Translations under genes and position numbers: made by a program | Source: Candidatus Kryptonium thompsonii | Lineage (GTDB): Bacteria; Bacteroidota; Ignavibacteria; Kryptoniales; Kryptoniaceae | NCBI GenBank assembly: GCA_001442925.1 | Contig: LDXX01000001.1 | Coordinates: forward strand, 186,001-250,000 | Direction of reading: 5' to 3' | DNA: 64,000 nucleotides | Shown here: positions 1 to 64,000 of the stretch, one piece after another | How positions within the stretch are numbered: position 1 is the stretch's first letter | How the letters are laid out: every line of letters starts with the position of its first letter | The notes under the pieces: generated by a model | The model's input: the letters and a program-made list of their open reading frames with translations, nothing else | Told to the model about the DNA's origin: nothing | The model's database searches: none

Positions 1-521
1 AGGTTTCCAGTTGGTTCATCTGCAAGGATTAATAGTGGTTCATTAACAAGAGCTCGAGCGATTGCAACACGTTGTTGCTCCCCACCACTTAATTCGTCGG
101 GGAAACGTTTCATTTTTGAAGATAAACCAACCCTTTCAAGAATTTCCTTAGCCTTGGCTATTTTTTGCTCCTTCGTGTAATCTGTAACAATAAGGGGAAG
201 CATCACATTTTCAAGCACAGTTAAATATGGAATTAAATAGAAGGATTGAAATACAAATCCAATATACTCACGCCTGAAATCAGCTAACTTTTCCTGACTT
301 AAACTGTAAATATCTATGCCATCAACAACGACAGTTCCACTCGTTGGACGATTTAATCCCCCAATTATAGACAACAAGGTACTCTTGCCCGAACCCGATG
401 GTCCCATGATTACAACGAACTCCCCATATTTAACCTCAAGCGTTACATCCTCCAACGCCTTAACGACTTCCGAACCCGTTAAGTAATGTTTTGTAACATT
501 TTTAAGTTCTAATAGATTCAT
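1..521 (-). CDS. ABC transporter ATP-binding protein (MacB/LolD type), 3' end cut by window
   Basis: ATPase subunit that would energise the FtsX-type permease encoded just upstream in the same direction. My translation from the ATG at 521 begins [13 protein letters not shown]. It shows Walker [10 protein letters not shown] (residues 40-48), the signature LSGGEQQR (about 144-151) and Walker B LLILADEP (about 163-170), then runs off the window. Only about 173 of an expected 220-240 residues are visible. It is 22 nt after the permease gene, so the two are co-transcribed. The family includes LolD, MacB and the ATPase of the Campylobacter p19 / E. coli fetMP clusters. The DUF2318 gene next door favours the last kind. 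The substrate is not known. Confidence 0.9.
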
Positions 522-543
522 TTTTTCGCAAATCTTTTAATTT

Positions 544-1722
544 TTAAAGTGCCCTTAAAGCTACTATTGGGTCGATCTTTGAAGCTTTGGTTGCTGGGTA
601 AATCCCAGCAATGATACCAATTCCAAGAGAAATAAAGATCGAAAGAATAAACAAAATCCAGTCAAAACTGACCTTAACATTAGTTGTCCCAGAAAGTATA
701 GGTGAAACAATCATTGATACACCCCAACCAAGTAAATACCCAAGCAAACCAGAAACAAAACTTATCACAAGGATCTCAGTTAAAATAACTCTCATGATGT
801 GATTTTGTTTGTAACCAATGGTTCTGAGTATGCCTATTTCTTTCGTCCTTTCATTTACTGAAGCGAGGATATTGGTAAAAATTATTAAAGCGCTTATCAA
901 GAGAATTATACCTGATATCCCAAAAGAGAATTTACCAAATCTATGCATCACCTCCATTCTTGACTCCACTAATTGCTTTATAGCGGTCACCTTAGCATTT
1001 GGTAAAACATCAGATATTTGCCTCACTATTTCTTCCACTGGGCAATTATAGCAAAGCGCTGCAACTTCTGCAAGGGTTATGGTTCCATGTTTTTTCAACA
1101 AATCTTGAACACTCCTTAAATCAGCAAAGATCATCAAATCGTCTTGAGAGCCTGTCTCCTCAAGTATTCCAGATACTTTAAAAACCTGAGCCTCAATATT
1201 TACGACATCACCGATTTTTAAATTAAACGATCGTGCTACCTCGCTTCCAATTACTACTTCATCCTTGCCCGAAGGTTTCCTCCCCAAAATTTTCCACCAC
1301 TTTTTAAGCTTAAATTCGCTTTCAAAATTAACCCCACAAATTATCGCACTTTTCATTAAACTATTCGATCCTACATTTACCTTCACGATGCCAATAAGCT
1401 TTGGCGAAACAACACTTATATTCTCTCTGTTTTTAATTGTTCGAATTTTTAATATGTCATCTTCCCTTAGTTCATTTTTCTCATATTCAACAGATGAGAT
1501 CATCATCCCACCATAAGTAATGGATAAGCTATTTGATTTCGGAGTTACAAGGATGTTTGCACCATATTCGTCAAGCTGTTTTGCAAAGTTTTCATTTACA
1601 ACCCTTGATATCGTTATTAAAACAACGAAAGTAAAGATGGCAAGGACAAGGACAAATAGAAGAAGAAATGTTCTTAATTTATGCCTTAAAAGATTTTTAA
1701 TCGAAATGCTGTATAGCTTCAT
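544..1722 (-). CDS. ABC transporter permease, MacB_PCD plus FtsX domains
   Basis: Inner-membrane permease of 392 residues. It has the usual FtsX/MacB plan: one N-terminal membrane helix (about residues 17-39), a large periplasmic MacB_PCD domain (about 40-255), then three helices (about 265-288, 313-335 and 355-377). The end PATKASKIDPIVALR is typical of the family. It lies 18 nt downstream of the DUF2318 gene and 22 nt upstream of the ATPase. In Campylobacter p19 and E. coli fetMP clusters, FtsX-like permeases sit beside a DUF2318 protein and an ABC ATPase. By analogy this could act in metal or redox handling of the envelope, which is inference. Lipoprotein or peptide export remains possible. 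Confidence 0.88.
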   Translation of the reverse strand: MKLYSISIKNLLRHKLRTFLLLFVLVLAIFTFVVLITISRVVNENFAKQLDEYGANILVTPKSNSLSITYGGMMISSVEYEKNELREDDILKIRTIKNRENISVVSPKLIGIVKVNVGSNSLMKSAIICGVNFESEFKLKKWWKILGRKPSGKDEVVIGSEVARSFNLKIGDVVNIEAQVFKVSGILEETGSQDDLMIFADLRSVQDLLKKHGTITLAEVAALCYNCPVEEIVRQISDVLPNAKVTAIKQLVESRMEVMHRFGKFSFGISGIILLISALIIFTNILASVNERTKEIGILRTIGYKQNHIMRVILTEILVISFVSGLLGYLLGWGVSMIVSPILSGTTNVKVSFDWILFILSIFISLGIGIIAGIYPATKASKIDPIVALRAL

Positions 1723-1740
1723 ACAACTTCAAAATTTGTT

Positions 1741-2460
1741 TTAAATTCTTCGCCTCCAGTTTATCACGATGCTTTCATCTATCTGAATTTCATTCCCAAC
1801 TATAGTACTTGGTATTGGATCAGGTGGATACTGTTGACAAGCTCCGCTTATGCCCTCAAGATTTTTAAGACGCCATCTCGTCCCACAAGCATTACAAACA
1901 ATTTCGTCTTCCTCGGTATAAAATCTCTCGGAATTGCACGGCTCACAAATACTTACAGCAGTTACAAGTTTGCCCTCAGGGGATATGTAAGCAAGCAAAG
2001 GAACTTTGATGTTTCCTTTTACATACTGAAAGCCAACAAGTTTTTTCTCAACAACTATATCAAGTGGAACAATTATTTTCCCATTCCTAACCTCTGGTTT
2101 AATGTCAAACATCCGCAGATTAACATTACTATAACTAACCTTAGATGTGACTTTAGGCTGTGCTTCTATCACAGGATTTTTATATGAAGGTAGTGAGTTA
2201 TAAACCATAAAAATCATGAAACCGATGATAATTAACAATAGCAAATAAACACTCAAATTTCTAGATTTCTTGCTCTTACCGCCATCAAGTATTTTATCTC
2301 GCTTGCTTTTGAAATCAGACTTTGGCTCACGCTGTTTAGCTTCAGATTGAATGTCAGAAGAAGCTTTTTTGAGTTCAGCAATTTTATATCCACAGTTTGA
2401 GCAAAAGTTTGCCTCAACTTTTATCCTCTCTCCACAATTTGGACAGAAATTTACAGACAT
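1741..2460 (-). CDS. Zinc-ribbon, membrane-anchored DUF2318 (Fe-S-type, FtrD-like) protein
   Basis: 239 residues. An N-terminal zinc ribbon (C6, C9, C20, C23) is followed by a charged linker, one membrane helix (about 70-88), and a C-terminal extracytoplasmic domain. That domain has C172-x2-C175, C189-x2-C192 and C208, around CNACGTRW, which matches the DUF2318 family of membrane Fe-S proteins. DUF2318 genes occur in iron-uptake clusters (fetMP, p19) next to FtsX permeases and an ABC ATPase, exactly the genes downstream here. A zinc ribbon on the cytoplasmic end is not usual for that family. It lies 11 nt downstream of another zinc-ribbon membrane protein of similar plan. The function in metal or electron handling is inferred. 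Confidence 0.75.
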   Translation of the reverse strand: MSVNFCPNCGERIKVEANFCSNCGYKIAELKKASSDIQSEAKQREPKSDFKSKRDKILDGGKSKKSRNLSVYLLLLIIIGFMIFMVYNSLPSYKNPVIEAQPKVTSKVSYSNVNLRMFDIKPEVRNGKIIVPLDIVVEKKLVGFQYVKGNIKVPLLAYISPEGKLVTAVSICEPCNSERFYTEEDEIVCNACGTRWRLKNLEGISGACQQYPPDPIPSTIVGNEIQIDESIVINWRRRI

Positions 2461-2471
2461 CTTTACCTCCG

Positions 2472-3101
2472 TTATTTTAGTTTTAACTCAAGCTTTGTTC
2501 CGAATTTATCTTTAAACTCAGGTTTGATATTTCCATAAGTTTGATTTACAGTAATTATAAGGTCATCAACCGTTTCACCTTTAAGTAACCGTTCTCTTAT
2601 AAAATTTTTCTCTTGGATTGCATATGTACAGTCACAAGTTTCTAAAGGTAGGTTGCCACATTGACCACACCCACATGTAAATTTTGATGAAACTTCATAA
2701 ACTTTCGCTTCCACCTCCGATGAAACATTTACTGATGCAACTTTACTTGAGCTAACCTTTTGCTTTTTTGCCCCATAATTTGTGTAAAAGTAAATAAGTA
2801 AAACTAAGACCACAAATGAAATAACACTGGTGAATATAATTTTAACTATCTTGTCATTTTGAAAGCTGTATGCCGAACGATATTTTATTTTTCTTGGCTT
2901 GCTAATCTTTTGTATGTTCTCAGATAACTCAAAATCACCCAACTCGACGGGATGACCACAAGTTGAACAAAATTTGTCTTTAATCTCAAGTTTTGAACCA
3001 CAGTTAACGCAGAAATTATGTGCTGTTTCAATTTTAGTTCCGCAATTATGGCAAAATTTTTCGCCTCGATATAATTCCTCACCGCAGTTTTTACACTTCA
3101 T
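2472..3101 (-). CDS. Double zinc-ribbon membrane protein with CcmH-like C-terminal domain
   Basis: 209 residues. Two zinc ribbons (C3/C6/C17/C20 and C31/C34/C45/C48) precede one membrane helix (about 87-108). The extracytoplasmic end carries a dense cysteine cluster (C143, C145, C148, C156, C158), followed by a helical stretch IRERLLKGETVDDLIITV and TYG. This tail resembles the CcmH/NrfF pattern of a CxxC followed by two helices and a conserved YG, but has more cysteines. The match is by eye. The start ATG at 3101 has a GAGGTGAAC Shine-Dalgarno. It heads the group DUF2318-permease-ATPase. Possible roles are metal delivery or thiol handling, and none is proven. Confidence 0.65.
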   Translation of the reverse strand: MKCKNCGEELYRGEKFCHNCGTKIETAHNFCVNCGSKLEIKDKFCSTCGHPVELGDFELSENIQKISKPRKIKYRSAYSFQNDKIVKIIFTSVISFVVLVLLIYFYTNYGAKKQKVSSSKVASVNVSSEVEAKVYEVSSKFTCGCGQCGNLPLETCDCTYAIQEKNFIRERLLKGETVDDLIITVNQTYGNIKPEFKDKFGTKLELKLK

Positions 3102-3163
3102 TGTTCACCTCACTTGATTATTTTTAAGTCAAGTTATAAAGAGCAAACTCCTTGAACCAAAAA

Positions 3164-3706
3164 TTAACCATGTGCAAGAACACCACCGTAAAAACCAGTG
3201 ACCAAAACTAAAACAAAAGTGATAAGACCTATAAGCCAAGAGAATCTTTTTAATCTCTTGACACTTAAGAATAAAAACCATACCCATATCGAAATTGCCG
3301 TCACTATTCCAAGCGTCTCATGTGTTTCAACTACCCACTCCTTTGATGTATCTTCAAACGCAGACTCTTGTAAAACTCCAGTTAAATACGCTGCGATTGC
3401 AAATACTCCAGCAAAGAAAATCAAGAGATTAACTGAGCTTGAAAACTTGTCCCACTTAAATCCTAGGATGGTAAGTATGAACCCTGCAACAACAAAAGCA
3501 ACTGGAAAGTGAACTATCTTGTTATGAACATGCTCAAGTAGATTTTCAGATAATTTAATTTTATACGGTTGAACATTCTGAATTGTCTTTAAAGTATCAA
3601 CATTTGTTTTTAATGTATCTTTTTTATCATGCCTTTCTTTTCCATGAGCAAAAGCAGCAATGGAGATTATAAGCATTAGAATAAACACCGAAAAAATGCG
3701 CGTCAT
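3164..3706 (-). CDS. DUF2231-like membrane protein
   Basis: 180 residues with an N-terminal hydrophobic segment that may be a signal peptide (1-20) and four membrane helices (about 65-83, 91-111, 129-148 and 155-175). Conserved-looking histidines lie at the membrane edges (H59, H61, H66, H129, H179), including the motif HNKIVHFP. Such histidines are typical of DUF2231 proteins, which are often found with metal or cytochrome genes. It lies directly downstream of the terminator that closes the efflux operon, and 62 nt upstream of the zinc-ribbon gene, so it belongs with the ABC group rather than with the RND pump. The function is unknown. Confidence 0.65.
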   Translation of the reverse strand: MTRIFSVFILMLIISIAAFAHGKERHDKKDTLKTNVDTLKTIQNVQPYKIKLSENLLEHVHNKIVHFPVAFVVAGFILTILGFKWDKFSSSVNLLIFFAGVFAIAAYLTGVLQESAFEDTSKEWVVETHETLGIVTAISIWVWFLFLSVKRLKRFSWLIGLITFVLVLVTGFYGGVLAHG

Positions 3707-3734
3707 ATAATTCCCTAATTTATCTTTTCTTTAA

Positions 3735-3785
3735 AAATTTTTTTAAAACCCCGCGCCCCAGAAGTTAATCCCAGGGGCGCGAGGT
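3735..3785 (-). terminator. Rho-independent terminator of the copper-efflux operon
   Basis: On the minus strand, right after the stop of the Met-rich gene, an 11-bp G+C-rich stem (positions 3784-3774 pairing with 3759-3749, one G-U pair) has a 14-nt loop and is followed by TTTTAAAAAAATTTTT. The G+C content is far above the surroundings. It separates the RND operon from the DUF2231/ABC group. Confidence 0.85.
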
Positions 3786-3791
3786 AGAAGT

Positions 3792-4184
3792 TTAATGCAT
3801 ATGCTCCTTATGCTTGTGTTCTTCTTTTTTCATCTCTTCTTTCTTCTCCATCATCCCCTCCTTTTCTTGCTCCATCTTTTTCATCATCTCCATCATTTTC
3901 TTACTACCCATCATCATCTTGCACATACTTTCACCCATTGCGGTATCTTTCTCGGCATAAGACATAACATGCTCCGCTATCATATCCCTTGCATGTTCAT
4001 CAGCCATGGCTTTGTCTAAAAGTTTCATCATAAGTCCATGGTTGCTCACAATGTAGCTTAAAATTTCATCCGTAGTTTTAGGATCCTTGAAGATTTCCTC
4101 TGCTTTTTTCTGTTGTTGTGCAAAGACTGAATTTAACGCAAGAAGCATACTTACAAAAACTGAGAGAAAAATTTTACTTTTCAT
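3792..4184 (-). CDS. Secreted Met/His/Glu-rich small protein, probable periplasmic metal binder
   Basis: 130 residues with a signal peptide (about 1-22, ending SVFAQ). The C-terminal half is extremely rich in Met, Lys, Glu and His: a run with about 17 methionines (from about residue 82), one Cys in SMCKMMMG, and the end HKHKEHMH. Methionine and histidine clusters bind Cu(I)/Ag(I) and Cu(II), which fits its place as last gene of a Cus-like operon. The N-terminal half has no family I recognise. It is 32 nt after the YtkA-like gene and is followed at once by the terminator. Confidence 0.7.
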   Translation of the reverse strand: MKSKIFLSVFVSMLLALNSVFAQQQKKAEEIFKDPKTTDEILSYIVSNHGLMMKLLDKAMADEHARDMIAEHVMSYAEKDTAMGESMCKMMMGSKKMMEMMKKMEQEKEGMMEKKEEMKKEEHKHKEHMH

Positions 4185-4216
4185 ACCACTATTCCTTTTT
4201 TGTTTTGATTTTTACT

Positions 4217-4762
4217 TTAAAAAATAAATTTAATTGCCATCATAATTATCATAACCGCAATGCCAATCGCTCCATACATCATAGTTCCATGCATATCCAT
4301 CATTGAGCTCCAAAAGTTTTTAGGTTTTAAGAGCTCAACTTCAAAAATTACCTCCTTTTCCACACCGGTTTGTTCATCCACAAATTTTACAACTAAATCA
4401 TAACTTCCTGGTCGAGATAACTTCTCTTTTAAGAAATATTTCCCTGGCTTTACCATTTCCAGCTCTTTTGTTCTAGAAATCTCTACGCTGTCTTCAGGTG
4501 TTGCATCCAGATAGTTTACATTTAGAAATATTCTCACGCCCTCAGGCAGGTTATGCATTTCCTTGTCTTCGATTTCAACCTTCAGCTCAAATTCCCGATT
4601 AAGTTCAATTTTTGGCAGATAAATTTTAGCGAGATAATTCCCAAATATGATTTCCTTAATCCGTTGGGCGCTTTGCATTTCAGAACCGTGAAGGTGCTGA
4701 GATCGCATCGGGGTAAAAAGAAGGATAAAAGATAACAGGAATAAAATTTTTTGATTTTTCAT
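4217..4762 (-). CDS. Signal-peptide protein with YtkA/FixH-like domain and C-terminal membrane helix
   Basis: 181 residues. It has a signal peptide (about 1-21), an all-beta domain (about 40-145) with the pattern of YtkA-like or FixH-like domains (FELKVEIEDKE, PGKYFLKEKL, GSYDLVVKFVD), and a C-terminal membrane helix (about 160-180). The start overlaps the end of the RND pump gene by 4 nt (ATGA type), so the two are translationally coupled. YtkA-like proteins often sit in copper operons. Here it may be an accessory factor of the pump, which is inference. Confidence 0.65.
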   Translation of the reverse strand: MKNQKILFLLSFILLFTPMRSQHLHGSEMQSAQRIKEIIFGNYLAKIYLPKIELNREFELKVEIEDKEMHNLPEGVRIFLNVNYLDATPEDSVEISRTKELEMVKPGKYFLKEKLSRPGSYDLVVKFVDEQTGVEKEVIFEVELLKPKNFWSSMMDMHGTMMYGAIGIAVMIIMMAIKFIF

Positions 4763-7700
4763 TTTTCTTGAGTTTCTTCTGTTTTAATTTCTTTTCTTAA
4801 GCTCCAGCTTCTCCAAATAAGGTAAATTGCCGGATAAACGATAAGTTCGAGTATAAAACTTGTAACAACCCCACCAACCATCGGTGCAGCTATCCTTTTC
4901 ATCACATCTGCTCCTGTTCCATGACTCCACATTATTGGCAAGAGTCCTGCGATTATTGCGGAGACGGTCATCGCCTTCGGTCTCACCCTTTTCACTGCAC
5001 CATGATAGATAGCTTCTTTTAAATCACCAATCGTTCTCAGTAAACCTTTCTTCTTCCATTCCTCGTAAGCAAGATCAAGGTAAAGAAGCATTACAACCCC
5101 TGTTTCAGCATCAAGTCCAGCTAAAGCAATTATTCCAACCCAAACAGCAACGCTCATGTTATAACCAAGGATATACAAAAGCCATATCGCGCCAACAAGT
5201 GAAAATGGAACAGCAAGGAAAACAATGATTACTTTTGTAACTGACCTTGTATTCAAATAAATTATCACGAAAATTATGAGCAAAGTTGCTGGGATTATGT
5301 AATAAAGTTTCTGTTTAGCCCTTTCCATATATTCAAATTGACCGCTCCAAGTTATCGTATATCCAGGTGGAAGTTTGATATTTTCTTTCACAGCTTGCTG
5401 AGCCATCCTCACATAAGTCCCAACATCATAATCTCTGAAGTCAACATAAATCCATACATTTGGCCTTGTATCCTCACTTCTTATAACCATCGGTCCTTTT
5501 TTAATTTCAATATCCGCAAGTTGCCCAAGTGGAACTTGTGCACCTGTTGGAGTTGGGACAAGAACACGTTTCAAATTTTCTATATTATCTCTTAACTCCC
5601 TCGGATAGCGAATGCTTACAGGATATCGCTCAAGGCCTTCGACTGTCGTCGTGACTTCCATTCCGCCAATCGCTGTCATTATAACATCCTGAACATCCCC
5701 AACTGTTAAACCGTACCTTGCCGCTTCTTCCCTTTTAATTTTAAAGTCAACATAATTTCCGCCAAGAATTCTCTCAGAATAGGCTGAAACGGTGCCTGGA
5801 ACTTTTCTTATCACTGCCTCAATTTGTTTTCCAATCTCTTCAAGTGTTTTCAAATCAGGACCGGCAACTTTTATCCCAACCGGGGTTCTTATCCCTGTTG
5901 AAAGCATGTCAACCCTTGTCTTTATAGGCATAGTCCAAGCGTTTGACAAACCGGGGATTTGAAGTGCCTTATCCATTTCTTTTATAAGCTTTTCAGGTGT
6001 CATCCCCGGGCGCCACTCTTTTTCAGGCTTTAACATTATTGTCGTTTCAACCATGTCAAGCCCAGCCGGGTCGGTTGCAGTTTCAGCTCTTCCAATTTTA
6101 CCAAAAACATGATGAACCTCCGGAAATTGTTTTATAATTTTATCCGTCTGTTGTAAAATTTCTCTTGCTTTGGTAATTGAAATTCCAGGCAAAGTTGTCG
6201 GCATATAAAGAAGGTCCCCTTCCCACAAAGGTGGCATGAACTCTGAACCAATTTTTGAAAATGGGATATAGGTTAAAATCAAAATTATAACAGTTGCAAC
6301 TATAACAAGCCATTTGAACCTTAAGACAAAATGTAAAACGGGATGATAAATTTTCATTAAAAATCTATTGACAGGGTTTTTCTCCTCAGGCGGGATTTTT
6401 CCCCTGATAAAATATCCCATTAAAATTGGGACAATTGTAATTGAAAGAAGGGCAGCTGCTGCCATTGAATATGTTTTCGTATATGCAAGCGGTTTAAATA
6501 ATCTTCCCTCTTGAGCTTCCAATGCAAACACTGGAAGAAATGAAACTGTAATGACAAGAAGAGAATAAAAAAGCGAAGGACCTACTTCCTTTGAAGCATC
6601 AAGAATTATCTTCCAATGGTCTTTCTTACCAGAGTCATGCTCAAGATGTTTATGCGCATTCTCAATCATTATGATTGCAGCATCAACCATTGCCCCAATT
6701 GCGACAGCAATTCCACCCAAAGACATTATGTTGGCATTTATCCCCTGGATCTTCATTATTATAAAAGAAATTAAAATTGCAGTCGGAAGCGTAAATATTG
6801 CCACCAATCCACTTGTAAAATGAAACAAGAACAGCAAACAAACAAGGGCAACAATAATTGACTCCTCAATTAACTTTTCCCTTAATGTTGCAATCGATCT
6901 TTTTATCAGCTCAGACCTATCATATACAGTTATAATCTTAACATCTTCCGGAAGACCTGCCTTTAACTCCTCAAGTTTCTTTTTAACTCCATCAATAACT
7001 TTCAAAGCGTTTTCACCATGCCTCATCACAATGATACCACCAACAACCTCACCTTCACCGTTAAGCTCCGCTAACCCTCTTCTCATCATCGGTTCAATTG
7101 AAATCGTGGCTATATCCCCAAGGTAAATCGGCGTTCCTCCACCGAAAATTCTATTTTGCGTGGATTCTCCAGTTGAAGGTGTAAGTTCCGAGCCCATATT
7201 TGAACTTCCCATACTCATTCCAGTGGATTCACTCGTAGGCATTTGAACCATTGCTCTGGATGCTCCCTGAGAAGCTCTGCTCACGCCAACGGGAATTCGT
7301 TTTATGTCTTCGATTGTCTTTATATAACCCAACCCTCGAATCATATACTCCATCTCACCCATCTCTATGACTTCACCACCGACATCATTATTGCTTCGTT
7401 TAATCGCCATTTCAACTTGGCTTAACGGAATATTATATGCGAGAAGCTTATTAGGATCAATTGTTATTCTGTAGTTTCTCACATATCCACCGATGCTTGC
7501 AACTTCAGATACGCCTTCAACACTTGTAAGAGCATATCTAAGGTACCAATCCTGAATTGAGCGCAACTCACTCAAATCTCTTTTATCCGACACGAGCGCG
7601 TACATATAAACCCAACCCACGCCGGTTGCATCCGGACCAAGAGCTGGAACCACACCCTTTGGGAGCTTATTCATCGCATAATTTAAATATTCAAGCACAC

Positions 7701-8025
7701 GACTTCTCGCCCAGTAAAGATCTGTGCCATCCTCAAAAATGACATAAACAAGAGAAAACCCAAAGAACGAATAACCGCGCACAACTTTTGACTTTGGAAC
7801 TGACACCATCGCCGTTGTAAGCGGATAGGTGATCTGCTGTTCAACAATTTCAGGTGATTGACCTGGATATTGGGTATAAATTATAACTTGAACATCACTT
7901 AAATCAGGGATAGCATCAATTGGAATCGTTTGAATCGAGTAAATTCCTGCAATGATCGCAAATATGACAACAAGTATAACAAGAAATTTATTGTTCACCG
8001 ACCACTCAATTATTCTCTGAAGCAT
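4759..8025 (-). CDS. cusA: RND heavy-metal efflux pump, CusA/CzcA family, probably Cu+/Ag+
   Basis: 1088 residues, the usual length for CusA/CzcA. It is the inner-membrane proton-driven pump of the tripartite efflux system with the two genes upstream. Seen are the N-terminal VNNKFLVILVVIFA helix, DAIPDLSDVQVIIYT, the proton-relay helix GGIAVAIGAMVDAAIIMIEN, and the second repeat AGLDAETGVVMLLYLD. The region around RPGMTPEK and VDMLSTGIRTPVG matches the part of E. coli CusA that carries its copper-binding methionines, so Cu+/Ag+ is favoured over Co/Zn/Cd. A short Met/Ser-rich stretch (STGMSMGSSNMG, about residues 265-276) is an extra feature. The gene starts 11 nt after the adaptor gene. Confidence 0.9.
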   Translation of the reverse strand: MLQRIIEWSVNNKFLVILVVIFAIIAGIYSIQTIPIDAIPDLSDVQVIIYTQYPGQSPEIVEQQITYPLTTAMVSVPKSKVVRGYSFFGFSLVYVIFEDGTDLYWARSRVLEYLNYAMNKLPKGVVPALGPDATGVGWVYMYALVSDKRDLSELRSIQDWYLRYALTSVEGVSEVASIGGYVRNYRITIDPNKLLAYNIPLSQVEMAIKRSNNDVGGEVIEMGEMEYMIRGLGYIKTIEDIKRIPVGVSRASQGASRAMVQMPTSESTGMSMGSSNMGSELTPSTGESTQNRIFGGGTPIYLGDIATISIEPMMRRGLAELNGEGEVVGGIIVMRHGENALKVIDGVKKKLEELKAGLPEDVKIITVYDRSELIKRSIATLREKLIEESIIVALVCLLFLFHFTSGLVAIFTLPTAILISFIIMKIQGINANIMSLGGIAVAIGAMVDAAIIMIENAHKHLEHDSGKKDHWKIILDASKEVGPSLFYSLLVITVSFLPVFALEAQEGRLFKPLAYTKTYSMAAAALLSITIVPILMGYFIRGKIPPEEKNPVNRFLMKIYHPVLHFVLRFKWLVIVATVIILILTYIPFSKIGSEFMPPLWEGDLLYMPTTLPGISITKAREILQQTDKIIKQFPEVHHVFGKIGRAETATDPAGLDMVETTIMLKPEKEWRPGMTPEKLIKEMDKALQIPGLSNAWTMPIKTRVDMLSTGIRTPVGIKVAGPDLKTLEEIGKQIEAVIRKVPGTVSAYSERILGGNYVDFKIKREEAARYGLTVGDVQDVIMTAIGGMEVTTTVEGLERYPVSIRYPRELRDNIENLKRVLVPTPTGAQVPLGQLADIEIKKGPMVIRSEDTRPNVWIYVDFRDYDVGTYVRMAQQAVKENIKLPPGYTITWSGQFEYMERAKQKLYYIIPATLLIIFVIIYLNTRSVTKVIIVFLAVPFSLVGAIWLLYILGYNMSVAVWVGIIALAGLDAETGVVMLLYLDLAYEEWKKKGLLRTIGDLKEAIYHGAVKRVRPKAMTVSAIIAGLLPIMWSHGTGADVMKRIAAPMVGGVVTSFILELIVYPAIYLIWRSWSLRKEIKTEETQEK

Positions 8026-8036
8026 AGGTTAAAACC

Positions 8037-9656
8037 TTATTTTCGTTTTAAATATTTTTCTGGATCCTTTTTAAACTTTTCCATATCGGATTTCATGCAG
8101 AAGTAATACTTTTTCCCATTGTAAACATACGAAAGCTCCTCGTCAGGCTCTATCTCCATCCCGCAGACAGGATCAATAACTTTACTCACTGCTTCGGATT
8201 TTTTCTCCTCTTTATGCTCTTCATGGGATTCGCGCTTTAATTCTTTCCTTTCCTCATGCTTATGTTCTTTCATCTTTTCAGGTTTTTTACTTTTCTCACC
8301 CGCTACTTCAGATTTTGCTTCCTCATGTTTATGTTTGCCTGAATCTACCATCTCCTTCGCTTTTTCCTTTTCTTTCTCCTCTGGGAGCATGCTCCCATGT
8401 TGATGAGTCAATCCGGCAAGTGCAGCTTTGAGATTGCTCTCTGAATCTATGAGAAAATGCGACGATGTAACTATGTTTTGATTTTCATGCAAACCTTCAA
8501 GCACTTGATAATAACCGTCAGCAAGAACGCCAAGCTTAACATCAATAGATTTAAATCTTCCACCGCCAAGCGCTGCAACAACTATATCTCTTTTGCCCGT
8601 CCTTATCACAGATTGTTCAGGCACGACTAAAGCATCAATAGCAACTTTCGACTTTATATTGACATTTACATACATATCGGGCTTAAGCAAATACCCAGGA
8701 TTTTCAAATTCAAGTCGCACCTTTACTGTCCTCGTCTCAGGTTGAAGGAAAGGATAAACATAGACAACTTTCCCCTTTAGAACTTTCCCAGGAATATAGG
8801 ACAGTTCAACTTCAGCTTCTTCTCCAACCTTCACCCAAGGCAATTCATATTCATATACATCAGCGTAAATCCACACGGTTGACAAATCTGCAATTCTCAT
8901 CAGAGTCATACCCTGCGCAACCTTTGTCCCAAGGAAAACATTTTTCTCAACGACAACACCATCAACAGGGGAATAAAAGACTAATGTTTTTCGGACCTGT
9001 TTCGTGTTTTCAAGCTCTTTTATTTGCTCCTCGCTTATATCCCAATAGAGAAGTCGTTTGCGAGCGCTTTCAACAAGCAGATTTGCACCCTCAATTATAT
9101 ACGAATCTTTACTACCTGAAACACTTTCCCTGTAACTTATTGCCCTAAGATACTCCTCCTGTGCAGTGACAAGTTCAGGACTATAGACTTCAAATAATGG
9201 TTCACCCTTGCGAACAAACTTACCCGTATAATCAACATAAAGTTTTTCTATCCATCCGGAAATCTTTGTTGTAAGAACTGTAATTTTTGTTTCATTGTAG
9301 TCAACCCTTCCAACTGTTCTTATTGTTTTTGTCAATCTCATTCTTTTTACAGGTTCAATTTTAACTCCTATGTTTTGAACTATTGCCGGGTCAATTCGGA
9401 TAATTCCGGGTTCGGACTCCTCTTCTCCTTCATAAACGGGGACAAGATCCATTCCACAATCAGGAGCTTTCCCAGGCTTATCGCTTGTAATCCACGGATG
9501 CATTGGATCTTTATAGTAAAGAATTTTTCGCTCCGACTTTATCTCACTTTTAGGGTTTTCCACATGAGAAGAATTAAACAATCTTGAAAGAGAATACCCA
9601 ACAAAGACGGAGATAATCGCAACGGCAATGACTATTAAAATATACTTTTTGTTCAT
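8037..9656 (-). CDS. cusB: RND periplasmic adaptor (CusB-like) with HMBD and C-terminal YHS domain
   Basis: 539 residues. A membrane anchor (about 5-27) is followed by a heavy-metal-binding domain (about 46-75; KDPMHPWITSDKPGKAPDCGMD) and the HlyD-type adaptor body (to about 410). A long linker very rich in His, Glu and Lys (about 418-490) leads to a YHS domain (about 491-536; DPVCGMEIEP and YYFCMKSD). CusB-like proteins link the RND pump to the outer-membrane channel. HMBD at the N-terminus is common. The added His-rich linker plus YHS domain makes this protein much longer than E. coli CusB (407 residues) and adds a second metal site. It lies between the TolC-like and RND genes. Confidence 0.9.
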   Translation of the reverse strand: MNKKYILIVIAVAIISVFVGYSLSRLFNSSHVENPKSEIKSERKILYYKDPMHPWITSDKPGKAPDCGMDLVPVYEGEEESEPGIIRIDPAIVQNIGVKIEPVKRMRLTKTIRTVGRVDYNETKITVLTTKISGWIEKLYVDYTGKFVRKGEPLFEVYSPELVTAQEEYLRAISYRESVSGSKDSYIIEGANLLVESARKRLLYWDISEEQIKELENTKQVRKTLVFYSPVDGVVVEKNVFLGTKVAQGMTLMRIADLSTVWIYADVYEYELPWVKVGEEAEVELSYIPGKVLKGKVVYVYPFLQPETRTVKVRLEFENPGYLLKPDMYVNVNIKSKVAIDALVVPEQSVIRTGKRDIVVAALGGGRFKSIDVKLGVLADGYYQVLEGLHENQNIVTSSHFLIDSESNLKAALAGLTHQHGSMLPEEKEKEKAKEMVDSGKHKHEEAKSEVAGEKSKKPEKMKEHKHEERKELKRESHEEHKEEKKSEAVSKVIDPVCGMEIEPDEELSYVYNGKKYYFCMKSDMEKFKKDPEKYLKRK

Positions 9657-9685
9657 CTTTTTCGATTTTTTATTTTTTAAATTTT

Positions 9686-10924
9686 TTAAAATAGTCTCGT
9701 TCCTGTTATCATCTCAAGTTCTGCAAGTTTTGAATGATAATCCGAAAATATTTTTTCATACTGGATTTGATAATTGTAAAGAGACATGAAGTTGTCGACA
9801 AGGGTCATAAAGTCAATTTTCCCCACTTGATACCCAACAAGTCCAATATTTAAATTTTGTGTCGCTTGGGGTATTAAACCATTTTTATAAAGGTCGATTA
9901 ATCTAACATTCTTTTCAATTTTGTTAAGTGTTTCCTGAATCATTTTTGAAATCTCATTTTTCATCGCCAGATATTTTGCTTCAGATTGCGATATAGAAAT
10001 TTCCGTTTCTTGGATTTTCAAATTTTGCTTCCGCCAGAAGAATACCGGAAGATTCATTCCAACCGAAAGGCTTAACATATCAAGCGCTTTCATCCCAGAC
10101 GGATCAATAGCCGAACGTACCCCGTATGAAAATTTAACTTCAAAATCAGGTATCAATTCCTTTCTTGCCAGCCGGTTCATAACTCTATCCTTTTCAACCA
10201 TTTTACCCATAGCAATTAACATAGGATTATTTTCAAAAGCAAGTTTCTCGATTTCATCGAAGCCCTTCGTAAATTCAACAAAGCGCATTTCATCGGGGAC
10301 ATAAACTGAATCCATCGGTTTCCTATAAAGCAAGGCATTGAATCGCGCTATCATATCTTTCCTTTCCGTCTCCATTTTCACTAGTTCATCTATCATTTTT
10401 GACAATTCAACTTGTGCTTTCAAAACATCCTGCTGAATTCCTTGGCCAGTTGCAAATCTCGTCGACGCTATTTTGACAAAATCTCTCAAAAGGTCAATAC
10501 TTCTTCTCGTTATCTCGATCGCCCTTGTCATATAGTAAATTTCAAAATAAAGCATCTTAACACTTGCAATAAGCTCAAGTCGTTTTGATTCATAAATTTC
10601 CTTCGCTATCTCATAATCTTTTTCAGCCATCTTCCCCATCAGAGAGTATTTTTCAGGATACATCAGCATTTGTGAGATCCCGATTTCTTTCATCGTCATC
10701 ATATCTGCCGTAAAGCTAAAGTTTGTAGGCAAATTTATTATCCCAAGCATTAACATTGGATCAGACGGGGTACTCACCTGCTTAATTTTTCTGTCCGCAG
10801 CTTCAACTTGAAGCTTATACGCCCTTAATTCTTGATTGTTCTCAAGAGCAATCTTAATATAATCATCAAGTGTTTGAGAAATGGCAATGCTGATAGATAA
10901 ACACAGCAAAATTAAAGTTTTCAT
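9686..10924 (-). CDS. Outer-membrane efflux channel, TolC/CusC family
   Basis: 412 residues from the chosen ATG at 10924 (MKTLILLCLSISIAIS), which gives a proper signal peptide. A start 18 codons earlier would bury it. The protein is rich in long alpha-helices with the two-repeat plan of the outer-membrane efflux protein family (LEAQ/AD-type patterns, GYQVGKIDFMTLVDN near the end). It forms the outer-membrane exit of the tripartite pump. First gene of the operon TolC-CusB-CusA-YtkA-Met-rich protein. The spacing to the adaptor gene is 29 nt. Confidence 0.85.
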   Translation of the reverse strand: MKTLILLCLSISIAISQTLDDYIKIALENNQELRAYKLQVEAADRKIKQVSTPSDPMLMLGIINLPTNFSFTADMMTMKEIGISQMLMYPEKYSLMGKMAEKDYEIAKEIYESKRLELIASVKMLYFEIYYMTRAIEITRRSIDLLRDFVKIASTRFATGQGIQQDVLKAQVELSKMIDELVKMETERKDMIARFNALLYRKPMDSVYVPDEMRFVEFTKGFDEIEKLAFENNPMLIAMGKMVEKDRVMNRLARKELIPDFEVKFSYGVRSAIDPSGMKALDMLSLSVGMNLPVFFWRKQNLKIQETEISISQSEAKYLAMKNEISKMIQETLNKIEKNVRLIDLYKNGLIPQATQNLNIGLVGYQVGKIDFMTLVDNFMSLYNYQIQYEKIFSDYHSKLAELEMITGTRLF

Positions 10925-11063
10925 AGTTCCAAAATTTTTACTTTTCGAAATTTTTATCACGAAATTATTTAAAGCCAATACAAAAAGACAAAATACGGCT
11001 CACCTTTAGAGCAAAACTTATTCTATAAGAACCCATCGGTTTAAAAATAGCCAAATGGAGTAA

Positions 11064-11447
11064 TTAAATCAAAAGGGAAGAATTTAATATCGGCAGGTCA
11101 AGTTTCGGTGGTGAAATGGGGTGAAAATAAAGAACCGGCAAGACAATAAGGCTTGAAATAGGAATTATCTCAGACTTTAAGTTCACCTGAACTGAAATTA
11201 GCTTTAAGGCATCGTTTTTAAAACTCACAAAATCTTGAACATTCCCTTTCTCGAATTTCTTCGCAGAACAGCATAGCATCTTTTCTTGCAATATCAAGGC
11301 AGAATCATCTTCCCTAACTTCGCATAAACAAGAATAAAATGACTTACTTCCCATTTTCATTTGGCACATCGATACGACATTCGAAAATTGAACGGTTCCC
11401 ATCAAGAACACAATCAAAATCAATATGTGTAAAAGCTTCCTAACCAT
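11064..11447 (-). CDS. Small Cys-rich exported protein upstream of the efflux operon
   Basis: 127 residues with a hydrophobic N-terminus (about 5-22). Seen are MCQMKMG, CLCE, CC (about residue 72) and a C-terminal HPISPPKLDLP. This layout (early Cys, a CC pair, a late PP) is like small uncharacterised Bacteroidota proteins named HYC_CC_PP that lie beside Cus-like pumps. The assignment is by memory of the motif only. It has its own predicted promoter at 11478-11506 and is separated from the TolC-like gene by 139 nt with no clear terminator. It may bind metal at the membrane, which is inference. Confidence 0.6.
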   Translation of the reverse strand: MVRKLLHILILIVFLMGTVQFSNVVSMCQMKMGSKSFYSCLCEVREDDSALILQEKMLCCSAKKFEKGNVQDFVSFKNDALKLISVQVNLKSEIIPISSLIVLPVLYFHPISPPKLDLPILNSSLLI

Positions 11448-11477
11448 AGCAGAAATTTAAAGTTTTCAACTCGCTGT

Positions 11478-11506
11478 AATTTAAAACAAAATTTTAACTA
11501 TTGCAA
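11478..11506 (-). promoter_or_regulatory. Predicted promoter of the small Cys-rich gene
   Basis: Minus-strand TTGCAA (11506-11501), 17 nt, TAAATT (11483-11478), about 30 nt before the start codon. It has the same layout as other promoters in this window, and is identical in both boxes to the one before tRNA-Ala. Confidence 0.5.
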
Positions 11507-11515
11507 GTTCCAATA

Positions 11516-12319
11516 TCAATAAGATTCACTTTCGCTGGGAAATTTGCCAGTTTTCACATCGGAAATATAATTTTTAAACGCATCTCTTATAACTTTTGAA
11601 AGTTCAGCGTATCTTCTGACAAATTTTGGCTTAAATTCTTCGAACAATCCAAGCATATCGTAAACCACAAGAACTTGACCATCGCAATATGGACCTGCAC
11701 CTATCCCAATTGTCGGAACCGAAACCGATGAAGTGATTTTCCGCGCAAGTTCTGAGGGTATCTTTTCAAGGACTATTGAAAAAACACCAGCCGATTCAAG
11801 TGTTTTCGCATCGTTTAAAATTTTATCAGCTTCACTTTCCTCAACCCCACGCACATCATAACCACCAAACTTATGAATGCTTTGGGGAGTTAAACCAAGA
11901 TGACCCATAACAGGGATGCCAACACTTGTCAACTTGTAGACAACCTCCGAAATCTCACTTCCACCCTCAAGCTTAACCCCACTTGCGCATGTCTCCTTTA
12001 AAACCCTTCCGCAATTCTTAACTGCCTCCTCAACATTTATTTGATAAGAAAGGAATGGCATATCAACTACTACCATCGCTCTTTTAACACCTCTGCACAC
12101 CGCTTTAGTGTGATATATCATATCTTCAAGGGTAACTGGCAAAGTCGTCTCATGTCCCTGAAAAACATTCCCAAGAGAGTCGCCAACCAAAATGACATCG
12201 ATCCCTGATTCATCAAGTAGCTTAGCGATTAAAAAATCATAAGCTGTCAACATAGCGATTTTCTCACCACGCTTCTTCATTTCAAGCAAAGTTTTTGTCG
12301 TCACCTTATTCAGGCTCAT
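11516..12319 (-). CDS. panB: 3-methyl-2-oxobutanoate hydroxymethyltransferase (pantothenate synthesis)
   Basis: 267 residues, normal for PanB. It transfers a hydroxymethyl group from methylene-tetrahydrofolate to alpha-ketoisovalerate, the first committed step to pantothenate and coenzyme A, in the cytoplasm. Seen are [20 protein letters not shown], the metal-binding [34 protein letters not shown] and [16 protein letters not shown]. It is the last gene of the lipid A/outer-membrane operon and overlaps the lipoyl-transferase gene by 4 nt. No panC or panD is in the window. Confidence 0.96.
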
Positions 12320-13083
12320 AAAATCATTTCCAATAACTTTGTTTCGCTTATCTCTTCAAAACTTATACCAAATTCAACCTCAAATCCTCTCTTCAAAGAC
12401 TCCGCCACCTCTTCAAAACTTACATTACGGCCTAAAATTTCATTTAAACAAATCGTTTTTCTTTCAATTTCCAATTTCATTTTCTCAATTAAATCTTGCG
12501 ACTCAACCTTTAAGAATTCAGGTAACTTTTTATGAAATTCACCGATCAAAATTGAACCATGCTGAAGGACAACATCACCATATCTTCTCTGTGCACTGCC
12601 AACGACTTTTCTACCAGCAAAATGTATCTCATACTTGGCTGAAGTTGCAAAGCAAGGAATGGAGCTAAATTGCTTGTAAATTTTTGAAAAGTTAGGTTGT
12701 GACTCCTCAAGTTCAAATTTCGCACCAAGTAAACTCAATCCCTTTGCTATTCCCCGACTTAACAGATTATAAACCTCAAGAACTGTTTTCCCAGCCCCAT
12801 CCACCACTATTGAATATGTTAACTCCTCCGAATGAAGTATAGCTCTGCCACCAGTGGGTCTTCTAACGAAATCAAACCCTGCCTTTTTTATCTTCTCAAT
12901 GTCAAAAACGGATTCATCTTGATTATATCCGATCGAGATTGCGTAAGGTTTCCATCCGTAAACTCTTAACACAGGCCTTATTTTACCTTTGCCAAAAAGA
13001 TGGGCTAGCCCTCTATCAAAATTCATATTAAATTCACCATCACGAAAACCCGTATTCAAAAATAGCCATTTTCTACTGATCAT
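12316..13083 (-). CDS. Octanoyltransferase LipM / lipoate-protein ligase A family
   Basis: 255 residues. The BPL/LplA/LipB catalytic fold carries the lipoate-binding [11 protein letters not shown] motif, followed by the LipM-like stretch [22 protein letters not shown] and LQHGSI. The cysteine in PCFATS lies where B. subtilis LipM has its catalytic Cys, so an octanoyltransferase is favoured over an ATP-using lipoate ligase. It would attach octanoyl or lipoyl groups to 2-oxoacid dehydrogenases or GcvH. It overlaps lpxA by 11 nt upstream and panB by 4 nt downstream. Confidence 0.8.
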
Positions 13084-13864
13084 AAGGTCCTCTAATTATT
13101 CCTCGCTGACTTGATTCGATGAAGTTAATTATATTTTGAACTTCAGGAATAAGTTCAAATTCTTCTTTCAATTTTTTTAAGGCTTGCGAGACATTAAGAT
13201 TTGATTGATAAATTATCCTATACGCATCTTCTATCTTTTCGATCGTTTCCTTTTTAAAGTTTCTCCGCCTTAAACCAACTATGTTAAGTCCCTCAAACCT
13301 TAACGGCTCTCGTGCAGCCATTATATAAGGGGGAACATCCTTCGGCACGCGCCATCCCCCACCAACAATTGAATGTTGACCAATCCTAACAAATTGGTGA
13401 ACGGGAACAAGTCCGCCAATTACAACATAATCCTCAACTACTACATGACCACCTAAATTAACAGCATTTGCCATTATAACATTATTACCTACCACACAAT
13501 CGTGTGCGATATGCACATAAGCCATTAACAAACAGTTACTACCAATTACAGTTTTCCCCGAGTGGGCTGTGCCTCTGTTAAGTGTGCAAAATTCACGAAT
13601 TATCGTGTTGTCTCCTATTTCAAGTGTTGTCTCTTCACCTTTAAATTTTAAATCTTGCGGAATAGAACCAATCGAAGCCCCGTGGAAAATTTTACAATTC
13701 TTCCCTATCCTTGTCCCATATCCAATGAAAACATTTGGACCGATAACCGTTCCATCTCCGATCACAACATTATCTTCAACTACGGTAAAAGGTCCAATTC
13801 GAACATTATCCCCGATTTGAGCATTCGGGCTGACTACAGCTCTAGGGTCAATGTAGGTGCTCAT
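13073..13864 (-). CDS. lpxA: Acyl-ACP--UDP-N-acetylglucosamine O-acyltransferase
   Basis: 263 residues, the standard LpxA size. It catalyses the first step of lipid A synthesis, transfer of 3-hydroxyacyl from ACP to UDP-GlcNAc, as a cytoplasmic trimer. The N-terminal two thirds are left-handed beta-helix hexapeptide repeats (IGDNVRIGPFTVVEDN and so on), with the LpxA signature HGASIGSIPQDLKF. The helical C-terminus follows (about 190-263). It overlaps lpxC-fabZ by 4 nt. Confidence 0.97.
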   Translation of the reverse strand: MSTYIDPRAVVSPNAQIGDNVRIGPFTVVEDNVVIGDGTVIGPNVFIGYGTRIGKNCKIFHGASIGSIPQDLKFKGEETTLEIGDNTIIREFCTLNRGTAHSGKTVIGSNCLLMAYVHIAHDCVVGNNVIMANAVNLGGHVVVEDYVVIGGLVPVHQFVRIGQHSIVGGGWRVPKDVPPYIMAAREPLRFEGLNIVGLRRRNFKKETIEKIEDAYRIIYQSNLNVSQALKKLKEEFELIPEVQNIINFIESSQRGIIRGPYDQ

Positions 13865-15297
13865 GATTCCACTTTGGAAGTTTGTTGAATAGATGTTAAC
13901 TCGGTTTTTGTAACGATAGCTGCCATCATCTCAGCTTCAGCTACAAGCTTACCGTCCACATAAGCCTTGCCTCGCATAGTGCAATATTTACTTCTCTTAT
14001 CAACCATCTCAACTTCAAAAACGAGAGTATCCCCAGGAAAAACAGGTTTTCTAAACTTTGCATCTTTTATAGCCATAAAATAAACATATTTATCATCCAT
14101 GTTTTCCTCACCATTCAAAAGCAAAATTCCTCCAGTTTGAGCCATTCCCTCAATTATCAAAACACCCGGCATTATTGGATGTCCCGGGAAATGGCCTTGG
14201 AAGAAAAATTCATTTCCAGTCACATTCTTAACTCCCACTATTTTCTCTCCCATCGTGAAGTCAACTATCTTATCGACGAAAAGGAAAGGATAACGATGTG
14301 GCAAAATTCTTTGAATTGCATTTATATCAAAGACAACACCTTCCTTCTTCTCAAATTGATACCTCTTGACAAGCTTCTTCTGCAGATAAAGTTTCCTTAT
14401 CTTTTTCACAAACTCAATATTGCTTGCATGCCCAGGCCTTGCAGCAAGAATTTGTGCCCTCATCGGAGCCCCAACGAGTGCAAGGTCACCTAAAAGATCA
14501 AGCAACTTATGTCTGGCTGGCTCGTTTTTAAACCTTAAAGTTTTATTATTTAAAATTCCGTTGCTTCCAAGAAATACAACTTCGTTTAAGCCAAATTTCT
14601 TGCTAAGCCTTTCAATCTCTTCCTGTGAAAGATCCCTGTCCACAATCACAATCGCATTGTCAAGATTTCCACCCCGTATTAGACCTTGATCATAGAGCAT
14701 TTCTACCTCATGCAAAAAGCAAAATGTTCTAGCAGGAGCAAACTCAGTTACAAATTCCTTCTCAAGCGAAAACAAACCTGTATGCTGACTGCCAAGTGCT
14801 GGATTTTTATAATCTATCATTATAGTTATCCTAAAATCATCAAGCGGTAAAGCCGCAATATCAACCCCTTTGCTTTCATCTGAGTATAAAATCGCTTGAT
14901 CTATTATTAAATAATCCTTTGGCTCATCTTGCTTTTCAATCCCAGCTTCTAAAAGGGCATCAACAAATGGCTTGGCACTTCCATCGCCAACTGGTGGCTC
15001 AACCGAATCAAGTTCAATTAAAATATTATCAATTTGAAGCCCGGCGATTGCCGCAAGAACATGCTCAACCGTATAAACCTTAACATCTCCAATCCCAAGC
15101 GTCGTCCCACGGCTTACATCAACAACATATTCAATAAGCGCTGGGATTTCAGGAGCCCCACCAAGATCTATCCTTTTAAATCTTATGCCGTAATTTGGCG
15201 GAGCTGGCTTAAAGGTTATTGTACAATACTTTCCGGTGTGTAAACCAACGCCTGATAAAGATACTGGCTTTTTTATCGTCTGCTGTTGCACTAACAT
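13861..15297 (-). CDS. lpxC-fabZ: Bifunctional UDP-3-O-acyl-N-acetylglucosamine deacetylase / 3-hydroxyacyl-ACP dehydratase
   Basis: 478 residues, a fusion of LpxC (about 1-310) and FabZ (about 325-470). The LpxC zinc ligands are visible as H79 (YTVEHVLAAI), H263 and D267 (ARHKLLDLLGDL), and the catalytic H290 lies in ARPGHASN. The FabZ part has LPHRYPFLFVD, the catalytic H373 (GHFPGHPIMPG) and E383 (IIEGMAQ). LpxC commits to lipid A; FabZ dehydrates 3-hydroxyacyl-ACP for fatty acid synthesis. The fusion is known from Bacteroidetes and Chlorobi relatives and is useful as a lineage marker. It places the two enzymes that compete for 3-hydroxymyristoyl-ACP flux in one chain. Confidence 0.97.
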   Translation of the reverse strand: MLVQQQTIKKPVSLSGVGLHTGKYCTITFKPAPPNYGIRFKRIDLGGAPEIPALIEYVVDVSRGTTLGIGDVKVYTVEHVLAAIAGLQIDNILIELDSVEPPVGDGSAKPFVDALLEAGIEKQDEPKDYLIIDQAILYSDESKGVDIAALPLDDFRITIMIDYKNPALGSQHTGLFSLEKEFVTEFAPARTFCFLHEVEMLYDQGLIRGGNLDNAIVIVDRDLSQEEIERLSKKFGLNEVVFLGSNGILNNKTLRFKNEPARHKLLDLLGDLALVGAPMRAQILAARPGHASNIEFVKKIRKLYLQKKLVKRYQFEKKEGVVFDINAIQRILPHRYPFLFVDKIVDFTMGEKIVGVKNVTGNEFFFQGHFPGHPIMPGVLIIEGMAQTGGILLLNGEENMDDKYVYFMAIKDAKFRKPVFPGDTLVFEVEMVDKRSKYCTMRGKAYVDGKLVAEAEMMAAIVTKTELTSIQQTSKVES

Positions 15298-15359
15298 AAC
15301 TTTAACCTCCCAACCTAAGTTTTTTGTTTAACACAAATTCCTAAATTAAGTTTAAAAAA

Positions 15360-16394
15360 TTAACCTTTTGAAATGATCTTTTCAAATTTTTCTTTAAGTT
15401 CGCGAAACTCTTTTATCAACTCTGGAAGCTGTCTTATCGCTCCCTCTATTCTCAAAGCAACCGAATGTTCCCGCGCCGGATAACCGAAATAAACTTTTCC
15501 TGGCTCTGTGATTGACTTTGATACCCCGGATTGCGCTGCTATCGTCGTTCTATCGGCAATCTCAATATGACCAACTATCCCAACTTGACCAGCAAGCACA
15601 CAATTTTTCCCAATCTTAGTGCTCCCAGCAATCCCCGTTTGAGCTGCTATAACTGTGTTTTCACCAATTACAACATTATGAGCTATTTGAATTAAGTTAT
15701 CAAGCTTTGCGCCACGCTTTATCACAGTTTCACCAAGGGTCGCTCTGTCAATCGAACAATTTGACCCAATTTCAACATCGTCTTCAATTACAACTATTCC
15801 AACTTGAGGAATTTTCTCATATGTTCCATCTGGCCTCGGGACAAAACCAAATCCATCGCTACCCACCACAGTTCCAGAGTGAATTATAACTCTATTCCCA
15901 ATTTTACATCTATGATAAATCGTCACATTTGGATAAATCAGAACATCATTCCCTATCTCAACATCGTCGCCAATTACAACTCCAGGCATTATCACAGTGT
16001 TATCACCTATTTTTGCTCTTTCTCCGACAACGACATTTGCACCAATGCGAACATCCCTGCCGAGAACGGCGCTTCCTGCGATAACTGCTGTCGGATGAAT
16101 ACCCTTGGGTAAAAGTTCAACCGGTGGATTTAACAACTTTAAAACTTTAACAAAAGCATAATAAGGCTCATCAACCATAATCAATGAAACATCTTCTCTT
16201 CTCCTACTGAAGTTTTTCCCAACTATTACAGCCGAAGCTTCCGTAGTTTCAAAAAACTTTTCATATTTTGGATTCGCGATAAATGTTATATCACCTTTGG
16301 ATGCATTCTGTATCTCCGAAACTTTCTCCACCTCCACATCACCATCTCCAACTAACTCACCTCCAAGAATTTTTGCAATCTCTGATAACTTCAT
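15360..16394 (-). CDS. lpxD: UDP-3-O-acylglucosamine N-acyltransferase
   Basis: 344 residues. It adds the second 3-hydroxyacyl chain to the lipid A precursor. The N-terminal uridine-binding domain (about 1-100; NASKGDITFIANPKY) is followed by a long hexapeptide beta-helix (about 100-300), with the LpxD motif HSGTVVGSDGFGFVP and the catalytic-region HNVVIGENT. A short coiled C-terminus ends the protein. It lies 62 nt before lpxC-fabZ and 9 nt after the second skp-like gene. Confidence 0.96.
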   Translation of the reverse strand: MKLSEIAKILGGELVGDGDVEVEKVSEIQNASKGDITFIANPKYEKFFETTEASAVIVGKNFSRRREDVSLIMVDEPYYAFVKVLKLLNPPVELLPKGIHPTAVIAGSAVLGRDVRIGANVVVGERAKIGDNTVIMPGVVIGDDVEIGNDVLIYPNVTIYHRCKIGNRVIIHSGTVVGSDGFGFVPRPDGTYEKIPQVGIVVIEDDVEIGSNCSIDRATLGETVIKRGAKLDNLIQIAHNVVIGENTVIAAQTGIAGSTKIGKNCVLAGQVGIVGHIEIADRTTIAAQSGVSKSITEPGKVYFGYPAREHSVALRIEGAIRQLPELIKEFRELKEKFEKIISKG

Positions 16395-16403
16395 AAAGCT
16401 AAA

Positions 16404-16922
16404 TCACTTTACTTGTAAAAGTTTGTTTAATACCTTCTGAGTTAAATCATATTTTTCATTCGCATAAAGCAATAAGATCTCCCCACTTTTATCAAACACG
16501 AAATCATACCCTTCTTCAAGTGCTACCTCTTTTATCGCGTTAAAAATTTTATCCTGAATTGGTTTAACAATTTCAGCTTGCTTACGATAAAGTTCTCCAT
16601 CCGGACCGAACTTTTGCATTTGGAAATCAGCAATCTTTCTATCAAGTTCTGTCAATTCCTTTTCCATCTGTGCTCTTGCTTCATCAGTCAGAATAAGCTT
16701 TCTCTTTTCATATTCATCATATTTTGTTTTCCACTCATCTCTCATCTTTTGAAGTTCTCCTTGCCACTGCTTAATTAGTTCATCAACCCTTCGTTGTGCT
16801 TCCTGCGCCTCGGGAAGTTGCCTCATTATCGTCTCGGAATCAACATAGCCGATCTTTAACTGGGGAAACAAAAACCCAACACAAACTAAAGATAAGATCA
16901 AAACCTTCGGAAGTAATTTCAT
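16404..16922 (-). CDS. OmpH/Skp-family periplasmic chaperone, copy 2
   Basis: 172 residues. It has a signal peptide (about 1-20), then IGYVDSETIMRQLPEAQ and a long coiled coil (about 40-110) of the Skp tentacle type, with a C-terminal LQPIKD/ALEEGYDFVFDKSGEILL segment. Skp-like proteins hold unfolded outer-membrane proteins for the Bam complex. It is a tandem paralogue of the gene immediately upstream and overlaps it by 4 nt. Two copies between bamA and lpxD are common in this phylum. Confidence 0.9.
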   Translation of the reverse strand: MKLLPKVLILSLVCVGFLFPQLKIGYVDSETIMRQLPEAQEAQRRVDELIKQWQGELQKMRDEWKTKYDEYEKRKLILTDEARAQMEKELTELDRKIADFQMQKFGPDGELYRKQAEIVKPIQDKIFNAIKEVALEEGYDFVFDKSGEILLLYANEKYDLTQKVLNKLLQVK

Positions 16923-17455
16923 TTAGATTTTGCTCCCCTTGTTAATTTATCAAGAACTTTAAATGTAATGTCGAACTGTTTATCTGCATAAAGTAAAATT
17001 ACATCCCCAGCTTTGTCAAAAACGAAGTTTAATTTTTCTTCTTGAGCAACATCTTGAATTGCATCAATAATTTTGTCTCTTAATGGCTTCAATCTTTTCT
17101 CCCTCTCTTGTTCAAATTCACCCTGTGGACCAAGTTTTTGATTTCTGTACTCGAAAATTTTCTGCTCAAGCTCGGCGATTTCTCTTTGCATTTGTTCCTT
17201 AGCCTGGGGATTTAGCATCGCCTCTTTCTTTTGATATTCTTCAATTTTACTTTGATATGTCTTAACCATTTGATCATATTCACTTTGATACTTCTGCAAA
17301 AGGTTATCAAGTTCTTTTTGAATTTTTTGAGCTTCCGGCAATTGCTGCAAAATTACTTGCGAATCAACATAACCAATTCTTATCGCTGCTTGTTGTGAAT
17401 AAAGCGATGTGACAAAAAGTAATGTGAATAAAAGTAAAAGAATATTTTTCTTCAT
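16919..17455 (-). CDS. OmpH/Skp-family periplasmic chaperone, copy 1
   Basis: 178 residues with a signal peptide (about 1-20), IGYVDSQVILQQLPEAQK and a Gln/Glu/Lys-rich coiled coil (about 45-115). The end segment AQEEKLNFVFDKAGDVILLYADK is shared with the next gene. The 27-nt gap after bamA puts it in the same transcript. It should act in the periplasm in outer-membrane protein delivery. Confidence 0.9.
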   Translation of the reverse strand: MKKNILLLLFTLLFVTSLYSQQAAIRIGYVDSQVILQQLPEAQKIQKELDNLLQKYQSEYDQMVKTYQSKIEEYQKKEAMLNPQAKEQMQREIAELEQKIFEYRNQKLGPQGEFEQEREKRLKPLRDKIIDAIQDVAQEEKLNFVFDKAGDVILLYADKQFDITFKVLDKLTRGAKSK

Positions 17456-17482
17456 CAGGATTCTCCATTTTTTGTTTTAAGT

Positions 17483-19849
17483 TTAGAAACCTCTGCCAAA
17501 CTGAAAATGAAAACGCCATCCATCGGGTTTCCCATCTTTGGGTTCAACATCATCAAACCCATATCCGTAATCAAATCCAATTAAACCGATTGGTTGCATA
17601 TAAAGGCGCACGCCAAAACCAGCAGAACGTTTTAAACTAAACAAATCAACCTGCCTCGTCTTTGCCCACGCATTACCAGCCTCAGCAAATATCAGTAAAT
17701 ATATCGGCATTGGATTCATAGTTAAACCAAAACGAAGCTCAGTGGTATATTTCATTAAAACTCTTCCTTGCGGGACACGGTTCGATGTAACTGCGATCGA
17801 CATATCTTCATAACCACGGAGTGGGGTTACCGCAATATAACCAAGCCCTGTGCCACCCATCGAAAACAACTCAATCGGTGGAATAAACGAATCACGACGA
17901 AAACCATCAACATAACCCCAATCAAATGAATTATACCAAACCAACTTCTCCCAATTAAAAATCCTAGCGAACCATTCAGAGTTTAAATAAATCTTAAAGT
18001 AATCCGTAGTCCCAGGGAAAATAGGTCCACCAGATATCTCAGTCGAAAGTGAAACATTTGAACCAATACTTGGGAAAATCGGATTGTCCACGCTATTTCT
18101 TGATATAATCTGTGTCAAGCTAAATTGAGTCCACTTCCCTTCGCTGTAATACCCACTTGTTCCCGAAACATCATAAATTTGAAACCCAAAAATATAATCA
18201 ATCCTGAAATAATCATCCGGCCATCTCAACCGCTTACCTAAACTAAAAGAACCACCCGTTTGCCTTAACTCATATCCAAAAGCATATCTAGTATCAACAA
18301 TGTTAAAACCAACCGATGTTGGAGTATCTCTAAACCACGGTTCTCTAAAACCTAAACTAAAAGTCCTGTAATCATACCTTCCAAAAACCCACTCAAAATT
18401 AAGCATTTGTCCATCCCCACCACGCCACGGCTCGGTGATTGAAAAGTTGTTAAATGTCACACCAATGCTTCCAATCAACCCAAAACTGCTGTATCCTACT
18501 GAAGCGTTAAAAGTATCGCTTGATTTCTCCTCAACTTCATAAGTTAAATCCACAGTTGAATCACTTACCATCCTGTAATCAGGTTTGAGCTTTTCAGGAT
18601 TAAAATAGTTCAAAACGGCAAGATTTCTTATACTTCTTACGATATCGCTCCTGCTGAAATATTTCCCTGGGACAGTGTAAAGTTCACGCCTTATTACCTT
18701 ATCTTTCGTTTTAGTATTCCCTTTGATGTCAACTCTTCTTATTCTAAACTGTTTACCTTCAAAAACATGAATCACAATATCCAAAGTATCCTCAGCCACT
18801 CTAACTTCCTCAGGTTGCATGCTCATTGTCAAATATCCATTATCAAGATAAAGCGAAGCAACATCTGTTTGTTGTTCATTACCATACAAATTCCTCTCAA
18901 ACTTCTCACGATTGTAAACTTCACCACTTTTAAAACCAAGTCGGTCGCTTAAAATTTTATCATCAAAAATCGTATTGCCTTCCCACGTGATATTTCGAAT
19001 TTTATACTGTGGTCCTTCAAACAACTTTATCTTGATAAAAAGATTTTCTCTCTTCTCATCCACATACACAGAATCATCAAGTATGGTTGCATCTTTGAAA
19101 CCTTTCTTGCGGTAATATTCAATTATTTTTTTCTTATCCTCCTCATATTTTTTTCTATCAAACTTCGCAGTCCGCCAGAACATCCACCATTTTTTCTCTT
19201 TCGTATCTTTCATTTCACCTTTTAAATCGCCATCTTTAACTTTTACATTCCCCTCAAAGATAATTTTTTTGATTGAGATTTTCTTCCCCTCATTTATGCT
19301 AACCTTTAAATTTGCCCTCCCTTCTTTTGTTGGAATAATGTCAAATTTCACATCAACCAAAAAATATCCCTTTTCTTCATATGCTTTCCTTATGTCGTTT
19401 GCAATTGAAGTTAATCTATTTTCAGCAATTACTTGCCCACGAACAAGGTTAATTTTATTTTTAATATCCTTTACAGAAATTGCCTTAGCCCCTTCAACTA
19501 TTACATCATCAAGGCGTGGATATTCCTCAACTCGAATCAGAAGATAAACCCCGTCACCAACTTGATTTTCAATTTCAATGCTGACCTTTTTAAAAACCCT
19601 TAAAGCCCAGAGTTGCTTGATGGCATTTCTGATCTTATCACCAGATATTAAGATATTTCCAACCCTCGTAAAACTAATTTCATCGCCAACTTTTAATCCT
19701 GAGTTGGCAATTATAGCGGAAGGCTGAACAACTGTATTACCTTCAACCGAAATTCCAAGAATTTTATAAACCTCTTGTTGCTGAGCAAACAAATTCGAAA
19801 CCAAAAATAGAATTAAAAAAATGTAACTTAAAAATCTACGCATTACCAT
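17483..19849 (-). CDS. bamA: Outer-membrane protein assembly factor BamA
   Basis: 788 residues. A signal peptide (about 1-22) is followed by POTRA repeats (about 25-420; for example VEEYPRLDDVIVEGAK, GNVKVKDGDLKG and GNTKTKDKVIRREL) and an Omp85 barrel (about 430-788). The barrel has the loop motif PLRGYEDMS and ends in an aromatic residue (FQFGRGF), as outer-membrane beta-strands do. It inserts outer-membrane beta-barrels. It overlaps uppS by 14 nt. Confidence 0.96.
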   Translation of the reverse strand: MVMRRFLSYIFLILFLVSNLFAQQQEVYKILGISVEGNTVVQPSAIIANSGLKVGDEISFTRVGNILISGDKIRNAIKQLWALRVFKKVSIEIENQVGDGVYLLIRVEEYPRLDDVIVEGAKAISVKDIKNKINLVRGQVIAENRLTSIANDIRKAYEEKGYFLVDVKFDIIPTKEGRANLKVSINEGKKISIKKIIFEGNVKVKDGDLKGEMKDTKEKKWWMFWRTAKFDRKKYEEDKKKIIEYYRKKGFKDATILDDSVYVDEKRENLFIKIKLFEGPQYKIRNITWEGNTIFDDKILSDRLGFKSGEVYNREKFERNLYGNEQQTDVASLYLDNGYLTMSMQPEEVRVAEDTLDIVIHVFEGKQFRIRRVDIKGNTKTKDKVIRRELYTVPGKYFSRSDIVRSIRNLAVLNYFNPEKLKPDYRMVSDSTVDLTYEVEEKSSDTFNASVGYSSFGLIGSIGVTFNNFSITEPWRGGDGQMLNFEWVFGRYDYRTFSLGFREPWFRDTPTSVGFNIVDTRYAFGYELRQTGGSFSLGKRLRWPDDYFRIDYIFGFQIYDVSGTSGYYSEGKWTQFSLTQIISRNSVDNPIFPSIGSNVSLSTEISGGPIFPGTTDYFKIYLNSEWFARIFNWEKLVWYNSFDWGYVDGFRRDSFIPPIELFSMGGTGLGYIAVTPLRGYEDMSIAVTSNRVPQGRVLMKYTTELRFGLTMNPMPIYLLIFAEAGNAWAKTRQVDLFSLKRSAGFGVRLYMQPIGLIGFDYGYGFDDVEPKDGKPDGWRFHFQFGRGF

Positions 19850-20690
19850 TAAAACTTTTCTTTTTTATTTGCTCGCTCGTCATCCCAAATCTTCTTTCTC
19901 TCCTTTGATAATCTTTTATCGCCTCATATAGATGCTTCCTTCTGAAATCAGGCCAAAGGCAATCACAAATATAAAGTTCGGTATAAGCAATCTGCCACAG
20001 CAAGAAGTTGCTTATTCTGTACTCACCACTCGTTCGTATAAGCAAATCTGGTTCGGGCATCCCTGCGGTCTTCAAATAATTTGAAAAAAGTTTATCATCG
20101 ATCTCATCAACCTTAACCTTACCATTTTTGACATCCCTCGCTATACTCTTAACCGCTTCAATAATTTCCCATCTGCCACTGTAACTTATGGCGAGATTTA
20201 AAACCATTCGCTTATTATTCCTCGTCTTCTCAATTGCCTCTTTGAGTTCTCTTTGAACCTCAACAGGTAAACTCTCAATATCACCAATTGCCATAAGCTT
20301 TATATCGTTTTTCTGAAGTTTATCCACCTCTGTTCGCAAAACTTTAATAAGAAGCTTCATCAAAGTATCAACTTCATATTTAGGTCTTTTCCAGTTCTCA
20401 GTTGAAAAAGCAAACAAAGTTAAGTATTTTACCCCGAGTTGTGCACATGCTTCAACAACATCTCTAACTGATTTAATCCCTTCTCTGTGTCCAGCAACCC
20501 TTGGTAATCCTCTTTTTTTAGCCCATCGTCCATTTCCATCCATTATTATTGCAATGTGCTTGGGAATCTCACCTCTTGATTTTAACTCCTCTTGAATCTT
20601 TCTGTCGCGATAGCCTTTAACCTCTGTTTTCGATGAGGAAACGGCGTCGCCCACTTTATCGATGCTTTTGCTTTTTTTGAAAAAATTCAA
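19836..20690 (-). CDS. uppS: Isoprenyl transferase (undecaprenyl diphosphate synthase)
   Basis: It makes the C55 lipid carrier used for peptidoglycan and O-antigen. Seen are the substrate-binding MDGNGRWAKKRGLPRVAGHR, FAFSTENWKRP, the basic RTSGEYRISNFLLWQIAYTEL and DFRRKHLYEAI. I chose the TTG at 20690 because AGAGGA lies 8 nt before it. The frame is open eight codons further up to another TTG at 20714 with no ribosome site. This gives about 284 residues, with a poorly conserved N-terminal extension of about 40. First gene of the envelope operon. The predicted promoter is at 20729-20757. Confidence 0.95.
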   Translation of the reverse strand: MNFFKKSKSIDKVGDAVSSSKTEVKGYRDRKIQEELKSRGEIPKHIAIIMDGNGRWAKKRGLPRVAGHREGIKSVRDVVEACAQLGVKYLTLFAFSTENWKRPKYEVDTLMKLLIKVLRTEVDKLQKNDIKLMAIGDIESLPVEVQRELKEAIEKTRNNKRMVLNLAISYSGRWEIIEAVKSIARDVKNGKVKVDEIDDKLFSNYLKTAGMPEPDLLIRTSGEYRISNFLLWQIAYTELYICDCLWPDFRRKHLYEAIKDYQRRERRFGMTSEQIKKKSFNGNA

Positions 20691-20728
20691 ACGGTAAAAT
20701 CCTCTAACTTTCAAAATTTCTAAGTCAA

Positions 20729-20757
20729 AATTTAACCTTTTAAATTCAAAAAATCAA
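20729..20757 (-). promoter_or_regulatory. Predicted promoter of the uppS-bamA-lpx operon
   Basis: Minus-strand TTGATT (20757-20752), 17 nt, TAAATT (20734-20729) followed by TTG. It lies about 40 nt before the chosen uppS start and is divergent from the arsA-like gene. Confidence 0.5.
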
Positions 20758-20771
20758 TTTTTCACACTAAC

Positions 20772-20800
20772 TTGATTTTAACTAGCTCAGGAATTAATTT
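20772..20800 (+). promoter_or_regulatory. Possible promoter of the ArsA-type ATPase gene
   Basis: TTGATT (20772-20777), 17 nt, TAATTT (20795-20800), 30 nt before the ATG at 20831. The second box fits the local consensus less well than the others. Confidence 0.35.
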
Positions 20801-20830
20801 TAAACTGAGAAATTAAAAATCGCATCCTCA

Positions 20831-22006
20831 ATGCGTATCATAATCTACACGGGAAAAGGTGGCGTTGGCAAAACTACTGTATCAGCTGCAACAGGAGTAT
20901 TATGCGCCGAGCTTGGCTATAAAACCATTGTGCTCAGCACCGACCCCGCTCATAGTTTAAGTGATTCAATTGGTAAAAAAATTGGCAAAAACCCAGTTAA
21001 AGTAACTGACCGACTCTGGGCTCAAGAAATTGATGTGACCGAAGAATTGCGGATTAATTGGGATAAGATTCAAGGCTTTATTGTAAAGTTTCTGTCATAC
21101 CAAGGATTTGATAAATTCATAGCCGAAGAATTTGCTATATTCCCTGGACTTGAAGAGCTTTTCAGCCTGCTTAAAATAAACGAATACTACGAGAAGGAAA
21201 GTTATGATGTTATAATCGCCGATTGCGCCCCAACAGCGAACACAATTAGAATGTTAAGTTTCCCTGATATAGTAAGTTGGTATATGGAAAAATTTTTCCC
21301 ACTTGAAAGAAAACTCGTGAAGACAATAAAACCCGTGGCTGAAAAAGTTGTCAAATTCCCACTCCCATCCGACGATGTTTACGCACAAGTAGAAGAACTC
21401 TATAAAAAAATTGAATACACGAAGAAAACTTTAACGAACCCTAAAATATCGTCTGTGCGCCTTGTTGTCAACGCCGAAAAAATGGTTATAAAAGAATCAC
21501 AAAGAGCATACACCTATCTTAACCTTTTCGAGTTTCCAGTTGACCTTGTAATAGTTAACAAAGTTTTTCCAGATGAAATTAGCGATAGATATTTTAAAAA
21601 ATGGAAATTTACACAGGCAAAACATATCGACACCGTAAGAGAAGCGTTCGACCCAATTCCAATTAAGATCTCATTTTTGCACGATGATGAGATCACCGGT
21701 TTAAACAAACTTTTAAAATTTGCACAAAACCTTTTTAAAGATGAAGACCCGACCAAAATTTATTATTACGAAAAACCAATGCAAATCGAAGAAAGAAATG
21801 GCAGATATTTTCTGAAGTTAAAGATGCCAATTTTCACAAAAAAAGAAGTAAACATTTGGATTAAAAATGACGAGTTGATAATTGAATTGCCGAGCTTTAG
21901 GAGAAACATATTTTTACCCTATACACTTGTTACATCAAAAATTAAAGAAGCGAAGTTAAATGACGGAGTTTTAACAATCGAATTTGAAAAAACAAAACAG
22001 GATTAA
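20831..22006 (+). CDS. ArsA/GET3-family ATPase with C-terminal HSP20-like domain
   Basis: 391 residues. A deviant Walker A GKGGVGKTT (8-16) with the signature lysine, DPAHSLSDSIG (switch I region) and DCAPTANTIRML (switch II) place it in the ArsA/GET3 family. The C-terminal 70 residues (about 318-389; MPIFTKKEVNIWI, IELPSFRRNIFLP, LNDGVLTIEFEK) look like the ArsA HSP20-like domain, a small chaperone fold. Only one ATPase half is present, unlike E. coli ArsA. There is no arsB or arsR nearby, so arsenite export is unlikely. Sorting or chaperoning of membrane proteins is possible but unproven. Confidence 0.85.
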   Translation: MRIIIYTGKGGVGKTTVSAATGVLCAELGYKTIVLSTDPAHSLSDSIGKKIGKNPVKVTDRLWAQEIDVTEELRINWDKIQGFIVKFLSYQGFDKFIAEEFAIFPGLEELFSLLKINEYYEKESYDVIIADCAPTANTIRMLSFPDIVSWYMEKFFPLERKLVKTIKPVAEKVVKFPLPSDDVYAQVEELYKKIEYTKKTLTNPKISSVRLVVNAEKMVIKESQRAYTYLNLFEFPVDLVIVNKVFPDEISDRYFKKWKFTQAKHIDTVREAFDPIPIKISFLHDDEITGLNKLLKFAQNLFKDEDPTKIYYYEKPMQIEERNGRYFLKLKMPIFTKKEVNIWIKNDELIIELPSFRRNIFLPYTLVTSKIKEAKLNDGVLTIEFEKTKQD

Positions 22007-22009
22007 GCC

Positions 22010-22246
22010 ATGCCAGTAGAAAAAGAAAAACAAATGCCGAAATACTACATTCCATTGCCGGATTTCCAAGCGCTTTTCAAATCTCTTCCACCGGAGCTAG
22101 ATGAAGCAAAGAAACATTTCATTCAAGTAAATAAAGAAATCTTACTTACGATAAGATCGGTGATAGACGCTGGGATTGCGATCGCTGACAAACTTCTCGA
22201 AGAAAAACCAAAAACAGAACCAGCAAAAAAGATAAAAGTTAAATAA
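22010..22246 (+). CDS. Small conserved-looking hypothetical protein after the ArsA-type ATPase
   Basis: 78 residues, no family recognised. It starts 3 nt after the ATPase stop, so it is co-transcribed and perhaps a partner. It is charged, with Lys-rich ends and a central helix (about 30-62; PPELDEAKKHFIQVNKEILL), no signal peptide and no clear membrane segment. Its stop abuts the stop of the converging DUF4198 gene with no spacer. Confidence 0.6.
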   Translation: MPVEKEKQMPKYYIPLPDFQALFKSLPPELDEAKKHFIQVNKEILLTIRSVIDAGIAIADKLLEEKPKTEPAKKIKVK

Positions 22247-23041
22247 TTATCTCTGCGGGATCTCAAAGCTAAACGATCCCCAAAAACTCTCCCAGTTTAC
22301 ATTGTCACAATTCTCGCATCTCCGCAGATGTACAAGACGAACAAGTTGAAATCCTGAATTTTTAACTTTAAACTTTGCTATTCCATTTTTGTTTGTTTTC
22401 GCCTTTTGCTCAAAAACATCATTTTGACCCGCACCGTAGAGTGTCACAATCTTATTCGCAAGCGGTTTACCTTCAAATAAAACTTGAACTTCAAGTTCAT
22501 CCCCAACTTTAAGAAGGTATGGATTTTTCAAAAGCACTATCTCAAGCCGTTGCCCGATGACCTTTTTATAAATCTCCCCTTCAATCTTATCCCCTGACAA
22601 AACAAGCGATTTTATATACCTACGGTATCTCTCTTTTTGAACTCCGCCTTCTAACTTTACCTTGATATCTGTTATCCCTTCATGCTTTAAATACTCATTA
22701 AATTCTTTAGGCTTCAACTCAATATAAGCCCATCCTCTTTCCATAGCGATCAAGCCGAGACCATCAAAATCAACTTCCTTTTTCAGAACCGGAACTGATT
22801 TATCTTTGACTTGTGACAATAAGTCAACAATACCATCGTTTTTCACTAATTCAAATTTTTCGGTCATTTCCCTCTGAAGTTCTCGCTCAACCTCAGCCTT
22901 AAGTTTATCGCCAACATAAAGATGTACAATCAATGTATCGCCTTTTGACAAAACAAACTTTTGTGGACGAAGCCAATAGTCATGGGCGTAAACAAAATTA
23001 AAAATGAACAAGAAGATCAGGATTTTTCTCATTGCTTCCAC
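22247..23041 (-). CDS. DUF4198 family exported protein
   Basis: 264 residues. It has a signal peptide (about 5-20, FIFNFVYA), then HDYWLRPQKFVLSKGDTLIVHLYVG, characteristic of DUF4198, a family of beta-sandwich periplasmic proteins often linked to nickel/cobalt uptake or metal handling. A second Ig-like segment (about 180-240; GKPLANKIVTLYGAG and NKNGIAKFKVKNSG) and a CENC pair near the end (RRCENCDN) are seen. It overlaps the unknown gene upstream by 13 nt. The substrate is not known. Confidence 0.7.
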   Translation of the reverse strand: MEAMRKILIFLFIFNFVYAHDYWLRPQKFVLSKGDTLIVHLYVGDKLKAEVERELQREMTEKFELVKNDGIVDLLSQVKDKSVPVLKKEVDFDGLGLIAMERGWAYIELKPKEFNEYLKHEGITDIKVKLEGGVQKERYRRYIKSLVLSGDKIEGEIYKKVIGQRLEIVLLKNPYLLKVGDELEVQVLFEGKPLANKIVTLYGAGQNDVFEQKAKTNKNGIAKFKVKNSGFQLVRLVHLRRCENCDNVNWESFWGSFSFEIPQR

Positions 23042-23823
23042 CTATAATTTTCTTTTAAAAATATGATTGCTTTTGCCTTTTTGTTTAAATCAAAACCCGT
23101 GAAATCATCCCCATCAAAATCATAGGGGTTTCCGTAGCCAAGCCAATTCCAATCATGCAGTATTTCAAGTTTATCCTTCTTGTTAAGTGAGTTGTAATTC
23201 GGTATGACATTTTTCAATCTCGGATAATTCGCATATTTAGTTGGATTAACTATTGAGAAAACTTTTTTATGTCTCCTCATCTCACCCCATTTTTCATCGG
23301 AAGTTCTTTCAGTTTTATAAACATAAACTTCACCTGCCTTTATTTTAATGAATCCACTTTTTATAAACTCCCCTTCATCATAAACACATATTTCAGCCCC
23401 GGTTGCGATAAGCGAAGCCTTAAGGAGAAATTCACACAAAAGATAAGCGTTAAACTCATTCCCACCGATTCGTGTTATACCACTTGCTATCGAATTATCA
23501 ATATACCCCCCTCGTTTAAGCACAATTAAACCCTCTCTCTCAAGTTTCTCAAGCGCCTCAACCTCGCTCATCCCAGATGATAAAAGCGTTTCAAATTTTT
23601 TTGCTATTATATTTTTAACTGGTTCCTTCTCTCCAGCCCACATCATAAGCTCAACATTTTCCCAATTTGGGAAAACCGCAAATCTTTTGAAATTTATCTT
23701 CCCTGCAGTCCAGATAAATTCTGAGTTATACCATTTCTGCAATCTCATCATCTCATTCCACTCCTCATCACTCAAAAAATTTTCCCCATTATCCTCTATC
23801 CAATATTTTATCCTTCTCGCCAT
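23029..23823 (-). CDS. Hypothetical protein between ribE and the DUF4198 gene
   Basis: 264 residues, no family recognised. It is soluble, aromatic-rich and charged, with no signal peptide or membrane segment. Landmarks are LSDEEWNEMMRLQKWYNSEF near the N-terminus, a possible helical segment SGMSEVEALEKLEREGL, and a C-terminal LHDWNWLGYGNPYDFDGDDF. It overlaps ribE by 16 nt upstream and the DUF4198 gene by 13 nt downstream, so it is embedded in a tight three-gene operon. Confidence 0.65.
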   Translation of the reverse strand: MARRIKYWIEDNGENFLSDEEWNEMMRLQKWYNSEFIWTAGKINFKRFAVFPNWENVELMMWAGEKEPVKNIIAKKFETLLSSGMSEVEALEKLEREGLIVLKRGGYIDNSIASGITRIGGNEFNAYLLCEFLLKASLIATGAEICVYDEGEFIKSGFIKIKAGEVYVYKTERTSDEKWGEMRRHKKVFSIVNPTKYANYPRLKNVIPNYNSLNKKDKLEILHDWNWLGYGNPYDFDGDDFTGFDLNKKAKAIIFLKENYRWKQ

Positions 23824-24422
23824 AATTTTACCTCCATTGTCTTGAGAAATCTTTCAACATACTTGCCGAAGAAGTCAAATTCAAGATTCACCCTGTCTCC
23901 GACCTTCCTGAATTTAAGATTCGTATTCTCCCATGTAAATGGGATTATAGAAACTTTAAACCTGTTTGCATCAAGTTCCGCAACCGTTAAACTTATCCCA
24001 TCAACAGCAATTGAACCTTCCGATATGATATATCTCCCAAATTTTTCGGGAAACTCTATTTCAAAAATCCAACTATTTTTCAATTTCTTTATGCTTTTAA
24101 TTGTTCCAGTTGTATCAACATGACCAAGGACGATATGTCCACCAAGCCGTTCCTCAAGTTTAAGTGAAAGTTCCAAATTTACCAAATCCCCAGTTTTTAA
24201 ATCCCCAAGATTCGTTTTCTTTATCGTCTCTTCTACGGCTTCAACTTTAAAACGATCGGTTTGCCTTTCAAAAACCGTTAAGCAAACTCCATTTATTGCA
24301 ATGCTGTCTCCGATTTTTATCTCTTTGATTAACTTTTTTGATCTCACAGTGAAAATTCTTGCCTTTCCTCGCTGAATGATATTATCAATTTTTCCAACCT
24401 CTTCAACTATTCCAGTAAACAT
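23808..24422 (-). CDS. ribE: Riboflavin synthase, alpha chain
   Basis: 204 residues, the usual length. It dismutates two 6,7-dimethyl-8-ribityllumazines to riboflavin. Starts with the invariant MFTGIVEE and has two lumazine-binding repeats (about 1-95 and 96-195), each with a GDSIAINGVCLTV / GSIAVDGISLTV motif, plus GHIVLGHVDTTG. No other rib genes and no FMN riboswitch are visible upstream in the 163-nt divergent gap. Confidence 0.96.
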   Translation of the reverse strand: MFTGIVEEVGKIDNIIQRGKARIFTVRSKKLIKEIKIGDSIAINGVCLTVFERQTDRFKVEAVEETIKKTNLGDLKTGDLVNLELSLKLEERLGGHIVLGHVDTTGTIKSIKKLKNSWIFEIEFPEKFGRYIISEGSIAVDGISLTVAELDANRFKVSIIPFTWENTNLKFRKVGDRVNLEFDFFGKYVERFLKTMEVKLWREG

Positions 24423-24532
24423 ACTTAAAGTTAGATTTGTTTAACGATTTCAAAATAAGATTAAACCGTTAAATTTCAAAATTCGGGAAGCCTCGCCTTT
24501 ACCTTCGGGCATCAAAAGTAACCCCAAATTAC

Positions 24533-24561
24533 TTGACAAACATTCAAGTTTTTATTATATT
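24533..24561 (+). promoter_or_regulatory. Predicted promoter of the lipoprotein-LysM pair
   Basis: TTGACA (24533-24538), exactly 17 nt, TATATT (24556-24561) followed by TAGG. It lies about 37 nt before the start codon. It is one of the best matches in the window. Confidence 0.65.
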
Positions 24562-24597
24562 TAGGTTGAATTCAAAAATAAAAATATGGAGAGTTCA

Positions 24598-24858
24598 ATG
24601 ATGAAAAAGTTTGCATCAATTTTGTTGATATTTTTATTTGCTATTTTTTCTGCCGGTTGCACAAAGTATGCGAAAGATGAAGAGATCCAACAGTTGAATA
24701 ACTTGAAAGCTGAAACAGAACAACTCGAAAAGGAAATCAAAGCTAAAGAGCAAGAAAAAGCAGCGTTGCAAAACGAGATCGCACAGAAAGATCAAAAATT
24801 GAAGGAACTTCAAGCTGAAAAAGAGAAGGTTCAGCAACGCCTTCAGCAGATAAAGTAA
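24598..24858 (+). CDS. Small coiled-coil lipoprotein
   Basis: 86 residues from the ATG at 24598, chosen because GGAGAG at 24588-24593 sits 4 nt before it, the same spacing as in the next gene. A lipoprotein signal peptide ends in FSAGC (lipidated C21). The mature part is one Glu/Lys/Gln-rich coiled coil (about 30-86). It recalls Lpp-type or murein-associated lipoproteins, but no homology is claimed. It lies 37 nt before the LysM protein gene, which also has a long coiled coil, so the two may act together at the cell wall. Confidence 0.75.
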   Translation: MMKKFASILLIFLFAIFSAGCTKYAKDEEIQQLNNLKAETEQLEKEIKAKEQEKAALQNEIAQKDQKLKELQAEKEKVQQRLQQIK

Positions 24859-24895
24859 GAAGTGTTTTAACAATAAAACAAAATTGGAGAGCGAA

Positions 24896-25693
24896 ATGAA
24901 AAAGTTATTAATAATCTTACTCACATTGGTGTTTGTCATAACCGGCTTTGCTCAGGAAAAAGTTAAGATGAAATATGAAGATTGGCAGAAAGAGATGGCA
25001 TCATGGACAGCGAAAAGAGATGAGTTGAGGGCTAAGCTCGATGCGTTAAATAACGAAGTTAACAATCTAAAAAGGCAATTAGCTGAAAAAGATGCTCAAA
25101 TTAAGCAAACACAAGATGCAATCTATGCCCTTGTTGGTACAACACCAGAAGGTGTAAACGAATATAGACAAAAGGTTGCGGACTTTGAAAGAAGATTAAA
25201 CGAATTATCAAGGCTTTCAAATGAACAACTCTATGAAAGAAGGGCAGAGGTTGAAAAGCTTTATAATGACTACCAAGCCTTGAAATCAGATAAAAGAGTT
25301 GCTCTTTCTGAATTTTATGACAAAGTTTTAGGATTTGAATCCCAAGTTAACAATTTAATCACAACCGTTAGGGCTCTTGTTAAAACAAAAGAAGGACAAG
25401 TTGTTCTCGCTGAAGCCCTAGTGAAAGAAACGACCTATACAGTTGGAACGTGGAAGAAAGATCGTGATTGTCTCTGGAATATAGCGAAGAAACCGACGAT
25501 TTATGACAACCCGTTCCTATGGCCAAAGATTTATGTGGCAAATAGGGATAAGATAAAGGATCCAGATTTGATTTATCCTGGCTGGGTTTTAAAAATTCCG
25601 CCAAAAGCTGAGCTGACAAAAGAAGAGAAACGGGCAGCCAACGCATACTATCGTAAGAAAGCGGAGAAACAGCAAGCGGGTGGTGGGATGTGA
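24896..25693 (+). CDS. Exported coiled-coil protein with C-terminal LysM domain
   Basis: 265 residues from the ATG at 24896 (MKKLLIILLTLVF), preceded by GGAGAG. The signal peptide runs to about GFAQ. A coiled coil follows (about 30-155), then a LysM-like peptidoglycan-binding domain (about 175-240; YTVGTWKKDRDCLWNIAKK, NPFLWPKIYVANRDKIKDPD, IYPGWVLKIP). It probably tethers to or senses the cell wall. It is the second gene of a pair and is followed by a terminator. Confidence 0.85.
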   Translation: MKKLLIILLTLVFVITGFAQEKVKMKYEDWQKEMASWTAKRDELRAKLDALNNEVNNLKRQLAEKDAQIKQTQDAIYALVGTTPEGVNEYRQKVADFERRLNELSRLSNEQLYERRAEVEKLYNDYQALKSDKRVALSEFYDKVLGFESQVNNLITTVRALVKTKEGQVVLAEALVKETTYTVGTWKKDRDCLWNIAKKPTIYDNPFLWPKIYVANRDKIKDPDLIYPGWVLKIPPKAELTKEEKRAANAYYRKKAEKQQAGGGM

Positions 25694-25725
25694 GAACTTT
25701 GATGAGATTTTCATTATTAACTTTG

Positions 25726-25770
25726 AACCCCTGAGCTGTCAAAAGGCAGTATCAGGGGTTTTTTCTTTTT
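25726..25770 (+). terminator. Rho-independent terminator after the LysM gene
   Basis: A perfect 9-bp stem AACCCCTGA (25726-25734) / TCAGGGGTT (25752-25760), 17-nt loop, followed by TTTTCTTTTT. It closes the lipoprotein-LysM transcript and insulates phoH. Confidence 0.85.
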
Positions 25771-25848
25771 GGAACTATTTTTAAATTTTTCACGATTTAA
25801 TTTTTAGAGAAACAAAAACAAAGTTGGAGGCAGGAAGACTGAAAAATC

Positions 25849-26871
25849 ATGGTTGAGCGAAAAATTAAGTTATCTGGCGTTAATACCCTTGCCCTCCTGG
25901 GCTATAACGATACCTACCTTCACATAATCGAAAAAAAATTTGATGCTGGTATAACTGTCCGTGGGGATAACTTGATCCTTAAGGGTGAAAAGGATGAAGT
26001 TGAAAAAATTGAAAGGGTTTTTAAAGAGCTTATTTTTATACTCAATAAAAACGGACATCTTACCGAAAACGATGTCAACATTGTAATTGATCTCGTAAAA
26101 CTAGATAGCGATGATTTAACATCAACGCACAGAAGAAAAAAACATACTGTTGATGAACTTGATTCAACTATCCTTTTCACAAAAAATGGACCAATAAAAG
26201 CTAAAACCCCAGGGCAGCTTGAATACTATCGTCAAGTGAAGAAAAATGACATTGTTTTTGTCATAGGACCAGCAGGAACAGGTAAGACATATCTTGCTGT
26301 TGCAATGGCAGTTGCAAGTTTAAAAAATCACGAGGTTAATAAAATCGTCCTTTGCAGACCAGCGGTTGAAGCTGGCGAAAATCTTGGCTTTTTGCCTGGG
26401 GACCTGAGGGAAAAAATTGAACCTTATCTTAAACCTCTATATGATGCGCTCGATGATATGCTCCCATCCGATAAACTGAAATCATACTTTGATAAAAGAA
26501 TCATTGAAATTATTCCACTTGCCTATATGAGAGGAAGAACCTTGAGCAATGCTTTTGTCATTCTAGATGAAGCTCAAAATGCCACAAGCTTACAAATGAA
26601 AATGTTTTTAACACGTCTCGGAGTAAACTCAAAAGCAATAATAACGGGCGATATAACCCAGATAGATTTACCTTCAAGAACAACATCAGGACTTGTTGAA
26701 ATTCAAGAAATTTTAAAAGGAATTGAAGGAATTGCTTTCGTATATCTTGATAAAAATGATGTGGTAAGACATCGGCTTGTTAAAGATATAATTGAAGCCT
26801 ACGACAGATATAATGCTATGAATGGCAAATCAAACGAAAAAAGGGAGATAAATAATGAACCGAGTTCATGA
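25849..26871 (+). CDS. phoH: PhoH-family ATPase
   Basis: 340 residues. The N-terminal KH-like region (about 1-95; LALLGYNDTYLHIIEKKF, RGDNLILKGE) and PhoH ATPase domain (about 115-320) are seen. The domain has Walker A GPAGTGKT (140-147), AYMRGRTLSNAFVILDEAQN and TRLGVNSKAIITGDITQIDLP. It is cytoplasmic, with a likely role in RNA metabolism. AGGAAG lies 11 nt before the ATG. It overlaps mazG by 17 nt, so the pair is coupled. Confidence 0.93.
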   Translation: MVERKIKLSGVNTLALLGYNDTYLHIIEKKFDAGITVRGDNLILKGEKDEVEKIERVFKELIFILNKNGHLTENDVNIVIDLVKLDSDDLTSTHRRKKHTVDELDSTILFTKNGPIKAKTPGQLEYYRQVKKNDIVFVIGPAGTGKTYLAVAMAVASLKNHEVNKIVLCRPAVEAGENLGFLPGDLREKIEPYLKPLYDALDDMLPSDKLKSYFDKRIIEIIPLAYMRGRTLSNAFVILDEAQNATSLQMKMFLTRLGVNSKAIITGDITQIDLPSRTTSGLVEIQEILKGIEGIAFVYLDKNDVVRHRLVKDIIEAYDRYNAMNGKSNEKREINNEPSS

Positions 26872-27631
26872 GCTGTTCCGCGAGCTTGTCGAAGTAATTA
26901 GAAGGCTTAGAAAGGAATGCCCATGGGATAGAGAACAAACACATAAATCGATAAGGCATAACTTAATTGAGGAAGCTTATGAAACAGTTGAAGCAATAGA
27001 TGAAGAAAACTTTGAGGAGTTGAAAAAAGAACTTGGTGATCTACTTCTTCATGTTATTATGCATTCTGTAATGGCTGAGGAAAGCGGGAAATTTACTCTC
27101 GCTGAAGTTATCGAGGGGATTAGGAATAAGTTAATTTACAGGCATCCACATGTTTTCGGCGATGTCAAGGTAGATAACTCCAAAGAAGTGAAACATAATT
27201 GGGAAAAATTGAAACAGGCAGAAAATAATCGAGATTCAATCATTTCGGGCATTCCGAAATCATTACCAGCATTAATAAAAGCATATAGAGTTCAAGAGAA
27301 AGCGGGAAGCGTTGGCTTCGATTGGGAAAATCCAAATGATGTTTGGAAAAAAGTTGAAGAAGAAATTTCAGAGTTGAAAAAATCAATCGAAAGCAATGAT
27401 TCAAATAAAATAGAAGAAGAAATTGGGGATCTACTTTTTGCAATTGTAAACTATTCAAGATTTTTGAAAGTTAATCCAGAAAGTGCTTTAAATAAAGCGG
27501 TTGAAAAATTTACCCGCAGATTTCAAACAATCGAAAGAGAGCTAAAATCTCAAGGCAAAGATATTTACTCAGCAACACTCGAAGAGATGGACGCAATCTG
27601 GGAGAAGATTAAAAAGAAAGAAAAAGAATAA
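26855..27631 (+). CDS. mazG: Nucleoside triphosphate pyrophosphohydrolase MazG
   Basis: 258 residues with two MazG domains (about 20-110 and 150-245). The first has the EExxE metal-binding pattern (LIEEAYETVEAIDEEN and ELGDLLLHVIMH); the second repeats it (EEEISELKKSIES and EEIGDLLFAIVN). It hydrolyses NTPs and damaged nucleotides to monophosphates. The end of the gene lies 3 nt from the end of converging hutU. Confidence 0.95.
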   Translation: MNRVHELFRELVEVIRRLRKECPWDREQTHKSIRHNLIEEAYETVEAIDEENFEELKKELGDLLLHVIMHSVMAEESGKFTLAEVIEGIRNKLIYRHPHVFGDVKVDNSKEVKHNWEKLKQAENNRDSIISGIPKSLPALIKAYRVQEKAGSVGFDWENPNDVWKKVEEEISELKKSIESNDSNKIEEEIGDLLFAIVNYSRFLKVNPESALNKAVEKFTRRFQTIERELKSQGKDIYSATLEEMDAIWEKIKKKEKE

Positions 27632-27634
27632 CAA

Positions 27635-29323
27635 TTATTTTAACATCGGTATTTTTATCCCGTGTTTTTTCGCCATCTCGATAGCCTTTTCATATCCCGC
27701 ATCCGCATGTCGAGCTATTCCAAGCCCTGGGTCGGTAGTTAAAACACGTTCTAATCTTACCTCCATTTCCTTTGTTCCATCAGCTACAACTACCATACCA
27801 GCATGAATTGAAAGACCAATCCCAACACCGCCACCATGATGAACTGCCACCCAACTTGCGCCCGCAACGGCATTTAAAAGAGCATTTAAAATTGGCCAAT
27901 CTGCAATTGCATCGCTTCCGTCCTTCATCTTTTCAGTTTCACGGTTTGGAGAAGCAACAGAACCAGTGTCAAGATGGTCACGGCCGATCACAATCGGTGC
28001 TTTAACCTCACCAGTTCTTACCATCTCATTGAAAATTTTCCCCATTTTCGCTCTTTCACCATATCCAAGCCAACAAATTCTTGCTGGAAGACCTTGAAAC
28101 TTAACATGCGCCCTCGCTTTTTGGATCCACCTAACAAGGGACTTATTTTCTGGAAATGTTTTAATCACCGCTTCGTCAGTTGCATAAATGTCTTCTGGAT
28201 CACCGCTTAACGCTACCCATCTAAATGGTCCTCTACCTTCACAGAACAAAGGTCGGATGAACTCGTGAACAAAACCAGGGATTTCAAACGCATCTTTTAC
28301 TCCATTCGCATAAGCCTCGCCACGAATATTATTTCCATAGTCAAAAACAACAGCGCCTCTTCTCTTAAATTCAAGCATAGCTTTCACATGTTCAACAATT
28401 GAACGCTTAGCCATTTGAATATATTTTTGTGGATCTTTCTTTCTTAACTCAAGCGCTTCCTCATAAGGAATCCCATTTGGTACATAACCATTTAAAGTAT
28501 CATGAGCCGAAGTTTGATCTGTAACGATGTCCGGAATTATACCCCGCCTCAAAATTTCAGGCAAAACATCAGCTGCGTTTCCAACAAGACCGACCGAAAT
28601 TGCTTCTTTTTTCTCTTTCGCTTTGAGAACAATTTCAAGTGCTTCGTCAAGGTTATCCGTCATCATGTCAAGATATCCAGTTTGAAGTCTTCGCTCGATT
28701 CTTTTTCTATCGACCTCAACTCCGAGAAAAGCAGCCCCATTCATTGTAGCAGCCAAAGGTTGTGCTCCACCCATTCCACCAAGTCCAGAAGTTAACAAAA
28801 ATCTTCCGGCGAGCGTCCCACCAAAATATTTGTCAGCGCAAGCGGCAAATGTTTCGTAAGTTCCTTGTAAAATGCCCTGAGTTCCAATGTAAATCCAACT
28901 TCCAGCCGTCATCTGCCCATACATCGTAAGACCAAGAGCTTCAAGCCTTCTAAACTCATCCCAAGTTGCCCAAGCTGGGACAAGCATTGCGTTCGAAATT
29001 AACACACGTGGAGCAAATTCATGTGTTTTGAAAATTGCGACGGGTTTTCCCGATTGAATCAACAATGTCTCATCATTTTCAAGCTCTTTTAAACTTTTAA
29101 CAATCGCATGAAAACACTCCCAATTTCTTGCTGCCTTTCCTGTCCCACCGTAAACGATGAGTTCCTCAGGTTTCTCCGCGACTTCGGGATCAAGGTTATT
29201 CATAAGCATTCTTAACGCTGCCTCCTGAGCCCAACCTTTACATGTTAAAACATTGCCACGTGGTGCTTTTATACTTTTAACATCAAACTCTTTTAATTCA
29301 ACTTGATTTAAGATTTCCGCCAT
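27635..29323 (-). CDS. hutU: Urocanate hydratase
   Basis: 562 residues. It converts urocanate to imidazolonepropionate in histidine breakdown, using NAD+ as electrophile. Seen are the NAD-binding [44 protein letters not shown], the catalytic-region [25 protein letters not shown] and [15 protein letters not shown] near the end. GGAGGTGG precedes the ATG at 29323. No hutH, hutI or hutG is in the window. It lies 20 nt after proline dehydrogenase, making a two-gene amino-acid catabolic unit whose pathways both end in glutamate. Confidence 0.97.
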
Positions 29324-29343
29324 CTTTTACCACCTCCAAATTT

Positions 29344-30249
29344 TTAAAATGAATTTTTTGTAAATATTGCCTTGAAAACATAACCAGCAATTTGCGGATT
29401 CTCCCTGAATCGTCTCATCGAATAAGCATACCAATGCTCACCAAAAGGAACATAAATTCTTAATTTATAACCATTTGACACAATTTTATTCCCAAGCTCA
29501 GGGCGCACACCAAGCAACATTTGAAATTCAAACCTTCCGTCTTTCAGGTTATACTCTTTTATCAAACGATATGCCTCATTTATTAATTCATCATCATGCG
29601 TTGCAATACAAATATATGCCTCGCTTTGGAAGAGAATATTTAAAAGGTGCTTGAAGTTATGGTTGATCAACTCCCTCTTCTTAAAAGCAATTGTTTCTGG
29701 CTCAATATAGATACCTTTACACAACCTTATCCTTGGCTTCAACGGCAATAGAGCCTTTATATCGCTTTCACTTCTTTTTAAATATGCTTGAATTGCCACA
29801 CCAACATTGTCATATTTTGATTTCAGCTTTTTATAAATTTCAATTGTTGCATCCGTTGTCGATGAATCTTCCATATCAATTTCAACAATGTTGTTATACT
29901 CCTTTGCAAGTTTAACGAGTTCTTCAACATTGGCATAACAGAAATCAAAATCAAGTTTTAAACCCAATTGTGTAAGCTTGATAGAAAGGTCTGAATTTAA
30001 ATTATTTTCTTTGATCTTGTTTAGCACAAGCTTATAAGCTTTCAGCGCTTTGATTGCTTCATCTTCGCTGGTGATGTTTTCACCAAGCACATCGATTGTG
30101 GCTAATTTTTTCTGCTCATTTAATTTCTTTACAAGGGCAAGTGCATCTTCAAGTCTTTCCCCCGCTATGTATCGGCTTGCAAAATGTCTGACAATTTTTT
30201 TAGGTACTAATGGCAAGGTGCGAACGATAAGTTCATTTAATAGGTTCAT
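29344..30249 (-). CDS. Proline dehydrogenase (PutA/PRODH family, monofunctional)
   Basis: 301 residues from the ATG at 30249, chosen because the longer reading begins inside the predicted promoter. It oxidises proline to pyrroline-5-carboxylate with FAD at the membrane. Seen are the barrel motifs ATIDVLGENITSEDEA, IEIDMEDSSTTDATIE, RIRLCKGIYIEPE, IATHDDELINEA, FEFQMLLGVRPEL and YVPFGEHWYAYSMRRFREN. There is no fused P5C dehydrogenase domain, as in Gram-positive and deep-branching bacteria. It is followed by hutU. Confidence 0.93.
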   Translation of the reverse strand: MNLLNELIVRTLPLVPKKIVRHFASRYIAGERLEDALALVKKLNEQKKLATIDVLGENITSEDEAIKALKAYKLVLNKIKENNLNSDLSIKLTQLGLKLDFDFCYANVEELVKLAKEYNNIVEIDMEDSSTTDATIEIYKKLKSKYDNVGVAIQAYLKRSESDIKALLPLKPRIRLCKGIYIEPETIAFKKRELINHNFKHLLNILFQSEAYICIATHDDELINEAYRLIKEYNLKDGRFEFQMLLGVRPELGNKIVSNGYKLRIYVPFGEHWYAYSMRRFRENPQIAGYVFKAIFTKNSF

Positions 30250-30286
30250 GGTAAAAAGAACCTTTTTTATTTTATTTAGCCAGAAA

Positions 30287-30315
30287 AATTTAATCTTTAA
30301 AGTTCTAAAAATCAA
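30287..30315 (-). promoter_or_regulatory. Predicted promoter of proline dehydrogenase-hutU
   Basis: Minus-strand TTGATT (30315-30310), 17 nt, TAAATT (30292-30287), about 38 nt before the ATG. It immediately follows the stop of rodA. Confidence 0.5.
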
Positions 30316-30318
30316 ACT

Positions 30319-31548
30319 TCAACTCAGTTCCCTTCTATTTGCGTAGAAGTTTAGCAACAAACCAACCATAGCCATATTAATCCACATTGCTGAGCCACCA
30401 TAGCTCAAAAATGGAAGCCATATCCCAATTACAGGAAAAAGTCCAAGCGTCATTCCAATGTTAACCACAATATGAAATGCCCATGTGGAAAAAATTCCAA
30501 TCGCAACTAAGCTTGCAAATTTTTGCCTTATCGTTGATGCAAGATTTATAACACGCCACAAGAGTATAAGATAAAGCAGAAGAATAATTACTGAACCTAT
30601 AAACCCAAACTCTTCAGCTGGAACACAAAAGATAAAATCAGTCCATTGAGCTGGGATAAACCTTAACTGAGTCTGCGTCCCTTTCATAAACCCCTTGCCA
30701 ACCAAACCGCCCGAACCAATTGCAATTTTTGATTGAATGACATTATAACCAGCCCCTAACGGGTCACTTAGTGGATTTAAAAAGCTTGAAATTCTTTTTT
30801 GTTGATGTGGCTTCAAAATCTTATGATAAATATGTTCGCTTGCCAAACCAATTATTAAATTCATCGCTATTATCATAAGTGTCAAAACAAAAGGCTTACG
30901 CATCAGGAGAAATAAAACGGTGATTAAAATTGAAACAAGTATAAAAACTTTAAGGCTAAAAAACGAAGCAACGATCAAAAAAATTGGAGCAACTAAAAGC
31001 AAGAGCCAAAATACAGGAATCTCAAACCAAAACATAATTCCCAAGAAAATAGCGCCAAACACAACTGCTGTTCCAAGATCGGGTTGTAAAATGGTTAAAA
31101 AGAGCGGAATAAAAGTTAAAATGCCAGCAACTATTAATGTGATAGGGCTATCACTTCTGACATTTTTCCTTGACAAAAAATTAGCAAGTATTAAAATAGT
31201 TGCAAGTTTTGCAAATTCAGATGGTTGAAACTGGAACTTACCGATTTGAAGCCATGAAGCTGAGCCTGAAACTTTTTTACCCATAAAGATGACAAGCACA
31301 AGAAGCGAAAGCGAAAGAAAATAAAGGAAGGGAGATACCCTTAATAATTTTTGTGCAGGCAAAAAATAGAAAAAAGCAAGTATTATAAAACCACTCAGAA
31401 TCCAAAGAATATGTTTTACAAAGATAAAAAATTGCCCTGGTAGTTTCGTCGCACTATAAATTGATAACACGCTCATGATCAACAAGCCAACCAATGGGAT
31501 CACGATTTTAAAATCGATTTTGTCTCCAATTCCTCTAACTAACGCCAT
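30319..31548 (-). CDS. rodA: Rod-shape peptidoglycan polymerase RodA (SEDS family)
   Basis: 409 residues with about ten membrane helices. SEDS signatures are [52 protein letters not shown] and [19 protein letters not shown]. It is the glycosyltransferase partner of PBP2 in lateral wall growth. It overlaps mrdA by 10 nt. Confidence 0.96.
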
Positions 31549-33323
31549 CTTACAAGCTTAAATTCTGTTCTTTGATTTTTTAATTCGAAATACTTCTTTA
31601 CTATCTCTCTTGCGATCGGTGCAGCAACTGACCCACCTGTTCCAGCATTTTCAACTATGATAGCAAATGCAATTTCAGGGTTCTCATAAGGCGCAAATCC
31701 AATAAACCAAGCGTGATCCTTACCATGCGGATTTTGTGCAGTTCCAGTCTTACCAGCAACATTTACTCCCTCAACCCTTGCTGCCCTACCTGTTCCAACG
31801 GAACCATTGACAACCATATACATCGCTCTGCGAACTATGTCGAATGTTTCCTGTGATACTGGAATTTCCCTGACACGATATGAAACTTTTTGTACCTTCC
31901 CCACTTTTTTATCCACGATCTCTTTAACAAGATGCGGTTGGTAATACTTACCCGAATTTGCAAGTGCCATCGCATATCCAGCCATTTGGAGCGGTGTTAC
32001 ACTTATTTCACCTTGCCCAATTGCTAAACTTATAAGATAACCTTTTGTCCACTTGTTAACTCCATAAACCCTGTTGAAATACTCAGTTGATGGAAGAATC
32101 CCATCAAGTTCCTCTGGCAAATCAATCCCCGTCCTTTTCCCAAAGCCGAAAAGAGCTCCATACCTTGACCAATCGTCAAAATTAGTTCTTAACATCAGGT
32201 TGTAGAAATAAACATTACATGAAACTTCAATCGCCCTCACCAAATTCACCCAACCATGCCCTTGGGATGTATGACATTTAAATACCTTGTTGCCATAGAC
32301 AAAATAGCCTGGACAATAAACCTTCCAGTTAGAGTCAACCGCACCTGTTTCAAGCGCGGTTATAGCAAGTATCATTTTAAAAGTTGAACCAGGTGAATAA
32401 AGCCCCGATATAGCTCTGTTCAATAAAGGCTTCTTTGGGTCAGAGTTAAGTGAATCCCACACTTGTTTAGAAGTATAACCACTTAACAAAGTAAGGTCAT
32501 AATTAGGTTTACTAACCATAGCTAAAATTTCCCCATTGCGCGGATCAATTACAACAGCTGAGCCAGTTTTATCTTGGAACAATTGTTCCAAAAATGACTG
32601 CAATTCGATGTCGACCGTCAAGACTAAATCGGAACCTTCAGAAGGTGGTATATCATTTCGTCCATCGTTATATCTACCCACAAACCTGCCAAGTGCATCG
32701 ACCATTATAAAACGATATCCTTTCCCACCTTTTATTATGGACTCGTAGCTTTTCTCAAGCCCAGACTGACCGATTTGATCCCCAGGCTTATATAAACCTC
32801 GATAAATTGTAAGCTGCGATGATGTAATTTCCTTAACATACCCAAGCATATGGGAAGCAAGCCCAGAAGCTCGATAATTTCTTTTATGTTCGATCAAATA
32901 ATCAATCCCCCTTAACTCATTTTTATGCTCTTCAATATATGCAATTGCCCTAAGTGGAGCGTCGCGCCTAATTTTAACTGGCGTAAATGGCGACGGCGCT
33001 GATGAAATTTTATCCATTATATACTGTGGTTCAACATTTAAAAGTTTTGCAACAACATCAAGATTCTTCATCTCAAACTCATAAGGTACCAAAGTAACAG
33101 TATAAGATGGCACATTGTCAACTATAATCTTACCATTTCTATCAAAAATTAACCCCCTGATTGGATCATGCTGAATAGTTCTAATGCTGTTGCTCTCGGC
33201 TTGCCTTTTATATTCAAGACTTCGATAAAGTTGAAGTTCAAAAAGTTTACCTAAAAAGAAAAGAAAAACAAGCGAAAGGAATATTTTTAAAAACTTTACC
33301 CGAGCTGCTTCATTCATAGCCAA
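31539..33323 (-). CDS. mrdA: Penicillin-binding protein 2 (peptidoglycan D,D-transpeptidase)
   Basis: 594 residues. It has an N-terminal membrane anchor (about 11-28), a PBP dimer domain (about 50-215; [14 protein letters not shown]) and a transpeptidase domain with the three active-site motifs: SxxK (S313-T-F-K316), SCN and KTGTAQN. It cross-links wall peptides in rod elongation together with RodA and MreBCD. It overlaps mreD by 14 nt. Confidence 0.96.
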
Positions 33324-33801
33324 ATCCCTTCTTCCTTGAAAGCGTGAAAACAGGGATCAATGATATAATACCTGTATAAACTGAACGACCAACTATTAAC
33401 CTTAAAACTTCCACACCATCAAAATTACTCCCAAGGATATCCAATAAAAAATATACAAGGTTATCAACCGCCGAACATAAAATCACAATACCAAAGAAAC
33501 GCAGTGTTCCTATATTTGCTTCAATTTTAGCTTCACTGTAAAAATATCCTGAAATGAAACCAGAAACAGTTTTTGAAAGAGCCGAAAGCCCAGGTACAAA
33601 ATCAACAGTTAAATCCATCAACAAACCAGAAATAAAACCTGCTACTGTCCCAACAATTTGTCCATTTCTTAAAGCCATATACACAACAAAGATAATAACA
33701 AGGTCAGGAGCGATCTTCTCAATCGAGATTAAAGGCACCATGGTTATCTGGATAAACAAAATCGCTAAACCAACAAAAAAATATCTAACATATATCATCA
33801 T
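33310..33801 (-). CDS. mreD: Rod-shape-determining protein MreD
   Basis: 163 residues, five to six hydrophobic helices, MreD-like IAPDLVIIFVVYMALRNG and GFISGLLMDL. It is an integral membrane protein of the elongasome. The assignment rests on size, topology and the position between mreC and mrdA. It overlaps both neighbours slightly. Confidence 0.9.
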   Translation of the reverse strand: MMIYVRYFFVGLAILFIQITMVPLISIEKIAPDLVIIFVVYMALRNGQIVGTVAGFISGLLMDLTVDFVPGLSALSKTVSGFISGYFYSEAKIEANIGTLRFFGIVILCSAVDNLVYFLLDILGSNFDGVEVLRLIVGRSVYTGIISLIPVFTLSRKKGFGYE

Positions 33802-34634
33802 TTTTCAAGCAAATCCTGTTCAATTTTTTCTCTTTCCAGATCGCTTTTATATTTAATAATGAAAACCTCTTCAATCTTGGTAAAATCAACCGCCGGCTTC
33901 ACCTTTATCACTTTAAAAAGACCCGCTACAGAATTATCTATCTCCGCAACCACGCCGATTTCAAACCCCGGTGGGAAAATTGTGCTATATTCAGATGTTA
34001 TGACAACATCCCCCACTTCAACATCCATCGTTTTTGAAACATTAAACACTGATAGAAACTCACCCCCTTCCCAGCCAAGTATTCCATCAACCCTGGTTCT
34101 TTGAATTTTTACGCTCGCCCTAAAATCTTTATGATACAAAATCATAGCCACCGAATAATTTTTGCCAACCTTCATTATCTTGCCGACAACCCCAGACTCA
34201 GATATAACAGGCATATTAACCTCGACCCCTTCATTTGACCCAGCATTTAAAATTATGTAATTGTACGGGCTGACAAGTGTCTTTCCAACTACATCGGCAG
34301 GTATAAATTCATAATTATTTGTTTTTTCCTTAAACCCAAGAAGCCTGCGCAACCTAATGTTTTCAAGCTTCTCCTCACGCAGCTGGCTTAACTCACTGAG
34401 CAAGAGTATATTTGTCTTTCTCAGTTTTCTATTTTCATCTTGAATGTCGTAAAAATTCGAAAAAATATTCGTAATAGATTTTGTAACCCCAACAACCTCA
34501 ACAGCTATTTGTGCTACCAAATGCGACTTCGACGAATTACCAACAGAAAGCAATATCAAAGAAACCAACACCAGGGCGGAAAATGTGAGGTATTCCCTTA
34601 AATGTTGGCTTATTTGAGACAGAATTTTAAACAT
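33798..34634 (-). CDS. mreC: Rod-shape-determining protein MreC
   Basis: 278 residues. It has one N-terminal membrane helix (about 15-35), a coiled coil (about 65-95; ENRKLRKTNILLLSELSQLREE) and a periplasmic beta-domain (about 105-265; ADVVGKTLVSPYNYIILNAG, GVVGKIMKVGKNYSV). It links MreB to PBP2. The end overlaps mreD by 4 nt, and the start touches the mreB stop. Confidence 0.95.
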   Translation of the reverse strand: MFKILSQISQHLREYLTFSALVLVSLILLSVGNSSKSHLVAQIAVEVVGVTKSITNIFSNFYDIQDENRKLRKTNILLLSELSQLREEKLENIRLRRLLGFKEKTNNYEFIPADVVGKTLVSPYNYIILNAGSNEGVEVNMPVISESGVVGKIMKVGKNYSVAMILYHKDFRASVKIQRTRVDGILGWEGGEFLSVFNVSKTMDVEVGDVVITSEYSTIFPPGFEIGVVAEIDNSVAGLFKVIKVKPAVDFTKIEEVFIIKYKSDLEREKIEQDLLEK

Positions 34635-35659
34635 TAATATCTCTGACTTTTAAGTAAAACTTTAGAATATGCTTCAAGATTTTCAAGAACTTTTCCAGCT
34701 CCGCGAACCACAGCAGTTATCGGGTCTTCTGCCACATGCACAGGTAGTCCAGTTTCCATCTTTATTCTTTCATCAAGACCTTTAAGCAGCGAGCCACCAC
34801 CTGTAAGCATTATGCCACGGTCAAGTATATCTGCTGCAAGTTCAGGGGGTGTCCTTTCAAGGGCAAGTTTTATAGCATCAATTATTGCAATGATTGGCTC
34901 ATTTAAGGCTTCCCGAATTTCAACGGAACTCACCTCAACTATCTTGGGAATTCCAGTTACAAGGTCACGACCTTTCACTTGAATAGTTACTTCTTCCTCA
35001 AGGGGCATGGCAGAACCAACCTCACATTTTATATCCTCAGCGGTTCTCTCACCTATCAAAACATTATACGACTTCTTAAAAAGCTGAATTATCGCGTTCG
35101 TCATCTCATCCCCAGCAATTCTTATCGATTCTTGAGTAACAATTCCAGATAACGCTATAACAGCGATCTCTGTCGTTCCACCACCAATATCAATTATCAT
35201 ATTTCCGTATGGTTCCGAGACATCTATCCCAATTCCAATTGCAGCCGCCATTGGTTCAGGAATCAAATGAACCTCTTTTGCTCCAGCATGCTCAGCTGAA
35301 TCACGCACAGCTCTTTTTTCTACCTCCGTGACGCCACTAGGAACGCTTATAACAACTCGCCTGCTTGGGAACCAGTTGACATGAATTTTTTTGATGAACT
35401 CCCTTAACATTCCTTCAGCCATCTCAAAATCAGCTATCACACCATCTTTCAAAGGTCTTATAGTTTGAAGATCTTTATGGGTTCGCCCAAGCATCTCTTT
35501 TGCTTCTTTCCCTATGGCAACAATCTTGCGTGTACTTTTGTCGTATGTGACTATTGAAGGTTCATTTAACACAATCCCTTTACCCTTCATCCATATAAGT
35601 GTGGTTGCAGTTCCAAGGTCAACCGCTATATCTGCGGTGAATAAATTGAAAATTCCCAT
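34634..35659 (-). CDS. mreB: Rod-shape-determining actin homologue MreB
   Basis: 341 residues, normal size. Actin-fold motifs are IAVDLGTATTLIWMKGKG (phosphate 1), the connecting RVVISVPSGVTEVEKRAVRD, MIIDIGGGTTEIAVIALSG (phosphate 2) and IMLTGGGSLLKGLDERI. It polymerises under the inner membrane to direct wall synthesis. First of the mre group, 22 nt after purH in the same direction. Confidence 0.98.
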   Translation of the reverse strand: MGIFNLFTADIAVDLGTATTLIWMKGKGIVLNEPSIVTYDKSTRKIVAIGKEAKEMLGRTHKDLQTIRPLKDGVIADFEMAEGMLREFIKKIHVNWFPSRRVVISVPSGVTEVEKRAVRDSAEHAGAKEVHLIPEPMAAAIGIGIDVSEPYGNMIIDIGGGTTEIAVIALSGIVTQESIRIAGDEMTNAIIQLFKKSYNVLIGERTAEDIKCEVGSAMPLEEEVTIQVKGRDLVTGIPKIVEVSSVEIREALNEPIIAIIDAIKLALERTPPELAADILDRGIMLTGGGSLLKGLDERIKMETGLPVHVAEDPITAVVRGAGKVLENLEAYSKVLLKSQRY

Positions 35660-35681
35660 TTTTCTTTTTCTAAATTATTTT

Positions 35682-37220
35682 TTAATGTTTAAAATGTCTT
35701 ATTCCTGTGAAAACCATTGCAATATTATATTCATCAGCTGCTTTTATCACATCTTCATCTCGTATTGAACCACCAGGTTGAATTACGGCTGTTGCTCCAG
35801 CTTTCGCTGCTTCAATCAACCCATCTGGAAAAGGAAAGAAAGCATCCGAAGCCACAACGCTACCTCTCAAATCATGCCCCATCTCCTTTGCTTTCATAAC
35901 TGCTATCTTTGAAGAGTCAACCCTTGACATCTGCCCAGCTCCAATCCCAAGAGTTCTATCTTTCTTCGCATAAACAATTGCATTTGACTTAATATGCTTT
36001 ACAACTTTCCACGCAAATATCAAAGCTTCCATCTCATCAACGGTTGGTTTTCTTCGTGTGACAACTCTCAAATTCATAGGCTCAAGATCAATTTGATCCA
36101 CCTCTTGAACAAGAACACCACCTATAATTTTTCTAAAATCGAAACCAAACGCCTTCAAATCAATATCTTTATACCTTATTAATCTTCTGTTCTTCTTGCG
36201 CATCAAAAAATTCAAAACATCAGATGGAAATTCAGGAGCGATTATAACTTCAAAAAATACCTCATCTATCGCCATGGCAGTTTTAAAATCAATCGGACGG
36301 TTGAAAGCAACTATTCCACCAAACGCTGAAACAGTATCAGTTGCAAAAGCTTTTTTAAATGCTTCAAGAGTTGAACTTTCATCAATTCCCACACCACATG
36401 GATTTGTATGCTTTACAATGGCACAAGCTGGCTTGTCAAATTCAAGAATAAGTTCCGTCGCAGAACTTATATCAAGTATGTTATTATAAGAAAGTTCCTT
36501 GCCATGAAGATGTTCAAAATAAGTGAAGAAATCACCATAAAGCGCAGATCTTTGATGCGGATTTTCTCCGTAGCGCAAATTCTTAACTTTGGGTAAATTC
36601 AAATGAAAAACTTCAGGTAATACATCCTCGGTTGATTGTGAAGATAAGAAGTTTGCAATAATTGCATCGTAATCTGATGTATGTCTAAATACCTCGATTG
36701 CAAGCGAAAGTCGTGCCCTTTCGGAAATTTCACAATTGTTCGTTTTAAGCTCATAAATTATTTGTTCATATCTATCTGGATTAACTACCCCAACCACATA
36801 CTTATAATTTTTAGCGCTTGCCCTCAAAAGCGTGACCCCACCGATATCAATTTCTTCAATTGCCTCATCGATCGTTACCTTCCCATCACGAATCACATCG
36901 GAAAACGGATACAAATTTACAACGACAAGATCAATTGGAATTATACCGAACTTTTTTAACTGTTCAATATGTTCAGGATTATCCCTCACAGCGAGAATTC
37001 CCCCCAGAATTTTTGGGTGTAAAGTTTTAACCCTACCATTAAACATTTCAGGAAAACCAGTTATATCCTCAACCCTCTTAGCCTTGATCCCATTCTGAGT
37101 AAGAAGATTATAAGTTCCCCCAGTTGAAATTATATCTATACCAAGGTTTTGGAGCTCTCGTGCGAAATCAACTATTCCTGTTTTATCATAAACACTTATA
37201 AGTGCTGTTTTAATTTTCAT
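35682..37220 (-). CDS. purH: Bifunctional AICAR transformylase / IMP cyclohydrolase
   Basis: 512 residues. The N-terminal MGS-like IMP cyclohydrolase part (about 1-190; [47 protein letters not shown]) is followed by the AICAR transformylase part (about 200-512; [42 protein letters not shown]). It does the last two steps of IMP synthesis. It overlaps purN by 11 nt. Confidence 0.98.
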
Positions 37221-37833
37221 TTTTGATTATCACCTTTCTTCCGGATATTTTCACTTTCCCTTCGACAAAAAGTTTAATTGCTTGTGGATAAATTTCATGT
37301 TCAACCTTCAAAACTCTTTCAGCTAGAGTTTCAGGCGTATCATCATCTCTGACTTCAACTGCCCTTTGCATCACAATGGGACCATGATCATATTCTTCAT
37401 CAACAATATGCACAGTGACACCGGTTATTTTAACTCCGTAATCAATCACCGCTTTATGAACATTCATGCCATACATTCCCAAACCTCCAAAAGCCGGCAA
37501 GAGAGCAGGGTGAATGTTTAAAATTCGGTTCGGATATTCTCTAATTATTTCCGGAGGAATTTTTTTCATATATCCAGCAAGGACGATAAGTTCAATGTTT
37601 CTCGATTTGAGTTCACAAAGAATTCTATTAACATAGTCCTCATCACTTGAAAATTGCTTTCTACTTATATGAAGCGCATCAATTCCATTCGCTCTTGCAA
37701 TTTCAAGGGCACCTGCGTTGGAATTATTACTTATCACCACAGAAATTCTCGCATTTAACTTTCCTTCCTTTATGGCATTAAGGATTGCCATAAGATTTGA
37801 ACCTCGACCTGAAGCAAAAACAGCAATGTTCAT
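37210..37833 (-). CDS. purN: Phosphoribosylglycinamide formyltransferase
   Basis: 207 residues. It formylates GAR using 10-formyl-THF in purine synthesis. Seen are FASGRGSNLMAIL, the catalytic-region LAGYMKKIPPEIIREYPNRILNIHPALLPAFGG, and HIVDEEYDHGPIVMQ. It is the first gene of the purN-purH-mreBCD-mrdA-rodA run. A predicted promoter lies at 37867-37895. Confidence 0.97.
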   Translation of the reverse strand: MNIAVFASGRGSNLMAILNAIKEGKLNARISVVISNNSNAGALEIARANGIDALHISRKQFSSDEDYVNRILCELKSRNIELIVLAGYMKKIPPEIIREYPNRILNIHPALLPAFGGLGMYGMNVHKAVIDYGVKITGVTVHIVDEEYDHGPIVMQRAVEVRDDDTPETLAERVLKVEHEIYPQAIKLFVEGKVKISGRKVIIKNEN

Positions 37834-37866
37834 CGATGATTAAAATGAATTCTCATTTCTTGAATA

Positions 37867-37895
37867 AATTTAATACTTGATTTAAAAATTGTCAA
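37867..37895 (-). promoter_or_regulatory. Predicted promoter of the purN-purH-mre-rod operon
   Basis: Minus-strand TTGACA (37895-37890), exactly 17 nt, TAAATT (37872-37867) followed by T. It lies about 34 nt before the purN start. Confidence 0.6.
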
Positions 37896-37964
37896 ATACG
37901 TTAAGATTTGTTAAGAAAATAACCCCACTTTTGAAAGTGTCTCACGCCTTAAGGGTTATCCCCA

Positions 37965-38000
37965 TTAAAAATAAAAAGCCCCGACATATGTCGGGGCTTT
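37965..38000 (-). terminator. Rho-independent terminator after groEL
   Basis: Perfect palindrome AAAGCCCCGACATATGTCGGGGCTTT at 37975-38000, continued on the minus strand by TTATTTTT. It sits 25 nt after the groEL stop. Confidence 0.88.
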
Positions 38001-38025
38001 CAATGCGCTTTAGGCATCTTTTACA

Positions 38026-39684
<1,659 letters not shown>

Positions 39685-39689
39685 TTAGT

Positions 39690-39986
39690 TTACTCAATTA
39701 TCGCAAGAATATCACTTTCCCTCATGATTAAATATTCTTCTCCATCAATTGAGATCTCAGTTCCAGCGTACTTACCATACAAAACCTTATCACCAACCTT
39801 TACCTCCATAGGTATCTTCTTTCCATCATCAGTTATCCGCCCTGGTCCAACAGCAATCACTTCCCCCTGTTGAGGACGCTCTTTTGCTGTATCTGGAATG
39901 ACTAGACCACTTTTTGTAACTTCTTCAGCTGGCAGTGGCTTTACCACAACCCTATCAGATAAAGGCCGAATGTTCACTTTTGCCAT
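39690..39986 (-). CDS. groS: Co-chaperonin GroES
   Basis: 98 residues from the ATG at 39986 ([18 protein letters not shown]), chosen because GGAGG lies about 9 nt upstream. The frame is open further up, but that start would fall inside the CIRCE operator. It has the mobile loop region and [33 protein letters not shown]. It caps the GroEL ring. Confidence 0.98.
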
Positions 39987-40015
39987 AAGTTCAACCTCCA
40001 ACTTTTTTGTTTTTA

Positions 40016-40042
40016 TTAGCACTCAATAAGTGTTGTTGCTAA
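40016..40042 (-). promoter_or_regulatory. CIRCE operator (HrcA binding site) before groES
   Basis: On the minus strand TTAGCAACA-N9-GAGTGCTAA (40042-40016), against the consensus TTAGCACTC-N9-GAGTGCTAA, seven of nine matches in the left arm and nine of nine in the right. It lies just downstream of the predicted -10 box, about at the transcription start, where HrcA would block polymerase. hrcA itself is not in the window. Confidence 0.93.
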
Positions 40043-40051
40043 CCGTATATA

Positions 40052-40080
40052 AATATAATCTCTAAAACAATTTGTGTCAA
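40052..40080 (-). promoter_or_regulatory. Predicted promoter of groES-groEL
   Basis: Minus-strand TTGACA (40080-40075), exactly 17 nt, TATATT (40057-40052) followed by T. The adjoining CIRCE makes this the most securely placed promoter in the window. Confidence 0.8.
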
Positions 40081-40172
40081 GTGACAAAATGTCTTTTTAT
40101 TTAACCCAAGCATTGAAAATCAAACGAAATCGAATTAACAAAATCAAAGAATTATGCAAATTTGTCATGTAG

Positions 40173-40616
40173 TTAAATTTTTAAATCCTCTTTTAAAAGC
40201 TCTTTAACCGTCTTTTCTGAGAACATTTGCTTTATCTCTTCTCTAATATTACGCCAATAATTGTGAACAGGGCAGGGACTTTTATCTGAGCAATTTGGAA
40301 GCCCCAAAACACAATCCTTTAAGAGTTTCCCCCCATCAAGAGCAAAAACTATATCCAGCAATTTCAATTTCTCGGGCGATTTTCTTAAACGAAATCCGCC
40401 GCTTTTACCCCTTTTTGAATATATAATTCCTGCTTTTACAAGTTTTTGAATTACCTTTGCAAGAAAATGTTGAGGAATTTTTAAATCCCGCGCAATTTCC
40501 TCAGCATCTATCCACTTTTTAATACTTTTTCCATCAGTTTGATTCAAAGCGATGTAGAGAACAGCTCTCAATCCATATTCAGCGGTCTTGCTAAGTAAAG
40601 TAGCCATTTTTGTCAT
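40173..40616 (-). CDS. Rrf2-family transcriptional regulator, probable Fe-S sensor
   Basis: 147 residues. It has an N-terminal winged helix (about 5-70; LSKTAEYGLRAVLYIA, DAEEIARDLKIPQHFLAKVIQKL, SKRGKSGGFRLRK) and three cysteines C102, C109, C115 in the pattern used by IscR, NsrR and RsrR to bind an Fe-S cluster. It would sense iron-sulfur status, nitric oxide or redox state. The ATG at 40607 (MATLLSKT) is an equally good start. No suf/isc genes are adjacent, so its targets are unknown. Confidence 0.9.
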   Translation of the reverse strand: MTKMATLLSKTAEYGLRAVLYIALNQTDGKSIKKWIDAEEIARDLKIPQHFLAKVIQKLVKAGIIYSKRGKSGGFRLRKSPEKLKLLDIVFALDGGKLLKDCVLGLPNCSDKSPCPVHNYWRNIREEIKQMFSEKTVKELLKEDLKI

Positions 40617-40659
40617 TCTTTTTTCAAAAATTTAAAATTAAATTTCCGCATTTAAAAAT

Positions 40660-40688
40660 TTGCAAAAGTTAAAATTATGTTTTAAATT
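40660..40688 (+). promoter_or_regulatory. Predicted promoter of tRNA-Ala
   Basis: TTGCAA (40660-40665), 17 nt, TAAATT (40683-40688), about 16 nt before the mature tRNA 5' end. It has the same boxes and spacing as the promoter at 11478-11506. Confidence 0.5.
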
Positions 40689-40704
40689 AAAGTTGACTTT
40701 ACCT

Positions 40705-40780
40705 GGGGCCGTAGCTCAGTTGGGAGAGCGCCACAATGGCATTGTGGAGGTCACGGGTTCGAATCCCGTCGGCTCCACCA
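40705..40780 (+). tRNA. tRNA-Ala, anticodon GGC, CCA encoded
   Basis: 76 nt. The acceptor GGGGCCG pairs with CGGCTCC (one G-T pair); D arm GCTCAGTTGGGAGAGC; anticodon stem CCACA/TGTGG with 7-nt loop ATGGCAT (anticodon GGC); T arm with GGTTCGAATCC; encoded CCA at the 3' end. It reads alanine GCC/GCU codons. Confidence 0.97.
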
Positions 40781-40807
40781 TTTTTAAGAAACCTGCCCTG
40801 ATCTAAC

Positions 40808-40836
40808 TTGAAAAATTCAAGTGAACCCATTAAATT
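40808..40836 (+). promoter_or_regulatory. Predicted promoter of the ParB-like gene
   Basis: TTGAAA (40808-40813), 17 nt, TAAATT (40831-40836) followed by TTTT, 25-34 nt before the start codon. Confidence 0.5.
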
Positions 40837-40860
40837 TTTTATAAGTAAAAATAAAAGAGT

Positions 40861-41787
40861 GTGAATAATATGACAAACGAAAGGTGGAAAATATATCCCG
40901 AAAGGGATGAAGTTTCAGATGAATTAAAAAATCTTGCCAAACAAATCGAAGATGATGGGGGTGTCGTTTTAGCAATTTACCAAGAACCGTATGGTAAAAA
41001 CTGGCAAATCTTTGCTCTTCTACCACTTGAAAAAGTAAAACCAACACCATTTCAAAGAGACCTATCAACAGCGCATGTAAAAAGACTCCAAGAAGTAATT
41101 GAGGAACTCAAAAGATTTATCGATCCAATAGTAGCTATAAGATATTCAAATGGGGAATACTGGACTCCAAATGGAAATCACAGAAGAGAAGCACTACTTC
41201 GCCTTGGGGCTAAACAAATACCAGCCATAGTAATTCCAGATATCTCGGTTGCATTTCATATCCTATCACTTAACACAGAAAAAGCTCACAACTTGAGAGA
41301 GAAATCACTCGAAGTTATCAGAATGTATAAAGGTTTGCTCGAAACGAATGGAAAAGCTTCCGAAATGGAATACGCTTTCCAATTTGAGGAGGCTTACTTC
41401 ATAACACTTGGCTTGATTTACGAAAACCACCCCAAATTTAGCGGTTCAGCATATGTCCCAATACTTAAAAAAGTTGACAACTTTATGGATGTACCTTTGA
41501 CAAAAGCACTGACAGAAAGAGAAAAAAGAGCGGAACTTCTTAAAGAAGTTGATGATCTAGTTGAACCAATCGTTCATAGTTTTAGAGAAAGAGGGATAAA
41601 TCATCCTTTCTTGAAACAAGCGGTTGTTTCAAAAGTTAATCCGATAAAGAGAAAGAGAAAAACAACAATTGGATATGATGAGTTATTTAAGCAGATGAAA
41701 AAGGCACTTGAGAAACTCGATCCATCCTCAATAACAATGGATGAACTTATCGCTCTTGCATCTGAAATGAGCGAATGGGTAGATTAA
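40861..41787 (+). CDS. Orphan ParB-like N-terminal (ParB/Srx) domain protein
   Basis: 308 residues from a GTG at 40861; the ATG at 40870 (MTNERW) is as likely. Residues about 55-125 form a ParB/sulfiredoxin-type domain with PTPFQRDLS and GNHRREALLRLG, where chromosomal ParB has a GERRxRA CTPase motif. No partner parA or parS is visible, and no ParB helix-turn-helix is clear. The remaining 180 residues are helical and not recognised. It is therefore not the segregation ParB. ParB-like domains also occur in nucleases and regulators. It is transcribed alone between a tRNA and a converging Lon-like gene, with its stop interlocked with that gene's stop. Confidence 0.75.
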   Translation: MNNMTNERWKIYPERDEVSDELKNLAKQIEDDGGVVLAIYQEPYGKNWQIFALLPLEKVKPTPFQRDLSTAHVKRLQEVIEELKRFIDPIVAIRYSNGEYWTPNGNHRREALLRLGAKQIPAIVIPDISVAFHILSLNTEKAHNLREKSLEVIRMYKGLLETNGKASEMEYAFQFEEAYFITLGLIYENHPKFSGSAYVPILKKVDNFMDVPLTKALTEREKRAELLKEVDDLVEPIVHSFRERGINHPFLKQAVVSKVNPIKRKRKTTIGYDELFKQMKKALEKLDPSSITMDELIALASEMSEWVD

Positions 41788-44225
41788 TCGCTTGTAAATT
41801 TCTTTAAAGCCTTTGAAATTTCGCGCAATCTCTTATCGACAAGATAATTTACTGTCCCAGGTTCAAATTCGCCGTTTTTAAGTCTTTTTCCTGCCTTAAC
41901 ACCTGTTAAAATTTCAATTCCCTCATCGATTGTTTCAACAGGATAAATGTGAAACATTCCATTCTTAACAGCTTCAATCACATCATCCCTCAACATAAGA
42001 TCATCTACATTTTTCTTCGGAATTATCACACCTTGTTCCCCTGTCAATCCTTTGGCTTTACAAACATCAAAGAACCCTTCTATTTTCTCATTTACACCAC
42101 CTATCGGCTGTATATCACCTTTTTGATTTACAGAACCCGTCACAGCTATCCCTTGCTTTATCGGCAATCCAGAAAGAGCCGAAAGCAAAGCATATAGCTC
42201 AGTTGAAGATGCACTATCCCCATCAATGCCAGAGTAAGACTGCTCAAAGCAAATACTCGCAGAAAGTGTAAGTGGTTTATCCTGAGCGTATTTCTCTCTT
42301 AAATAACCCACAAGGATCAAAACACCTTTATCATGAATTCTCCCACTTAAATTAGATTCACGCTCGATATTTATAACGCCAGATCTCCCCATCGACACAG
42401 ATGCAGTAATTCTAACAGGTCTCCCAAATCTATAATCCCCCATTTCGTAAATTGTTAACCCATTAACTTGACCAACTCTTTCACCAGTAACATCAACAAA
42501 TATTATACCTTTTGCGATCAACTCTTTTATTTTATCTTCGATCATTTTTCTTCTATAAAAGCTTTCCTCAATTGCTTTTTTAACATGCTCTGCCTTAACA
42601 GATTCATCCCCATCAACCCCAGCCCAATAGTCAGCCTCTCGAATTAAATCTGCTATGACGCTAAACTTTGTTGTGATTTTATCTTTCCTTCCCGCATGCC
42701 TTACTGCAAACTCGACGATTTTCCCAACTGCTTCTTTATCGAACGGTCTCAAATTCTCATCACGACAGACCTTCTTCACAAATTTTGCATACTGTGCTAT
42801 TGCTTCATCATTTAAATCCATCTCAAAGTCAAAGTCAGCCTTTATCTTGAAAATTTTTCTAAAATCTTCATCATACTCATAAAGCAAATAGTAAAGTTCA
42901 GGATCGCCAAGCATCACAACTTTTGTGTTTACTTCAATTGGTTCTGGCTTGAGCGAAATTGAACTTATCTGGAAAAATACATCTATAGGTTGAATCTCAA
43001 GTTTTCTATACATTAAAGTTCTTTTCAAAGCTTTCCAAACCCCAGGCTCACTTAGCGCATCTCTCGCGTTCAAGACAAGATAACCACCATCAGCCTTTAA
43101 AAGCGAGCCAGCTTTTATTTTTGTAAAATCAGTTCTCCAGAACCCGCGAGAATCGTAAACTTTTTCGATTGTCCCAAATATGTTCGAAAATGTCGGGGTT
43201 GTCTCAATTATAACTGGAACTCCATCTTGCTCTGAATTATCAAGGATCACATTTACGCGATACGGAAGGAATGGATCAACTTCGTCCCTTTGTTCAAGGA
43301 ATGGAACTGGTGGCTTGCCTTGTTCTGCTGAAGCCTTGAAAATGTTAAGATTATTCAAAATATGCTTCTTCACCTCATCAAGATATTCATGAACCTTTGG
43401 AATTTTAAACTGCTCTTTGATTTCATCAATTATGCCCTCGACGATGGACTTGACAGCATCTCGTTCAAGTTCCTCAAGTTCTTTTGAGAGCTCCCTTGCA
43501 AGCATCATTTCCTTTTTAAAAATTTCCTGCATCTCCGCCTGAAGCTCCAGATATTTCTGCTGAATTTCTCGAGCTGTTTCCTCAGAAATCTTTCCCGCCT
43601 TAGCAAGATTAGAAAGTTGCTCCACAGGAACAGGTTTACCATCAATTATTGGAACAATGCTTGGCTTGATGACATTCTCAACTTGCATGTTTATAATTGC
43701 AAATCTTTCGCTTTCAACTTTTTTCTGAAACTCGCGAAACAATTCTTGCTCTTTTTTTTGATATCTTTCGATTATTTTATTTCTCGCATCTATATACTTT
43801 TCATCCTCAAGCGTTTTGGGAATTTTCTGCTTAAGATAAAAAATCATCGCTTCCATATTTCGCTTGAACATTATCGCTTGCCCCCTCGGAAACTCAAGAA
43901 GCCGTGGTTCATCAGGATTTTTAAAGTTATAAACATAACATCTATCGGGTGCCTGAGGAGCTTTGGGAGAAATTTGTTTGAGAATGTGTTTTATCGTGGT
44001 CATCCTCCCTGTTCCAGTCAAACCGCAAACAAATATATTATACCCAGGTGCAAAAAGCTCCGTTCCAAGTTTCAATGCCTTTAAAGCTCTTTCCTGCCCA
44101 ATTATGTCCTCAAGAGGTTCAACGGTGTCCGTCGTCTCAAACTGCAATTTTTCAATTGGGCATGTCCAGCGAAGTTCTTCAGGTTTTAACTCATTAAATT
44201 TTTTCTTTAATTTAAGTTTCGCCAT
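41784..44225 (-). CDS. LonB-like ATP-dependent protease (AAA_32 plus Lon S16 domain)
   Basis: 813 residues from the ATG at 44225 (MAKLKLKKKF). The ATPase region starts at IIGQERALKAL and has the atypical P-loop GLTGTGRMTT, where the GK(S/T) lysine is replaced by Arg as in this family. A long coiled insertion follows (about 130-300), then the AAA lid. The C-terminal Lon protease domain has the catalytic Ser in IDGDSASSTELYALLSAL (about residue 671) and Lys in GGVNEKIEG (about 714). It is a cytoplasmic protease of uncertain substrate, different from housekeeping Lon, which has an N-terminal LAN domain absent here. It converges on the ParB-like gene, sharing TTAA at the stops. Confidence 0.88.
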   Translation of the reverse strand: MAKLKLKKKFNELKPEELRWTCPIEKLQFETTDTVEPLEDIIGQERALKALKLGTELFAPGYNIFVCGLTGTGRMTTIKHILKQISPKAPQAPDRCYVYNFKNPDEPRLLEFPRGQAIMFKRNMEAMIFYLKQKIPKTLEDEKYIDARNKIIERYQKKEQELFREFQKKVESERFAIINMQVENVIKPSIVPIIDGKPVPVEQLSNLAKAGKISEETAREIQQKYLELQAEMQEIFKKEMMLARELSKELEELERDAVKSIVEGIIDEIKEQFKIPKVHEYLDEVKKHILNNLNIFKASAEQGKPPVPFLEQRDEVDPFLPYRVNVILDNSEQDGVPVIIETTPTFSNIFGTIEKVYDSRGFWRTDFTKIKAGSLLKADGGYLVLNARDALSEPGVWKALKRTLMYRKLEIQPIDVFFQISSISLKPEPIEVNTKVVMLGDPELYYLLYEYDEDFRKIFKIKADFDFEMDLNDEAIAQYAKFVKKVCRDENLRPFDKEAVGKIVEFAVRHAGRKDKITTKFSVIADLIREADYWAGVDGDESVKAEHVKKAIEESFYRRKMIEDKIKELIAKGIIFVDVTGERVGQVNGLTIYEMGDYRFGRPVRITASVSMGRSGVINIERESNLSGRIHDKGVLILVGYLREKYAQDKPLTLSASICFEQSYSGIDGDSASSTELYALLSALSGLPIKQGIAVTGSVNQKGDIQPIGGVNEKIEGFFDVCKAKGLTGEQGVIIPKKNVDDLMLRDDVIEAVKNGMFHIYPVETIDEGIEILTGVKAGKRLKNGEFEPGTVNYLVDKRLREISKALKKFTSD

Positions 44226-44295
44226 AGTGCGGGATCTCAAATTTGTTGGTTATATCTCACTTGAAATTTATAACTTTGGCTGGAAAGAAAAAATT

Positions 44296-44775
44296 TCACT
44301 TTAACTTGGGATAGGTTTCAGGTATGCGTATAACCTTACTTACCTTCTCATTTTTCAACAGTTCAAAAATCTCTTTTTTTGTAAGCAACTTCGGTTTATC
44401 CCTCTTTGCATCAACTATGCAGAAAAATCCAAACGGTTCGTCCGAATCATTCACAAATTGATGTGGAACATTTGAGCCAATGTATAAAACATCCATGAAA
44501 CCCATATCAAAAATATCGTTCCCAGCTATCGCTTTGCCCCTACCCCTAAGGCATATAACCACATGTTCATGGCGGTGCTTCTCAAGCGTCGAATATCCTC
44601 CAGGCGAAATCTCGAAATATCTTAAATTAAATTTTATCTTTTCACCTGACTTCCCAGCTATCACCTGCCTAAGAACATTAAGCCAGGTATTTTTTTCATC
44701 TTTGTACTCTTTAACCTCAACCCCATCCCATCTATAATTTTCAAATTTTAAAAATCTAACTTTTTCCTCACTCAT
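44296..44775 (-). CDS. Cupin-domain protein
   Basis: 159 residues from the ATG at 44775 (MSEEKVRFLKF). One cupin barrel has a metal-site pattern HRHEHVVICLRGRG and NVPHQFVNDSDEPFGFFCIV, so two or three His could bind a metal ion. Family members act as small-molecule sensors or dioxygenase-like enzymes. The substrate is unknown. It has its own upstream gap of 59 nt and no clear operon partner. Confidence 0.8.
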   Translation of the reverse strand: MSEEKVRFLKFENYRWDGVEVKEYKDEKNTWLNVLRQVIAGKSGEKIKFNLRYFEISPGGYSTLEKHRHEHVVICLRGRGKAIAGNDIFDMGFMDVLYIGSNVPHQFVNDSDEPFGFFCIVDAKRDKPKLLTKKEIFELLKNEKVSKVIRIPETYPKLK

Positions 44776-44834
44776 CACTCGCACCTAACTTTTTTGAAAA
44801 ATAAACTAAAAACAACCAAAAAAACAAAAAGTAC

Positions 44835-46025
44835 CTAAACCACATTAACTACATCTGCTGTTTTACTTCCCATAGCTCCAAGCATCATCAAAGATGTTAA
44901 AATGACCACTTGCACTATTAAGGATTCATTAACTAAATCCACCCTATAACTCACAGGAATGCTGATAAATAGGAGAATTGTTATCAAGCCTCTGGGTGCT
45001 ATAAAAAGAATTGGCTTCGCACTCAGTTTAAATGCTTTGATGAGTATAAATCGCAAAACATAAATTAAAGCACATATAGCGATTGCCTAAAGCACTGTCT
45101 TTAGATTTAACAAATTGCTTGTTTCAATCAAATAACCAAACAATAAGAAGAAAAATGACCTAACCAAAAATGTAAATTCTATCGTCAACTCTTTAAACCT
45201 ATCAACTTCATCACTTAAGACATCAACCCGTAACATCTCGAAAAGTTTACTTGTCCTTTCTATTTTATCTATATTCCCTAAGAAAAGACCAAAAACAAGT
45301 ATAAGAATTAATGCAGGCAAATGGTAAATCTTAGAGATCGCATATATCATTATTATGATCACAATGATCGGTATAAACTTCACATGATGTTTTATCCTGC
45401 TTAGCAGAAAAGCCAAACTTAATGTCGTAAGAGATGCTATAATCAAAATTAACAGAGTTTCAAAAGCAAAAGTGATAATAGATTTAACCTCAATTCCGTT
45501 ATTAAACACAAAAAAGTTAAAGGCTATTATGCCGAAGATATCTGACAAGCTACTTTCATAAACGATAAATTCTCTGTCTTCAGCAGGCAAGTTCTTGGCA
45601 CTTGAAATTGCGATGGAACTACTTATCACAGCCAGTGGAATCGAATTTACAAAGCCAACTTTAAATGGGATATTTCCAAAATACCAAAATGCAAGGGCAA
45701 GCGTAGAACTGATTATCAAAATCGGCAGAAGGGCAAAAAGAGCAGTTTTTAAAATAAATGGAAACTTATCTTTATTCAACTCTAACTCCAAAGAAGCTTC
45801 CAGTATAATCAATATCAAACCAACAGTTCCAAGTATTGGAAGCGTGAAGGTCAAGTCAGGCAATGAGATATTCAGCATTTCCACAACAATTACCTTGGTC
45901 AACCATCCAGCAAGAAGCAAAAACAACACCGACGGAATTCTAGTCTTCGATGAAGTTATATCAAACAGATAAGCAAGCAAAAGCAGAAAGCAAAGCGATA
46001 TGATTATTAAATTTGCATCACCCAC
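44835..46025 (-). pseudogene. Na+/H+ exchanger (CPA family), interrupted by an in-frame TAG
   Basis: Codons 1-312 (46025 to 45090) encode about nine membrane helices of a cation/proton antiporter, ending LLNLKTVL. A TAG stop lies at 45089-45087. The same frame then continues, AIAICALIYVLRF, through the hallmark FIAPRGLITILLFIS and ends at 44835. There is no frameshift: 397 codons in all, counting both stops. The rest looks intact, so the break is recent, a sequencing or assembly error, or read through. CAG to TAG would be a single transition. The family exchanges Na+ or K+ for H+ across the inner membrane. Confidence 0.8.
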
Positions 46026-46074
46026 AATTAAAGCCTAAAATTGCTTACAAGTTATCAAAACGATTCTGATTCGC

Positions 46075-47394
46075 TCATTTTCTTTTCTTCGTTTGGGCAA
46101 ATTGTTTTCTTAACATTTCTGCTTCATGTTTTATCTCGGCGAGATCTCGTTTCATCTCAGCCCAACCATACCAGTGCATATAATCTGGGTTCATATGAAA
46201 AGCTCCCTGAAAACTTCTCATCCTATGTTCAAGGAACATAACATAAAGCTTTTGCTCGATGGGATGGCGAACTTCGTAGAATCTCAACAAATCAGTATGC
46301 AAAGGATAATCCTTTGGTTTTTCAAGAATTCCATCTTTATAAAGCGATTCAACAATTTTAATTGCCTCTGCCATAAGCTTATCTGATTCTTTTATCACCT
46401 CATCAGCTTTATCAAGTTGCTCTTTGGCAAAGCTTGGGCTATGGCATTGCGAACAAACTTTTAACATTCTATCTCTTTCCGCCTGCCACTCCTCCGCTGT
46501 CAATCTCACAACTTTACCAGCTTCAACTATTTTAACTCTTTCTGTAAAGTTTCCTTTTTCATCAAGGACACCAAGACCCCTCATGATAGTATTTCTTAAT
46601 TCTCGCCATTCTGGATCTTTTTCAGCTACTCTTAACGCAAGGAAACCCCAAGCAGTTCTAACGCCATGATCACCATCGGGCATGTGGCAAGTTTGGCAAA
46701 CTGGGGCTCTGGGAGTTTTGCTATCAGCCTTGTAAGGTTCTTTATACCACTGGCTCAACGGCTTGCTGAAATCCCAACTATCTTTTTCAACTGCGTAAAT
46801 TGTTCCATGTTTTGATGTGCTCCACATTTCCCACTGCGGATGATCAAACCCCATATGGCATGTCATACAGGCTTCTGGCTTTCTGGCTTCAATGGTTGAA
46901 AATTTATGTCGAGTATGGCAGGCATCGCATTTACCCTCGTCCCTTCCGATCCTATGGCATCCACCGCAACCTTTCTCACCCTCGATTATAACACTTGGTT
47001 GATCTTTAGTCGTTGGCATAGCCATCATAGCAACCCACGCAAGAGCATGCTTGCCCCGTTCAAACTCGTTCACTTTATCTTCATGACATTGAGCACAATT
47101 TCTGGGCGAAACAAGCCTTTTAACTCTTTTATCCTCACAACTACTTTTCGATTCGTGTATTTCCTTAACAGCTTCCTTCACTGGAATATGACAATCTGCA
47201 CACCCAACCCCTGCTTCGTAATGTTTGCTCAATTGCCAATCCCTGATCGCACTCGCAGTTATCCCCTTAGATATATGACAATTCACACATTCATTTGAAT
47301 TCACAGCCTTGGAGTTTTTAGGATAGAAGATGGCAAGTAAAGTTATAAACAGGAAGGGGAAAACTGATAAACTGAACATTTTGATCCTGCCCAT
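46075..47394 (-). CDS. Octaheme c-type cytochrome, hydroxylamine oxidoreductase (HAO) family
   Basis: 439 residues with an N-terminal export segment (about 7-30) and eight CxxCH haem sites at C36, C65, C100, C143, C156, C176, C233 and C314. The C-terminal helical bundle ends with MNPDYMHWYG (about 401-410), like the region that holds the catalytic cross-linking Tyr of HAO. HAO relatives oxidise hydroxylamine or hydrazine; those without the cross-link reduce nitrite or hydroxylamine. Which applies cannot be decided here. It is periplasmic, on a single gene with its own promoter (47452-47480) and GAGGT before the ATG. No quinone-linked partner or nitrite reductase gene is adjacent. Confidence 0.88.
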   Translation of the reverse strand: MGRIKMFSLSVFPFLFITLLAIFYPKNSKAVNSNECVNCHISKGITASAIRDWQLSKHYEAGVGCADCHIPVKEAVKEIHESKSSCEDKRVKRLVSPRNCAQCHEDKVNEFERGKHALAWVAMMAMPTTKDQPSVIIEGEKGCGGCHRIGRDEGKCDACHTRHKFSTIEARKPEACMTCHMGFDHPQWEMWSTSKHGTIYAVEKDSWDFSKPLSQWYKEPYKADSKTPRAPVCQTCHMPDGDHGVRTAWGFLALRVAEKDPEWRELRNTIMRGLGVLDEKGNFTERVKIVEAGKVVRLTAEEWQAERDRMLKVCSQCHSPSFAKEQLDKADEVIKESDKLMAEAIKIVESLYKDGILEKPKDYPLHTDLLRFYEVRHPIEQKLYVMFLEHRMRSFQGAFHMNPDYMHWYGWAEMKRDLAEIKHEAEMLRKQFAQTKKRK

Positions 47395-47451
47395 AGTGGA
47401 ACCTCAATTTTAGTTTAAATTTCTTAACTATTTTCCGCTATGTTTATCTTA

Positions 47452-47480
47452 AATTTAACGAAAATTGGGCTTAGAGTCAA
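47452..47480 (-). promoter_or_regulatory. Predicted promoter of the octaheme cytochrome gene
   Basis: Minus-strand TTGACT (47480-47475), 17 nt, TAAATT (47457-47452) followed by T, about 58 nt before the start codon. Confidence 0.5.
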
Positions 47481-47516
47481 TAGCAGGTTTCTGAAAACTT
47501 TTTCGAAGTTATCCCA

Positions 47517-47864
47517 TCATTTTTTATTCTCCAAGTAAATCTTTAATGCTACCGCACTATTATGTTCCGTATCGCGTGCACTATACAGAAGGGTTACATT
47601 TCCTTTGCGGGCCTCTGTTAAGATGGGTTGCCATGCCTCGGGTTTGCCATCTAACTCAGCAAAGTAGCGTCGTTTAAATTCTTCCCATTTCTTTGGGTCA
47701 TGCCCATACCAAAGTCGCAAGCTGTGGCTTGGAGCTACTCCTTTCAACCATGCGTCAATTTGCAAAGTTTCTTTCTTCACACCCCTGGGCCATAATCTCT
47801 CCACCAGGAAACGCTTACCGTCATCAGGTTCAGGGGCCTCATAAACACGCTTGGTCTTGATCAT
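47517..47864 (-). CDS. DUF488 family protein (YeaO-like)
   Basis: 115 residues, the family's full length. Landmarks are KRVYEAPEPDDGKRFLVERLWPRGVKKE, WYGHDPKKWEEFKRRY and VTLLYSARDTEHNSAVAL. The function is unknown; relatives are small cytosolic proteins. The coding DNA is visibly richer in G+C than its neighbours, which hints at acquisition from elsewhere. It lies between the far end of the CRISPR array and the cytochrome promoter, with AGGGAAG before the ATG. Confidence 0.85.
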   Translation of the reverse strand: MIKTKRVYEAPEPDDGKRFLVERLWPRGVKKETLQIDAWLKGVAPSHSLRLWYGHDPKKWEEFKRRYFAELDGKPEAWQPILTEARKGNVTLLYSARDTEHNSAVALKIYLENKK

Positions 47865-47892
47865 AAAAATACTTCCCTTCTGATAAAGTGAT

Positions 47893-50173
47893 TTAAAAAT
47901 TCCACACTGGTTCGATGCTCACTGACACGCTGGTTGAGGAAATGGCGTTTCTGAACTAGTTTAAATTCCACACTGGTTCGATGCTCACGAAAGCGCAATC
48001 GATACGATCGCGATATTCATGAACGTTTAAATTCCACACTGGTTCGATGCTCACATTTTTGACCCTTTGTATGTGATCCTGCGAAATGAGAGTTTAAATT
48101 CCACACTGGTTCGATGCTCACCAAAGTGTATGAATACGAAGGGAATCTTTTTTATTTCGTTTAAATTCCACACTGGTTCGATGCTCACTTATTCAAACAG
48201 GGGAAAATTCAATTTTATTTTATAAGTTTAAATTCCACACTGGTTCGATGCTCACTATTTTGATGGTGAGAATTATTATTTATTTGATAAGTGTTTAAAT
48301 TCCACACTGGTTCGATGCTCACAGCAACTAAAAAATACATCTTGCTTATATCTACCTTGTTTAAATTCCACACTGGTTCGATGCTCACACTGATCCAACC
48401 AGTTATACTAAGACAAAAGAAGAAGTTTAAATTCCACACTGGTTCGATGCTCACAGGAAAAACTAATAGACCTATACTCTACAAAATAATGTTTAAATTC
48501 CACACTGGTTCGATGCTCACGCAAAATGCCTGCAGAATGTCGCTTGTCCAGAGGGTGTTTAAATTCCACACTGGTTCGATGCTCACGAATCGCGCTTGCA
48601 GGGTATTTCGACGCTGAAACTTGTTTAAATTCCACACTGGTTCGATGCTCACTATGGAATTTTTCTCTCTTACTGCAAATTGGACAATGTTTAAATTCCA
48701 CACTGGTTCGATGCTCACTCAAAAATGAAGCGGATTGGATAAGGAAAGAAAAACGGTTTAAATTCCACACTGGTTCGATGCTCACAAATTATTTAAAAAC
48801 AACTTATCCCAAAGCCTATATGTTTAAATTCCACACTGGTTCGATGCTCACTAAATGTGATTATCTTGCTTACATAAGTGATAAGGAGTTTAAATTCCAC
48901 ACTGGTTCGATGCTCACAAATCAAAAAAGAGAATGAAAATGCAAAATCAAAAAGTTTAAATTCCACACTGGTTCGATGCTCACAAGGATATAGAAAACTT
49001 ATACTTGCGATAATTGTTTGTTTAAATTCCACACTGGTTCGATGCTCACACTTGAGAGCAACCGAAAAATTGTAATTGAAAACTTGTTTAAATTCCACAC
49101 TGGTTCGATGCTCACAAGAATTTTTGAAAGAGCGATTAAAACCCAAATTTGGTTTAAATTCCACACTGGTTCGATGCTCACCGGTAAAGATAGTGGGCAT
49201 TTTTTATTCCAAAGCATGTTTAAATTCCACACTGGTTCGATGCTCACCGTTGTTTTTGCGATTTTTTAAAAAAATCAAAAAAAGTTTAAATTCCACACTG
49301 GTTCGATGCTCACATATTCGGAATAGGGGTTTCAGAAAACCTATTTCCAGTTTAAATTCCACACTGGTTCGATGCTCACAGATTGCAGAAAGAATTATGC
49401 TGATGGTTGAAATGGGTTTAAATTCCACACTGGTTCGATGCTCACAATGAGGAAGATGTTTGGCTTTTGATTGACCCCACTGTTTAAATTCCACACTGGT
49501 TCGATGCTCACTAAATCAAAAGGAGAATGAAAATGCAAAATGAAAAGGTTTAAATTCCACACTGGTTCGATGCTCACTTCTACTGAGAAAATTCTTACCG
49601 AAAAAATTCATACGTTTAAATTCCACACTGGTTCGATGCTCACATTTAAAGCGAAAGCGGAAGGATTTTTAAAAACATGTTTAAATTCCACACTGGTTCG
49701 ATGCTCACACAATTCCACATTATATCTTGAATCTGAAGGACTTGAGTTTAAATTCCACACTGGTTCGATGCTCACGGAAGTTTGATGGAGAGTGGTGGTG
49801 GGGGTATTATAGTTTAAATTCCACACTGGTTCGATGCTCACTCGCAATTTGGGGGAAATGAGGCATTATTTAAAAGAAGTTTAAATTCCACACTGGTTCG
49901 ATGCTCACGGACCTTGAGAGGTTAAAGTGGGCAAACCGGGAATATGTTTAAATTCCACACTGGTTCGATGCTCACCAATAAATAAAGTTGGACCCGTAAC
50001 ATAACCATATTGTTTAAATTCCACACTGGTTCGATGCTCACAAGAACGAGAAGATTTAAACAAGATTTTGAGAGAGCGTTTAAATTCCACACTGGTTCGA
50101 TGCTCACGTTCTTTGTGTCTTTGGTGGGGAAGTTGATTATTTAGTTTAAATTCCACACTGGTTCGATGCTCAC
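47893..50173 (-). CRISPR. CRISPR array, 35 repeats of 30 bp and 34 spacers (type I-B)
   Basis: On the minus strand the repeat is GTGAGCATCGAACCAGTGTGGAATTTAAAC (written in parts: 5' GTGAGCATCGAACCAGTG, 3' TGGAATTTAAAC). The 3' ATTTAAAC would form the 8-nt crRNA handle. I count 35 units, the first at 50144-50173 next to the leader, the last at 47893-47922. All read as identical except the last, whose handle is degenerate (TTTTTAA in place of TTTAAAC), marking the old, trailer end. Spacers are 35-37 bp. Transcription runs from cas2 side outward. A hidden pair of related spacers lies at 48918-48953 and 49512-49547. The array is long and uniform, so it is probably active. Confidence 0.99.
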
Positions 50174-50190
50174 TCTCCAAAAACTACAAA

Positions 50191-50219
50191 ATTTTACACA
50201 AAAAATCAAATTTTTCCAA
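50191..50219 (-). promoter_or_regulatory. Predicted pre-crRNA promoter
   Basis: Minus-strand TTGGAA (50219-50214), 17 nt, TAAAAT (50196-50191) followed by TTTG. The start would fall about 10 nt before the first repeat. Confidence 0.5.
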
Positions 50220-50228
50220 CCTAAATTA

Positions 50229-50267
50229 AGTCGCGGAGCAAAATGCAAAAATATACGGTCCGCGACT
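50229..50267. repeat. Inverted repeat in the CRISPR leader
   Basis: AGTCGCGGA (50229-50237), 21-nt spacer, TCCGCGACT (50259-50267), a perfect 9-bp inverted pair directly upstream of the predicted leader promoter. It is not followed by a T run, so it is not an ordinary terminator. Confidence 0.85.
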
Positions 50268-50344
50268 AAGAGAAAACTGATTAATTTTTTTCAAACTTTC
50301 AAATATTAAGTATTTAACCGCTAAATTTAACGCCCCAAAACTCT

Positions 50345-50356
50345 GTCCGCGACTAA
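50345..50356. repeat. Third copy of the leader motif, overlapping the cas2 stop
   Basis: GTCCGCGACTAA at 50345-50356 is identical over 12 bp to 50258-50269 and lies 87 bp from it, in direct orientation. The cas2 stop codon is inside it. Confidence 0.85.
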
Positions 50357-50613
50357 ATTATTCTACTTACCTCACTTCTTTCCACACCTATAACTTCCCT
50401 ATCAACCCATTTTTTCTCCATTGAATAAATTAAAACCGAATCCTCATTCAAGTTTATTATTTTTCTCAATTTTACTTTCATTTCCTCAAATTGTCCATCG
50501 CTTAATTCTCCTTCAAATACCGAATTTTGCACCCAATTCAAATACTTTCGCATAAATTTTAAAACTTTGTTCACCCTCTTTTCCGCTATGTCATAAACAA
50601 CTATGTAATACAT
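50353..50613 (-). CDS. cas2: CRISPR-associated Cas2 endoribonuclease-fold protein
   Basis: 86 residues from the ATG at 50613 (MYYIVVYDIAEKRVNKVLKF), with GGGGGG shortly upstream. The open frame reaches seven codons higher into the cas1 stop. Ferredoxin-like fold with the acidic D in VVYDIAEKR and QNSVFEGELSDGQF. With Cas1 it integrates new spacers at the leader end. It lies 11 nt after cas1. Confidence 0.95.
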   Translation of the reverse strand: MYYIVVYDIAEKRVNKVLKFMRKYLNWVQNSVFEGELSDGQFEEMKVKLRKIINLNEDSVLIYSMEKKWVDREVIGVERSEVSRII

Positions 50614-50624
50614 TTCTAGCCCCC

Positions 50625-51659
50625 CTACCACCAAATTTTAAATCCTTCATATTTTTCCTCTCCCATTATATGTTTGATCAGCTTATAACACTCCAATTTT
50701 ATCAGTGTTCTGTAGCTTACACTCCTTTTCAGCTTTGGATGCTTAATTGTCGTCTCAAGCTTTTTATCAAACTCACCAATGAAAATTTTCCTACCCTTAT
50801 CATTCAAATAAGTATAATTTAAATCCTCATTAAAATGCTCAGCTTTTATCTGCCTATGATTTATCAAGCTAAAAATTAACCTATCAACAAGCAAAGGTTT
50901 AAAAATTTCCGATAAGTCTAAACTTAAAGAAAATCGCTTAGTTGCCGGCTCATGAAGAAAACTTACAGCAGGATTAAGTTGTGTTTTATAAATTTCATCA
51001 AGAACCACAGAATACAAAAGTGAGTTTCCAAATGAAATCAGCGCGTTGATAGGATTTGTCGGGGGTCTTCGTTCTCTTTTTTCAAACTTAAAAACTTCCT
51101 CATCAGATTTTATTATGAAGTTCCAAGCATCAAGATATATTTTATTGATTCGTCCCTCGATGCCCAAAATTTCTTCAATCTTCTCACAATTCCTCACCTT
51201 ATCCAGACTGCTTTTAATATCTGAAATGATAAACTCAATTTCATCTTGAAATTCTAAATCGTCCGATCTTGATTGGTAATACTTTAAATTCTTTAAAATG
51301 TTATGACCAGCCGAGTTAATAATCTCCTTCGCGATTTCAATTCTAAGATTTGGATCCAAATAAAATTCCACTTGCCTTACTATGATATATCCTGAAATTG
51401 AACCTTCACGCGGAAAAAATGTACCTGAGTAATGACCATAGTAATCAAAAACGTGCAACGAAATATCATTTTTTGCTAGGAAATTTAAAGCTTTGCTATT
51501 TATATCAATTTCCCCAAAAACAAAAATTGAGTCAATGCTTTCAATTGGTATGATTTTTCTCTGGATATTTTCCTCTTTTTCATCGGAGAATTCAAAAACA
51601 ATTGTATTTTCCTTTCTCCTCAATCTTCCGTGTCTCATTATGTAAAGTGGCTTTTTCAT
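50625..51659 (-). CDS. cas1: CRISPR-associated integrase Cas1 (type I-B)
   Basis: 344 residues from the ATG at 51659 (MKKPLYIMRHGRLRRKENT). A further TTG at 51674 would overlap cas4. It has an N-terminal beta domain (about 1-85) and a C-terminal helical catalytic domain. Likely metal ligands are the Glu in the segment around RINKIYLDAWNF, the His in FLHEPATKRFSLSLD and the Asp of DLSEIFKPLLVDRLIF. It overlaps nothing and is 2-3 nt from cas4. Confidence 0.97.
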   Translation of the reverse strand: MKKPLYIMRHGRLRRKENTIVFEFSDEKEENIQRKIIPIESIDSIFVFGEIDINSKALNFLAKNDISLHVFDYYGHYSGTFFPREGSISGYIIVRQVEFYLDPNLRIEIAKEIINSAGHNILKNLKYYQSRSDDLEFQDEIEFIISDIKSSLDKVRNCEKIEEILGIEGRINKIYLDAWNFIIKSDEEVFKFEKRERRPPTNPINALISFGNSLLYSVVLDEIYKTQLNPAVSFLHEPATKRFSLSLDLSEIFKPLLVDRLIFSLINHRQIKAEHFNEDLNYTYLNDKGRKIFIGEFDKKLETTIKHPKLKRSVSYRTLIKLECYKLIKHIMGEEKYEGFKIWW

Positions 51660-51661
51660 AC

Positions 51662-52171
51662 CTATACCCAACAAAATTCAAAATAACTACAAGATTTACA
51701 AGTGGGGATTCTTACTTTCTCAGGTGCTTTTTCTGATGAAACTATAGCTTTTATATCCTCTAAAACTTTTCGGAGTTTCTCCCTATCCTCATCTTTAAGC
51801 TCAATGATTTCCCTTTTGTGAAGTTTTGGATAATTTATCACACCTTTAAATCCAACTGCCTTTCTCGTCTCAAGATAGTAGATATAGTATTTGACCTGCC
51901 ATATATGAGCTTCCTCCAATTTATTTGACTTTTTAACTTCATGAATAATCTTATTTTCAAAATCAATCCAGTCAATGACTATTGTTTGATCAATATCTAT
52001 TTCCTTGTCTTCTCTCTCATAAGACGTTTGAGATATGAGCTTCCCAATTTTGACCATATCGGATTCGCTTTCAAAATTTAAATTATGTGCAAAAAGCCAA
52101 AGCTTCCTCTTACAAACAAAATAGTAATTCACCATCGTTCCTGTATATTTAACATGTTCGAAAAGCTCCAT
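51662..52171 (-). CDS. cas4: CRISPR-associated exonuclease Cas4
   Basis: 169 residues. The four cysteines that hold the 4Fe-4S cluster are C20 (YYFVCKRKLWLF) and C158, C161 and C167 (CKSCSYFEFC). RecB-type motifs VIDWIDFENKIIHEVKKSNK and AHIWQVKYYIYYLE lie between. It trims prespacers and helps choose those with the right PAM. Present in most type I-B loci. Confidence 0.96.
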   Translation of the reverse strand: MELFEHVKYTGTMVNYYFVCKRKLWLFAHNLNFESESDMVKIGKLISQTSYEREDKEIDIDQTIVIDWIDFENKIIHEVKKSNKLEEAHIWQVKYYIYYLETRKAVGFKGVINYPKLHKREIIELKDEDREKLRKVLEDIKAIVSSEKAPEKVRIPTCKSCSYFEFCWV

Positions 52172-52200
52172 AAGGTTACATAAACAAAGGTTTTAAAAAT

Positions 52201-54420
52201 TCAATCAATAATTCTTGCATCCGCTGAATCTTCAACACCGGATAAGATTAGCCCCACATTATAGTCATATTCGTAATTGACCACCTTAACATTGGCAAGC
52301 AATTCCTTTAAAGCATCGTTGTCAATATAACCACTCAAGGACACTAGTGAATTCATTCTTGTTCTATACAAAGGTATTGGAACCATAAAATCTTTAATTA
52401 ATTCCATAACAAAAATTTTCTCCTTTTTGTCCTTTACTTTTATTCTTTCAATGATATCCTTCAAAGGCGCTTTATTAAGGTTCAATTCATTTAAAATTTT
52501 TAGGTTCTGAACTTCTCTTTCCAATAAACTTTCCGGAATAACTTCAATTTGGCTTATACCCCGAAATATCCTCTGGGCTTCGGATTTTTTATCAACGCTG
52601 AAATTTTCAATTAATCCAAGCGCATTACTAAATTTTGTCCAATAACTTGTTTCTTTTAAATTTTTCTCGGAATAAAAATCTTCGACCATCTTTACCTTCT
52701 GTTCCTCGGAAAGGACACTGTCCTTTAGCAAAGATTTTGTTTTCTCAACTATTTCCTTTTCATAAACATTTCCAAGTCCTGATACATCCCGGGTAAATAT
52801 ATACACATTTGGCCCACTTGGATAAAACTCACCATCCGTTTTAAACCTTCGATAAACTCTACCCATCCTCTGAATTAGAACATCTAAAGGTGCTAACTCT
52901 GTTATTAAAACATCAAAATCAATATCGAGAGATACCTCTATAACCTGAGTAGATATTAAAATTCCTTCAAAATCTTCCCGAAGAACTTTATCTTCTTTAG
53001 AAGCTCTATCCATACGCACAAACCTTGAGTGTAGTAACAATGGGGAAAATTCTTTTAAAGAATCATATAATTCTTGAGACCTCTTAACAGTGTTACATAC
53101 AACGAGTATCTTTTTTACCCGATCTTTCCTTATACTTGTTATAAAATTTTTTAAAGTATTTCCACTTAATGGTTCATCCACTAACTTAATTTTGTGTTTT
53201 TTAAGTTTGGGAACTTTAGTAATACAAAATTCACTATACTCTTCTAATCGGTCTTTTAAAAAAGATGGCAAGGTTGCTGTAACCACAAGAAATTTGCCGC
53301 CGATTTTAGATATTTCTCCCAATCCATGGGTAATTACCGCCATCGTCTCTGGGGAATACGCTTGAATTTCATCAACTACTACTTTTGAATACGAAAGAGT
53401 TGCATAAATTTTCTCAAAGCCAAAATATTTTAAAGTTGCGGTGAAAACTTGATCAGCGGTTGAAACTATCAGCGGATAAGATAAGTCTTTAGCCATTTCG
53501 TAATGGTAAAAAGCGTCATCAGTAGATGTATTTTCCCATTCAAACAGCAAATCACTCAATGCTCCGGAATGAAGTAATCCTACATTATCTTTGCCAAACA
53601 ACTTTGCCATTCTTTCATACATAGCAGTCACGGAAGTTCGCACAGGAAGAGTATAAAATGTTTTTTGGCGATCACTCCACAACAATGCCATCTCTGTTTT
53701 CCCCATTCCAGTAGATGCTAAAACAATTCCGCTTTTATTTTTAAGTTCATCACTTATTTCTACCAATTGCCATGGTTGTTTAGTTTTTGTAAGTAAAAAA
53801 TTTTCAGTTTTACCATACTTATCTATAGGTTCAGATTCAACTAGAACACCAGCAGAAGCTGAGTGGTCTATTCTATTTAAAAGCCCTAGAAGAATTACAA
53901 ATTTCGATTCTTTTTCTAAATCAAAAACTCCATCAATTCGCCGTGAATAGTATTTCCTTAAAATTTCTACATTTTTTCTGAATATCCCCCTTTTTACCAG
54001 AGTAAAAGCCCTATTGAAATATGTACTTAGTTTTTCTATATAGTTTTGGACATCAGAATAAATCTCATTTATTATTTTATCGTCCTTTAAATCAGGAAAA
54101 TTTCTCCAATGATGGAAAGCCACCATTTTTAAAAGAAGTTCATCATCATCTTCAATAAAAAGAAGTGATAAGAAATTATGAGGGATTTCAGAAGCACCAT
54201 GAGACTCACTTCCTCTGATCTTCTTTTGAAAAGCAGAATTTGCTTTCCCAAAATCATGGTAAAAACAAGGTTTTCTTAATATTTCCCAATCTTTATCTTC
54301 AAGCTGTATTCCCAACTTGCCCCCTAATCTTTTTAAATCCTCAAATGCATTTAATACATCTTCAATATGTTCTTTCAGAGTTTTCTGTGGATGAGATTTA
54401 GCAATTATTTCATCCACCAT
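52201..54420 (-). CDS. cas3: CRISPR-associated Cas3 nuclease-helicase
   Basis: 739 residues. The N-terminal HD nuclease has H18, H55-D56 (FYHDFGK), H81 and H103-H104 (AFHHWRNFPD). The superfamily 2 helicase follows, with Walker A LASTGMGKTE (K241), DEIQ box (350-353), TATLPSF, ISTQVIEVSLDIDFD and QRMGRVYR. It is recruited by Cascade to unwind and shred the target. It overlaps cas5 by 16 nt and ends 29 nt before cas4. Confidence 0.97.
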   Translation of the reverse strand: MVDEIIAKSHPQKTLKEHIEDVLNAFEDLKRLGGKLGIQLEDKDWEILRKPCFYHDFGKANSAFQKKIRGSESHGASEIPHNFLSLLFIEDDDELLLKMVAFHHWRNFPDLKDDKIINEIYSDVQNYIEKLSTYFNRAFTLVKRGIFRKNVEILRKYYSRRIDGVFDLEKESKFVILLGLLNRIDHSASAGVLVESEPIDKYGKTENFLLTKTKQPWQLVEISDELKNKSGIVLASTGMGKTEMALLWSDRQKTFYTLPVRTSVTAMYERMAKLFGKDNVGLLHSGALSDLLFEWENTSTDDAFYHYEMAKDLSYPLIVSTADQVFTATLKYFGFEKIYATLSYSKVVVDEIQAYSPETMAVITHGLGEISKIGGKFLVVTATLPSFLKDRLEEYSEFCITKVPKLKKHKIKLVDEPLSGNTLKNFITSIRKDRVKKILVVCNTVKRSQELYDSLKEFSPLLLHSRFVRMDRASKEDKVLREDFEGILISTQVIEVSLDIDFDVLITELAPLDVLIQRMGRVYRRFKTDGEFYPSGPNVYIFTRDVSGLGNVYEKEIVEKTKSLLKDSVLSEEQKVKMVEDFYSEKNLKETSYWTKFSNALGLIENFSVDKKSEAQRIFRGISQIEVIPESLLEREVQNLKILNELNLNKAPLKDIIERIKVKDKKEKIFVMELIKDFMVPIPLYRTRMNSLVSLSGYIDNDALKELLANVKVVNYEYDYNVGLILSGVEDSADARIID

Positions 54421-55163
54421 ATAGGTATCCCCTCTTTATCTGTGTTTATTATCCTTATTTGTCTTTCTGTAATTCCTTGTTCTGCTTGGGCATAAATCAC
54501 TTTTATCATTTCAAAATTTCTAAATATTTCTAGATTCTCTCGCTTCCTTCGGCCCCGCTTGCTTTTGTATTTTGGTTTTGATACAAGCTTGTAGTAAGCA
54601 GGCAGCATATAAGGTATACCTTCGATTTCGAAAGTTTCAGCCATATCAAATCGAATGTAAGAGTTATATGGAAGTTTTATCTCTCCTCCTTCGGTCGTTG
54701 AAAGGTCTAACTCTAATTCTTCATCCTCATTCACCTCCATGTTAATAATCAAATCCTCAGGTCTGCCCAAATATGGGAAATACGGAGGATCAAGAAGAGA
54801 TGCCAAAAGCTTATTGTGAAGTTCCGCGCTTGGCATTTTTATGTGAATAATCAGTTCTAAATCCACCAAAAAAGTGACGATAATAGGATATGGTTTTCCT
54901 TCCGTCTCCTCCGCCTTATACTTGTGATATCTAACAAATTCCCGACACAAATTGCCATATTTTCCCTGAACAGAAATATTTATTCCATCTATGGTCTGAG
55001 AACTGGAAAGCATGTCATGAATAAAACCAAGAACTGTAGAATAAGGCGGAAGCGGGTAAGTTTCTATTATTTCCATTGAATACGGGGTACGGAATACCGC
55101 CTTTTCCTGAAATGTCTTAAGCTTTATTATTCTGTTCATCTGAAGCTTTTTACTTCTTTTCAT
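54405..55163 (-). CDS. cas5: Cascade subunit Cas5 (Cas5t-like, type I-B)
   Basis: 252 residues; the ATG at 55139 (MNRIIKLKTFQEKA) is an alternative start. RAMP fold, with KLKTFQEKAVFRTPYSMEI and TYPLPPYSTVLGFIHDML, typical of Cas5 N-termini, and the Gly/Arg-rich loop KYKSKRGRRKR (about 208-218). It binds the 5' handle of the crRNA. It overlaps cas7 by 14 nt and cas3 by 16 nt. Confidence 0.93.
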   Translation of the reverse strand: MKRSKKLQMNRIIKLKTFQEKAVFRTPYSMEIIETYPLPPYSTVLGFIHDMLSSSQTIDGINISVQGKYGNLCREFVRYHKYKAEETEGKPYPIIVTFLVDLELIIHIKMPSAELHNKLLASLLDPPYFPYLGRPEDLIINMEVNEDEELELDLSTTEGGEIKLPYNSYIRFDMAETFEIEGIPYMLPAYYKLVSKPKYKSKRGRRKRENLEIFRNFEMIKVIYAQAEQGITERQIRIINTDKEGIPIWWMK

Positions 55164-56058
55164 TGAAAGCTTTCTCTACCTCTTCCTTAATTCTATCTAG
55201 AGCATCAAAAGGTGAAACTGTTATTCCAAAATCATCTCCAAACTCCCCCTTCTGAATTCCCAAATGTGTCAAATCGCCTATTATTTTTATCTCCTTTTCA
55301 CTAACCGTATATTTTGCCTCAAGAACCTGTTTCAAACTTTCATAGTTTATAAAAGGTTTGGAACCTTTAAAGATTACATTTACAGCATTGTGGAAAAAGA
55401 GAGACTTTTTATGATATACGCCACCAATAACGAATATGGGTTTTAAATCTTCTCTTCTACCTCTTATATCGCGATATAGAAATTTGGTAGCTTCTATTAA
55501 ATCACATACTCTTTTTATCTTCTCTTCTTTGGAAAGGTTATGACCAAAATTTTCATCCTTACCAACTTTATCTAAATCAACAGATAGAGAATATTTGTAA
55601 TAACCATATCCGGTTTCTATATTTGCCATATCTGGGTTTTCTCCAAGCCTATCAGCAAAATTTTTATTTGTCAAAAGCTCTTGATCACCAAACCATGGCT
55701 CAAAAGAGATTAAGTGTGTTAATCTTGCAACCGCTGCTCTTGTTTGCGCCTGCCTCCCCCTACCAGCAGTTATCATATATCCAAAAAGATCTGCTTCTTC
55801 TGGAAATTCTTTTTTTAACTGTTTGGGATCATACTGTTTTACGCCCTGCTCTGAGGTTAATTGCGCGTATTTCCAAATTCCATGTTCTACAAGCCAATTT
55901 ACTATAGAATATCTCAATGCTTGGCGAGAAGTAAAAAGAAATGTTTCTCCACTTCCTCTGTGAATTTTTTTAGCTATTGAGACGTTCCCATATCCCTCGT
56001 CATAGTTGCATGGGAATGCCTTTACAATGTAAGTTATTGTTAATCCTTTTCTATTCAT
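55150..56058 (-). CDS. cas7: Cascade backbone subunit Cas7 (Cst2/DevR family)
   Basis: 302 residues. Cst2/DevR-type features are GLTITYIVKAFPCNYDEGYGNVS, the RNA-binding AGRGRQAQTRAAVARL and RPFFVIGGVYHKKSLFFHN-like segment. Several copies line the crRNA in Cascade. It overlaps cas8 by 4 nt. It assigns the locus to type I-B, the old Tneap group. Confidence 0.95.
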   Translation of the reverse strand: MNRKGLTITYIVKAFPCNYDEGYGNVSIAKKIHRGSGETFLFTSRQALRYSIVNWLVEHGIWKYAQLTSEQGVKQYDPKQLKKEFPEEADLFGYMITAGRGRQAQTRAAVARLTHLISFEPWFGDQELLTNKNFADRLGENPDMANIETGYGYYKYSLSVDLDKVGKDENFGHNLSKEEKIKRVCDLIEATKFLYRDIRGRREDLKPIFVIGGVYHKKSLFFHNAVNVIFKGSKPFINYESLKQVLEAKYTVSEKEIKIIGDLTHLGIQKGEFGDDFGITVSPFDALDRIKEEVEKAFNEKK

Positions 56059-57821
56059 TGTTTACCCCCTGTATTTGTTTCTTTTTCCTTAACCGTAGAA
56101 GTTTCTTCTTCGGTAGGATTTATAAAGCCAGTTAAGAATGCAAGGGCTTTTTCTTGAAAGGAAATCTCTTCGCTTTCTGTTAATAGAGAGAATAGGTTTT
56201 CTGGGACAGGTTTTTTATATACGACAAAAAGTCTTAAAAGTTCATGATAAAAATCTTCCTTTCTACCACCCCTAATTAATGTTAAAAATCTCTGGGAGAT
56301 ATGAAAACGTTTCTCCTGATCAATTTCCTCGATTGAAAAACTTCTTCTACTCACTGCTTGAATACTTTTTAATATGCCATAAGATTTTTCAGCGCTCATA
56401 TTTAACCTCCTTTTTTGATTTATTAAAAATTCCAGTAAAATTAAACTCCAAATAGGCAACATATATTTATCCCTCTCACTTAGTTTCTCAGATAACATTT
56501 TAAAAGCAATGTGAATTAAGGGCTTTTTTTCAATAAGTCTCTTTAATATTTCGGTAGAAAGATATACAGAATTGCCTTTATAGATCTCATATAAAAAAGA
56601 AAGATTATTTAAAAGCGTGTCGAGTTTAAATTCGCTAAAAATTTCCGAAAATGCTTTATCGATGTTAAAGTAAACAAACTTAGGTTTTGCTTGATCTTTC
56701 CGCGCTGATACTTTGATTTCAGCAAAATATGTATTTTCTAATAACCATCGCGTTTTCTTCTTCGCTAACTGGAGAATTAACTCAAAGGATTTAAAATAAG
56801 TATTTATTTTTTCAGTAAATATTCCGAGGTGGAATTTGTCCAGTAGTGTTTGAAGTTTGTTGTTAACAGAAAATACTTCCTCAAAAGATGGATAATTGAC
56901 AAAAATATAGTCTGTTCCATCCAATTCCCTCATCTGCCAAGGTTTTAAGTTAAAGCCCGCAAACGCGCAAAGAAGAATAAGCTGACATAAATGACACTTT
57001 CTGTTATAAGAGACGCCATTCATAGCATAATAATTATAGAAATTAGCAAAAGTATTACTACTGATACCTAAAATAGAGAAATCACCTTCGCTAAGTTCTG
57101 AAAGACCTTCTTCTGGATAATTTTTGCCACATAAAATGCATAAATTATCTCCATTTTCTCTATTAAGCATTTCAAGTATTGGGTTTAAATATCTTTCTTT
57201 AAAATCTTCAGGCCTTTTTAAATTTTCTCCTTTTGGATTTGCAATTACTACCTTATTGAAATAGAACCGCCCCAAAAAATCTGCTTGTGCTTTGAAGTCA
57301 AAAACAGAAAAACAAATATCGGCAAAATATTTATTGATATTATCTACAATTTCCTTTATCTTTCTTCTTTCTTTTTTAGTGTTTAGTGACTTCTTTAACT
57401 CTCTCACGATTTCTTTGACCTTTCGCATAGACTCAGTTTTTATATTCAAAACCTCTTTCCTAAAAGTGCTCCACTTTTTATTTCCTTTAAGATTGAAAAC
57501 TCTTCTTTGAATTCCGTTTTCCAGTTCTTGAATTTTAGATATTATTTTATTGCTCTCTTTGTTTTTTAATCCTTTTGCAAAATTTATAATCTCTTTTAGA
57601 TTGAGGTTTTGTAATAAATAGAGTTTGGATGCATATTCAAAATAGTATATCTCAAAACCATCTAACGCAGAGATTTCAACTTCAACACTTCCATCCCCCT
57701 TAAATTCAAATGCCCTCCTCTTTCCCCCAAACTCCAACACCCTCAAAAACCCCACAACCCCTGCATTATATAACCAGTTTGAGGGATAGAGGGTTATCTT
57801 CCGTTCTTTTTCAACGGCCAT
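56055..57821 (-). CDS. cas8: Large Cascade subunit Cas8 (Cst1, CXXC-CXXC type, I-B)
   Basis: 588 residues. N-terminus TLYPSNWLYNAGVVGFLRVLE and two CXXC motifs (C228/C231 in NLCILCGK and C276/C279 in RKCHLCQL) are the signature of the Cst1 family, a zinc-binding Cas8. Charged coiled segment about 90-165. It recognises the PAM and recruits Cas3. It lies 22 nt after cas6. Confidence 0.93.
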   Translation of the reverse strand: MAVEKERKITLYPSNWLYNAGVVGFLRVLEFGGKRRAFEFKGDGSVEVEISALDGFEIYYFEYASKLYLLQNLNLKEIINFAKGLKNKESNKIISKIQELENGIQRRVFNLKGNKKWSTFRKEVLNIKTESMRKVKEIVRELKKSLNTKKERRKIKEIVDNINKYFADICFSVFDFKAQADFLGRFYFNKVVIANPKGENLKRPEDFKERYLNPILEMLNRENGDNLCILCGKNYPEEGLSELSEGDFSILGISSNTFANFYNYYAMNGVSYNRKCHLCQLILLCAFAGFNLKPWQMRELDGTDYIFVNYPSFEEVFSVNNKLQTLLDKFHLGIFTEKINTYFKSFELILQLAKKKTRWLLENTYFAEIKVSARKDQAKPKFVYFNIDKAFSEIFSEFKLDTLLNNLSFLYEIYKGNSVYLSTEILKRLIEKKPLIHIAFKMLSEKLSERDKYMLPIWSLILLEFLINQKRRLNMSAEKSYGILKSIQAVSRRSFSIEEIDQEKRFHISQRFLTLIRGGRKEDFYHELLRLFVVYKKPVPENLFSLLTESEEISFQEKALAFLTGFINPTEEETSTVKEKETNTGGKQ

Positions 57822-57843
57822 AGTTGGTTTTAGCTTGTTTATT

Positions 57844-58587
57844 TTACACTTCCCTTACAAGATCAATCATTCCAAAACCTTCACCCCTTCTTGAACCAAG
57901 CCCCGCTTTGTTTATGAGATTCAAAACATCAACAGGCGCACTAAGATAAAATACACCTGTAAACCCCGGAAATTTTAAATCACCGTATTTAGTCATATGC
58001 TTGACAACGACCCTCTTCAACTTCACCGGTTTAAACTCAACTTCAACCGAATCAATCCCAATTAAATTTCTAGCAAGTTCATTTACATTAAACCTAAACG
58101 CCTCATCAAAATCCTCATCCCCGCTAAAATTCTCACACTTGGGACAAAGATAATGCTTCTCATTTTTATGACTTCTTATCAAAACAGGGGCAAGGGTTCT
58201 AAATATAGCCGAATCTTTTCTTATCTCTTGTTTATTCAAAACCCTTATCGACGAAACCTCAAAACTTTGCTGGTAAATGTTTAATCTCTTATTCTTCACA
58301 AGATAGTTATAGATGTAAATCTCATACACTAAATCAAACGAGCTAAATTTAAACTCTACCGGCTTTGTAAAAAAGATTTTGTCTTCAATTATCTCTATCT
58401 CATCCCCAAATGTTACAGCAAATGTATATGGCTTAACAGTTCTCCTACCGAAGATAAGTTCATATTGCTCCCCTGCCTCGCTTTGGATGGCGCTTTTAAT
58501 AATTGACATGAAACCCGGCCTGTAATCAACGGGTAAGTGAACCCCGCCTTCATTTGAAGCTTCTGCCTTTAAAATACTCAGAAGCAA
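57844..58587 (-). CDS. cas6: CRISPR RNA endonuclease Cas6
   Basis: 247 residues from a TTG at 58587, preceded by GGAGGG with good spacing. It has a RAMP fold with the family's C-terminal glycine-rich loop GLGSRRGEGFGMIDL (about 229-243). A CPKCENFS pair (about 148-155) is an extra CxxC. It cuts the repeat to release crRNAs with the ATTTAAAC handle. First gene of the cas operon. Confidence 0.94.
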   Translation of the reverse strand: MLLSILKAEASNEGGVHLPVDYRPGFMSIIKSAIQSEAGEQYELIFGRRTVKPYTFAVTFGDEIEIIEDKIFFTKPVEFKFSSFDLVYEIYIYNYLVKNKRLNIYQQSFEVSSIRVLNKQEIRKDSAIFRTLAPVLIRSHKNEKHYLCPKCENFSGDEDFDEAFRFNVNELARNLIGIDSVEVEFKPVKLKRVVVKHMTKYGDLKFPGFTGVFYLSAPVDVLNLINKAGLGSRRGEGFGMIDLVREV

Positions 58588-58619
58588 AAGCTTTCCCTCC
58601 TATATTTCACTTGTTAACA

Positions 58620-58648
58620 AATTTAATCAAAGTCTTTTAATTTGTCAA
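58620..58648 (-). promoter_or_regulatory. Predicted promoter of the cas operon
   Basis: Minus-strand TTGACA (58648-58643), exactly 17 nt, TAAATT (58625-58620) followed by TG. It lies within about 33 nt of the cas6 start. The first box overlaps the stop of the upstream methyltransferase gene. Confidence 0.65.
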
Positions 58649-59523
58649 GGTCTCTCACATGAGAACTCAATCCAATTTCTCGCAAATGGATTAAACCCCG
58701 GCGTTTTCCCCTTAACCTGGGATAGGATCGTTTTCACTGCTAATTCAAGCGCGCCACTCTTTTGCTCAAGTGTGAAGTTTTCAGTATCCTCCATATCAAT
58801 GAAAACACCCTCGATAAATGCATCATACTTGCAAATTGCAAGCATAGCACTTTCACTTAGCTCAACTCTAACGCTGTTAACTTCAATTACATTAAAATCC
58901 GCATTTATCAGTTTTCTCTTGTAATCATCGATGGACAAAATTTCAAATTGGGTTGATTCTTTGCTTCGTTTTTTACCCAAGGATTGAAAGGCGATAAGTT
59001 TCAACATGCCCCAAAATTTTACAGTATCCGGGGTGTAAGATTCCTTTGTGAAAGTGCTGTTCATAAAAAGTTTACCACCAGGTTTCAAAACTTTAGATAT
59101 AGCATTTAAAGATTCCTGCTTACCCGAATCAGTTGGAATTTCATGGATTGCGTTACAGAAATAGGCGATATCAACACTTTCTAAAGGGATAAAATTTGGT
59201 ATATCCTGCGCGATGCATTCATAAAACTCAACCTTCGTTTCTCCAAACGATTTCACTTTATTTTTCGCTATCTCCAGCGATGCAAAATTTGGATCAATGC
59301 CAATGATTTTACACTTTCTTCCATTTACTTTATTTAGCAAAATAGATGTTATCAACCCAGTCCCACATGCGACATCAAGCACAGTTAATTCATCTCCTGA
59401 AAAGACCCATTCAATTGGGAAAGTCCTTTCGATAAATTTTAAATTTACATCTTGATATTCCTTCTGTTGGCTGAAAGTATCAAAATTAAAATAAGCCCTC
59501 TGTTCTGATTTGAATATCTCCAT
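58645..59523 (-). CDS. Class I SAM-dependent methyltransferase
   Basis: 292 residues. Motif I is LDVACGTGLITSILLNK (about 70-86), an acidic residue GIDPNFASLEIAK follows, and post-I DIAYFCNAIHEIP. The substrate is unknown; the pattern fits small-molecule or lipid methylation. It lies 57 nt before cas6 in the same direction, but the cas operon has its own promoter, so this is a neighbour rather than a cas gene. No nearby partner. Confidence 0.85.
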   Translation of the reverse strand: MEIFKSEQRAYFNFDTFSQQKEYQDVNLKFIERTFPIEWVFSGDELTVLDVACGTGLITSILLNKVNGRKCKIIGIDPNFASLEIAKNKVKSFGETKVEFYECIAQDIPNFIPLESVDIAYFCNAIHEIPTDSGKQESLNAISKVLKPGGKLFMNSTFTKESYTPDTVKFWGMLKLIAFQSLGKKRSKESTQFEILSIDDYKRKLINADFNVIEVNSVRVELSESAMLAICKYDAFIEGVFIDMEDTENFTLEQKSGALELAVKTILSQVKGKTPGFNPFARNWIEFSCERP

Positions 59524-59579
59524 GGTATTTCCTCAATTTCTTGTTATAATACTTAAAGGTGCAAAATTAAAAATTTAAA

Positions 59580-60524
59580 TCAAAATTCGGCGCCCAAGCC
59601 GACCCTTACCACGGAACCAAGGCGGTTAAAGTTAAGGTAGGCGAAGTCAAGATTAACAGGTATTCCAACATTTAACCCACTTAGCCCAAATCCGAAGGTG
59701 AAGCTCTCTTCGTCGTAATTTAGTTTATACCCGCCCCTTAAACTCAACAGATTTTTATATGTATATTCAATGCCAAAATTTAGTTTCTCTGGGGAATCGC
59801 TTGGATGCAAAGCCTCCACCGAAATTGAGAGTCTAGTCGGCGAGCTATGTTCACCTATAATTTCACCTGCCACGCCAAGTTTAAAAATTGACGGCATTTT
59901 AAATGAATCGCCAATATACTTGCTATCAACTCCAAAGTTTTGAATTGCCCCGGCTATCCTAAAACTTTTAAACCCAGTAAAGTAAAGGATGCCAACATCA
60001 AAAACGAAATTATCGGATTTATAAATCCATATCTTTTCCCTCACATATTTTACAAATCCTCCAAATGAAAATCTATCTGTCAACATTTTTGCATAAGAAA
60101 CTCCAAGCGCAAGAGCATTTGCCGAGAATGACTCTGTTATTATATAATTTCCAGGTTGATCTGGATTTGCGTTTACAGTTCCCTGCATTGTCCCAAAATC
60201 CATCCGAATGAAACCGATCCCCAAAACCCCAAGATTCCCAACTCTTAATGTATAAGCTCCGGCTTGATGTTTTGTGTCAGCAAGCCAATTGGCAAAAGTG
60301 AAGTTTACAGAGTTTCGCTTAGACATAAACCCGGTAAGAGCCGGATTAATAAAAATTGCATCGGCTCCAGTGTAGAACAACGCAACCCCAGCATCGCCAA
60401 TTCCACTTGCCTTCGCACTTACGGGAATTTCAAGAAAAACATAACCAGTTGTTCCAACTTTTTTAAAATCCTGAGAAATGGCAAATGCACTACTCAACAA
60501 TAAAACAAGGAAAAACTTTTTCAT
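59580..60524 (-). CDS. PorV/PorQ family outer-membrane protein
   Basis: 314 residues with a signal peptide (about 1-17). It has a FadL-like barrel, starting FLEIPVSAKASGIGDAGVA and INPALTGFM and ending GSVVRVGLGAEF. PorV is the outer-membrane shuttle that accepts T9SS cargo after transport. The other members (PorQ, PorP-like) have less certain jobs. It is the third gene of the TonB-receptor / T9SS-cargo operon, 19 nt after the cargo gene, supporting a role in secretion or surface attachment of that cargo. Confidence 0.82.
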   Translation of the reverse strand: MKKFFLVLLLSSAFAISQDFKKVGTTGYVFLEIPVSAKASGIGDAGVALFYTGADAIFINPALTGFMSKRNSVNFTFANWLADTKHQAGAYTLRVGNLGVLGIGFIRMDFGTMQGTVNANPDQPGNYIITESFSANALALGVSYAKMLTDRFSFGGFVKYVREKIWIYKSDNFVFDVGILYFTGFKSFRIAGAIQNFGVDSKYIGDSFKMPSIFKLGVAGEIIGEHSSPTRLSISVEALHPSDSPEKLNFGIEYTYKNLLSLRGGYKLNYDEESFTFGFGLSGLNVGIPVNLDFAYLNFNRLGSVVRVGLGAEF

Positions 60525-60543
60525 CTTTAAACTCCTAATTCTT

Positions 60544-62565
60544 TTATCTTATTATTGCAAATTTCCCAATTTTTTTCTTTCCATCCGGAGTCTCAACGTG
60601 ATAGATATAAATTCCACTCTCAACATATTGACCATAATCCGTGACCTGATTCCACGATGCTATTCCAGAACCATCGTTATGATTAATTGTTTTAACAAGA
60701 TCACCTCGTATCGTGTAAATTCTTATCGCGCATGGACTCGGTATATTAACAAATTGAATCACATCCACATCCCTTGGGTTAACAAATCCAGATCTCGCGA
60801 TGAACGGATTTGGCACGACAAGGATTTTATCAAGCTCACTTGTGGCTGGTATCGTCGCCTTAAATGGAACTACCATTCTGTTTGCGAAAATTGAGCTCTC
60901 CATCGGCGGAACCCTATTAGAATTAGTCTCTGGGAAACGAGCATTTAGATTTGGTGGCCATGAAGCATGCCCTGTGTCATAACTTGTAATTGAATAATAA
61001 TAACTGAAACCAATTGTCACAGTAGTGTCAACGAATTTATACTTGCGTTTGCTTGGATCATAAAATTGTGTATCGCCTTTTTTAATATCCGCTATAAGTT
61101 CCCACGGCCCGATGGGCAAATAATTTGAACGATAAATTCTATAACCAACAAGATCATAAGCCTCACTCCCTGAATAGTCTCTGTCCGGTATAGCTTCAAC
61201 TGAATCATACCATTCAATTACATTCGCAATCACCCCCTCTTTTTCATCAAAAAGCCTTACTGTAAAGTTTGGTGTGGGAGGTGGATCAGGGACATTATAT
61301 CCATTTTCATAATTGAACTGGGCACGACGGGCATTTTTTAAAAGTTCACTGTATCCTCTATTTCCAACCGTTGATGCACCGGTATTTGGGTCTATTGCTT
61401 CTTTATATGAAATCCCACCGATAACCTCTGCAGTTACAATTTTTATCGTATCTCCCGGATTTAATGTCCAAGGTCCAAGCGAAACAAGAGACCACATCCT
61501 TCGGGTTGTCCATAGCGGATCACCCGGAGAAACAACCGGGCTTGATGCATTCCTTGGATCCTTACAGATCGCATATCTTCCCTCAAGCCCAATGCCTGCG
61601 GTTCCAAATGGTCCATAAAGGTCAATTCTATCGTCAGCTGCAGACCAAGCGTAACCATTTATTCTATTTGCCCTTCCGGAACTATCCGGTGAAATGTAGA
61701 TAAACTTCAAGCCCGGATATCCCGGTGCAAGCCATTCACCTTTTCTTTGTGGTCCCCCTTCGCTATAATATCCATATTTTTCGTTTCTTCCTGTGGTCGC
61801 TGGAAAATCATCAGCATAACCAAAGAGCAATCTCTCAGTCGGGATGAAAAAGAAACGATTATTTCTTGCTCCCTCGCTATATTGCGGATAAAATAAAACC
61901 CTCCATGCTCGCGAGTTTATTGAGAAAGCATAGGTGAAAAGAACATACATTTTGTAAATGGTGGCGTTATAAAGACCAAATTTATCACCAGGGGAAAGTT
62001 CATTGCTTATATTTTTTATCACATACTCAATTATGATGTAATTTTCATCGGCTTGAGAACCACTCCACTGCATAGCCTTTCTCTCAACTCTTATAGGCAA
62101 AGGTTTATCACCTTGATATTGCGGTTGGTAATTTGGGTTATATTCCCACACGCTTTCAATAATCTCTTCGGGACCTGAAAAATTGACCTGCCAATGGTTT
62201 TCAATTTTATGATGTTTTTTGACTATATACTTCGCCCCCGGCTCCGGCGAAACAGATCCAGCATATAACGCCCAATCTTCCGCAGCGATAACTTTTCCAC
62301 TTGAGTCAAGTCCAGCAATTATCAAACCGCCTGAGACAAGATGTGAAGCTGGACCACCGATGTCAGCACCAATCCATTCGGGATCGAATCCGGGCCAATC
62401 CATACCATAATTTATCCTTTGCCAATTGTTAAAAGGTGGACAAATTTTCCCATAATAAAATGACTCCCATAACATCCCCCTTTTAAAGTAAAGAAGTGGT
62501 GCCGAAACTTGAGCTGATAAAAATGTTGCAATTAGAAGAAGGAAAAACAGAATTTTTAATCTCAT
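60544..62565 (-). CDS. Large exported protein with T9SS C-terminal sorting domain
   Basis: 673 residues. It has a signal peptide (about 1-18), a long unrecognised N-terminal region rich in Trp, Tyr, Gly and Pro (about 20-440), a fibronectin-like segment (about 445-560), and a T9SS type A sorting domain of about 90 residues at the end (VPNPFIARSG, IRIYTIRGDLVKTI, SGIYIYHVETPDGKKKIGKFAIIR). The sorting domain routes it across the outer membrane by the type IX system. It sits between a TonB receptor (18 nt upstream) and a PorV-like gene. It could be a surface-exposed partner of the receptor. Confidence 0.85.
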   Translation of the reverse strand: MRLKILFFLLLIATFLSAQVSAPLLYFKRGMLWESFYYGKICPPFNNWQRINYGMDWPGFDPEWIGADIGGPASHLVSGGLIIAGLDSSGKVIAAEDWALYAGSVSPEPGAKYIVKKHHKIENHWQVNFSGPEEIIESVWEYNPNYQPQYQGDKPLPIRVERKAMQWSGSQADENYIIIEYVIKNISNELSPGDKFGLYNATIYKMYVLFTYAFSINSRAWRVLFYPQYSEGARNNRFFFIPTERLLFGYADDFPATTGRNEKYGYYSEGGPQRKGEWLAPGYPGLKFIYISPDSSGRANRINGYAWSAADDRIDLYGPFGTAGIGLEGRYAICKDPRNASSPVVSPGDPLWTTRRMWSLVSLGPWTLNPGDTIKIVTAEVIGGISYKEAIDPNTGASTVGNRGYSELLKNARRAQFNYENGYNVPDPPPTPNFTVRLFDEKEGVIANVIEWYDSVEAIPDRDYSGSEAYDLVGYRIYRSNYLPIGPWELIADIKKGDTQFYDPSKRKYKFVDTTVTIGFSYYYSITSYDTGHASWPPNLNARFPETNSNRVPPMESSIFANRMVVPFKATIPATSELDKILVVPNPFIARSGFVNPRDVDVIQFVNIPSPCAIRIYTIRGDLVKTINHNDGSGIASWNQVTDYGQYVESGIYIYHVETPDGKKKIGKFAIIR

Positions 62566-62583
62566 CTTGGGGCAAATTTTATT

Positions 62584-64000
62584 TTAAAAGCCGAAACCGA
62601 TTGTAAAGTAAATTTCTCTTGGAACATTTCGATATGTTGTAAAGTAGTTAAATTTATAACTTGCCCTTGGATTTAATGGGTCCTCGCCCGGTTTCAACAT
62701 ATCCGGAGTTATGTTTCTCTCAACCCAATCCCTTAAATCGTCCTGGGATGAGAAAGGCGTAAGCCATCTGTTGTTAAACAAGTTCATTATCCTAACGCCA
62801 AGCAACAAACTTTGTTTACCAAAGTATATCCTTTTCGTCAAGTTGAGATCGAACTTTGCTTCAAGTGGATAACGGCGATTGTTCACTACATCTTTAAACT
62901 CATCATAACTTGTCACATAAGTAAATGGTGTCCCACTTTGAGCAGTATATGTTAAACTTATGTTAAAATCTGAAAATGGTTTAACACCCAAAATTTCAAT
63001 TCCACCACCTTTTTCAACGCTATAATTTACGAGTGCTCTAAACGTATGAGTTCTATCATCGTAAGATAAGAAATCATTTGCTTGATTTCTCTCCTGGTAA
63101 TTTCTCGGATCATTCGGATCATCCGACCATATAGCCAGGGGACCGTAATATCCAAATGTAGTTCTCGACAAACTATAAGTTAACCTATAACCCCATCTGC
63201 CAGGAGCAACTTTATCAATCGTTATTTCAATTCCCTTCGATGCGCCGTAAGAATTATTTTCATAAGTTAAATACCTCTTGTTTCTCCTTATCCCTGCACT
63301 TGGAGCATAGACGTATAGAGTGCCAACTTGCTTGACCCTGTCATTATAATAAGCAACGATGTCAATTCTATGTGTATTTTTATAACTGTGTTGTAAGCCA
63401 AATTCATAACTTATCGTCTGCTTTGGTCCAAGGTTTCCATTACCATAGGCTATCCAACCAAGTTCAGTCGTTTTCATCAATGCTTCTTTAAACGTCGGCA
63501 TCGAATAGAAATGTCCATACTGCAACCTAAAAGCGGTGTTTTCACCTATTGGAAATGAAATTCCAAACCTTGGGGAAATCCTAAAATGAGCCTTGGTGTG
63601 CTTTGTCCTCGGATCACCGATCGCTTCAGCGCCAAGAGCTGGATAAAATGGATTAAATCTATCGTACGGAATTTCTGTGTTAAAATTATAACCATCGGCT
63701 CTAACGCCAATATTCGCAACCATACCTTCATACTCAAATCTACTTTGAATATAGCCAGCGATATAATAAGGATATGCTTTGTAATACTCCGCATAACCAG
63801 TCCTTGAGATAAAAGCGTTCGCTGCAAAACTTGAAACCGCATTGTAATATGTATCCCAGTAGTTTAACTTAAAACCAGCTTTTAACTGTAATCTTGTTGT
63901 TACTTGATTTGTGTAATCACCATAGACGCTCCAAGCGTCGGTCCTCGCATCTTGCCCATAAAGCGTCGTAAATGAATAAACAGTTCTATAACCTTCATCC
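62584..64000 (-). CDS. TonB-dependent outer-membrane receptor, 5' end outside window
   Basis: The frame is open from 62584 to the window edge, so an internal Met at 63723 is not the start. At least 471 residues of beta-barrel are seen: alternating aromatic strands, FRLQYGHFYSMPTFKEAL, IEITIDKVAPGRWGYRLTYSLSR, FDLNLTKRIYFGKQSLLLGVRIMNLFNNR and an aromatic end FTIGFGF. The plug domain is not visible. The two genes that follow are a T9SS cargo and a PorV-like protein. The substrate is unknown. Confidence 0.88.
   Translation of the reverse strand, partial: DEGYRTVYSFTTLYGQDARTDAWSVYGDYTNQVTTRLQLKAGFKLNYWDTYYNAVSSFAANAFISRTGYAEYYKAYPYYIAGYIQSRFEYEGMVANIGVRADGYNFNTEIPYDRFNPFYPALGAEAIGDPRTKHTKAHFRISPRFGISFPIGENTAFRLQYGHFYSMPTFKEALMKTTELGWIAYGNGNLGPKQTISYEFGLQHSYKNTHRIDIVAYYNDRVKQVGTLYVYAPSAGIRRNKRYLTYENNSYGASKGIEITIDKVAPGRWGYRLTYSLSRTTFGYYGPLAIWSDDPNDPRNYQERNQANDFLSYDDRTHTFRALVNYSVEKGGGIEILGVKPFSDFNISLTYTAQSGTPFTYVTSYDEFKDVVNNRRYPLEAKFDLNLTKRIYFGKQSLLLGVRIMNLFNNRWLTPFSSQDDLRDWVERNITPDMLKPGEDPLNPRASYKFNYFTTYRNVPREIYFTIGFGF

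Follow-up and report, generated by a model that had tools for sequence, protein, structure and literature searches.

A two-armed dyad in a type I-B CRISPR leader, held in helical phase with the first repeat, as a candidate docking site for the spacer integrase

Introduction

The literature examined does not settle by what means type I-B integrases locate the leader end of a CRISPR array. The window, which is the whole 64,000-nucleotide stretch of DNA analyzed here, holds a type I-B cas operon and an array, and the leader between them carries one short motif three times. Is this motif an operator for a regulator, or an anchor for the adaptation complex? The original prediction offered both answers. 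They are weighed here using the copies of the motif in the genome, the leaders of relatives, and the helical geometry of the leader.

Results

Layout of the leader and copies of the motif

On the minus strand, cas2 is followed by site A, site B, a 21-nt loop, site C, 55 bp of further DNA, and the array (Table 1). Cas2 is a separate 93-aa protein, and Cas1 is of type I-B (TIGR03641). No regulator gene was recognized in the rest of the cas operon, and the 588-aa ORF in the cas8 position (window 56055-57821) was without an NCBIfam or Pfam match. Three HU/IHF-family genes are present in the genome. The leader block that contains AAAAATTTG (window 50174-50215) resembles the DNA upstream of tRNA genes in relatives (L025, L026, and L034), and this type of block may be a strong promoter type of the genus.

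Table 1 Features of the leader and its surroundings in the window. All promoter calls are consensus matches only.
Feature	Position in the window	Strand	Remark
CRISPR array	47894-50173	-	about 35 repeats GTGAGCATCGAACCAGTGTGGAATTTAAAC; left end approximate
Leader-repeat junction, first base of first repeat	50173	-	position -k = window 50173+k
Site A (AGTCGCGGA), third copy, oriented as B	50346-50354	-	overlaps cas2 stop TAG (50353-50355)
Site B, left dyad arm (AGTCGCGGA)	50259-50267	-	-94 to -86
21-nt loop with invariant TTTTTGCATTTT (50240-50251)	50238-50258	-	class consensus TTTTTGCAYTATT
Site C, right dyad arm (TCCGCGACT)	50229-50237	-	-64 to -56
Phased A-tract 1 (AAAAATTT)	50208-50215	-	centre -38.5
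Phased A-tract 2 (ATTTTTT)	50200-50206	-	centre -30
Phased A-tract 3 (AAAATTTT)	50188-50195	-	centre -18.5
Phased A-tract 4 (TTTTT)	50179-50183	-	centre -8
Putative pre-crRNA promoter	50181-50209	-	-35 TTGATT 50204-50209, 17 bp, -10 TAGTTT 50181-50186
cas2	50353-50634	-	TIGR01573, PF09827
cas1 (type I-B Cas1b)	50625-51674	-	TIGR03641, 445.6 bits
Rest of cas operon: cas4, cas3, cas5b, cas7, 588-aa ORF, cas6	51662-58587	-	

The 9-mer TCCGCGACT stands on the minus strand at site C and on the plus strand at sites B and A; chance would give 0.11 copies per 64 kb. Sites C and B form a perfect 9-bp inverted repeat with a spacer of 21 nt. Sites B and A are direct copies, identical over 12 bp (GTCCGCGACTAA) and 87 bp apart from start to start, with site A on the cas2 stop codon. 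This arrangement of the copies had been predicted and is confirmed. Two details were revised. With the -35 and -10 boxes placed in the present analysis, 19 bp rather than about 10 bp separate the end of the inverted repeat from the -35 box. The motif had also not been noticed elsewhere in the window, and a fourth copy was found at 29175-29183; it lies within a urocanate hydratase gene, so it is background.

The 2.59 Mb genome contains 11 copies of the 9-mer, compared with 15 occurrences of a reversed control pattern. Six copies lie within open frames of at least 316 aa. The remaining five, which are all of the non-coding ones, belong to the leaders of two arrays that share one repeat, and non-coding DNA is free of scattered copies. 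The second leader (G000:C10) is 93% identical to the window leader and has no cas2 beside it. Non-coding copies occur only in these two array leaders; the motif is therefore a leader feature and no operator of a regulon.

The inverted pair in leaders with the same repeat

Six leaders with the window repeat were compared from three species of the genus, two each in G000 (the genome of the window), G001, and G003. The inverted pair is kept in all six, at -93 and at -64 to -57, with G003b two bases further, and the loop TTTTTGCATTTT is invariant among them. In G001, all three copies read AGTCGTTGA in place of AGTCGCGGA (CGCGGA to CGTTGA), which is a coordinated change. In G003, the pair is kept with one mismatched position and site A is lost. 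Site A is kept in G000b and in both G001 leaders, which are near-identical to each other. The dyad is also kept in G000b and G001b without a preceding cas2. The leaders of relatives with the same repeat therefore keep the motif although its letters change. Of the outcomes that would have refuted the original prediction, absence from such leaders was not seen, nor was scattering through non-coding DNA.

The cas operons beside the G001 and G003 arrays look broken, judging from what can be read of them. Only the end of cas2 is readable beside the G003 array. In G001 (L074, G001:C21, about 12300-13100), cas1 consists of its last 37 residues only, and cas2, the full leader, and three repeats remain. 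In G003 (L075, G003:C5), two solitary repeats of the window repeat family lie outside an array, at 1542 and 3957. Because the sequence after the repeat at 3957 is the same as that after the array end in L077, this repeat would be an assembly break or a displaced single repeat.

A second type I-B system of the genus, with the repeat GTTTGAATCGAACCTGTGAGGGATTGAAAC, has its own conserved leader dyads, which differ from the window dyad. These are CTCTGACA...TGTCAGNGAG, TTTCCGAGAA...TTCTCGGAAA, and two GTTAACA, followed by a clear TTGACTT/TATATT promoter. The system was seen at L073 (G000:C7), L078 (G003:C12), L079 (G002:C35), and L151 (G005).

A conserved leader dyad across the class

The DNA downstream of 60 class Cas1 genes was retrieved, and arrays were present in most. 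A single-protein Cas1 scan of genome contigs gave no match, and class relatives were gathered by genome search instead. A general inverted-repeat scan missed many leaders with mismatched arms, which were recovered by position-based alignment. About 45 other class leaders carry a dyad at equivalent places. The core of this type I-B leader dyad is TYGTCR...YGACRA, with the half-sites 34-35 bp apart and the loop TTTTTGCAYTATT; GTC and GAC are the invariant core letters. Most class leaders share a common layout of a GTCGTCG arm, a C-rich stretch, the TTTTTGCAYTATT loop, and a TCGACGAC arm, at a nearly constant distance from the repeat. No motif of this kind in type I-B leaders was known to the original prediction; a related dyad proves to be common there.

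The two arms covary. Double changes occupied 16 cells, compared with 7.9 in shuffles, and 0 of 500 shuffles reached 16; sliding the partner arm lowers the count. Whole arms have changed with the symmetry kept (GTCGCGGA, GTCGTTGA, CTTCGACC, CTTGAACC, and CCCGAACC), and the last three are the mirrored arms of a second leader group (within L182-L194). At the core pair 5-44, both T-G (4) and C-A (4) combinations were found.

The window cores, 34 bp apart with the T-rich GCA loop TTTTTGCATTTT, match the class dyad definition. A covariance model of the dyad (R1) reported no match in the leaders of the window genus. A gap-tolerant PSSM was then built from 35 leaders of other genera, with the window genus left out. 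With this PSSM, the window B-C dyad came third among the 127,904 window positions, in its proper place and strand, and G003a scored above all but one of the same positions. Since R1 is silent on the window genus, the window dyad is probably a divergent member of the conserved type I-B leader dyad. Up to 8 letters of the dyad loop (GCACTATT; A1 columns 26-33) recur in the central part of many L136-L174 repeats (CGCACTATTG), which may be chance.

Restriction of the dyad to arrays

Searching 391 class genomes with R1 gave 44 places, in 40 of the genomes, under strict filters that may miss weak sites. Outside the training loci, 7 of 7 checkable matches lie 49-62 bp before a CRISPR repeat, and one more meets a contig end. 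In the phylum sample, 18 genomes of other classes gave R1 matches. Of 15 inspected places outside the class, 14 precede an array and the remaining one meets a contig end. A regulon operator is rejected, since the 9-mer copies beyond the leaders are all in long ORFs and the R1 matches that could be checked are all at arrays.

Among named genomes, a pattern scan located the dyad in one Ignavibacteriaceae MAG and one Flavipsychrobacter MAG, as well as in Paenibacillus sp. NAIST15-1. The latter belongs to another phylum, and its locus (L254) is RAMP-rich and type III-like. Near-consensus dyads lie at 2753-2800 and 3307-3354, one per array, about 118 bp from the array and with the loop reversed. 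This suggests borrowed or transferred adaptation machinery. An array-free reading of L254 was dismissed, since each of the two dyads is on the leader side of an array.

Helical phase and A-tracts

The B core is 35 bp from the C core in 45 leaders and 34 bp from it in 7. The distance from the C core to the first repeat was determined in 69 leaders. The values were 58-61 bp (42 leaders), 70-72 bp (17), and 80-82 bp (10), with no others, and the window value is 59 bp. The three classes are one helical turn apart. About 14 families account for the 27 shifted leaders. Because the leaders are related to one another, the counts are not independent and shuffle statistics overstate independence. The distance from the putative -10 box to the repeat is also mostly stepped (12-14, 22-23, 33-34, and 42-44 bp). 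The C core is mostly 37-39, 46-48, or 56-59 bp from the -10 box, and the dyad thus keeps helical phase with the putative promoter too. The dyad stays in phase with the repeat also in leaders with 22-44 bp between the putative promoter and the repeat.

A-tracts occur every 10-11 bp between the dyad and the repeat, at about -40, -30, -19, and -8 in the leaders of the 59-bp type. Compared with dinucleotide shuffles, the 10.5-bp A-tract signal of 50 leaders had z = 14.5; for the window leader alone, 0 of 1000 shuffles matched the phasing. Phased A-tracts curve DNA. Because these tracts are one helical turn apart, the leader DNA between the dyad and the array should be curved.

The third copy

Upstream of B, at 74-99 bp, a direct third copy is present in 13 leaders (G000a, G000b, G001a, G001b, L154, L166, L169, L182, L183, L184, L188, L189, and L194). 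It matches the local arm, whatever the letters of that arm. In 12 of the 13 leaders, at most 4 of 100 shuffles were as good; for G001b the number was 12 of 100. L156 and L161 have an inverted third copy at 58 bp. Most leaders with cas2 ending right at B have no third copy. Site A is thus a recurring optional element.

Discussion

A candidate docking site and its alternatives

The dyad is rigid and two-armed, is found only at arrays, and is phased to the leader-repeat junction over presumably curved DNA, which fits a docking site of a C2-symmetric complex. We consider it probable that the B-C dyad, together with the presumed built-in curvature, places the Cas1-Cas2 integrase at the junction. 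A two-fold symmetric complex, most likely Cas1-Cas2 (with Cas4), would grip the two half-sites, and a host HU/IHF-type protein may or may not take part. The curved DNA would bring the dyad and the junction to the same face of one complex, and this contact would mark the place where a new spacer is inserted. Lying about 7-9 turns upstream of the dyad, site A would be an optional additional half-site that probably gives the same assembly a second grip. We infer, by analogy, that Cas1-Cas2 has the same role at the type I-B dyad as in type I-F. The original prediction is thus partly supported: its adaptation anchor fits an array-only dyad phased to the first repeat better, and an operator specific to the array remains the rival.

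Several observations count against the docking site. The helical phase between dyad and promoter would be explained equally by an activator. A purely symmetric ligand would not call for a conserved, asymmetric loop. The genome has three HU/IHF-family genes, so the curvature need not replace a bending protein. The different dyads of the second type I-B system of the genus and the distant, loop-reversed dyad of Paenibacillus also belong here.

The strongest rival is a factor with a dual role like Csa3a. A dedicated dimeric regulator would bind the dyad upstream of the -35 box and control pre-crRNA transcription, and could also act on adaptation. The 19 bp or so to the -35 box and the kept phase with the -10 box suit such an operator, and Csa3a of Sulfolobus is a precedent (PMC9456107). 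However, no regulator gene was recognized in the cas operon, and with no copies away from arrays there is neither a regulon nor a cas-operon site. An operator also needs no phase with the repeat, and the dyad-repeat distance is quantized even with the promoter 22-44 bp away. We regard this explanation as unlikely.

Less likely still is a hairpin in RNA or in a cruciform, in which the arms pair on the same strand, such as in the cas mRNA 3' end or in extruded DNA recognized by Cas1. The folding energy of the window stem is -15.2 kcal/mol (z = -4.0), the arms covary, and S. islandicus Cas1 prefers stem-loop DNA near the junction (PMC9456107). However, leaders not preceded by cas2 (G000b and G001b) keep the dyad as well, the conserved loop lacks symmetry, and being in helical phase with the repeat is meaningless for RNA. 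The T-G and C-A combinations at pair 5-44 indicate that strict pairing is not demanded; together with the repeat phasing, they disfavor a pure RNA hairpin. The reading without function, in which shared descent and array duplication are combined with chance repeats, fits the 93% identity of the G000 leaders and the near-identity of the G001 leaders, but it is highly improbable and mostly refuted, because position and symmetry persist across the phylum while the letters change, and by covariation, array restriction, distance quantization, and A-tract phasing.

Returning to the docking site, a wider proposal is made only tentatively. The type I-B systems of the phylum may use a coevolving three-site (A-B-C) address and helix-phased A-tracts that pre-bend the leader, by which the integrase would find the junction with little or no need for an IHF-type protein. 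The half-site code (types GTCG, TTCGAC, TTGAAC, and CGAAC) would drift with the integrase and help to separate co-resident systems. Coevolving half-sites suggest how two type I-B systems in one genome could separate their arrays. The fixed spacing and the repeat phase make integrase docking directly testable, and the dyad profile finds array leaders in unannotated genomes. Part of the description of dyad and phasing may already have been catalogued.

Comparison with known systems

In type II-A, leader motifs control spacer integration (PMC5382924, PMC6895254); the likeness is that leader DNA determines spacer integration. In Sulfolobus type I-A, a leader-distal motif at -143 to -94 is the binding site of Csa3a, which activates transcription and modulates Cas1, and a proximal stem-loop is bound by Cas1 (PMC9456107). 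A distal leader motif is needed for adaptation there, as proposed here. In contrast, a separate transcription factor binds it in Sulfolobus, and none was recognized in the window cas operon.

The type I-E leader has an IHF site and an integrase anchoring site. In IHF systems, the leader motifs are phase-dependent, according to work cited in PMC9602844. Here, too, an upstream anchor would act over bent DNA and helical phase matters, whereas the anchor is a two-armed dyad with a fixed spacing of 34-35 bp.

In the type I-F leader, which is bent by IHF, the inverted repeats are contacted by Cas2 residues R55/N56 (PMC12259127). The shared traits are inverted half-sites in the leader, a C2-symmetric integrase, and probably a folded leader needed at the insertion site. 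The window differs in its subtype, TYGTCR half-sites, conserved loop, phased A-tracts between dyad and repeat, and optional third direct half-site. The window system does not have the type I-F Cas1-Cas2/3 proteins. Because Cas1 is of type I-B and Cas2 is a separate protein, the window system is not a member of type I-F, and by analogy it would work like the type I-F docking repeats.
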